Shown: positions 1 through 35,022 of the stretch, piece after piece | Layout of the letters: every line of letters starts with the position of its first letter | Numbering within the stretch: position 1 is the first letter of the stretch | Source of the DNA: Acidobacteriota bacterium | Lineage (GTDB): Bacteria > Acidobacteriota > Vicinamibacteria > Vicinamibacterales > UBA8438 | Assembly (NCBI GenBank): GCA_002726085.1 | Contig: PBRZ01000109.1 | Span: forward strand, 1 to 35,022 | DNA length: 35,022 bases | Reading direction: 5' to 3' | Position numbers and translations under genes: made by a program | Notes under the pieces: generated by a model | Databases searched by the model: none | What the model was told of the DNA's origin: nothing | Seen by the model: the letters and a program-made list of their open reading frames with translations, nothing else

Positions 1-789
1 GACACCGAAGCGGTGTTCATGACCTTGCCGGACCTGGTCGCCGCTGAAGTGGGTCCCGCGCTGGTGGCGCGCGGGCTGCGGGTGTTCGATCTCTCCGGCA
101 CGTTTCGGCTGAGGGACCCGGGACAACGCCAGCGCTGGTACCCGGCCACCCCGGATCTCGCGACTCCGGCCGTGTATGGCTTGACCGAGCACTATCGAGC
201 GGCGCTTCCCGACGCGCGGCTGGTCGCCTGCCCAGGGTGCTACCCGACGGCAGCGGTGCTGGCGCTCCGGCCACTGACCGACGCCGGTCTGCTCGAGGGT
301 GACGTCATCGTCGACGCCAAGTCGGGTATCTCTGGCGCCGGCAAGACGCCGTCCGAGCGCACACACTTCTCGGAGTGTCATGGCAGTGTCGCCGCCTACG
401 GCCTCTTCGCACACCGGCATGGCGCCGAGATCGAGCAGGAGCTCGAGCGAACGGTGACGTTTACGCCACATCTCGTCCCACTGGACCGGGGCATCCTCGA
501 AACGATCTACGTGCGCGTACGCCCGGACGTCAACGAGACGATGGTCGCGGCTGCGCTCGAGCTGGCCTACGCGGCTGCGCCGTTCGTCCGGCTCACCGGC
601 GGCGCCCTGCCTGAAATCAAGCATGTCACGCACACTAACTTCTGCGACATCGGGTGGAAGCTCGACGCCGGTTCGCGACGGCTGGTACTCATCGCCTGTC
701 TGGACAACCTCGTCAAGGGGGCGGCCGGTCAGGCACTGCAGAACCTGAACGTCGCATTCGGGCTGGACGAGACGACCGGGCTGACATGA
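1..789 (+). CDS. argC: N-acetyl-gamma-glutamyl-phosphate reductase, 5'-truncated by window edge
   Basis: ArgC catalyses the third step of arginine synthesis, NADPH-dependent reduction of N-acetyl-glutamyl phosphate to the semialdehyde. The reading frame is open from base 1, so the gene starts upstream; about 80 N-terminal residues, including the Rossmann nucleotide-binding loop, are outside the window compared with the usual ~340 residues. Visible are the active-site cysteine in VACPGCYPTA (bases ~226-255), the stretch GISGAGKTPSERTHF, and the catalytic histidine region AHRHGAEIEQE. The internal GTG at base 13 is not a credible start because conserved sequence continues upstream of it. The stop codon overlaps the argB start (ATGA), implying translational coupling. 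Identification is firm; only the true start is unknown. Confidence 0.95.
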   Translation, partial: DTEAVFMTLPDLVAAEVGPALVARGLRVFDLSGTFRLRDPGQRQRWYPATPDLATPAVYGLTEHYRAALPDARLVACPGCYPTAAVLALRPLTDAGLLEGDVIVDAKSGISGAGKTPSERTHFSECHGSVAAYGLFAHRHGAEIEQELERTVTFTPHLVPLDRGILETIYVRVRPDVNETMVAAALELAYAAAPFVRLTGGALPEIKHVTHTNFCDIGWKLDAGSRRLVLIACLDNLVKGAAGQALQNLNVAFGLDETTGLT

Positions 790-1583
790 CGGGGGCTGCG
801 CGCGGGGTCGTGCTGAAGCTCGGCGGCGAGCTCCTGGAGGACGCGGACGGGCGCCGTGACATCGCCACGGCGATTCGCCGTCTCGCGTCACGGGCCCCGC
901 TCGTCGTTGTGCACGGCGGTGGGCGAGAGGTCGACACGGACATGGCTGCCCTGGGGATATCCAAGCGGGCGGTAGATGGACTCCGGCTGACCGACGCGGC
1001 CACCCTCGACGTTGTAGTCGGCGTGCTTGCAGGCCGGGTCAACACACGGCTCGTGGCTGCGGCCAGGGTCGCCGGGGTGCCGGCCGTCGGGCTGACGGCC
1101 GCCGACGCCGGCGTCTCCTCGGTGCAGCGGGCGGAACCGTATACGGCGGCGGACGGCACAATCGTCGACCTGGGTTTCGTCGGACAGCCAACCGGCGCCG
1201 ACGAACCCGAGTTGCTGAACCAGCTCTGTCAGGCGGACCTCGTGCCGATCGTGGCCAGCATCGGCGCCGACAGCGGGGGACAGTTGCTCAACGTGAACGC
1301 CGATACGCTGGCCGGGCATCTCGCGGCGCGTCTTGGCGCTGCCCGTCTGTTGATCGCCGGCGGCACGCCCGGCGTGTTGGACGAGCACGACCGGACAATC
1401 CCGTCGATGAGCCTGGACCTACTTCATGGATTTCTCGTCGATGGTCGGGCCAGCGCCGGGATGGTCGCCAAACTTATCGCGTGTCGCGAAGCCCGTCGCG
1501 CCGGTGTGGACCGGGTCGACATCGTCACCGGCAAACACACCGACGACCTGGACACGACCGCGGGTACCATGATCGGAGATTGA
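786..1583 (+). CDS. argB: Acetylglutamate kinase
   Basis: ArgB phosphorylates N-acetylglutamate, the second step of arginine synthesis and often the target of arginine feedback. The 265-residue protein has the usual family length. It opens with VLKLGGELLED (phosphate-binding Lys and Gly-rich loop), followed by VVVHGGGREVD, GLRLTD, and LNVNADTLAGHLA with GGTPGVLD near the ATP site. The ATG at 786 overlaps the argC stop as ATGA. An upstream in-frame GTG at 654 would add 44 residues lying inside argC and unlike the family, so it was rejected. The N-terminus lacks the long extension seen in arginine-sensitive enzymes, hinting at, but not proving, weak feedback control at this step. Confidence 0.95.
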   Translation: MTGAARGVVLKLGGELLEDADGRRDIATAIRRLASRAPLVVVHGGGREVDTDMAALGISKRAVDGLRLTDAATLDVVVGVLAGRVNTRLVAAARVAGVPAVGLTAADAGVSSVQRAEPYTAADGTIVDLGFVGQPTGADEPELLNQLCQADLVPIVASIGADSGGQLLNVNADTLAGHLAARLGAARLLIAGGTPGVLDEHDRTIPSMSLDLLHGFLVDGRASAGMVAKLIACREARRAGVDRVDIVTGKHTDDLDTTAGTMIGD

Positions 1584-1593
1584 GAGAAGCAGG

Positions 1594-2787
1594 ATGGCTA
1601 CAGAGGAACAGGACATACAGGCGGTAGAGGCGGAGCATCTGCTGCAAGTCTACAAACGGGTGCCGATCGTGCTCACCCGCGGCAAGGGGAGCTATGTCTA
1701 CGACACTGAGGACCGCCCCTATCTGGACTTCCTCTCCGGAATCGGCGTCGCTTCGCTGGGACACGCGCATCCAGGGCTGGCGGCCGCCGTAGCCGACCAG
1801 GCCAGAACGTTGCTTCACACATCCAATCTGTACTACCACCCATTTCAGGGGCAGCTCGGCCGGAGGCTGGCGGCGCTGTCCGGTCTCCCGCGCGCCTTTT
1901 TCTGCAACAGCGGCGCCGAGGCAGTGGAGGGCTGCCTGAAGTTCGCCCGGCGGTACTGGCACACACGCGGCGAAACCGCGCGTACCCGAATCGTTGCGCT
2001 GGAACGGTCGTTTCACGGCCGCACCTTCGGAGCCCTGTCGACAACCTGGGAACCCCGCTATCGCGCGCCATTCGAGCCGCTTCTCGAGGGCGTCGCGTTC
2101 GTCTCGCCGACGGACCCGGACGCGCTCGACACGGCGGTCGGCTCCGACGTGGCCGCTATCATCCTCGAGCCGATCCAGGGCGAAGGTGGAGTCTGGCCAT
2201 TGTCCCCGGAGTTCGTCGCTGCTGTCACGGCGGCGTGCGAACGTACCGGCACCTTGTTGATTGCCGACGAGATCCAGTGCGGACTGGGTCGGACCGGCGC
2301 ACCGTTTCACTCGGCGACCGTGGGTCTGCATCCAGACCTGATGGCCCTCGGGAAGGCATTGGGTGCGGGAGTTCCGATTGGAGCGATCCTGATGAGTCAG
2401 GACGTGGCGGATGCGATCTCGCCAGGTGACCACGGCACGACCTATGGTGGAAACCTGCTGGCCTGCCGGGCAGCGCTGGTGTTCCTCGACGCAATGGAAC
2501 ACGGCGGTCTGGACCGGGTGCGAGTTGCCGGGACGCGACTGGCAGCCGGGCTCCGAGCACTAGCGACCCGGCATCCCGTGATCACGGACGTCCGCGGAGC
2601 TGGGCTCATGCGCGGCCTCGAGATGACCGTCGAGGCGGCCACGCGGGTCGTCGACGGCGCGTTGGCCCATCGACTTCTGGTCAACCGGGCCGCCGGGCGG
2701 GTGGTACGGATGCTCCCGCCGCTGACCGTGTCCGACGAAGAGATCGATGAGGGGCTGCAAATTCTGGACGCGGTGCTCGGCGAGTAG
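1594..2787 (+). CDS. argD: Acetylornithine aminotransferase
   Basis: This class-III PLP aminotransferase converts N-acetylglutamate semialdehyde to N-acetylornithine. The 397-residue protein has the usual length. Visible hallmarks are FLSGIGVASLGHAHP near the N-terminus, FCNSGAEAVEGCLKFAR (~103-119), the PLP-ring Asp in LLIADEIQCGLGRTG (Asp225), and the Schiff-base lysine in LMALGKALGAGVPIG (Lys254). It begins 10 bases after argB, with a GAAGCAGG-type ribosome site just upstream of ATG 1594. In some bacteria ArgD also acts in lysine synthesis as succinyldiaminopimelate aminotransferase. That dual role is possible here but not visible in the sequence. Confidence 0.95.
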   Translation: MATEEQDIQAVEAEHLLQVYKRVPIVLTRGKGSYVYDTEDRPYLDFLSGIGVASLGHAHPGLAAAVADQARTLLHTSNLYYHPFQGQLGRRLAALSGLPRAFFCNSGAEAVEGCLKFARRYWHTRGETARTRIVALERSFHGRTFGALSTTWEPRYRAPFEPLLEGVAFVSPTDPDALDTAVGSDVAAIILEPIQGEGGVWPLSPEFVAAVTAACERTGTLLIADEIQCGLGRTGAPFHSATVGLHPDLMALGKALGAGVPIGAILMSQDVADAISPGDHGTTYGGNLLACRAALVFLDAMEHGGLDRVRVAGTRLAAGLRALATRHPVITDVRGAGLMRGLEMTVEAATRVVDGALAHRLLVNRAAGRVVRMLPPLTVSDEEIDEGLQILDAVLGE

Positions 2788-3353
2788 TGGCGATGGTCCA
2801 GACGCAGACCTCGACGCCCAGACACACAGCCCGCAACCGGGCCTCGGCGGCCGTCTCGGTCACGATCCGGCCGGCCGAACGGCCTGACGCGGACGCCATC
2901 AGCCAGCTCGTCACTGCCAACGTCGGTCTCGGACATCTTTTGCCGCGCACACCGCAGGAAATCGTACGGCATGTGCCCCGGTTTCTGGTCGCGGCACGCG
3001 ACGACACCGTGCTTGGGTGCGGAGAGCTGGCACCGCTCAGCGACACCCTGTCGGAGGTCCGGTCGCTGGTAGTGGCCGCTGGATCACGCGGCGGCGGTAT
3101 CGGCACGGCCGTTCTGAGAGCGCTCGTCGCTGGCGCCCGACAGGAGGGCGTGCCGCGGCTGTGTGCATTCACGCACGTGCCGCACTCCTTCGTCGCACTC
3201 GGTTTTTCGATCGTGCCGCACACCTGGCTGCCGGAGAAGATCATGACGGACTGCCAGGGGTGTGAGTGGTTCCGACGCTGCGAGCAGTACGCGGTCGTCA
3301 TCGAGCTCGGTTGGGGCCAGAGCGGACCGCGCGGCACCGCGAGGACAATCTGA
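2787..3353 (+). CDS. argA: GNAT-type N-acetylglutamate synthase (short ArgA)
   Basis: A 188-residue GNAT acetyltransferase inserted between argD and argJ. The fold is visible in VTIRPAERPDADAISQLV (start of the domain), VEVRSLVV-like strand SEVRSLVVAAGSRGGGIGTAVLRAL (acetyl-CoA P-loop, GSRGGGIGTAV), and LGFSIVPHTWLPEKI. The C-terminal part DCQGCEWFRRCEQYAVVIEL carries a C-x2-C-x5-C cysteine cluster and resembles the short stand-alone glutamate N-acetyltransferases of the mycobacterial Rv2747 type. Together with its place in the arg operon, this points to priming of the pathway by acetyl-CoA-dependent acetylation of glutamate. Start choice is uncertain: GTG 2787 overlaps the argD stop, while ATG 2793 is two codons in. 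It is distinct from the E. coli ArgA kinase-GNAT fusion. The function is inferred from family resemblance and context. Confidence 0.8.
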   Translation: MAMVQTQTSTPRHTARNRASAAVSVTIRPAERPDADAISQLVTANVGLGHLLPRTPQEIVRHVPRFLVAARDDTVLGCGELAPLSDTLSEVRSLVVAAGSRGGGIGTAVLRALVAGARQEGVPRLCAFTHVPHSFVALGFSIVPHTWLPEKIMTDCQGCEWFRRCEQYAVVIELGWGQSGPRGTARTI

Positions 3354-4555
3354 TGGTTGAGAGCATGCCAGGCGGCATCACCGCAGCGGCGGGCTTCGAG
3401 GCGGCCGGCGTCGCCTGTGGTATCAAGGCGTCGGGGCTTGATCTCGCGCTGATCGTCGCCACCCCTCCAGCGCGCGCGGCCGGCATCTTCACGACGAACC
3501 TGGCCGTGGCGGCGCCCGTTGTGGTGACACGGGAACATCTTCGGCGGTCGAAGGGCACCGCAGCGGCCATCGTAGTCAACAGCGGCTGCGCGAACGCCTG
3601 CACCGGCGAGCAGGGGCTCCGAGCGGCCCACACGATGGCAACCGACACGGCCCACCTCGTCGGGTGTTCGGAGGATCAGGTCCTCGTCTCGTCTACCGGC
3701 GTGATTGGCGAACAGCTGGATGGCGCGAAGTTGACCCAGGGCATCACGCAGGCGGCCGGAGCGCTGGGCCGGGACGGGCACCAAGCGGCGGCCGAGGCGA
3801 TCATGACGACCGACCCGTGGGCAAAGGAAGCGGCGGTTCGCGCCACGACACCCGCCGGTGTGTTCCATGTGGGTGGCATGGCCAAGGGCGCCGGCATGAT
3901 CGAGCCCAACATGGCCACCATGCTCGCGTTTCTGACTACAGACGCCGCGGTGGAGCCGGTCCCGCTGCAACGCGCCTTGGCTGACGCCGCCGCCGACACG
4001 TTCAACGCCATCACGGTCGACGGGGAAACCTCGACCAACGACATGGTCTTGCTGCTGGCCGGCAGCCGCTCCGGGGTTCACATTGACGACACCGGTTACC
4101 CGGCGTTCGTCGACGCGCTCCAGGCCGTGTGTCGGGAGCTTGCGCTCGCCATAGTCAAGGGGGGTGAAGGAGCCACCAAGCTGATCGCCATCACCGTCAC
4201 CGGCGCGCGCTCGATCGCCGAGGCCAGGCAGACGGCACGCGCCATCGCCAACTCGCCACTGGTAAAGACGGCGGTGCACGGAGGCGATCCCAACTGGGGC
4301 CGCCTAGTGGCGGTTGCCGGACGAGCCGGGGTCGAATTCGACCTCGCACATGCGCGAGTTCGTGTCGGCGAGGTCGAGCTCTTCGGTGACGAACAGATCT
4401 TCGCCGACCGGGAACCGGCCGCCGCCGAACATCTGAGCGGGACCGAGGTGGAGATCGGGGTCGACGTCGGGACCGGCGGCACCGGTAGCGCCACGGTGTG
4501 GACCTGTGACCTCAGCGCCGAATACGTTCACATCAACGCGGACTACAGAACGTAA
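3353..4555 (+). CDS. argJ: Bifunctional glutamate N-acetyltransferase / ornithine acetyltransferase
   Basis: ArgJ transfers the acetyl group from N-acetylornithine back to glutamate, giving the cyclic version of the pathway. The 400-residue precursor has the usual length. The self-cleavage site is plain: KGAGMIEPNMATML, where the Ala188-Thr189 bond is cut and Thr189 becomes the nucleophile of the beta chain. Also visible are GIFTTNLAVAAPV, VVNSGCANACTG, STGVIGE, NAITVDGETSTND and GGDPNWGRL, all family signatures. ATG 3353 overlaps the preceding stop as TGATG and gives the family N-terminus PGGITAAAGF; an upstream in-frame start at 3266 would lie wholly inside the acetyltransferase gene. With an ArgA-type enzyme beside it, ArgJ may act mainly in recycling. 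Confidence 0.95.
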   Translation: MVESMPGGITAAAGFEAAGVACGIKASGLDLALIVATPPARAAGIFTTNLAVAAPVVVTREHLRRSKGTAAAIVVNSGCANACTGEQGLRAAHTMATDTAHLVGCSEDQVLVSSTGVIGEQLDGAKLTQGITQAAGALGRDGHQAAAEAIMTTDPWAKEAAVRATTPAGVFHVGGMAKGAGMIEPNMATMLAFLTTDAAVEPVPLQRALADAAADTFNAITVDGETSTNDMVLLLAGSRSGVHIDDTGYPAFVDALQAVCRELALAIVKGGEGATKLIAITVTGARSIAEARQTARAIANSPLVKTAVHGGDPNWGRLVAVAGRAGVEFDLAHARVRVGEVELFGDEQIFADREPAAAEHLSGTEVEIGVDVGTGGTGSATVWTCDLSAEYVHINADYRT

Positions 4556-5496
4556 TGCCGGGTCGCACTTTTCTGTCGGTGCTGGACCTCTCACCCGAGG
4601 CGCTCGAAACCTGTCTCGGGCTGGCCGCGCGGTTGAAGCGGGAGCGCCATCTCGGCGCTGACGCGCCGACGGCGCGGGCCCTGGCCGGGCACTCGCTTGC
4701 GCTGCTATTTGACAAGCCGTCGCTGCGAACCAGGACCGGCTTCGAGATCGCAATGCGGGAGCTGGGCGGCCACGTTACTTGTCCGCCGTCGGCCGACGCC
4801 CTCGGCACGCGCGAACCCCTGGCGGATGTGGCCCGCACACTCGAGCGGTGGGCATCGGTGGCGGCAGTCCGCACCTTCGAGCAGGCGCGGCTGCATGAGT
4901 TCGTCGAGGCCACCACACGACTGCGCATCGTGAACGCCTTGACCAATGAGGAGCACCCGTGTCAGGCGCTGGCCGACTGCCTGACCGTGCACGAGCGATG
5001 CGGGGCAGTGACGGGTCGCACACTGGCGTATGTCGGCGACGGCAACAACGTCGCAACCTCGCTGACCCATGCGGCCATGATGCTGGGTCTGAACCTCCGG
5101 CTGGCATCGCCCGAGGGATTTGCCCTGTCGGATGCCACGCTGGCCGCGGCCCGCCAGGTGGCCCGTCATGGCGCCGAGGTCGTACAGTATCAGGATCCGG
5201 TCGAAGCGGTTCGGGGTGCCGACGCGGTGTATGCCGACGTCTGGACCTCGATGGGACAGGAGACGGACGCAACCCGTCGGCGCGCCGCGTTCCAGGGATT
5301 TCGAGTCACCCGCGCACTGATGGCCAAGGCCAACGACGATGCCTTCTTCATGCACTGTCTGCCGGCGCACCGCGGCGAAGAGGTCGAGGAAGAGGTGCTC
5401 GAGGGCCCTCGCTCCGTGGTGTTCGACCAGGCGGAAAACCGACTTCACACACAGAAGGCGCTGCTACTGATGATGCTGGAAGGCGTCGGAATCTGA
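4555..5496 (+). CDS. argF: Ornithine carbamoyltransferase
   Basis: ArgF makes citrulline from ornithine and carbamoyl phosphate. The 313-residue protein is full length. The carbamoyl-phosphate loop is FDKPSLRTRTGFEIAM (SxRTR at 56-60, with Leu in place of the commoner Thr), followed by EEHPCQALAD (134-137), the SMG ornithine loop in DVWTSMGQETD, and FMHCLPAHRGEEV with Cys268 in the HCLP motif. The SMG loop and HCLP favour ornithine rather than N-acetylornithine as substrate. The start overlaps the argJ stop as TAATG. It is the last gene of the operon in this window; argG, argH and argR are not present and must lie elsewhere. The downstream purE is convergent, 2 bp away. Confidence 0.95.
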   Translation: MPGRTFLSVLDLSPEALETCLGLAARLKRERHLGADAPTARALAGHSLALLFDKPSLRTRTGFEIAMRELGGHVTCPPSADALGTREPLADVARTLERWASVAAVRTFEQARLHEFVEATTRLRIVNALTNEEHPCQALADCLTVHERCGAVTGRTLAYVGDGNNVATSLTHAAMMLGLNLRLASPEGFALSDATLAAARQVARHGAEVVQYQDPVEAVRGADAVYADVWTSMGQETDATRRRAAFQGFRVTRALMAKANDDAFFMHCLPAHRGEEVEEEVLEGPRSVVFDQAENRLHTQKALLLMMLEGVGI

Positions 5497-5498
5497 TC

Positions 5499-5993
5499 CT
5501 ACGAATCTAACTCCGCGGCTGCCTGCTCGACCTTGTCGGCAAGCCCACGCCGGTAGTCGTCCAGGCGCCCCCGAAGCTCCGGGTCACCCACCGCGAGGAT
5601 CTGCGCCGCCAGCACTGCGGCGTTTGTCGCGCCCGCCTTCCCGACAGCGACCGTGGCCACCGGGATGCCCGGTGGCATCTGGACTGTCGACAACAGTGCA
5701 TCGAACCCGCCCAGCGGCGACGAGTCGATCGGCACACCGATCACCGGGAGGGCCGTATGCGCCGCGACCACACCGGCCAGATGCGCGGCGGCGCCCGCGC
5801 CGACCACGAAGACCTTGACGCCGCGACCCAGCGCCTCGTCCATCACGCGCCGCACGCGGTCCGGAGATCGATGGGCGGATGCCACTGTCATGTCGCATGT
5901 GATTCCGAGGTCGTGCAGCGTGCGGACCGTGTTCGCCATCACGCTGGCATCAGACCCGGATCCCATCAAGACCTGCACCTGCAAATCACCCAT
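5499..5993 (-). CDS. purE: N5-carboxyaminoimidazole ribonucleotide mutase
   Basis: PurE class I rearranges N5-CAIR to CAIR in purine synthesis. The 164-residue protein has the usual length. Motifs: VLMGSGSDASVM at the N-terminus (phosphate binding), VASAHRSPDRV with the catalytic histidine of the SAHRxP motif, GAGAAAHLAGVVAAHT, and GVPIDSSPLGGFDALLSTVQMPPGIPVATVAVG. ATG 5993 gives the family start MGDLQVQVLMG. A longer open frame extending upstream to 6230 runs inside purD and was rejected. The start overlaps the 3' end of purD by 8 bases, so the two are probably co-translated. The partner purK, normally needed with class I PurE, is not in this window. Confidence 0.94.
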   Translation of the reverse strand: MGDLQVQVLMGSGSDASVMANTVRTLHDLGITCDMTVASAHRSPDRVRRVMDEALGRGVKVFVVGAGAAAHLAGVVAAHTALPVIGVPIDSSPLGGFDALLSTVQMPPGIPVATVAVGKAGATNAAVLAAQILAVGDPELRGRLDDYRRGLADKVEQAAAELDS

Positions 5994-7368
5994 CGCGACC
6001 CGCCTCCCCGCGCCCCATGCCGTCAGAACCGAAGCTGGCGAAGCCCTCCGGCTTCCTCCTGTCTCCAGTCTCCTGACTCCTATCTCCTGGGACACTCCGT
6101 AAAGCCTTGCGTCCGATGTCGGTCCGCACCTGCTTCCGCGCAAACCTAATGCGTGCCTCGGCGGCGTAGGCGCGTTCGATCGCCTCGGCGATGTCGACAC
6201 CGCTGCCGACCGCCGTGAGCACCCGACCACCCGTGGTCACCACCGTGTCATCCCGCACCTCGGTGCCGGCATGGAAGATCAGCACCCCCTCGAGCCCCGA
6301 CGCATCGTCGAGCCCCTCAATCGGCTCGCCGGTCTCATAGGACCCGGGATACCCACCCGAGGCGAGCACCACCCCGACGTGCGGTTCCCCGGTCTGGTCG
6401 CACGAGGTCGTCTCGAGCGCTCCGCGCGCGGCCGCCTCGAGCAGTGGCGCCAGATCGTCACGCACCATCGGAAGGACGACCTGCGCCTCGGGGTCGCCCA
6501 GTCGGACGTTGAACTCGATCACCCGGGGTCCATCGGCCGTGAGCATCAGTCCGACATACAGGAATCCCCGATACGGGTGTCCTTCGCCGGCTAGGCCATC
6601 GAGGACCGGGTCGACGATTTCGCGTCTGATGCGACGCTCGACGTCCGGAGTCACGAGCGGGCTCGGCGCGAACGCTCCCATTCCGCCGGTGTTTGGCCCG
6701 ACGTCACCATCGAAGGCACGCTTGTGATCCTGCGCAGTCGGCAAGCCAACCGCCTGCCGCCCATCGCAGATCGCAAAGAACGAAGCCTCTTCACCGACAA
6801 GGCACTCCTCGATCACAACCCGGTGTCCGGCCGCACCAAACCGGTGGTCGAGCATCGCGTCACGCACCGCCTGCTCGGCCGCGGCGCGGTCGGGCGCAAC
6901 GGTCACGCCCTTCCCCGCCGCCAGGCCATCGGCCTTGATGACAACGGGAAAACCGAACTCCGGCCCCGCCACCGCAGCGAGGGCCTCATCCGCCCGATCG
7001 CACACGCGGAACCGAGCGCTGGGCACGTCGTGGCGGGCCATGAAGTCCTTCGCGAAGGCCTTGCTCGACTCGAGTTGCGCAGCGACGCGGCTCGGGCCGA
7101 AGAGCAACCGGTCACGCGCCGCAAACAGGTCCTGCACCCCAAGCGCCAACGGCAACTCCGGCCCGATGACGGTGAGATCGGCCGCCTCGCCGTCGGCGAG
7201 CGCAAGAATGGCCGCCGGGTCCGACACGTCGAGCGCGTGCCGGCGCGCGACCTGTCTCGAACCGGCATTGCCCGGCGCGCATACGACCTCGCCGACACCG
7301 GGCTCGCGGCCGAGCTTCCAGGCCAGGGCGTGCTCGCGCGCGCCGCTTCCGACGACCAAAATCTTCAT
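5986..7368 (-). CDS. purD: Phosphoribosylamine-glycine ligase with repeat-derived C-terminal tail
   Basis: PurD (GAR synthetase) is an ATP-grasp ligase joining phosphoribosylamine and glycine. The frame opens with MKILVVGSGAREHALAWKL, followed by GPELPLALG, the ATP-grasp lid VIKADGLAAGKGV, GPNTGGMGAFAPSP and the metal-binding stretch EFNVRLGDPEAQ. The family body ends near RTDIGRKAL at about residue 423. It is followed by a 37-residue tail (to residue 460) that is encoded by a dispersed heptamer repeat (6036-6090) and adjoining bases; this tail is not part of the known fold. ATG 7368 was chosen because MKILVVGSG is the canonical start; 98 upstream in-frame codons are unlike any family member. 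It overlaps purE by 8 bases. Confidence 0.95.
   Translation of the reverse strand: MKILVVGSGAREHALAWKLGREPGVGEVVCAPGNAGSRQVARRHALDVSDPAAILALADGEAADLTVIGPELPLALGVQDLFAARDRLLFGPSRVAAQLESSKAFAKDFMARHDVPSARFRVCDRADEALAAVAGPEFGFPVVIKADGLAAGKGVTVAPDRAAAEQAVRDAMLDHRFGAAGHRVVIEECLVGEEASFFAICDGRQAVGLPTAQDHKRAFDGDVGPNTGGMGAFAPSPLVTPDVERRIRREIVDPVLDGLAGEGHPYRGFLYVGLMLTADGPRVIEFNVRLGDPEAQVVLPMVRDDLAPLLEAAARGALETTSCDQTGEPHVGVVLASGGYPGSYETGEPIEGLDDASGLEGVLIFHAGTEVRDDTVVTTGGRVLTAVGSGVDIAEAIERAYAAEARIRFARKQVRTDIGRKALRSVPGDRSQETGDRRKPEGFASFGSDGMGRGEAGRDG
6036..6090 (+). repeat. Heptamer repeat element, copy 1 (inside purD 3' end)
   Basis: The 26-base head 6036-6061 is identical to 14228-14253 and contains the hairpin GAAGCC-CTCC-GGCTTC. 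It is followed by about five 7-bp units of the form CTYCTGN: CTCCTGT, CTCCAGT, CTCCTGA, CTCCTAT, CTCCTGG. The copy lies in the coding sequence of purD, antisense to it, and supplies most of its extra C-terminal tail. Confidence 0.85.
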
Positions 7369-7542
7369 CGGCAACAACTGGATGTCTTCTCGTTCAGCAG
7401 CGCCAACGTGCTGGCGGCAACGGCCGTTGACGGCACCGCGCGTTCCGCCTAGAATATTTGTTTGTCCCGTTTCAGGAACAGGGTGCCGGTGGAGTCGTGG
7501 CCCATCTCCACTCAGCCCCGCCTGGGGGCGCCCCGTTTCAAA

Positions 7543-7571
7543 TTTCAACGGGCGCAAGGGAAGACTAGCAT
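7543..7571 (+). promoter_or_regulatory. Possible sigma-70 promoter of rpsU
   Basis: TTTCAA (7543-7548) and TAGCAT (7566-7571) are separated by 17 bases, upstream of rpsU in the 296-base divergent gap between purD and rpsU. The match is moderate. I saw nothing else convincing in this gap, and no clear promoter for purD. Confidence 0.3.
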
Positions 7572-7647
7572 ACTCGCTCGGCGACCCCGACCGCCCGTCA
7601 CACGGGGTCTTCAACGCGTCATCGAAGACGGGTCGCTCACCGCGCAA

Positions 7648-7655
7648 GGGAGGTG
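7648..7655 (+). promoter_or_regulatory. Ribosome binding site deciding the rpsU start
   Basis: GGGAGGTG complements the anti-Shine-Dalgarno sequence and lies about 9 bases before TTG 7665. Because it overlaps the competing GTG 7653, it supports TTG initiation. Confidence 0.6.
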
Positions 7656-7664
7656 GCAACAAGT

Positions 7665-7862
7665 TTGGCTGAAGTCAAGGTGCAAGAGGGCGAATCGATC
7701 GAAGGCGCGCTACGCCGTTTCAAGCGCAAGGTCCAGCAGGAAGACATCATCAAGGACATCAAAAAGCATTCGTACTATCTGAAGCCGGCTGACAAGCGCC
7801 GTGCGAAGCAGGCGTTGGCGCGTAAACGGTCCCGAAAGAAGCAACGCCGGGATACCGACTGA
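7665..7862 (+). CDS. rpsU: Small ribosomal subunit protein bS21
   Basis: A 65-residue, strongly basic ribosomal protein of the 30S platform, involved in translation initiation. The sequence AEVKVQEGESIEGALRRFKRK, then IKKHSYYLKPADKRR and a Lys/Arg-rich tail, is typical of bS21. I chose TTG 7665 as the start. It gives the family N-terminus (M)AEVKV and sits about 9 bases after a strong ribosome site, GGGAGGTG (7648-7655). The in-frame GTG at 7653 overlaps that ribosome site and would add four residues. It stands alone between purD (divergent) and a STAS gene. Confidence 0.93.
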   Translation: MAEVKVQEGESIEGALRRFKRKVQQEDIIKDIKKHSYYLKPADKRRAKQALARKRSRKKQRRDTD

Positions 7863-7915
7863 ATCCCGCAGCGCGTCGCGGATGCATGCGGGGTCGCGTC
7901 GCCGAAACGGTTTAT

Positions 7916-7944
7916 TTGACAGTTCGCGGGGTTCATAGTACGGT
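7916..7944 (+). promoter_or_regulatory. Sigma-70-like promoter of the STAS gene
   Basis: A perfect -35 TTGACA (7916-7921), a 17-base spacer, and TACGGT (7939-7944), which keeps the key T, A and final T of the -10 box. Transcription would start near 7951, leaving a leader of about 88 bases before ATG 8039. The leader has short inverted repeats (GAAGC...GCTTC and CGTT...AACG) but no riboswitch I recognise. Confidence 0.55.
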
Positions 7945-8038
7945 TTGCGCGGTCTGAAGCCCAGCTAAAGCTTCGGGAAATAGGCTCTTACGCTCCGTTG
8001 CGTAACGGCGACGGCGTGGGACCCATCGGGAGAGTTTC

Positions 8039-8377
8039 ATGGAAATCGAGGAAAGATCGCTTGAGAACGTAGTGGTCTTGGATCTCAAAGGCAAACTGAC
8101 GATCGGCGAGGGCGATGAGCTGCTGAAGGAAAGAATCAACAGTTTGATGCAGCAGGGCCACCGCAACCTCCTTCTCAATCTCGAGGACGTTCCCTACGTC
8201 GACAGCGCGGGGCTGGGGGAAATCGTCCGCACCTACACGACTGTCAGCCGTCAAGGCGGCAAGCTCAAGCTCGTCAACCTCACGAAGCGCATCACCGACC
8301 TGCTGGCGATCACCAAGCTCTTGACCGTATTCGATACGTTCGAGTCCGAGGCCGAAGCGGTGAGTAGCTTCAGCTAA
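8039..8377 (+). CDS. STAS-domain anti-sigma factor antagonist
   Basis: A 112-residue single-domain STAS protein of the SpoIIAA/RsbV type. Such proteins bind an anti-sigma kinase when unphosphorylated and so release a sigma factor or another partner. The conserved strand-loop VPYVDSAGLGEIVRTY holds the serine normally phosphorylated by the partner kinase; GKLKLVNLTKRITDLLAITKL is the usual following helix-strand. GGGAG lies 7 bases before ATG 8039. No RsbW-type kinase, RsbU phosphatase or sigma factor gene is nearby, so the partner is unknown. It sits between rpsU and the polysaccharide genes with its own promoter, so it might also act in control of envelope functions; that is only a guess. 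Confidence 0.88.
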   Translation: MEIEERSLENVVVLDLKGKLTIGEGDELLKERINSLMQQGHRNLLLNLEDVPYVDSAGLGEIVRTYTTVSRQGGKLKLVNLTKRITDLLAITKLLTVFDTFESEAEAVSSFS

Positions 8378-8450
8378 GTCCTGAGACGACTCGTTTTCAG
8401 CCCACACGCCGCGCTGTACTCGATGGCGCACATTTCTACCGAGCCAGACG

Positions 8451-9290
8451 ATGTCCGACGTCTCACTGCACGGTGAGACGCCGGGCCACGGTCTGGCGGC
8501 CGACCTGCTCGTCTCGCTTCGGCCGGATCAGTGGACCAAGAACCTCATCGTGTTTGCGGGGCTCGTGTTCGGGGGCCAGCTCCTCGAACCGAGTGCCGTG
8601 GCCCGCGCGGGCGGCACGTTCGGCATCTTCTGCGCGCTGTCGAGCGCCATGTATCTAGTCAACGACGTGGGCGACCGCGCCCGCGACCGGCGGCACCCTG
8701 TCAAGGCCACACGGCCGATCGCGGCTGGACGTGTCTCCCCGGCAGTGGCACTCGGTACGGCCGGCCTTCTCATAGCGGGCGGGGCGGCCTTGGCATTCCT
8801 GCTCGCCCCCCGGCTGGCGCTGCTGGCGCTGGTGTTCGTCGGGTTGTTGATCCTGTACTCGCGGGTCCTGAAACAGGTCGTGATCCTCGACGTGCTCGTC
8901 ATCGCCATCGGCTTCGTCCTGCGGGCGGTTGCCGGAGCGGTGGTCCTCGACGTACCGATCAGCCAGTGGCTGCTGGTCTGCACGCTGTTGCTGGCGTTGT
9001 TTCTCGCACTGACCAAACGGCGCCAGGAGATCGGGGTTCTGGGCGCTGAGGCGATGCAGCACCGCCCTGCACTTGGCCACTACAGCCCGCAGATCCTGGA
9101 CCAACTGGTCACGATCGTAGCGGCCGCAACCCTGGTAAGCTACGCGGTGTATACCACCGGCGCGGAGACGCTGGAAAAGTTCGGCACCGATCTGGTGTGG
9201 GGCAGAGCCCCACGGAAGGATGCCGCGGAGTGGGGCTTTGGGGTTCCCCGCGGAGCGCCCGCGTGGAGTTCGGGGCGAAGCCCCGACTAA
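8451..9290 (+). CDS. UbiA-family prenyl-phosphate phosphoribosyltransferase, C-terminally truncated
   Basis: The first ~250 residues match the decaprenyl-phosphate phosphoribosyltransferase branch of the UbiA superfamily, polytopic inner-membrane enzymes that build a lipid-linked sugar donor. Visible are SLRPDQWTKNLIVFAGLVFG, the metal/diphosphate motif NDVGDRARD (Asn71, Asp72, Asp75, Asp79), HPVKATRPIAAG, the second site YSRVLKQVVILDVLVIAIGFVLRAVAG, and LTKRRQEIGVL. After EKFGTDLVW the family sequence stops and 29 unrelated residues follow, encoded by the palindromic element 9197-9286. Family members normally continue about 45-60 residues with further membrane segments. The enzyme may be inactive, altered, or rescued by an unlinked copy. 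The next gene starts 6 bases after the stop, so the lost part is not present in another frame. Confidence 0.8.
   Translation: MSDVSLHGETPGHGLAADLLVSLRPDQWTKNLIVFAGLVFGGQLLEPSAVARAGGTFGIFCALSSAMYLVNDVGDRARDRRHPVKATRPIAAGRVSPAVALGTAGLLIAGGAALAFLLAPRLALLALVFVGLLILYSRVLKQVVILDVLVIAIGFVLRAVAGAVVLDVPISQWLLVCTLLLALFLALTKRRQEIGVLGAEAMQHRPALGHYSPQILDQLVTIVAAATLVSYAVYTTGAETLEKFGTDLVWGRAPRKDAAEWGFGVPRGAPAWSSGRSPD
9197..9286. repeat. GC-rich palindromic element replacing the 3' end of the prenyltransferase gene
   Basis: The segment begins with a perfect hairpin, GTGGGGC-AGA-GCCCCAC (9197-9213), ends with another, TCGGGGC-GAA-GCCCCGA (9270-9286), and has GGGG-TT-CCCC flanked by CCGCGG copies between them. 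Both ends have 7-bp stems and 3-base loops. The protein frame read through it is low in family similarity. It looks like a REP/MITE-like element; only this copy is seen in the window. Confidence 0.65.
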
Positions 9291-9296
9291 ATAACA

Positions 9297-10550
9297 ATGG
9301 CCGAGTTCAACATTCAGTCGAGTTCTGTCGATGTCACGCGGATCATGGAGCAGATCCGTCAGCGTATCCGTGAAAAACGGGGCACAGACTACACCGAGCA
9401 ACAAACCCAGGAACTGGCCACGGTGAAGCTCGAGCGGTTTCTCGACCCACGGCAGGTACGGTCTGACCTGGTCGAGCATTACCGGAACCTCGAGCCACCC
9501 GCGGCGTTGGAACCTGTCCGTCACGAGAAACCGGGCCCGGCGCCGGAACCGTTTGAATTCGACGAGCATACAATCTACGCGTCGTCCAGAGGAACGATGG
9601 GGAAACTGATCCGTCTGATCCGCAAGCTCTTGAACCCGATCCTCAAGCTGTTCATCAACCCGAACCCGGTCTCGTTCGCGCTGACGCGGCAGGCGGAGAT
9701 CAATACCTGGACGTTGCGGCTCCTGCAGCAACAGACCGATCTTGCCGAACGGGTCACCAAGCAGTTCGAGCGGGCCGGTGCGAAATTTGCCGCACGCGAG
9801 GAGCTCGACGCCCTGAACTACGAGGTGCTCAACAATCTCGTGGTGGAGATGAGCCGGCTGTCGGTGGACATGAAGAATCACCGGATGCTGGTGGAGTCGG
9901 TAGCCGGGCGGCTCGATTTCGACGAACGGCGCGCGCGCGCGCTGGAATCGGTGGTCCAGAGCCGGTCTCCGCGACCACCTGGCGGCCCCGACGGCACTGG
10001 CGAGGACGCCGAGAATACTTCGTCGACCGGAACCAGCCGGCCCCGCCGACGACGGCGACGGTCCCGGCGACGGTCCGGTGGGACGACGACGCCGGACACC
10101 GGAACAAACGCCGCCGCCGCGGCCGGGGGATCCGCCGAGAGTGAGAGGGCAACGTCGGCGCCTGAACCGGCTACTACGACACTCCCAACGGACACGGCTG
10201 GTCAGAACACCGAGCCGGCACAGACCCCTGCAGCCACGCCGCCACCTGCGCCGCTCGAAGAGCCGTCGGCCAAGCCACCGGAGACGAGCCCATCGACTTC
10301 GACTGCTACTTCCGTGGACGCTGCATTGCCGACACCGGCCGCCGACACCGGGTCGACTGCTCCGTCTGGGGACCCTGAACCGCCGACACCGGCCGCGCTG
10401 CCGCAGGTCGCCGACACCGGGTCGCCAAGATCAGCCCTCGCGCCGCCGACGCCAGGTCCAAGTGATGCCCCCGCACCGGCGGCGGCACCGGCGACCGAGA
10501 CCGTCGCGCAGCCATCCCCCGAGGGGGAGACCGGCACCGACGAACAGTGA
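9297..10550 (+). CDS. Unknown protein with conserved N-terminal half and Pro/Thr/Ala-rich tail
   Basis: A 417-residue protein I cannot assign. The first ~230 residues look folded and partly helical: VDVTRIMEQIRQRIREKRG near the start, then an amphipathic stretch LIRLIRKLLNPILKLFINPNP (~105-125) that could lie on the membrane, then heptad-like helices ending in SVAGRLDFDERRARALES. Around residues 245-260 is a very basic patch (RPRRRRRRSRRRS), followed by ~155 residues rich in Pro, Thr and Ala with internal DNA repeats. No signal peptide or classical membrane span is evident. It sits directly before four glycosyltransferases and overlaps the first (GTGA), so a scaffold or accessory role in polysaccharide assembly is a reasonable inference only. 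Confidence 0.7.
   Translation: MAEFNIQSSSVDVTRIMEQIRQRIREKRGTDYTEQQTQELATVKLERFLDPRQVRSDLVEHYRNLEPPAALEPVRHEKPGPAPEPFEFDEHTIYASSRGTMGKLIRLIRKLLNPILKLFINPNPVSFALTRQAEINTWTLRLLQQQTDLAERVTKQFERAGAKFAAREELDALNYEVLNNLVVEMSRLSVDMKNHRMLVESVAGRLDFDERRARALESVVQSRSPRPPGGPDGTGEDAENTSSTGTSRPRRRRRRSRRRSGGTTTPDTGTNAAAAAGGSAESERATSAPEPATTTLPTDTAGQNTEPAQTPAATPPPAPLEEPSAKPPETSPSTSTATSVDAALPTPAADTGSTAPSGDPEPPTPAALPQVADTGSPRSALAPPTPGPSDAPAPAAAPATETVAQPSPEGETGTDEQ
10328..10424 (+). repeat. Imperfect duplication in the low-complexity tail
   Basis: GCCGACACCGGCCGC occurs at 10328-10342 and 10382-10396; GCCGACACCGGGTCG occurs at 10341-10355 and 10410-10424. This suggests recent slippage or duplication inside the Pro/Thr/Ala-rich coding tail. 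Confidence 0.7.
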
Positions 10551-11866
10551 GGCTTGCCGTCGTCGTCCAGCGCTATGGCACCGACCTGAACGGTGGCGCG
10601 GAGCTGCATGCCCGGTATGTCGCGGAACATCTCGCTCGACACGCCGAGGTCGAGGTGCTCACGACCTGCGCGACCGACTACATTACATGGCGCAACGAGC
10701 TTGACGCCGGGCTCGACCGGGTAAATGGTCTGCGGGTCCGACGATTTCCTGTCAGCTGCGAACGCGACGTCACTGATTTCGGCCAGCGGTCCAAGCAGGT
10801 GTTCGAGGAGCCGCATTCAGTCGCGGAGGAGTTGGCGTGGCTGCGGAGCGAAGGACCGACCAGCCCGAGCCTGATCAACCACCTGCGCCGGCAGGGCGAT
10901 GAATACGACTACTGCATCTTCTTCAGCTACCGCTATTACCACGCGTATCACGGCATCCGGGTCGCAGCTCCACGAGCTGTGCTGGTGCCCACCGCCGAAC
11001 GGGACCCAGCACTGGGGCTGCGCATTTTCGGCGACAGCTTTCGAGGCGTTCGCGCGCTCATGTACAACTCGCACGAGGAGCGGGCTCTGATTCAGGCAGT
11101 GTCGAACAACGAGAGCGTGCCTGGTGTCGTCGTCGGCATCGGATCGGAAGTGCCGGCGCAGCCAGAACCGCTGCGATTTCGACAGGCCACCGGCATCGAA
11201 GGTCCGGTGGTCATCTACGTAGGCCGAATCGACGAAAACAAGGGCTGTAGCGAACTGTTTGACTACTTTCGCCGCTATGCGCGTGTCTCGCCACAGCTGA
11301 CCCTCGTACTGATCGGCAACCCGGTCACACCGATTCCCGTGCACCCACGCATCCGACATCTGGGCTACATCGCCGATCAGGAGAAGTTCGATGCCATGGC
11401 GGCGGCCGATCTGTTGGTGATGCCGTCGTACTACGAGAGCCTGTCGATGGTGACACTCGAGGCATGGGCGCTTGGTCGCCCCGTGCTGGTCAACGGTCGC
11501 TGCGACGTGTTGTGCGGTCAGTGTATCCGCAGCAACGCAGGACTCTATTACGAGAGCTACGAGGAGTTTGCCGAAGCGCTGCACACGATCGTATCGAGTA
11601 GCGCCCTGCGCAACGCGTTGGGCTCGAACGGACGAGCCTATTTCAACGCGCACTATGCCTGGCCAGTCATCGAACGGAAATACCTGGATATGCTCGATCG
11701 GTTAGAGCGTGAGGAAGCCGCTTCGGTGAAGCCGACGCAGCCGCGTGTGGGTTGGTTTGGGCGCCGCCGGCGTAACCTGCCTCCCGCCCGGCAGGAGGTC
11801 GACCGACTGCCTACCGGTCCGGCGTCCCGCAGCAGCGGCAACAATGATGTCGGACCCGCTTCATGA
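10547..11866 (+). CDS. GT4 glycosyltransferase (paralogue A)
   Basis: A 439-residue GT-B retaining glycosyltransferase of family GT4, which transfers a sugar from a nucleotide donor at the inner-membrane face. The N-terminal acceptor domain starts VVVQRYGTDLNGGAELHARYVAEHLA with VLTTCATDYITW. The donor domain begins VVIYVGRIDENKGCSELF, and the EX7E signature is Glu297-Glu305 in YESLSMVTLEAWALGRPVLVNG. GTG 10547 overlaps the previous stop as GTGA and gives the family start. The C-terminal ~50 residues are basic and probably disordered. It is clearly a paralogue of the fourth enzyme (14303-15676), sharing VVQRYG, VLTTCA.DYITW, VRRF and LVPTA. Donor and acceptor cannot be read from the sequence. 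Confidence 0.88.
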   Translation: MRLAVVVQRYGTDLNGGAELHARYVAEHLARHAEVEVLTTCATDYITWRNELDAGLDRVNGLRVRRFPVSCERDVTDFGQRSKQVFEEPHSVAEELAWLRSEGPTSPSLINHLRRQGDEYDYCIFFSYRYYHAYHGIRVAAPRAVLVPTAERDPALGLRIFGDSFRGVRALMYNSHEERALIQAVSNNESVPGVVVGIGSEVPAQPEPLRFRQATGIEGPVVIYVGRIDENKGCSELFDYFRRYARVSPQLTLVLIGNPVTPIPVHPRIRHLGYIADQEKFDAMAAADLLVMPSYYESLSMVTLEAWALGRPVLVNGRCDVLCGQCIRSNAGLYYESYEEFAEALHTIVSSSALRNALGSNGRAYFNAHYAWPVIERKYLDMLDRLEREEAASVKPTQPRVGWFGRRRRNLPPARQEVDRLPTGPASRSSGNNDVGPAS

Positions 11867-13098
11867 CCGCGCTGTCTTCATCGCCTCGTCCCGCCGTTCA
11901 CCAAGTGCTGGCTACGCTCGGCTATGGCGACGCCATCGGCAACGAAGCACTCGGCATCTGTAGTGCGCTGCGCGCAGCCGGTTACGAATCCGAGATCTTC
12001 GTCGAGACCGCCGACCCCAGGCTGGAACCCCGCACCCACGACTATCGAGATCTCATTGAGGCCTCGCATCCGGACAACATTCTCATCCACCACTTCTCGA
12101 TAGGGTCACGGGCGTCGCGAATTGCCTACGCCCTCCCGGACCGGATGGTGCTCGTCTATCACAACATCACGCCACCCGAATACTTCGTCGGCGTGCATGA
12201 GGACCTTGTGCGTCTCTGCTACAGCGGCCGGCGCGAGCTTCGCGCCTATGTGCCCCGGTGCGACCTGGCGCTGGGGGACTCCGAATTCAACCGCCAGGAG
12301 CTCCAGCAGTTCGGCTTTCCGCACACCGGTGTGCTCCCGGTCGTTCCAAACCTCGCTCATTTGCATGTGACACCCGACCGCACGCTGGTCTCGGAATTCG
12401 ATGACGAACGGATCAACATTCTCTTCGTCGGTCGGATCATCCCGAGCAAGCGGATTGAAGATGTCATCCGCTTCTATCAGGCATTCCGGCTCAAACATCA
12501 GCACAATGCCCGCTTGCTGCTGGTCGGCGCCCACGGGGGGTTCGAATCGTATCTCGCGACGCTGCATCACCTGATCGCCACTCTGCGGGTGCCGGACGTG
12601 CACTTCATGGGTCACGTCTCGAACGCCGAGCTGACCGCGTGCTACGACGTAGCAGACTTGTTCCTGTCTGCGAGTGAGCACGAGGGCTTTTGCGTCCCGC
12701 TGATCGAAGCCTTCCACAAGCGGATACCGGTCGTTGCCTACGCCTCAACGGCGGTGCCCACGACAATGGACGGCGCCGGCGTCCTCTACGAGACGAAGGA
12801 CCCCAGACATGTGGCCGCGATCATGGACACGGTGCTGTCTAACCCGGCGCTCGAGTCGGAGATCGTGCGGGGCCAGGACGCGGCACTGGACCGGCTGCTG
12901 GCACATGACTTCGAAAGGGTCCTGTGCGAGGCGATCGACCAGGTGAGCCGATCCGCCCGGCTTCCGCGCACCGAGGTGCGATGGGATTTCTGGCAGCGGT
13001 TCGCGGATTGGGAGCGCCTGGAGGAGTTGCGTCTGTATCGGCCATCCGCCTACAAGGCCCTGCCTTTCGCGCCGGGAGAGCGCGGGGAGAACCCGTGA
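11863..13098 (+). CDS. GT4 glycosyltransferase (paralogue B)
   Basis: A 411-residue GT4 enzyme. The N-terminal domain reads HQVLATLGYGDAIGNEALGICSALRAAGYESEIF, with VYHNITPPEYF and DLALGDSEFNRQEL. The donor domain starts NILFVGRIIPSKRIEDVI, and the EX7E motif is Glu274-Glu282 in SEHEGFCVPLIEAF. This GDAIGN/YHNITP type is common in bacterial cell-wall polysaccharide clusters. ATG 11863 overlaps the stop of the previous gene as ATGA. It is a paralogue of the next gene (shared YHNITP, LALGDSE.NRQEL, SEHEGFCVPL.EA, VAYASTAVP). The C-terminus has an extra ~70 residues relative to that paralogue, including WDFWQRFADWERLEELR. Confidence 0.88.
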   Translation: MTALSSSPRPAVHQVLATLGYGDAIGNEALGICSALRAAGYESEIFVETADPRLEPRTHDYRDLIEASHPDNILIHHFSIGSRASRIAYALPDRMVLVYHNITPPEYFVGVHEDLVRLCYSGRRELRAYVPRCDLALGDSEFNRQELQQFGFPHTGVLPVVPNLAHLHVTPDRTLVSEFDDERINILFVGRIIPSKRIEDVIRFYQAFRLKHQHNARLLLVGAHGGFESYLATLHHLIATLRVPDVHFMGHVSNAELTACYDVADLFLSASEHEGFCVPLIEAFHKRIPVVAYASTAVPTTMDGAGVLYETKDPRHVAAIMDTVLSNPALESEIVRGQDAALDRLLAHDFERVLCEAIDQVSRSARLPRTEVRWDFWQRFADWERLEELRLYRPSAYKALPFAPGERGENP

Positions 13099-14163
13099 AT
13101 GGTGATCAATCAGTGGCTTCCGGCCGCACATCGCGGCGACGCGGTGGGCGACAGCGCGCGTCGCGTCCGCGGCTTGCTTCGCGCACGAGGCCACGACTCC
13201 GACATCTACGCCTTGACCGTCGATGACGACTTGCGGGGGGAGATCCGTCCTTTCTCAGACTCGGCGGCGCGTCGAGGCGATGTCACGATTCTGCATTTCG
13301 CCATCGCCTCGCCGATGAGCGAGGCGCTCGCGTCCTTGCCGACCGGGAAGGTCATCCAGTATCACAACATTACGCCGGCGCACTTCTTCGCCGGCTACGA
13401 CGCCGGCCTCGTCGCGCTGGTCACCCGCGGGCGCGAGGAACTGGCCAGTCTGGCTGGCCGAGTCGATCTGGCGTTGGGCGATTCCGAATACAACCGACAG
13501 GAGCTCGAGACGCTCGGGTTCACCGAGACCGGCGTGTTTCCGATCGCGGTAGACACGGCGCGCCTGACCGAGGCGCCGCCCCGCCCGGCACTCGAACGTG
13601 TGCTGCGTGATGGGCTGACGAACATCCTCTTCGTCGGGCGCATCGCCCCGAACAAGAAGCTCGAGGACCACCTGCGGCTCGCCGAGCACTACAAGCGGTA
13701 CATCGACGCGTTTCACCGCTTCATCTTCGTGGGACGGGAGGACGCCTGTCCCCGCTATTACGCGATGCTCCGCGCGCTGATGACCGAATACAAGATGACG
13801 AGTGAACGTTTCTGGTTCGTGGGACCAGTGCCGGACGAGGACCTAGCCGTGTTCTACCGGACCGCCAGCGCCTATGTGTCCCTCAGCGAACATGAGGGGT
13901 TCTGCGTCCCCCTCCTCGAGGCGATGGCCACCGATGTGCCGGTGCTGGCGTATGCATCGACGGCAGTGCCGGAAACGCTCGGGGGCGCCGGCATCGCGTT
14001 CTCGCCCAAGGACTTGGAGTATGCGGCAGAGATGCTCGGGCTCCTGGTGTACGATGACAGTTTGCGCACGAGCATACGAGAGGGTCAGCGGCGCCGATTG
14101 ACAGATTTTACCGACGCGCGCTTCGATACTCACCTCGACCGGCTCGTCGCGCGATTCTCATGA
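13099..14163 (+). CDS. GT4 glycosyltransferase (paralogue B')
   Basis: A 354-residue GT4 enzyme closely related in layout to the preceding gene: INQWLPAAHRGDAVGDSARRVRGLLRARGHDSDIY at the N-terminus, IQYHNITPAHFFAGY, DLALGDSEYNRQEL, donor domain NILFVGRIAPNKKLEDHL, and EX7E Glu266-Glu274 in SEHEGFCVPLLEAM. It starts immediately after the preceding stop with no intergenic base, and has no clear ribosome site of its own beyond coupling. It lacks the C-terminal extension of its neighbour. The pair most likely arose by tandem duplication followed by divergence. Confidence 0.87.
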   Translation: MVINQWLPAAHRGDAVGDSARRVRGLLRARGHDSDIYALTVDDDLRGEIRPFSDSAARRGDVTILHFAIASPMSEALASLPTGKVIQYHNITPAHFFAGYDAGLVALVTRGREELASLAGRVDLALGDSEYNRQELETLGFTETGVFPIAVDTARLTEAPPRPALERVLRDGLTNILFVGRIAPNKKLEDHLRLAEHYKRYIDAFHRFIFVGREDACPRYYAMLRALMTEYKMTSERFWFVGPVPDEDLAVFYRTASAYVSLSEHEGFCVPLLEAMATDVPVLAYASTAVPETLGGAGIAFSPKDLEYAAEMLGLLVYDDSLRTSIREGQRRRLTDFTDARFDTHLDRLVARFS

Positions 14164-14225
14164 TCGAATCGGAGACCCACACGATGTACACCGTCTATCT
14201 CGCAGACACCGCCCCTGAGCCAGAT

Positions 14226-14281
14226 ATTGGCGAAGCCCTCCGGCTTCCTCCTGACTTCTGTCTTCTGACTTCTGACTCCTC
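14226..14281 (+). repeat. Heptamer repeat element, copy 2 (between glycosyltransferase genes)
   Basis: The 26-base head 14228-14253 is identical to copy 1 and holds the GAAGCC-CTCC-GGCTTC hairpin. The tail is CTCCTGA, CTTCTGT, CTTCTGA, CTTCTGA, CTCCT. The copy fills about half of the only sizeable gap (14164-14302) in an otherwise overlapping glycosyltransferase run. Confidence 0.85.
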
Positions 14282-14302
14282 GAGCACCCTGCAGACCCAC
14301 TC

Positions 14303-15676
14303 GTGAAGATTGCGTTCGTCGTCCAACGCTATGGCGCGGAGATACTCGGGGGTTCCGAGTACCACTGCCGATTAATCGCGGAGCGGCTCGCCGGCCGACA
14401 TCAGGTGGATGTATTGACCACCTGCGCACGCGACTACATCACTTGGAAGAACGAGTACCCCGAGGGCGAGGATCGGATCCGGGGCGTCACCGTGCGACGG
14501 TTCGCGAACGACCGCACGCGGGACCTGGCATCCTTCAACGAGTACTCCGACTGGATCTTTCACAACGATCATTCACCGGCGGACGAGCAGGAATGGTTGA
14601 AGCAACAGGGACCCTGGTGCCCTGGCCTGCTTGCATATCTCGAGCAGCACCATCGTGCATATGACGCGCTGATCTTTTTCACCTATCTGTATGCGCCGAC
14701 GGTCCTGGGGCTGCAGGTGGACCCTGCCCGGAGCATCCTGGTGCCCACGGCACACGACGAGCCGGCGATCCGACTTGGTCTTTACCGGGAGGTGTTCTCG
14801 CTGCCGGCTGGAATCGCCTACAACACCAGCGTGGAGCGCGGGTTTCTCAAACAGCTGTTCTCGGTCGGTGCCAAGAACGAGGAGACGGTGGGCTGCGGCG
14901 TCGAATTGCCCCCCTCGCGCCTGCACGACCAGCGAGCGGGTGAGCCGGCGACGCCGCCTCCGCCAGAGAACCCCGAGGCCGCGGAAGAGGGAGCCGAACA
15001 GACCGGCCAGCCGAATCGAGATGCGTCCGACGACAACGGCGTGCTCGGATCCCCGCTATCCGCCCGCGGCGCCGTGTTCCGCCGACGTCACCGCCTGTTT
15101 GGCCCCTTCGCGCTCTACGGCGGCCGGATTGACCCTGGGAAGGGCTGCGAGGAGTTGCTCGATTACTTCAACAGCTACGCCGAGTCGAACGGCGATGCGT
15201 CGCTGGTACTGATGGGGATCAAGCTAATGCCGATTCCCGATGCGCCCCACGTACGGTTTGCCGGCATGTTGTCTGAAACCGAACGAATCGAAGCGCTCGA
15301 GGCGGCGACCGTGGTGGTGGTGCCGTCACCCTTCGAGAGTCTCTCGCTGTTGGCGCTGGAGGCGTTCTCGGTTGGCACCCCGGTGCTCGCGAACGCCCGC
15401 AGTGACGTGCTGGCGGACCACTGTCAGCGTAGCAACGGCGGTCTCTATTACGGGAACCGCGACGAGTTCAGCGAGTGCCTGCGGTTGCTGATTCACGACG
15501 CCCCCCTGCGGGCCGCCATGGGGCGTCAGGGACGCCACTACGTGCGCACCAACTACCGGTGGGACGTGATTGTGGGCAAATACGACCGGTTGATCGCCGG
15601 ACTCCAGCGCTCCCGACCTACCGGGCGCAGCCGGCGCAGCCGCCGCGGCGGGAAGAACGCCTCGTCACGAAGCTGA
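14303..15676 (+). CDS. GT4 glycosyltransferase (paralogue A') with inserted linker
   Basis: A 457-residue GT4 enzyme paralogous to the first glycosyltransferase: FVVQRYGAEILGGSEYHCRLIAERLA, VLTTCARDYITWKNEYPEGEDRIRG, SILVPTAHDEPA in the acceptor domain; LYGGRIDPGKGCEELLDYF starts the donor domain, with EX7E Glu345-Glu353 in FESLSLLALEAFSVG. Between the two domains, residues ~208-262 form a Pro/Glu/Asp-rich insert ending in a basic run (VFRRRHR) that the paralogue lacks. The last ~20 residues are Arg/Ser-rich. GTG 14303 gives the family start MKIAFVVQRYG. It is separated from the preceding gene by a repeat element, so it may have its own expression. Confidence 0.87.
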   Translation: MKIAFVVQRYGAEILGGSEYHCRLIAERLAGRHQVDVLTTCARDYITWKNEYPEGEDRIRGVTVRRFANDRTRDLASFNEYSDWIFHNDHSPADEQEWLKQQGPWCPGLLAYLEQHHRAYDALIFFTYLYAPTVLGLQVDPARSILVPTAHDEPAIRLGLYREVFSLPAGIAYNTSVERGFLKQLFSVGAKNEETVGCGVELPPSRLHDQRAGEPATPPPPENPEAAEEGAEQTGQPNRDASDDNGVLGSPLSARGAVFRRRHRLFGPFALYGGRIDPGKGCEELLDYFNSYAESNGDASLVLMGIKLMPIPDAPHVRFAGMLSETERIEALEAATVVVVPSPFESLSLLALEAFSVGTPVLANARSDVLADHCQRSNGGLYYGNRDEFSECLRLLIHDAPLRAAMGRQGRHYVRTNYRWDVIVGKYDRLIAGLQRSRPTGRSRRSRRGGKNASSRS

Positions 15677-15721
15677 AAACCACTACGCTTCGAGCCTGCC
15701 CACGCGCGGCGGCGGCGAACC

Positions 15722-17149
15722 TCAGGCGCCTCGGCGGTCGGTCATCACAGCCCCGGCCCCCCGTTTCCGGCGCGGCCGAATCTCGTGACGCTTGATCATC
15801 TCGTTGAGTGTCGTCGGCTTGATCCGCAGCATCTCGGCGGCCCGCCTCTGCACTCCACCCGCCGCGACGAGCGTCCGTTCGATGAGCTGGATCTCGAAGG
15901 CGGCAGTCACTTCCTTGAACGAGATCCCCTCTGGCGGCATCACGAATTGCGGAATCTGAAACGGTCGCGACGTCCGGACCGCGTCGGGAACCAGCTCCAC
16001 ACCGATCCGGTCGCCTGTGACCAGCACGACCGCGCGCTCGATGACGTTCTCGAGCTCACGCACGTTGCCCGGCCAGTCATACTGCTCCAGCACGTCCAGC
16101 GCGTCTGGTGTCAGCTCCAGATGTGGCTTGCCGTTCTCAGGCCCATACTTCTCCAGGAAGTGCTGGGCCAGCAACCGGATGTCCTCGCGCCGCTCACGCA
16201 GCGTCGGCAGCTCCACCTTGATGACGTGGAGCCGGTAATACAGGTCCTCCCGGAAGCGGCCGTCCGCGACCATCCCCTTCAGGTCGACGTTGGTGGCCGC
16301 GATGATGCGCACGTCGACCTTGACGGTGTCGACGCCGCCCAGCCGCATGAACTCCCGCTCCTGCATCACCCGGAGCAGCTTGGCCTGCGTCTCGACCGGC
16401 ACGCTCCCGATTTCATCGAAGAAGATGGTGCCCTTGTCGGCCAGTTCGAACAGCCCCTTCTTGGGCGCGACGGCCCCGGTGAACGCACCCTTGACGTGAC
16501 CAAACAGATTCGATTCGAGCAGGTCCGGCGGCAAGCTGCCGGAGTTCACGGTCACGAAGGGGCGGTCGGCACGCGTCGAATTGGCATGGAGCGCACGTGC
16601 CGCCAGTTCCTTCCCGGTCCCGCTCTCCCCTTCGACCAGGATGGTCGTGCGGCTTGGCGCAGCCTGGGAAATGAGATCGAAGACCTGCTGCATCCGCTGG
16701 CTGTGACCGATGATCTCGCTGAACCCGTGGCCCTGCGCGCGTAGACTCTCGCGCAGAGTGCGGTTTTCGGTCATCAGCCGCCGGCGTTCAGCGGCGTTAC
16801 GGACCACGACCAGCACTTCCTCGTTCTTGAACGGCTTGGTCACGTAGTCGAACGCACCGCGCTTCATCGCGGCAATCGCGTTCTCGACCGATGCAAACGC
16901 GGTGATTAAGATGACCGGCAGGTCGCCATCGAGCTTCCGCAACTCGTCGAGGGTTTCGATTCCGCCGATGCCGGGCATCATGACGTCGACGATCGCAACA
17001 TCGAACGGCTGCGAGCGCGCCAACGCCAGGCCTTCCTCGCCCGACGCCGCCAGCGACACCTGACAGCCCTCACGCTCGAGGAGCACTTGCAGGATTTCCC
17101 GCATGATTTCCTCGTCGTCGATGATCAACACGGACGCGTTACGTAGCAT
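15722..17149 (-). CDS. Sigma-54-dependent NtrC-family response regulator
   Basis: A 475-residue activator with three domains. The receiver domain (~5-120) has acidic residues Asp11/Asp12, the phospho-acceptor Asp55 in VAIVDVMMPG, and Lys105. The AAA+ domain (~145-385) has Walker A GESGTGKE (174-181), the sigma-54 contact loop GAFTGA (221-226), Walker B GTIFFDEIG, and the stretch FREDLYYRLHV. The C-terminal Fis-type HTH is seen in AAGGVQRRAAEMLRIKPTTLNEMIKRH. When phosphorylated it should remodel sigma-54 RNA polymerase at specific promoters. It overlaps the end of the kinase gene by 11 bases, so they form one two-component system. Its target genes are not evident; no good -24/-12 promoter was found in the window. 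Confidence 0.95.
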   Translation of the reverse strand: MLRNASVLIIDDEEIMREILQVLLEREGCQVSLAASGEEGLALARSQPFDVAIVDVMMPGIGGIETLDELRKLDGDLPVILITAFASVENAIAAMKRGAFDYVTKPFKNEEVLVVVRNAAERRRLMTENRTLRESLRAQGHGFSEIIGHSQRMQQVFDLISQAAPSRTTILVEGESGTGKELAARALHANSTRADRPFVTVNSGSLPPDLLESNLFGHVKGAFTGAVAPKKGLFELADKGTIFFDEIGSVPVETQAKLLRVMQEREFMRLGGVDTVKVDVRIIAATNVDLKGMVADGRFREDLYYRLHVIKVELPTLRERREDIRLLAQHFLEKYGPENGKPHLELTPDALDVLEQYDWPGNVRELENVIERAVVLVTGDRIGVELVPDAVRTSRPFQIPQFVMPPEGISFKEVTAAFEIQLIERTLVAAGGVQRRAAEMLRIKPTTLNEMIKRHEIRPRRKRGAGAVMTDRRGA

Positions 17150-20108
17150 CGGCCTTTCTCGTGCCAGTCAGGCGCGTGGCAGCCAGGACCTGAACACCCC
17201 CCACTCGCTTCTCTGCAGGTGGGGGCAACGGCAGACTCAACGTGAACCGCGTGCCATGCTCTGGTCCGCTCTCGCACTCGATGGAACCGCTGTGCTCCTT
17301 GATGACGCCATAGGAGATTGACAACCCAAGCCCGGTGCCTTGCCCGACCGCCTTGGTCGTGAAGAACGGGTCGTAGATTCGGGGCAGATCGTCGCTGGCA
17401 ATGCCGGTACCGGTGTCCGCCACCTCGACGATGGCCTGCGTGCCCTCGACCCGTGAGCAGATCGACAACCAGCCCCCGGTGGGCATGGCGTCACGCGCGT
17501 TCAGGAACAGGTTCAGGAACACCTGTTGCAACTTGAACTCGACGCCCTGGACAACGGTTGGCATCGCGGACAGCTCTCGACGCAGCTTGATGTTGGACGT
17601 CTGGAGCTGATGCTCGATCAGCGTCAGCACGTCATTGATGAGAGCGTTGAGATCAACTGGACCAGCCGCATCAGATCGACCTGGCCTGGCAAGATTGAGC
17701 AAGCCATTGACGATCTTGGCGGCCCGGAACGTCTGTCGCTCAATCTTTTCGAGCAGCTGGGTCCGCGGGTCGTCCGGCTCGGTACCCTCGAGCAACATCT
17801 GGGTAAAGCTCGAAATCCCGGTGAGCGGCGTGTTGACTTCGTGCGCGACACCGGCGGCCAGCAGACCGATCGACGCCATCTTGTCGGACAGCTGCAGCTG
17901 CTCCTCTAGATGCACCCGCGCGGTGATGTCTTCGAGAATTACCATCGCGCCGGCGGTATCGCCGCTCGGTGTCCGGAGCGGTGCCAGCGCCGCGTTGACC
18001 AGGAGCTGCCGCGGTTCATCGGCATGCCGCGACACGAGCGGGACCCGATACAACGTGGCGCCCTCGGGCTGCTCCCGGCGCGCACGACGCAGGCGGTCCG
18101 TAAACGACGCATCGAACAGGTCGGTGAGCGGCTCGCCGATTGCCGCATCGTGCGTCACACCGTAGATCCGCTCGAGGGCGGCGTTCCATCGAAGCACCCG
18201 GTCTTCGAGGCCGAGCACCACCAACCCATCGTTCAGCGATTCGATGATGTTCTCGTTGAACTTTCGGACCCGGTCGACCTCGGACGCTTTCACCTGGAGC
18301 TGGGTATACAGCCGACCATTCTCAATGGCGGTGGCCACCTGGCCGGCCACCGCCGCCAGCAGCGCGACATCCTCACTGCTCAGCGGCTCGCCGCTCGTTT
18401 TCGCGCCCAGCGCCAGTACGGCAATGGTCTCTTCTTCGGATACGCACGGCACGAAATAGTGGATCCCCTGGTTTCGCCAAAAGGCCACATCCTCGTCTGG
18501 GTGACGACGCGCCGACACCGGCTCATCCAGCATGACGGTGTGGCGATCGACCAGACGTCTGCCGATGCTCGACGTCCGCTCCAACGCCGGCCAGTCTTCG
18601 GCGACGCGGGCACCGCTGGCATGGAACGGGCGGTAGACACCGTCGCCGTCGTTGCCGGGCGGAGAGAGCATCAGCAGCATGTCGTCGATGACCAGCGTCT
18701 CGGTGACCCGCGTCACCAGCCGCTGGGCGAGACGGTTGAGATCGAGATCGCTGTTCAAGTCGCGCGCGAATCCAACCAGCGCACGCCGGTAGTCGTAGCG
18801 GTCCCGGTAATACACCCGATCGAGCATCGACTGGATGGCGTTCTTGACGGGACTCGCTACGAGCACCACGACCAGCGTCGCCAGCACGGCGATGATCGAA
18901 TTGTGCCCGTCGGACTCTTCGAGGAACACCTCCCTGGCCAGCCGCTCCAGCACGAGATAGATGGCGACCATCGCCGAAACCGCCGCGGTGTAGACCAGCC
19001 CGCGCTTGATGATCACCTCGACGTCACGCAACCGATACCGTACGATCGCCGACGCGAAGGCCAGGGGAATGAGGCTCAACGGAATTGCGGTGAGGTCGAG
19101 CGGCGCGGTGGTGTCGAATCCAAGCGCCCACGGAAACGCGTAGCCCAACGCGAACGGCAGCCCGCCCAGGACCGCCCCCCAGACGATCCAGCGAAGCTGA
19201 CGCTTCGACGTCACCGACGGCACCCGGTGCAAGGTAAGAATCATCAGCGCCAGTCCGGTCATCACGCAGATCGCCAGATAGGCAAACTCCAGGCGCCAGA
19301 CGCTTCCTACCGCCGTCGTGAAGACACCCGAGCCGGCATCCCCTGCTAGCGCCACCGCCTCCACCAGCACCAGCGCCAGCGCCGGCGCATACACGATCGG
19401 CAGCAACAACCGCCCGAGACGGTTTCGGATCCACCCTGGCGCCCGCTCTGGAAACACCAGCGCGAAATGCACGAACATCGGTGCGAGCACCTTGGTCGAG
19501 ATGGCGTCCGCCCAATAGAACACCCAATCCAGCCTGTCCAAGCGACCGCTGAACGAGAAGGCGAACATCCCGAAGAACGCGACGCTGAGCCAGAAGAAGT
19601 GCAGGGTGGCCTGGTTTCCCGGTCGTCGCAGCCTGACCGACGCGCCCACCAACAAGGTGAACACCCCGATGACGACGAGCACGAAGTAGACCCGTGTCTG
19701 ACCGGTGGGCACCGGTCGCAGGGAGACCTCGAACAGGCGGGCCTGACCGAGACGCAACAGCGAGTAGGTCAGGCTGGCGTCGGACTGACCCGCGTGAAGG
19801 ACCGCGACCGCATCGCCGGCCGTCTCGACCGGCACCTTATCGATCGCCAACAGCAGGTCCCCAACCTCGATGCCGGCCAGGTCGCCCGCCTCGCCCTCAC
19901 TGACCTCGACCGCGGTGACCCCTTCGGGCAAATCGTCCCACAGTACCCCGTCGACGACTTCGGTCCAGTTGGCCCGAACGACAACATTCGCAGCAGCCAG
20001 ACACATCAGGGCGGCAACCAACGCGACTGCCAGCACGGGCGGCGCCCAGGCGTCCCAGCGCTTTCGTCCGGCCAGAGCCGAGGTTGACGAGGAAGACAAT
20101 CGAGTCAT
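17139..20108 (-). CDS. Membrane histidine kinase: PDZ-like, multi-TM, GAF, PAS, HisKA, HATPase
   Basis: A 989-residue sensor. Order: one N-terminal membrane segment (~22-45); a PDZ-like periplasmic domain (~50-130) with AGDLAGIEVGDLLLAIDKVPV; a bundle of about eight membrane segments (~138-420) including FVHFALVFPER; a GAF-like domain (~440-605) with AGQVATAIENGRLY; a PAS domain (~612-735) with IIESLNDGLVVLG; HisKA with His756 in AAGVAHEVNTPLTG; and HATPase with N-box Asn870, DTGTGI (898-903) and GQGTGLGLS (922-930). The PDZ-like domain suggests sensing of periplasmic peptides or misfolded protein C-termini, but this is inferred. It is transcribed with the downstream NtrC-type regulator and probably starts at the AT-rich promoter near 20250. 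Confidence 0.93.
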   Translation of the reverse strand: MTRLSSSSTSALAGRKRWDAWAPPVLAVALVAALMCLAAANVVVRANWTEVVDGVLWDDLPEGVTAVEVSEGEAGDLAGIEVGDLLLAIDKVPVETAGDAVAVLHAGQSDASLTYSLLRLGQARLFEVSLRPVPTGQTRVYFVLVVIGVFTLLVGASVRLRRPGNQATLHFFWLSVAFFGMFAFSFSGRLDRLDWVFYWADAISTKVLAPMFVHFALVFPERAPGWIRNRLGRLLLPIVYAPALALVLVEAVALAGDAGSGVFTTAVGSVWRLEFAYLAICVMTGLALMILTLHRVPSVTSKRQLRWIVWGAVLGGLPFALGYAFPWALGFDTTAPLDLTAIPLSLIPLAFASAIVRYRLRDVEVIIKRGLVYTAAVSAMVAIYLVLERLAREVFLEESDGHNSIIAVLATLVVVLVASPVKNAIQSMLDRVYYRDRYDYRRALVGFARDLNSDLDLNRLAQRLVTRVTETLVIDDMLLMLSPPGNDGDGVYRPFHASGARVAEDWPALERTSSIGRRLVDRHTVMLDEPVSARRHPDEDVAFWRNQGIHYFVPCVSEEETIAVLALGAKTSGEPLSSEDVALLAAVAGQVATAIENGRLYTQLQVKASEVDRVRKFNENIIESLNDGLVVLGLEDRVLRWNAALERIYGVTHDAAIGEPLTDLFDASFTDRLRRARREQPEGATLYRVPLVSRHADEPRQLLVNAALAPLRTPSGDTAGAMVILEDITARVHLEEQLQLSDKMASIGLLAAGVAHEVNTPLTGISSFTQMLLEGTEPDDPRTQLLEKIERQTFRAAKIVNGLLNLARPGRSDAAGPVDLNALINDVLTLIEHQLQTSNIKLRRELSAMPTVVQGVEFKLQQVFLNLFLNARDAMPTGGWLSICSRVEGTQAIVEVADTGTGIASDDLPRIYDPFFTTKAVGQGTGLGLSISYGVIKEHSGSIECESGPEHGTRFTLSLPLPPPAEKRVGGVQVLAATRLTGTRKADAT

Positions 20109-20245
20109 CTGTGCGGATATCGCCTACGGTTGACTCCTGAGGTGCAAATGCTGTTCCACGAGGAATCTGACATTTCGTCGTAAACTATAGTAAATCATTG
20201 ACTTGCGCCGCGATGTCGATACTTGCCAACAACACAACCCAATAG

Positions 20246-20264
20246 TTTGGATATTATATCCAAA
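20246..20264. promoter_or_regulatory. Perfect 19-bp palindrome, candidate operator
   Basis: TTTGGATATTATATCCAAA has two 9-bp arms around a central T and lies in an AT-rich island (about 20150-20330) within an otherwise GC-rich sequence. It covers the predicted -10 box of the kinase operon, a position typical of a repressor or autoregulator site. Confidence 0.5.
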
Positions 20265-20280
20265 TAATTGAATATGCCCA
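20253..20280 (-). promoter_or_regulatory. Probable promoter of the kinase-regulator operon
   Basis: On the minus strand TGGGCA (20275-20280) and a perfect TATAAT (20253-20258) are 16 bases apart. Initiation near 20246 would leave about 138 bases of leader before the kinase ATG. The -10 box sits inside the palindrome 20246-20264. Confidence 0.45.
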
Positions 20281-20379
20281 TGGTATACAACCAGCCTGGA
20301 TACTCTTTTTGTATGTACTCGCGCATTTCCGAAGAACCAGTTGGGGACCAAGCTGCTCGATGTGAGCGGCGAATCCTCG

Positions 20380-22311
20380 CTAGAAATACACGACGACGCC
20401 ACTGACTACCTGCATGGGTGGACGCGCTACCAGCAACTCGTCGAACATCGACGCGGCCTCGTGAGGGTCGAAGAACAGACTGCGGACCGACACCAGCACC
20501 TCCCAGCGACTGCCTTCGATCGGCGAAAACGGCAGCCCCTGGTTGACCTGGACGTCGAAACGGGCATCCATCCCGGTGGGAACTTGGTGGTCAGCCCGGA
20601 CAAACGCGGTAGAGACACGACACCGGACAAACACCCGAGTGGCAGTCTCCGGAATCTCCGCCTCGAGGGCGCCGCTCACATCGTGGAAGCGCTCAGTGGC
20701 CGGACGCATCGTCCCAGGTACAGCGACGCCGAGCGCCGCGTCTGCGGTGGCCTGTCTCCAGCTCGCCTCGGCGACAGCATAGTCAACCGACCCGCTGAAC
20801 CGGTCGCCAAGCTGCCGGCGCAGTGTCAGGACCCAGCCGCGGCTGCTGAGCGACCCGGCGCGCGCCAGGTAGTAGTGCCCAGTCGGCGCATTCCCCAGCT
20901 CGTCAACGCCAAACAGGGTCGCCATCTGGTCGTTGACATCTTGATAGAACCGGCGTAAGCCGACGACATACCGGCCTGTGAGGTCGTACTCCAGCTGCAG
21001 GTCGACATGACGCGTGCGCTCCGGGTGCAGGCCGCTCGCCGGTGACAATGCGGCGAACGTTCGCTCGGGCGGCAGCCAGAACCCAGTATCGGTCGGGGGC
21101 ATGAACTCCTCGGCCCCTGGGGCCACCGTCTCCTGCGCACCGGACACCCGGAACCTGAAGCCCGCAATCGGCGTGAGCGTCACCCCTACTCGAGGGCTGA
21201 ACAGACCGTTTTCCTCGATATACCCATATTTCGCGTAGCGGCCGCCGTAATCCACCGTCAATTGTGGCGACACCGTCCAGCGATCGGACGCACCAAAACT
21301 TGCCGCGTATCGACTCTCGGAAGGCAGTGTGAGCGCCGCTGGATTGCCACCCTGGTAGCGCTGTCGCCCGTAGGAGACGTCGAGGCCGAGCTGGTGGGAG
21401 GATTCGAGATCGGAGACATAGGACCCCGATGCCGCCCAGGACATCACATCACCCGTCGTCATGGCGCCCTGCGCCGACAAGTCACCGCGCCAGATGGGCG
21501 CGCCGACCGACAGGTTCGCGATACTGGCCGAACGCTCCTCACCTGTGAGCATGTCGGCCGCCGAATCGAGGAGCGTGCCCCGCGTCAGCAGATTGACCTC
21601 ACCTGTCAGCGGCAACTCCAATAGCGCCGTCGCGAAACTCGCCGGCGAAGCGAGGCTGCGGGTGAACATCGTCACGCTCGGGTCGTCCGATTCACCGGTC
21701 GGCACCAGCTCATCGAGCACAACCCGCGTATCGACTGCCTTCAACACGCTCCGCCTGACCCGGCGGAGATACCAGGATTTCTCGCTGTGGTCGTGTGGCG
21801 CCGACGCCTCGGTGGTCGTTCCACCAAACGGCGCGGCGTCCGTCTCCTCAGGCTGGACACCGACGTCGGCGGAACTTGGCAGACCGACACCGGCCACGAT
21901 CGGCTGCGCCGACTGATCCACGCGGCTCAGGGTGATGGCGTGCACGGACGGCGTGCTTGCGCTGACCTCGATCAGCTCTCGGCGCGACGCCGCGAACCCC
22001 CGCAGGTGAGCCTGAACCAGATACGCGCCCGGCAGCAGAGCCCTCAGCAAGAAACGCCCGTCCGCATCAGCAAGAGCCAGCTCGGCGCCAGACGGCCCGA
22101 GTGCGGAAATCACCGCGCCTTTGAGCGGCATACCGGCCGTATCGGTGACAGCTCCGACGATGCGGCCCGCGGCCGCGGCCGCGGCCTGCGTGACCGGGGC
22201 GCGGCCTCCGGTTGGTTCCTGCCCCGCCCCCCCGGTGGCCGCTTCCACTGTCACTCCGCCCAGCGCAAGGACCACGATGGTGCCGACGCGCATCCGTTCG
22301 GACCAAGCCAT
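20380..22311 (-). CDS. Outer-membrane beta-barrel protein with carboxypeptidase-regulatory domain, no plug
   Basis: A 643-residue predicted outer-membrane protein. A signal peptide is seen in MRVGTIVVLALGG...VEA. Residues ~50-140 form a carboxypeptidase-regulatory-like beta-sandwich (GRIVGAVTDTAGMPLKGAVISALG, DADGRFLLRALLPGAYLVQAHLRGF). The rest has alternating barrel-like strands rich in Tyr, Gly and Ser and ends in ...VVVYF, a terminal Phe typical of outer-membrane insertion. This resembles acidobacterial TonB-linked receptors but is much shorter, and I cannot find a TonB plug domain or TonB box. ATG 22311 was preferred over an in-frame start 45 bases upstream because it follows AGAAAGGG and leaves the signal peptide at the N-terminus. 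It follows the secreted-protein gene by 41 bases. Confidence 0.72.
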   Translation of the reverse strand: MAWSERMRVGTIVVLALGGVTVEAATGGAGQEPTGGRAPVTQAAAAAAGRIVGAVTDTAGMPLKGAVISALGPSGAELALADADGRFLLRALLPGAYLVQAHLRGFAASRRELIEVSASTPSVHAITLSRVDQSAQPIVAGVGLPSSADVGVQPEETDAAPFGGTTTEASAPHDHSEKSWYLRRVRRSVLKAVDTRVVLDELVPTGESDDPSVTMFTRSLASPASFATALLELPLTGEVNLLTRGTLLDSAADMLTGEERSASIANLSVGAPIWRGDLSAQGAMTTGDVMSWAASGSYVSDLESSHQLGLDVSYGRQRYQGGNPAALTLPSESRYAASFGASDRWTVSPQLTVDYGGRYAKYGYIEENGLFSPRVGVTLTPIAGFRFRVSGAQETVAPGAEEFMPPTDTGFWLPPERTFAALSPASGLHPERTRHVDLQLEYDLTGRYVVGLRRFYQDVNDQMATLFGVDELGNAPTGHYYLARAGSLSSRGWVLTLRRQLGDRFSGSVDYAVAEASWRQATADAALGVAVPGTMRPATERFHDVSGALEAEIPETATRVFVRCRVSTAFVRADHQVPTGMDARFDVQVNQGLPFSPIEGSRWEVLVSVRSLFFDPHEAASMFDELLVARPPMQVVSGVVVYF

Positions 22312-22352
22312 GACGCCCTTTCTCGTGTCGATCGCTACTCGGATGCGGCGTC

Positions 22353-23402
22353 TCAAGACGCCGACACCGAGAAATCCACGTTATGAGTCAACGACGCGCC
22401 GTTCGTGTTGTCCGTGATCTTGATCTCGAGCCGGTAGTCTGCTTCGGGAAACCCGCTCAACGGAATCGCTTGGCCGGCGACCAGTTGATGGCCCGCCTCC
22501 AGATCGAAGTCCGGCGGCAATGTCTGCTCGTTGAACGCCTGCGGATTGGTCCGGTTGAAGTACTCGTCCCCAGCCGGCCCACGCGTGTTGAACGTGTAGT
22601 CGATCTCCACGTCCGGCAGCCCCGCTGCCGTCAGCCCGACGTTGTAGACGAGGAACACCAGCGACAGATCGTCGCTGGTAAGATACTCGGAAACGCTCTT
22701 CGGCACGATGCGCATGGCCCCGAGCGTGTACGGATTCGCCAGTTGCTGGTCGGGTGGCGGCGGTACCGATAACGACTCGATGCGGTCGGCCTGGATGATA
22801 GTACTCGTCGCGAGCTGGTCGGACCACAAATTGGGCACCGACATCGCCTTCTTGAGCATCATCGTCTTGGCCTCGGTGCCGTCAGCGACACCGCTTTCGC
22901 TCAGTGCGACGTAGACGTCATAGTCGCCGCCCGGCACCCAAAAGCCTCGGCGGATTTCATAGTTGCCATCCGCGGTGGGCGCTCCGAGGTCGATATGATA
23001 CGCGTCTTCGAAAGCCGCCTCGGGAAGTACGGGCGCCGACGCCGCGGCGGGCTCGGCTGCGGGAGGCGCCGACGCCGCGGGGGCTCCCTGCGGTGCCACG
23101 AACATATACATCGCCACGGTCGACGTGCTTACCTTCGATTGCTCCACCGACAGCGTAAACGGCACGAACGTGGTCTGCTCGCTACTCTTCAGAAAATCGT
23201 TCGCCCATCCGAACGGCTCGGTCGTGGGAACAAGCTGCCCTTGCAAGGCGGCGCCGACAATCGTGGCCAGCGACAGGATCTCCTGTTGCTGCGCGTCAGT
23301 ACGTTCTGGCTGCACCTGGCCCGCGGCCGCGGTGGCCGCCACGACGATCACCGTCGCGATGACAGACAACACTGCCTGGCGATGACGACCGGTCGACTTC
23401 AT
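22353..23402 (-). CDS. Secreted protein of unknown function, first gene of a barrel operon
   Basis: A 349-residue exported protein I do not recognise. It has a signal peptide (RQAVLSVIATVIVVAATAAAG, ~8-28). An N-terminal helical segment (QQQEILSLATIVGAALQG) precedes a beta-rich region interrupted by an Ala/Pro linker (~100-130), then FWVPGGDYDVYVALSESG and a C-terminal sandwich-like part ending EADYRLEIKITDNTNGASL. The last part resembles extracellular domains that describe mood-like 'bound form' beta folds rather than enzymes; no catalytic motif is seen. ATG 23402 is preceded by AAGGAG at good spacing, so a longer frame starting at 23477 was rejected. The downstream barrel gene is 41 bases away, implying a shared envelope task. 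Confidence 0.68.
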   Translation of the reverse strand: MKSTGRHRQAVLSVIATVIVVAATAAAGQVQPERTDAQQQEILSLATIVGAALQGQLVPTTEPFGWANDFLKSSEQTTFVPFTLSVEQSKVSTSTVAMYMFVAPQGAPAASAPPAAEPAAASAPVLPEAAFEDAYHIDLGAPTADGNYEIRRGFWVPGGDYDVYVALSESGVADGTEAKTMMLKKAMSVPNLWSDQLATSTIIQADRIESLSVPPPPDQQLANPYTLGAMRIVPKSVSEYLTSDDLSLVFLVYNVGLTAAGLPDVEIDYTFNTRGPAGDEYFNRTNPQAFNEQTLPPDFDLEAGHQLVAGQAIPLSGFPEADYRLEIKITDNTNGASLTHNVDFSVSAS

Positions 23403-23447
23403 ATGAGCGATTCTCCTTGCACGTCCGGACACAACTAGATAGTGCCA

Positions 23448-23477
23448 ATCATAGGTGACCGGCGTCCGCCAAGTCAA
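23448..23477 (-). promoter_or_regulatory. Strong sigma-70-like promoter of the secreted-protein/barrel operon
   Basis: On the minus strand TTGACT (23472-23477) and TATGAT (23448-23453) are separated by 18 bases. Initiation would fall near 23441, about 40 bases before ATG 23402, which itself has an AAGGAG ribosome site. This is one of the best promoter matches in the window. Confidence 0.6.
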
Positions 23478-23494
23478 ACCTCCAAGGCGGTCTC

Positions 23495-23519
23495 AACCCC
23501 TTGAAATAGGGGGTTTTCT
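23495..23519. terminator. Hairpin with T-run between divergent genes
   Basis: AACCCC (23495-23500) pairs with GGGGTT (23510-23515) around a 9-base loop and is followed by TTCT on the plus strand, like a weak intrinsic terminator. Its place between divergent genes suggests an attenuator in the gpmI leader, or insulation, rather than a gene-end terminator. Confidence 0.35.
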
Positions 23520-23590
23520 AACTACGCCCTCAAGAGCGAAGCACCCACGCCGTCGTGATATCATCCGCCTCCGACGGGACCCTCCAGACT

Positions 23591-25156
23591 ATGTCGAACG
23601 TCGCCAGTCGAAAGAATCCGCCTCTCGTGCTCGTTGTGCTCGACGGATGGGGTGAGGGCACGCGACCGGAGGGGAACGCCATCTTGCAGGCGCGGACACC
23701 GGTCTACCAAGAGCTCCGCGACCGGTATCCGTCCGCCCTCCTGACCACGTGCGGTGAAGCAGTGGGGTTGCCAACAGGTCAGATGGGCAACTCCGAAGTA
23801 GGGCACATGAATCTTGGCGCAGGCCGGATCGTCTTTCAAGACCTGACTCGCATCGACCAGGCCATCTCGCGTGGTGAGCTCGAGACCAACGCCGCTCTGT
23901 TGACGCTCATCGACTCGGGCGCCAAGGGCGACCGTTCGTTGCACTTGGTCGGTCTGCTCTCGGACGGCGGAGTGCACTCCCACCTGCGGCACCTCGAGGC
24001 GCTCATCCGGCTCGCCGCGCGACGCGGAGTCCGCCGAGTGTTGGTGCATGCGCTGACCGACGGCCGCGACACGGCGCCCAGCGGTGGTGTCGAGTATCTT
24101 GCGGCACTCGGCCGCACGTGCGACGAGGTCGGGGTTGGGCGAGTGGCGACCGTGTGCGGACGCTACCACGCGATGGACCGGGACCAGCGGTGGGACCGCA
24201 CGCAACGCGCCTACGAGGCGATGACTCGCGGTATCGGGCGGCGCGGAACGGACGCGGGAATCCTGGTCGAACAGGCGTATGCGCGCGGCATCACCGACGA
24301 ATTCATCGACCCATGTGTCATCACTGATGCGGAGGACGACCCGGTCGGCCTGATCCGGGACGATGACGCGGTGATCTTCTTCAACTACAGGGCTGACCGT
24401 GCACGACAGCTGACCCGTGCCCTCGCGTTCGAGGACTTCGACGGTTTCGCGCGGACCGCGGCGCCACGTGTGAGGGTGCTGACGCTGACGCAATACGACG
24501 CCACCTTCGGTCTCCCGGTGGCGTTTTCACCACAGACCTTCTCCGGCAATCTGTCCGACGTCTTGACCGCCCACAACCGCACCAACCTTCGTTTGGCGGA
24601 GACGGAGAAATATGCCCACGTGACCTACTTCTTCAACTGCGGAGAGGAGCAGCCGGCGCGTGGCGAGGACCGGATCCTGGTGCCGTCACCCACAGTGCCG
24701 ACCTACGACTTGCAACCGGAGATGAGCGCGGTCGGCGTTACCGACCACCTGGTCGCCGACCTGGTCGCGCGGCGCCATGACGTCATCATCTGCAATTTCG
24801 CCAACGCGGACATGGTCGGGCACACCGGACACCTCGACGCGGCGGTCACGGCGGTCGAGACACTCGACCGGTCTCTGGGACGCATTGTCGCAGCCGTCCG
24901 AAGCGCAGGCGGAACGGTCATCGTGACCGCAGATCACGGCAACGCGGAGCAGATGTGGGACGCCGAGCGCAACGGCCCGCACACCGCGCACACGACCAAC
25001 CCGGTGCCGGTCATCTACATCGGTCCAGACGCGAAGACCGGCATGCCGTTGAGCGACGGCTCCCTTCGAGACGTCGCCCCCACCATGCTCGGTGTGCTGG
25101 GAATCGAGCCGTCGCCGGAAATGACCGGGCGCGATCTGCGGCGCTGGCTGGATTGA
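23591..25156 (+). CDS. gpmI: 2,3-bisphosphoglycerate-independent phosphoglycerate mutase
   Basis: This cytosolic glycolytic enzyme interconverts 3- and 2-phosphoglycerate using two manganese ions and a phosphoserine intermediate. The 521-residue protein has the family length. The N-terminus LVLVVLDGWGEG gives the first metal Asp; the catalytic serine is Ser68 in PTGQMGNSEVGHMNLGAGR. Also visible are HLVGLLSDGGVHSH, HALTDGRDTAP, FFNYRADRARQLTRAL, CNFANADMVGHTGH and VTADHGNAEQM, all metal- or substrate-site motifs. ATG 23591 gives the typical short N-terminal extension; an in-frame start 36 bases upstream adds non-conserved residues. It is divergent from the secreted-protein operon and appears monocistronic. 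Confidence 0.96.
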   Translation: MSNVASRKNPPLVLVVLDGWGEGTRPEGNAILQARTPVYQELRDRYPSALLTTCGEAVGLPTGQMGNSEVGHMNLGAGRIVFQDLTRIDQAISRGELETNAALLTLIDSGAKGDRSLHLVGLLSDGGVHSHLRHLEALIRLAARRGVRRVLVHALTDGRDTAPSGGVEYLAALGRTCDEVGVGRVATVCGRYHAMDRDQRWDRTQRAYEAMTRGIGRRGTDAGILVEQAYARGITDEFIDPCVITDAEDDPVGLIRDDDAVIFFNYRADRARQLTRALAFEDFDGFARTAAPRVRVLTLTQYDATFGLPVAFSPQTFSGNLSDVLTAHNRTNLRLAETEKYAHVTYFFNCGEEQPARGEDRILVPSPTVPTYDLQPEMSAVGVTDHLVADLVARRHDVIICNFANADMVGHTGHLDAAVTAVETLDRSLGRIVAAVRSAGGTVIVTADHGNAEQMWDAERNGPHTAHTTNPVPVIYIGPDAKTGMPLSDGSLRDVAPTMLGVLGIEPSPEMTGRDLRRWLD

Positions 25157-25184
25157 TCCCGCGGCTCACTGGTATGGACAAGGC

Positions 25185-25216
25185 CTCGCGGGCGTTGCGG
25201 GCCTAAAGGCCCTTGC
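25185..25216. terminator. GGGCC-TAAA-GGCCC hairpin after gpmI
   Basis: A short symmetrical stem-loop (GGGCCTAAAGGCCC, followed by TTGC) lies shortly after the gpmI stop and between it and the convergent gene ending at 25265. It lacks a proper T-run, so it is a weak terminator candidate or a short repeat element. Confidence 0.3.
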
Positions 25217-25264
25217 TACCGGGCGTGCCAAGTGCCAACGCATACGAGCGCCGGGGCTGGGCCG

Positions 25265-25597
25265 TCAGTCGACCTGCTGACCGGCCTCGTCCGCTGCAAT
25301 CCTGAGAGAACGCAAGAAGCGGCGGTCGTTGGAGCTCATCACCCCAGGGTCCGGCGCGGGTTCGGTCTTTGCGTCCTTGGCCACTTTGGCCACCTTGGCC
25401 ACTGCGACACCGGCCTTGGTCCGTCCGTCCTCCTTGGACCGATTCGCGAACCCGATGACCGCCTCGAGCGATACCTTCATGCTGTACCCAGCGGCCCTGG
25501 CTTTTTCATGACAGGCCTCTACGCGATGATCGTCCGCGACAGCCGCGGCCATGGCGTCAGCCAGCTCGCGGGACAACCGGTTCACGACATCGTCCAT
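25265..25597 (-). CDS. Small hypothetical protein with Lys/Ala-rich tail repeat
   Basis: A 110-residue cytosolic protein of unknown function. The first ~52 residues appear structured and helical (MDDVVNRLSRELADAMAAA, then VEACHEKARAAGYSMKVSLEAVIGF). Then comes a charged linker with a short repeat (VAKVAKVAKDAK) encoded by three 9-base units at 25376-25402, and a C-terminal helix SSNDRRFLRSLRIAADE. Evidence for a real gene: an AGGAGG ribosome site 8 bases before ATG 25597, a TTGACA promoter upstream on the same strand, and a sensible protein composition. It is convergent with gpmI. No motif allows a function to be named. Confidence 0.62.
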   Translation of the reverse strand: MDDVVNRLSRELADAMAAAVADDHRVEACHEKARAAGYSMKVSLEAVIGFANRSKEDGRTKAGVAVAKVAKVAKDAKTEPAPDPGVMSSNDRRFLRSLRIAADEAGQQVD

Positions 25598-25747
25598 CCT
25601 GTGGACCTCCTCACCGCCCGGGACGCACCCGTCCCTGGAGCTGTCTGGCGAATCCCCGGTACCGAACCGGCAGTGGAGCCATGCGGGTGAGATCTGGAGA
25701 CCGAACCAGAGTCATAGGAGATGCAACTAAATGCAGGGCCGGCGGCA

Positions 25748-25776
25748 AGTCTAACCGCTACATATGGGTGTGTCAA
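25748..25776 (-). promoter_or_regulatory. Promoter candidate for the small hypothetical gene
   Basis: On the minus strand, a perfect TTGACA (25771-25776), a 17-base spacer and TAGACT (25748-25753). Initiation near 25741 would give a leader of about 144 bases before ATG 25597. The rest of the 278-base gap to the mutase gene shows no other clear signal; TACAAT at 25861-25866 close to the mutase ATG has no matching -35 box. Confidence 0.45.
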
Positions 25777-25875
25777 GGCGATGACGGCTGACACGGGAGG
25801 CTCACGGGATGTCGCACACGCTGGAGATCGGGACCGGGGACTCTGGACCGGCCGATCTACTACAATCGCACTGCG

Positions 25876-27426
25876 ATGGTATCGAAGGCCGTCACTCCTG
25901 AAGACGTGCGCGACTGGACCCCGGACGACGCGCTCGGATCCCCCGGCGAATTTCCGTTCACCCGTGGCATTTACACGACGATGTATCGTGGTCGACTCTG
26001 GACGATGCGGCAATACGCCGGCTTTGGCAGTGCGGCCGAATCGAACCGGCGATTTCGATATCTGATCGACCAGGGTGTCAGCGGTCTCAGTGTCGCATTT
26101 GATCTTCCTACGCAGATCGGGTACGACTCCGACCATACTCTCGCGCGCGGCGAGGTCGGACGCGTCGGCGTCGCGATCGACTCCGTCGAAGACATGAGCC
26201 TGCTCTTCGACCGAATCCCGCTCGACCGTGTCTCGACGTCGATGACGATCAACGCCACGGCCATCATCCTCCTCGCGCTGTATGTGGCTGCGGCACGTCG
26301 TAAAGGTGTCGAGCCCCACGCAACCGCAGGGACGGTGCAGAACGACATCCTGAAGGAATATGTGGCGCGCGGCACCTACATCTTTCCGCCGAGACCGTCG
26401 CTGCGAATCGTGACCGACGTCATCGCCTACTGCGGTGCCGAGCTGCCTGGATGGCATCCGATATCGATCAGCGGCTATCACATCCGGGAGGCAGGGGCGA
26501 CGGCGATCCAGGAAGTCGCGTTCACCTTTGCCCACGCGATTGCCTACGTGGAAGCAGCCCTGGAGGCCGGGCTCGACGTGAACGTGTTCGGTCGCCGGCT
26601 GTCCTTCTTCTTCGCGGCCCACAACGACTTCCTCGAGGAGATCGCGAAGTTCCGCGCAGCCCGACGACTGTGGGCGCGTCTGATGCACGACCGTTTTGGC
26701 GCCAACGACGCACGTGCGCAGCAGCTACGGTTTCATACACAGACTGCCGGCAGCACGCTGACGGCCCAACAACCGGACAACAACATCGTCCGAGTCGCGC
26801 TGCAGGCGATGGCGGCGGTCCTGGGCGGCACCCAGTCGCTACACTGCAACGGCCGTGACGAGGCGCTGGGGCTCCCGACCGAGACCTCGGCCCAGATCGC
26901 CCTGCGGACGCAGCAGGTCATCGCCGCCGAGACCGGTGTCGCCAACACGGTCGACCCGGTTGCCGGCTCGTACGCTATCGAGTCGCTCACCGATGCGATT
27001 GAACAGGGCGCGACGGCGCTCCTCGATCAGATCGCGGAGGGTGGCGGCACCCTGGCAGCGATCGAGCGCGGGGCGATTCAGCGTCAGATTCAGGAATCGG
27101 CCTATCGAGACCAGCAGGCTGTCGACAACGGTGATCGACTCGTCGTCGGCGTGAATCGCTCCACCGATGACGCCCCGCTGAACATGGAAGTCCTGCGCAT
27201 CGACCCATCCGTGGAGCATGACCAGCGTAAGCGGGTCGCCCACCTGCGGGCATCACGGGACGAGACCAAGATGCGCCAAGCGCTCGACGGGGTGACCCGC
27301 TCCGCTCGGGACGACACGAATCTGGTGCCGCCCATCATCACCGCCGTCGAAGCCATGGCCACCGTGGGCGAGATTGCCGATACACTTCGCGCCGTATTCG
27401 GCGAATATCGCGAGGAGGGGGTCTAG
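25876..27426 (+). CDS. Methylmalonyl-CoA mutase catalytic subunit without B12-binding domain
   Basis: A 516-residue TIM-barrel subunit of an adenosylcobalamin acyl-CoA mutase, which isomerises (R)-methylmalonyl-CoA and succinyl-CoA. The N-terminus has [22 protein letters not shown] and the barrel has [34 protein letters not shown] and [15 protein letters not shown] (His202). Specificity residues match methylmalonyl-CoA mutase: Tyr47 in RQYAGF (Phe in isobutyryl-CoA mutase) and Arg165 in YVARG (Gln there). The protein ends after [15 protein letters not shown], with no C-terminal cobalamin domain (DxHxxG). A separate small subunit is therefore required and is not in this window, nor are the epimerase or the MeaB chaperone. 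The start at ATG 25876 lacks a strong ribosome site. Confidence 0.92.
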
Positions 27427-27523
27427 CGAACTCCCCAAGGAGGCGGGATACAGGAGCAAGACTGAGAGCTTCGCCACCATCTTCATGCACCTGCACGCGG
27501 TGTCCAAGGAAACAACGGACGGG

Positions 27524-28573
27524 ATGCGAGACGATCGGGATCCACCTGCCACCGGGGCGCCCGTGGTGCTACAAGTCGACCGTTTGACGACCGTCTTCGA
27601 CCTCGGCGGTCGAGAGGCGCCGGCGGTGCGCTCGGTCAGTTTCGTGATCCGCGCGGGCGAAACGCTTGCGCTGGTCGGTGAGTCCGGCTCGGGCAAATCG
27701 GTCACGGCACTCTCGCTGTTGCGACTGATACACCCTCCAGGACGGATCACAGGCGGATCTGTTCTCTGGAAGGGTCAAGACCTTGTCAGGCTGGACGAGA
27801 GACGGCTGCACCAGATACGGGGTCGCGAGATCGCGCTGGTCCTGCAGGACCCGGGCACGGCCCTCAACCCCGTGTTCACAATCGGAGACCAGATCATCGA
27901 AACGCTCCTGGCGCACGGTGTCGCGCAACGACCCGCGGCGCGCGCCCGAATGCTCGAGCTCCTCGACCTGGTCCGGATCCAGGACCCGAAGCGACGCGCC
28001 GCAGACTATCCGCATCAGCTGTCCGGCGGTCTGCGCCAACGTGCCATGATCGCCCTCGCCCTTGCGGGAGATCCGGCGCTGCTCATCGCCGACGAGCCAA
28101 CCACCGGGCTCGATGCCACCACGCAATCCAAGATTGTCGATCTCCTCCGGGACCTCGTTGGGCACCACAACCTCTCGCTGTTGCTCATCAGTCACGACCT
28201 GGCGGTGGTCGGCGCCTGCGCCGACCGGGTCGCCGTGATGTATGCCGGGCAAATCATAGAAGAGGGTCCCGCGCGGGCGGTGCTGCACACACCAGGGCAT
28301 CCCTACACTCGCGGTCTCCTGGCGTCGGTGCCGGGCAGTGCGCCAGGGATCCCGCTATCGGGGATCGAGGGCTCACCACCCCGTCTGTGTGAGCTGGTTC
28401 CGGGCTGTGCTTTCGCGCCACGCTGTCCGGAGCGGTTGGAAATCTGCGAGACCGTCATGCCGGAACCATGGATGGTCGGCACCGAGCGCATCACCCGATG
28501 TCATCTGCACGACCCGGCGCAGCTCGTGCCTGCCGCCGCCACCGACGCCAATCGAGCAGATCCCCTACCCTGA
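27524..28573 (+). CDS. dppD: Peptide ABC transporter ATP-binding protein, OppD/DppD type
   Basis: A 349-residue cytoplasmic ATPase that drives peptide (or nickel-type) uptake. Walker A is LVGESGSGKS (~51-60), the signature is QLSGGLRQRAMIA, Walker B is ALLIADEPTTGLDATTQ, and the switch His lies in LLLISHDLAVVG. The C-terminal oligopeptide domain has HPYTRGLLASVPG and a cysteine cluster (CAFAPRCPERLEIC...CHL). ATG 27524 gives the typical N-terminal VLQVDRLTTVFDLGG; in-frame starts further upstream would overlap the mutase gene, though ATG 27485 cannot be fully excluded. No permease or binding-protein gene is adjacent. It lies 97 bases after the mutase gene and 2 bases before the DppF-like gene. 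Confidence 0.9.
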   Translation: MRDDRDPPATGAPVVLQVDRLTTVFDLGGREAPAVRSVSFVIRAGETLALVGESGSGKSVTALSLLRLIHPPGRITGGSVLWKGQDLVRLDERRLHQIRGREIALVLQDPGTALNPVFTIGDQIIETLLAHGVAQRPAARARMLELLDLVRIQDPKRRAADYPHQLSGGLRQRAMIALALAGDPALLIADEPTTGLDATTQSKIVDLLRDLVGHHNLSLLLISHDLAVVGACADRVAVMYAGQIIEEGPARAVLHTPGHPYTRGLLASVPGSAPGIPLSGIEGSPPRLCELVPGCAFAPRCPERLEICETVMPEPWMVGTERITRCHLHDPAQLVPAAATDANRADPLP

Positions 28574-28575
28574 CC

Positions 28576-29445
28576 ATGCCGCTGCTCGAGGTCGAGGGAC
28601 TGGTCAAGCGCTTCGTGCAACGGCGTCCTTTACGACCGACCGTGGAGGTCCACGCCGTGAACGACGTCAGCTTCACCGTGGGCGAGGGAGAGAGCTTCGG
28701 ACTCGTGGGAGAGTCTGGCAGCGGCAAGACGACGGCGGCGCGCTGCATACTGCGTCTGACGACACCGACGGCCGGCGAGATCCGGTTCGACGGGGAAGCG
28801 ATCGGCTCGATGTCGCGCCATCGATTGCGGACCCTGCGCCGTGCCATCCAGCCGGTGTTTCAGGATCCCTACGAATCGTTGAACCCGCGGCTTCCGGTCG
28901 GCGAAAGCGTCGCCGAACCGCTCGTCGTCCATCGCATCGGCACGGCCGCGAACCGACAGGCCCGTGTTGAGGAACTGCTGCACCAGGTAGGACTGGACCC
29001 TACCCACCTCGGGCGACTGCCGGGCGAGCTGAGCGGCGGACAGCGGCAGCGGATTGCGCTGGCGCGGGCACTGGCCCTGGGTCCACGGCTGGTGGTGCTC
29101 GACGAGCCGGTTTCGGCGCTCGACGCCTCTGTTGGCGCGCAGATCGTCAACCTTTTGATGCGACTTCAGCGTGACCTGGGTCTCGCACTGCTCTTCATCA
29201 CCCACGACCTGCGTCTCGTGCGGCATATGACGGCCCGCGTCGCGGTGATGCGGGCCGGACGCATCGTCGAAACGGCCGCGACCCCGGCGGTGTTCGCTGC
29301 GCCGCGGCACCCCTACACACGGGCCCTGCTCGCGACCGCCGGCATGTCGAGTGCCGACGGCGGGGACGCATCAGAGGAACTCGAGTCCAGCGAAGACATG
29401 GCGCCCCTGCGCGAGGTGGCGTCAGGACACTGGGCGAGGGTGTGA
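28576..29445 (+). CDS. dppF: Peptide ABC transporter ATP-binding protein, OppF/DppF type
   Basis: The partner ATPase of the OppD/DppD-type subunit, 289 residues. Motifs: LVGESGSGKTT (Walker A), PVFQDPYESLNPRLPVGE (Q-loop), [16 protein letters not shown] (signature), LVVLDEPVSALDASVGAQ (Walker B) and LLFITHDLRLVRHM (switch His). It starts 2 bases after the preceding stop; ATG 28576 gives the family start PLLEVEGLVKRF and a longer in-frame start at 28468 was rejected. The C-terminus is a short acidic tail. The two ATPases would serve one transporter, but the permeases and periplasmic binding protein must be encoded elsewhere. The gene ends at a pair of inverted repeats. Confidence 0.9.
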   Translation: MPLLEVEGLVKRFVQRRPLRPTVEVHAVNDVSFTVGEGESFGLVGESGSGKTTAARCILRLTTPTAGEIRFDGEAIGSMSRHRLRTLRRAIQPVFQDPYESLNPRLPVGESVAEPLVVHRIGTAANRQARVEELLHQVGLDPTHLGRLPGELSGGQRQRIALARALALGPRLVVLDEPVSALDASVGAQIVNLLMRLQRDLGLALLFITHDLRLVRHMTARVAVMRAGRIVETAATPAVFAAPRHPYTRALLATAGMSSADGGDASEELESSEDMAPLREVASGHWARV

Positions 29446-29460
29446 GGGTGAGTGCGTCTA

Positions 29461-29512
29461 GGAGACAGAAGTCAGGAGGCAGGAGACAGGAGGAAACTGG
29501 TCGGCTGTCGCC
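29461..29512 (-). repeat. Heptamer repeat element, copy 3 (left arm of inverted pair)
   Basis: Read on the minus strand, a degenerate head (29487-29512, GGCGA.AGCC..CC.G.TTC) precedes CTCCTGT, CTCCTGC, CTCCTGA, CTTCTGT and part of a fifth unit. Positions 29473-29493 are perfectly complementary to 29599-29619 (21 bp). Confidence 0.8.
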
Positions 29513-29565
29513 GGCATCAACTTGGCTGGCCAGGTCGAATTGGGCAGACGGGTGTCCGTTGAAGA

Positions 29566-29619
29566 CGGCGAAGCCCACCGATGATCTTCTGTCTCCTGCC
29601 TCCTGTCTCCTGCCTCCTG
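29566..29619 (+). repeat. Heptamer repeat element, copy 4 (right arm of inverted pair)
   Basis: The head (29566-29590) contains CGGCGAAGCCC, then CCG and CTTC; the tail is CTTCTGT, CTCCTGC, CTCCTGT, CTCCTGC, CTCCTGG. It faces copy 3 across about 50 bases, in the 193-base gap between the convergent dppF-like and LolD-type genes, where it could form a large cruciform or terminate both transcripts. Confidence 0.82.
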
Positions 29620-29638
29620 GGTAACGCGCAGATCACGC

Positions 29639-30352
29639 TCACGTAGTCACCCCCATCGCGGGTGAGCGGTGGGACTGCCGCACGTCCCGCTCTACCTTAC
29701 CGTCGCGCAAATGAACGACGCGGTGGGCATATTCGGCGACATCCGCCTCGTGTGTGATCAGGATGATGGTATTTCCTGTTGCGTGCAGTCGCTCGAACAA
29801 CGTCATGATCTCTAGGCCGGTCTTCGAGTCGAGATTCCCGGTCGGTTCGTCGGCCAATAGGATCGACGGCTCGTTGACGAGGGCGCGCGCGACCGCGACA
29901 CGCTGGCGCTGACCACCAGACAGCTCGTTTGGCCTATGTGTGACGCGGTCGCCGAGCTCGACGCGGTCTAGCGCCTCGAGCGCCCGGGCGCGGCGGACGG
30001 GCCCAGGTACACCCGCGTAGATCAGCGGAAGCTCCACGTTGTGTAGCGCCGTGGCCCGCGGAAGCAAGTTGAAGGTCTGGAAGACGAAACCGATCTCCTC
30101 GTTGCGGATCCGCGCCAGCTCGTCGTCGTCCATCTCCCGCACTTGCTGATCATTGAGCAGGTAGCTGCCCCGGCTGGGCGTGTCGAGGCATCCGATCAGG
30201 TTCATCAGGGTGGACTTGCCGGAACCGGACGGACCCATGATCGCCACGTACTCACCACGTTCGATCTGCATCGAGACTCCCTGCAGGGCATGGATCTCCT
30301 CGCTGCCCATGCTGTAGGTCTTCCACAGGTCTCGCGTTTCGATCAGGGCCAT
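29639..30352 (-). CDS. LolD/MacB-type ABC transporter ATP-binding protein
   Basis: A 237-residue ATPase of the LolD/MacB class that powers lipoprotein release or efflux together with an FtsX-like permease. Walker A is [10 protein letters not shown] (39-48), the Q-loop [26 protein letters not shown] is distinctive of this class, the signature is [17 protein letters not shown], Walker B is [16 protein letters not shown], and the switch His is in [17 protein letters not shown] 30352 gives the family start [16 protein letters not shown]; a long upstream in-frame extension is Arg-rich noise. No permease or MacA-like gene follows: the next gene is convergent and beyond a repeat pair. It lies 68 bases after the mshN-like gene on the same strand. 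Confidence 0.9.
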
Positions 30353-30420
30353 GGGTATCTCGACTGCCGTCTTGTTCTGAATACGTCGTGGGGTGAGATT
30401 GGGTTCCTTGGGCGTGCCGG

Positions 30421-31689
30421 CTAACGGCGAACGGCAAGCGCTTCGATCCGGCTTCGCACGACCGCGACAAGGTCGGCGTGCTCTGCCCCGCTGTATTCGA
30501 CGAACCGCCCATAGTGCTCGACGGCGCGTGAGACGTCGCCGTCGAGCTCGAACAGGCGCGCAAGATTGTAGTGCGTGGGCCCGTGCCGAGCATCGACCGA
30601 CAACGCATCGACAAGCGTGCTCCTGGCGGCCGCCACGTCGCCAGCCGCCTGCAGTGCCAGAGCCAGGTTGACCCATGCGTCGAGGTTCGCGCCGTCGAAT
30701 AGCCGGGCATCACGAAACGCCGCAGCGGCGTCCTCATATCGCGCCTGACGCATGCGGACGACGCCCAGATTGTTGTGGGCCTTCGAGTGTCGAGGGTCAA
30801 AGGCGATCGCCCGCTGAAACTCTCGCGCCGCATCGTCGGACCTGTCCTGCTCCTGATACAACAGCCCCAGGTTGTTGTGCACCTGTGCGCTCCGCGCACC
30901 CTCGGACAGGAGCATCTGATACTCGAAAATCGCGCCAGCAATGTCGCCGGCCTGCTGGAGCGCCAGTGCCTCGGCGAACACCTCCGACACCACCGGTCCA
31001 CGCTCGATGAGCGGCACCGGCGGCGGCGCGAGATCGCCAGGCGCAGTTGGTGTAGCGACCGGTGCTTTCGGTGTACTCAGGGTGTCGACGGCGAGGGGTG
31101 CCAGGTCGTCGGCAGGCGACCCTGGTGCACTCGCGACCTCTTCGTCGCGGCCGCCGGATAGCGGGTCGCGATCGTCCGTCCTTTCTTCCTCGGGCTCATC
31201 GGGTACTGCGCCAGCTTCGGGTGCTCCGAGAGGAGACGGCATCTCGACTTGCTCGCCGGATGGCGTCGCCGCTGTCGGCGCGACCGGGATCGTGGTGGCC
31301 GGATCCGGACGCGGTATCGTGTTACCGACCGGGTCGACCACTTCTTCTCGGACCGGGTCGCTGAGCGGAGCCGGTGACGCGACAGGCTCAGCCGCATCCT
31401 CCAGCGTAGGGGCCGGGACCGGGACCCCCGCTTCGTCCACCGTCAGATCGGCAGCGACGTCCGGGCCCTCCGGCATCGAGGCCGTGCGGTCCCAGATGAC
31501 CCACGCCAGCAGGGCGACCAGCCCCACGACGACACCGGCGCCCACCGTGCGGAAGACCCGGGCCTGGCGCTGCCGTCGCGCATAGCCCAGAGTCGACAGA
31601 ATCGCGTCGACCTGTCGTCCGCCACCAGCCGACGATGACGCCGCCTCGGCCTCCTTGGCCCGCCGGAGCGAATCGAGCAACGTGCTCAT
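30421..31689 (-). CDS. mshN: TPR protein with N-terminal membrane anchor, MshN-like
   Basis: A 422-residue bitopic inner-membrane protein. The short cytoplasmic start ([16 protein letters not shown]) is typical of pilus/secretion partners of ExeA-type ATPases, followed by one membrane span (~48-66, [18 protein letters not shown]), a long Pro/Ala/acidic linker (~70-225), and about five tetratricopeptide repeats (~230-400), for example [31 protein letters not shown] and [23 protein letters not shown]. By position (after a secretin and an ExeA-type ATPase) it corresponds to MshN of MSHA-pilus clusters. The start overlaps the stop of the ATPase gene as ATGA. The TPR region presumably faces the periplasm and binds pilus or secretin components. 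Confidence 0.75.
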
Positions 31690-32762
31690 TGTTCAGAAGA
31701 CGGTTCGGTCACCGATTCGGCGTCACCGGACCCCGATGACGGGTCGGCCGGTTGCTGTAGGGCGATCAATGGAAAGTGATCAGTCATTCTCAGGCGGTAT
31801 CCCTCTGACACAAGATACCCCAATCCCGCGCTCGCCGTGCCGACCAGGACCGACAGTCCCAGTGCCAGTGCCGCCGCAGCAACCCGGCGACGCAGCCGGA
31901 CGCGGAGTGGGGGCACGGCCTGCGTGGCTCTCGGCAGCTCGAGACTCTTTGACGCCGTGCTCACGAGATCGGCATCGATGATGTTGGTGCGGACCGCGAA
32001 CGCGGCCAGCAAGGCGCGGTCGCACAGCAAGTTGATGACCCGCGGAATTCCCTCTGACAACCGGTGAATCGTCTCGAGCGCCCGTGGCCGGAAGATGACC
32101 GAAGACCCGCCACCCGCCACGGTCAGGCGATGGATGACGTAGGCCGTCACCTCGTCGGGAGTCAGCGGCCGCAGCTCGTGCTTGATCGACACTCGCTGCG
32201 CCAGCTGTCGGAGCTCGGGCGTGCGGAGCGTGGTACTGAGGCCAGGTTGGCCTACGAGCACGATCTGCAGGAGCTTCTCCTTGTCGGTTTCGAGGTTCGA
32301 GAGAATACGAAGCTGCTCGAGGACCTGCGGCGGCAGGTTCTGTGCCTCGTCGACGATGACCATGGCACAGGCTCCCAGTGGCAAGAGAGACAGAAGAAAA
32401 TCGTTGAGCGTGTCGATCAGCGTCTGCTTGCTGACCTGGCTCATCAGGCCGTGCTTGAGCTCATCTCGCGAGACCACACCAAAATCCTGCAGGATGACCT
32501 TGATCAGGTCGGTCTCCGACAGAAAGGGGTTGAGCAGCAGCGCGCTGAAGGTCTGTCGGTCGAGGCGCTCGAGCAGCGCCCGACACAAGGTGGTCTTGCC
32601 GGTGCCGATGTCCCCGGTGATGACGACAAATCCCTCTCGCCGGTGCATCGCGTACTCGAGCAGCTCGAACGCGCCGGCGTGGGTCTCGCTGCGAAACAGG
32701 AATTTCGGGTCCGGCGTCAGACTGAATGGCTTCTCGGTGAAACCGTAATACTCCTCGTACAT
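31686..32762 (-). CDS. mshM: ExeA/MshM-type AAA ATPase with membrane anchor
   Basis: A 358-residue AAA ATPase of the GspA/ExeA/MshM family, which uses ATP to help assemble a secretin or pilus machine. It starts MYEEYYGFTEKPFSLTPDP, a hallmark of the family. Walker A is GDIGTGKTT (50-58), Walker B AMVIVDEAQ, sensor region LQIVLVGQPG, then QRVSIKHELRPLT and IPRVINLLCDRALLAAF. A single C-terminal membrane segment (~293-315) precedes a short acidic tail. It lies 21 bases after the secretin gene and overlaps the mshN-like gene by 4 bases. The next expected genes of MSHA loci, the assembly ATPase and platform protein, are absent here. Confidence 0.88.
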   Translation of the reverse strand: MYEEYYGFTEKPFSLTPDPKFLFRSETHAGAFELLEYAMHRREGFVVITGDIGTGKTTLCRALLERLDRQTFSALLLNPFLSETDLIKVILQDFGVVSRDELKHGLMSQVSKQTLIDTLNDFLLSLLPLGACAMVIVDEAQNLPPQVLEQLRILSNLETDKEKLLQIVLVGQPGLSTTLRTPELRQLAQRVSIKHELRPLTPDEVTAYVIHRLTVAGGGSSVIFRPRALETIHRLSEGIPRVINLLCDRALLAAFAVRTNIIDADLVSTASKSLELPRATQAVPPLRVRLRRRVAAAALALGLSVLVGTASAGLGYLVSEGYRLRMTDHFPLIALQQPADPSSGSGDAESVTEPSSEQ

Positions 32763-32783
32763 CGCGGTACTCCCAGTATCGCG

Positions 32784-34265
32784 TTACGCGCCGTCGACCA
32801 CGGTGGGCGTGATCAGAATCACGAGATCGGTGAGACGCGCGGTGGGTGCGGGCGCGAGCTCCACAGACGTCTCCTCTGAGGTCTCATCCGGGGTCTGGGT
32901 GTCCGCCACACCACGGGCGATCGGCCCCACCCGATGCAGCCAGCCGGTCAGCACGGCAGTCTCGCCGTCGCGTACTCGAAGAAGCGTGTCGGTCTCTCTG
33001 ACCGTCAATGTCGGAGCCGTGGCTCCAGGTTCGCCTCCCGTCAGACCGGTTGCCGTAGTGACACTCGGGGTCACGCTCAACGTCACCTGTCCGTCGAGGC
33101 CGACCTGTGGCGTCATCGAGAGGACCACACCCGCGGTGGCGGGTCCCATGGCGATCCCGGTCGCCGCGGCGACCGACAGCGGTCTGGAATCGACCCGAAC
33201 GACAACCGGCTCGTTGTTCATCGTGACCACGCTCGGACGCGAGAGCGTCGTAACTGCCCCTTGCTGTTCGAGCGCTTCCAGAAACCGCTCGACATCGGCG
33301 CGAGTCGCAAGAACCGGACGAATCGACGTGCCACCGACCCCTTGCAACGCGGGCGCCAGGCGACTCAGCGCATCCCAATCGAGCCCGGCGGAGGCCGCAT
33401 CGGAGAGCGCGACCTCGATGATGCGCGCCTCGATGCGAACCTGTCGTCCTGCTCGCCGGTTGACACGGTCCAGATACCTGCCCACGGCGTCGACCCGCTC
33501 AGGAAAGTCCGTCACCTGCAGCAGGCCGGCACCCCGGTCCAGGTGCGCCCGACCATCGGCCGACAGCAGCGGACCCACCGCCAGCTCGAGCTCGGTGAAG
33601 AGGTCGCTGTCGTCGCTGGACACCAGCTCGGACGGGCTCGCGGCACCCTCGGCGGACCCGGACATCACCCGTCTGGTGGACACCCGGCGGGTGGTGACGA
33701 AGTTCACCTCGAACACCCGCGTTTGAAGCGGTCGTCGAACCACCCGCAGCACACCGTCTTCCAGTCTGTAGGCCAGATCGAGCGGACGCAGCACCAGGTC
33801 GAGCGCCTGTCGCAAGGTGACGTCCTTCAGCTCGCCCGTAAAGGTCTCGTCGATGCCAGGGTCTGGCACGAGACTGACTTCGGTCTCCCGCAGCAGCAGG
33901 CGCAGCAGGTCGGTGACCGGCAGTGGCTCGGCCAACAGCAGCGACAGGACCTGCTCGTCGAGCACCGGCACCGGTGCCGCCTCGTCGAGCTGGGTCACGA
34001 CCAGCGGCTCCAGCGGCGGCAACGGGGGCCGCTGGGGCTCCGGGGTCGCAGCCGGCGGTGCCTGAGGCCCTAATGTCTCGGATACCTGGGTCGGCGGCGT
34101 CACTGCCGACACGTCGCGCTCCGCAGCAGCCTCGTCCGCGACCGGGTCTACCTGCGCTTCGTCCGGAAACGGTATGTTGGCGCCCGGTAAAATGGCGCAC
34201 CCGGACACACCGGCCAGGAGCACACAGAGCCCCAACCTGCCAACCGCCGTCACCCAGTCGCGCAT
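32784..34265 (-). CDS. mshL: Secretin lipoprotein of an MSHA-type pilus / type II-like system
   Basis: A 493-residue outer-membrane secretin with a lipoprotein signal: LGLCVLLAGVSGC, lipobox cysteine Cys23. After a Pro-rich linker come a secretin short N-domain (LPVTDLLRLLLRETEVSLVPDP, then ELKDVTLRQALDLVLRPLDLAYRLEDGVLRVV), an N1-like domain (RQVRIEARIIEVALSDAASAGLDW), and the secretin pore region (TTLSRPSVVTMNNEPVVVRV, GVVLSMTPQVGLDGQVTLSVTPSV, LLRVRDGETAVLTGWL). The C-terminus RLTDLVILITPTVV is typical. ATG 34265 has GAGGG upstream; an in-frame TTG just before it adds one residue. It is the first gene of the mshL-mshM-mshN-like set. Confidence 0.85.
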   Translation of the reverse strand: MRDWVTAVGRLGLCVLLAGVSGCAILPGANIPFPDEAQVDPVADEAAAERDVSAVTPPTQVSETLGPQAPPAATPEPQRPPLPPLEPLVVTQLDEAAPVPVLDEQVLSLLLAEPLPVTDLLRLLLRETEVSLVPDPGIDETFTGELKDVTLRQALDLVLRPLDLAYRLEDGVLRVVRRPLQTRVFEVNFVTTRRVSTRRVMSGSAEGAASPSELVSSDDSDLFTELELAVGPLLSADGRAHLDRGAGLLQVTDFPERVDAVGRYLDRVNRRAGRQVRIEARIIEVALSDAASAGLDWDALSRLAPALQGVGGTSIRPVLATRADVERFLEALEQQGAVTTLSRPSVVTMNNEPVVVRVDSRPLSVAAATGIAMGPATAGVVLSMTPQVGLDGQVTLSVTPSVTTATGLTGGEPGATAPTLTVRETDTLLRVRDGETAVLTGWLHRVGPIARGVADTQTPDETSEETSVELAPAPTARLTDLVILITPTVVDGA

Positions 34266-34406
34266 CAATTACCCTCGCACGCCGCTGCACACAATTTCCA
34301 ACTTGCTTTTCGGTGGATAGGGCCTGGAACGATAGGGGGAACCGACAGACCACGGTTACATGGGTCAGTCACGCTGGCCGAAGGTCCGCTCGCGAGAACA
34401 GCTATC

Positions 34407-34901
34407 CTAGGCCGGAATTATCGGCGCGGCAGGTGCGGCGGGCGGGGTGGAACGGAAGATGAGGGCGCCGAACAGCCCTCCGAGCGTGGAGAACACCATC
34501 CCGATGGCCAGCATGAAAAAGAAGCCGATGGCCACGGCGCCAAGACCACCACCGGCCCCGAGGCCCTCGAGCATCTCGCGGACCTCGGGCGGCACGTCGG
34601 CCGCCGACTCGAGCAACCCGTCCATCAGTCCGCGCTGTAACGGTGCGGTCAGGAGCTGGATCGGCAACGCCACGACGGCGTAAACTACCGCCCCGACGAC
34701 ACCGGACAGGAACCCGCCGAGGGCCCCATCACCAAGCTGAATCGGGTCCGGTTTGCCGTGCTGTGTCAGGTAGGCGGTCACCATGCCACCCCCGATCACC
34801 CACAGGCAGCAGCAGTTGCCGATGGAGATGATTGGCAGGGCGGAAAGCACCCCCATGAACAGACCGCCGAAGAGGACCGGCTGCAGCATGACCTGGGACA
34901 T
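34407..34901 (-). CDS. Small polytopic membrane protein of unknown function
   Basis: A 164-residue hydrophobic protein with three or four predicted membrane segments: FGGLFMGVLSALPIISIG (~11-28), GALGGFLSGVVGAVVYAVVAL (~59-79), and GLGAVAIGFFFMLAIGMVFSTLGGLFGAL (~118-146). Between the first and second is a conserved-looking motif with three adjacent cysteines (NCCCLWVIGGGMVTAYLTQ), and an amphipathic loop (ADVPPEVREMLEGL) lies in the middle. The family is not recognised. It lies on the same strand as the secretin gene, separated by 141 bases with no gene; a functional link is possible but unproven. ATG 34901 is preceded by a heptamer repeat. Confidence 0.65.
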   Translation of the reverse strand: MSQVMLQPVLFGGLFMGVLSALPIISIGNCCCLWVIGGGMVTAYLTQHGKPDPIQLGDGALGGFLSGVVGAVVYAVVALPIQLLTAPLQRGLMDGLLESAADVPPEVREMLEGLGAGGGLGAVAIGFFFMLAIGMVFSTLGGLFGALIFRSTPPAAPAAPIIPA

Positions 34902-34918
34902 GGGGTCTCGTCTACTCC

Positions 34919-34970
34919 AAGGAGACAGGAGGCAGGAGGCAGGAGGCAGGAGAAACGGGTTGGCTCGCCA
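34919..34970 (-). repeat. Heptamer repeat element, copy 5 (upstream of the membrane-protein gene)
   Basis: On the minus strand the degenerate head (34947-34970, TGGCGAGCC..CC.GTTTC) leads into CTCCTGC three times, then CTCCTGT and CTCCTTG. It lies just upstream of the membrane-protein start, so it would be in its leader or promoter region. Confidence 0.82.
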
Positions 34971-34989
34971 AGCACGGGAGCGCCGTCAT

Positions 34990-35020
34990 CCCAATCCCCC
35001 AACTCCCGTTCCCAATCCCC
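34990..35020. repeat. Short direct repeat at window end
   Basis: CCCAATCCCC occurs at 34990-34999 and again at 35011-35020, separated by CAACTCCCGTT-like sequence of similar composition. It may be the edge of another repeat array continuing outside the window. Confidence 0.4.
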
Positions 35021-35022
35021 AA

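Follow-up and report, generated by a model that had tools for sequence, protein, structure and literature searches.

In the ComX-ComP-ComA system of Bacillus (comQXPA), ComX has a tryptophan close to its C-terminus, and its gene precedes comP. According to PMC9620489, ComP has about 10 transmembrane segments, the first two of which enclose a PDZ domain (about 85 residues), and it is thought to bind ComX through this domain. In Acidobacteria, PMC6411480 already lists 8 PDZ kinases, from 6 genomes, under a 'ComP' family, so that the kinase type itself is not new.

Here we describe a locus in which a PDZ kinase is encoded behind an outer-membrane barrel protein. It lies on a contig of 35,022 nt (the window) from a member of the Acidobacteriota. 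Genes A, B, HK and RR form one four-gene unit, with HK and RR directly downstream of B on the same strand. A literature search did not find the four-gene set A-B-HK-RR described, and as far as such searches show the larger unit is undescribed. The unit comprises:

22353 to 23402, minus strand: gene A, secreted protein of 349 amino acids (ORF call, predicted structure, profile comparison)
20380 to 22311, minus strand: gene B, outer-membrane barrel protein without plug, 643 amino acids (ORF call, Pfam, predicted structure)
17139 to 20108, minus strand: histidine kinase HK, TM1-PDZ-TM2, about 10 hydrophobic segments, GAF-PAS-HisKA-HATPase (Pfam, hydrophobicity)
19719 to 19934, minus strand: PDZ domain of HK, residues 59-130, between hydrophobic segments 1 and 2 (profile match)
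15722 to 17149, minus strand: RR, NtrC-type sigma-54 response regulator with receiver, AAA and HTH_8 (Pfam)

HK shares the ComP layout of about 10 transmembrane segments with a PDZ domain placed between the first two. A PDZ domain (PDZ_6) was found in 36 of 37 HK N-termini (loop 50-135, 10 hydrophobic segments). As in comQXPA, a secreted protein bearing a tryptophan is encoded directly upstream of the kinase, and in the mini-proteins described below the tryptophan is near the C-terminus. The two systems differ in their cytoplasmic parts: the HK core is HisKA (PF00512) paired with an NtrC/sigma-54 regulator, and not a HisKA_3 core with a ComA-like regulator. RR has the receiver, the Sigma54_activat domain and the Fis-type HTH of the NtrC family, as seen with Pfam. 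Furthermore, the host is Gram-negative, and the ligand candidate is usually located within an outer-membrane barrel. The frames of HK and RR overlap by 11 nt (17139-17149), as expected for translational coupling.

Kinase and Regulator Are the Constant Partners of the Barrel Gene

To follow the linkage of the genes, 80 order-level loci were fetched independently from a second collection. HK directly follows B in 73 of the 74 loci with at least 350 nt downstream, and RR follows B-HK in 67 of the 68 with at least 3.6 kb downstream. Only L070 deviates; it is a second, partial contig, and the genome it comes from has the full unit on L069. The short contig L070 carries a second B-like gene with 3.6 kb downstream that lack a kinase, and may stem from a strain mixture. 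A is directly upstream of B in 71/80 loci; five of the nine misses are contig edges and four are real (L139, L141-L143), while an A gene is present in L081, L114 and L115. Two records with Acidimicrobiia titles (L087, L123) contain unit genes of the Acidobacteriota type, and these bins are probably misnamed.

The initial annotation had proposed a two-gene unit of A and B. The pair is indeed conserved, since in addition to the frequent adjacency a B homologue, almost always as one full-length copy, was found in 136 and an A homologue in 127 of 149 related genomes. The constant partner of B, however, is the PDZ kinase together with the sigma-54 regulator, and A, which can be absent (the four real misses), is dispensable for the B-HK-RR triad.

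The triad also recurs in other orders of the same class and, beyond it, in further classes. HK was detected in 263 of 297 Acidobacteriota genomes. A barrel match was obtained in 136 of the 297, one per genome (one split over two contigs), and all 136 are HK-positive. This search used a profile of 26 divergent barrels at E<=1e-25 and scored four candidates per genome, for which reason the 136 are a lower bound (G222 was missed and found otherwise). Among 40 HK loci from other families, a B-like barrel is encoded upstream of HK in 25, a mini-protein in 6, and neither in 9. The barrel gene is adjacent to HK in L243, and in L211 one ORF lies between the two. All nine genomes with neither upstream of HK hold a barrel elsewhere; the motif described below is clear in eight of these barrels (e.g., WKWTLRSSANRPILR) and looser in the ninth. 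After an unlinked barrel, L294 and L295 encode a protein of more than 1,100 amino acids on the same strand, and the beginning of the one in L294 resembles a carboxypeptidase-regulatory TonB receptor.

A barrel or a mini-protein was found in 138 of the 150 genomes that match HK best, and a deeper search added 3 more (G223, G312, G378). A large ORF with an outer-membrane-protein-like end is directly upstream of HK in G275 and G310. HK is at a contig edge in G178 and G340, to which neither barrel nor mini-protein could be assigned, and neither was clearly assigned in G296. In G263, G393, G423 and G350 neither was found, which counts against the signalling model presented below.

B Is Predicted to Form an 18-Strand Barrel without a Plug

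B starts 41 nt after A and has two recognizable parts:

21928 to 22161, minus strand: CarboxypepD_reg domain of B, residues 51-128 (Pfam, 4.2e-12)
20383 to 21606, minus strand: 18-strand barrel of B, residues 236-643 (predicted structure, structure comparison)

Pfam also assigned residues 293-515 to TonB_dep_Rec_b-barrel (PF00593, 8.5e-14). Among 72 homologues of B, CarboxypepD_reg is present in all and PF00593 in 68. A profile search at E<=0.01 detected a Plug domain in none of the 72, the predicted structure of B contains none, and the matches at the same threshold include no STN domain. This confirms the earlier description of B as a 643-residue barrel with a carboxypeptidase-regulatory domain and no plug. 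No Pfam match of B to the OprD or alginate-export family was obtained at E<=1, and a search of solved structures by sequence mainly matched CarboxypepD_reg-like domains. An S-layer identity of B was discarded, as the NCBIfam match reached 26 bits against a cut-off of 1400.

The structure predicted for B alone (mean pLDDT 79.6) shows the CarboxypepD_reg sandwich (49-130), a low-confidence linker (133-222), a short helix (177-184) and a closed barrel of 18, not 22, strands of at least 9 residues between positions 236 and 642. Residues 133-222 could enter the lumen of the modelled barrel. The C-terminal phenylalanine typical of outer-membrane proteins (F643) is invariant in all aligned homologues. 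Foldseek placed TonB receptors at the top (FrpB, 7e-11). With a second aligner (VIA), 18-strand porins of the OprD family and AlgE scored best, with Z values of about 16 to 17.4 over about 270-312 residues (4frt_A, OprD family: Z 17.4, rmsd 4.8, 281 aligned; 5d5d, AlgE: Z 17.1, rmsd 4.6, 298 aligned), and TonB receptors followed about one Z unit below (Fiu, Z 16.2).

B thus shares CarboxypepD_reg, the PF00593 barrel and the top Foldseek matches with Oar-like TonB-dependent transporters, but it lacks the plug, which is replaced by a linker with a motif, and has 18 instead of 22 strands. With OprD/Occ porins and AlgE it would share the 18-strand fold, as judged from the model, but a sequence-family match is missing, and B has an additional periplasmic domain and the motif. 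We read B as a TonB-receptor barrel that probably lost its plug and was reduced to 18 strands. An open pore or a display platform, as suggested in the initial annotation, is a possible reading of the modelled structure.

A Tryptophan-Arginine Motif Is Located at the Place of the Plug

21739 to 21774, minus strand: motif of B, residues 180-191, WYLRRVRRSVLK, consensus WxLRHxRRSVLK (alignment; W180 in 72/72)

Where the plug would be, B carries the pattern W-x-[LIV]-R-x3-R-x-[VI]-L. The mean frequency of the top residue is 0.72 for positions 174-192, compared to 0.28-0.30 in the flanking linker. Besides the invariant W180, the homologues conserve R183 (0.94), R187 (0.99) and L190 (0.99), and 66 of the 72 aligned rows fit W-x-[LIVM]-R-x3-[RK]-x-[VIL]-L. 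R183 is also one of nine nearly invariant positions over the 26 phylum-wide barrels, a set whose other members are 14-28% identical to P0001. The motif is absent from all 17 other ORFs of the own and other genomes that match the barrel profile N-terminally, i.e., with its CarboxypepD_reg end. Some families have a looser form (WxxxxVLRxxxxRLIFR and similar; L209-L211, L224-L225, L245), which counts against reading the motif as a kinase input.

Motif, Kinase and Regulator Persist after Loss of the Barrel

The barrel is absent from four small genomes (G058, G067, G075, G082), which belong to one family within the order of the window genome and keep A. In them, A and HK flank an ORF of about 117-137 codons, whose product has a signal-like N-terminus and ends ...AWWLRHTRRSVLR or ...AWRLRHVRRSVLK. 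At 22 loci elsewhere in the phylum an unrelated-looking secreted mini-protein, mostly of about 90-140 codons, ends ...WAIRSGERHILN and similar. All 26 mini-proteins end exactly 11 residues after the tryptophan (W+11). In 10 genomes with mini-proteins that were searched, no full-length barrel was found, just matches of the size of CarboxypepD_reg. On a tree of HK (99 rows, quick IQ-TREE, order-level loci thinned to one in three) the 'mini' state needs 2 changes, the starred branches force 2, and both groups of mini-proteins fall within barrel-bearing clades. The barrel was thus lost twice independently, while motif, HK and RR stayed. Because HK-RR keeps the motif after the barrel was shed, the motif would be the functional link, and we regard this as our strongest evidence.

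The persistence of the motif also bears on another role for a PDZ kinase beside a barrel, namely envelope quality control. The PDZ domain of HK would read misfolded outer-membrane proteins like DegS, and B would be a dedicated reporter substrate that exposes the motif when its assembly fails. The location of the PDZ domain in the first extracytoplasmic loop of HK and the invariant F643 are compatible with such a sentinel. However, what stays constant is the internal motif rather than the barrel strand at the C-terminus, and the mini-proteins have no barrel, so that we consider this function quite unlikely.

A Proposed Model for Signalling from the Barrel to the Kinase

We think that A, B, HK and RR probably constitute an envelope-signalling unit, in which the motif of B is the input of HK, most likely via the periplasmic PDZ domain. 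Gene order, conservation of the motif, both barrel losses and the sigma-54-like promoter are read from the sequences, and the contact of the motif with HK and its PDZ domain is what we infer. Loss of the plug and shrinkage to 18 strands would have turned a former TonB-receptor barrel into B, which would serve as an outer-membrane platform for the motif. The periplasmic N-terminal part of B would present the motif to HK, where it would most likely be sensed by the PDZ domain in the periplasmic loop, and a signal passed across the envelope would tell RR whether the barrel is empty, liganded, misassembled or A-bound.

For TonB receptors it is established that they are inserted with the N-terminal part in the periplasm. 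If B inserts in the same way, its N-terminal part would be periplasmic as well, and the PDZ loop of HK would be periplasmic if the N-terminus of HK is cytoplasmic. With both parts in the periplasm, motif and PDZ domain could therefore meet, although a conserved gene neighbourhood alone does not establish that two proteins bind each other. PDZ domains commonly bind ligands that end in a hydrophobic residue. The fit of the motif to such a ligand is not perfect, as nearly all mini-proteins end with a polar residue after leucine (tyrosine in one) and the motif is internal in B. Signalling from the periplasmic part of a barrel to a partner in the inner membrane would resemble FecA-FecR surface signalling, but B has no STN domain, and a PDZ kinase takes the place of the anti-sigma factor.

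More tentatively, the unit may represent a phylum-wide, Gram-negative type of ComP-like peptide signalling. The ligand of the PDZ kinase would be built into a beta-barrel, giving a tethered-ligand receptor, and shedding of the barrel, which occurred twice, would leave a free secreted protein with the ligand as its C-terminus. We consider this extended view possible, but doubtful. Since the barrel-less forms would provide a ready-made minimal ligand, a peptide of 12 residues would allow the input of a PDZ sensor kinase to be tested directly. The unit would be a conserved candidate for signalling from the envelope to the cytoplasm in the Acidobacteriota, a large and poorly tractable phylum of soil and marine habitats, and may give a role to two groups of proteins without one, the plugless CarboxypepD_reg barrels and the Ig half of GWxTD proteins.

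A Sigma-54-Like Promoter Precedes HK-RR but Not A-B

23448 to 23477, minus strand: sigma-70-like promoter of A-B, TTGACT-18-TATGAT (2 sites in the region versus 0.6 expected in shuffles)
20144 to 20158, minus strand: sigma-54-like promoter TGGAACAGCATTTGC, 36 nt before the HK start (site scoring)

Sigma-54-like sites were counted at a score of at least 12 of 14. Such a site is present in the B-HK gap of 37/66 order-level loci, compared to 3.9 in dinucleotide shuffles, and before HK in 27/37 loci of other families, compared to 2.0 in shuffles (perfect sites, 8 versus 0); these counts overstate the number of independent events, since related loci are not independent. RpoN is present. Upstream of A the number of sites is not above chance (4/71 versus 7.2 in shuffles), and sigma-54 control of A-B was rejected on this basis. 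HK-RR is therefore likely a sigma-54 operon, with A-B transcribed separately. The operon would be controlled by its own regulator, with RR driving its own HK-RR genes. Upstream of the mini-protein genes the sites are likewise not above chance (1/22 versus 1.0 in shuffles), which counts against the proposed signalling unit. The AT-rich island between B and HK (20180-20300) contains a second promoter-like site, TGGGCA-16-TATAAT (20280-20253). A search of the own genome for a sigma-54 regulon gave 10 exact consensus sites compared to 6 for the reversed-pattern control; as most exact sites fall inside open frames, a regulon is not claimed.

The promoter data also bear on a rival explanation, a regulated transport locus. 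B would serve as a porin for import or export, with A as an accessory at the surface or in the periplasm, and HK-RR would respond to the substrate and regulate the locus; the motif would be a folding or docking element with no signalling role. A regulator beside a transporter is a common arrangement, and the similarity of the barrel to OprD porins and AlgE as well as the PF00593 homology agree with transport. Control of the locus by HK-RR, however, is at odds with the lack of sigma-54-like sites above chance upstream of A-B. In addition, the barrel was lost twice with motif, HK and RR retained, and one copy per genome across the phylum is unlike substrate-specific uptake loci. We therefore regard transport as rather improbable, and favour the motif as kinase input.

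A Is Related to the Ig-Like Half of GWxTD Proteins

In agreement with its initial annotation as a secreted protein of no known family, A has a hydrophobic, signal-like N-terminus and no match in Pfam or NCBIfam. The predicted fold (mean pLDDT 90.6) consists of an N-terminal helix and two Ig-like domains. Comparison to solved structures by sequence gave nothing below E 0.02. A fold search returned RbmA and generic Ig folds, and since the Foldseek TM-scores were low (~0.2), kinship with RbmA is not claimed.

A relative of A was found beside the unlinked barrels. In 8 of these 9 loci an A-like gene is located upstream, and the C-terminal half of its product matches the A profile (E 1e-17 to 5e-29). 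Both of the A-like proteins that were tested contain a GWxTD domain (TIGR04514), and the C-terminal half of such GWxTD proteins matches the A profile over about 45-335, whereas the GWxTD domain is absent from A itself (P0002, no NCBIfam match). A is therefore a relative of the Ig-like half of GWxTD proteins, and the association of A with B predates the order.

This association, together with the absence of a plug in B, could also be explained by an open pore or a secretion conduit for A, as suggested in the initial annotation. The idea fits the adjacency of A and B in most loci and the A-like genes upstream of unlinked barrels. However, A persists in the four barrel-less genomes, and other genomes retain B without A, both at L139 and L141-L143 and in other classes. 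The conduit is disfavoured for this reason, and we hold this explanation to be highly unlikely.

Paralogues of A occur at other sites in related genomes (L175, L176, L177, L178), some of them within much longer ORFs. In the window, the unit is adjoined on the opposite strand (8451-15673, plus strand) by a run of glycosyltransferase-like genes behind a gene for a UbiA protein resembling decaprenyl-phosphate phosphoribosyltransferase.
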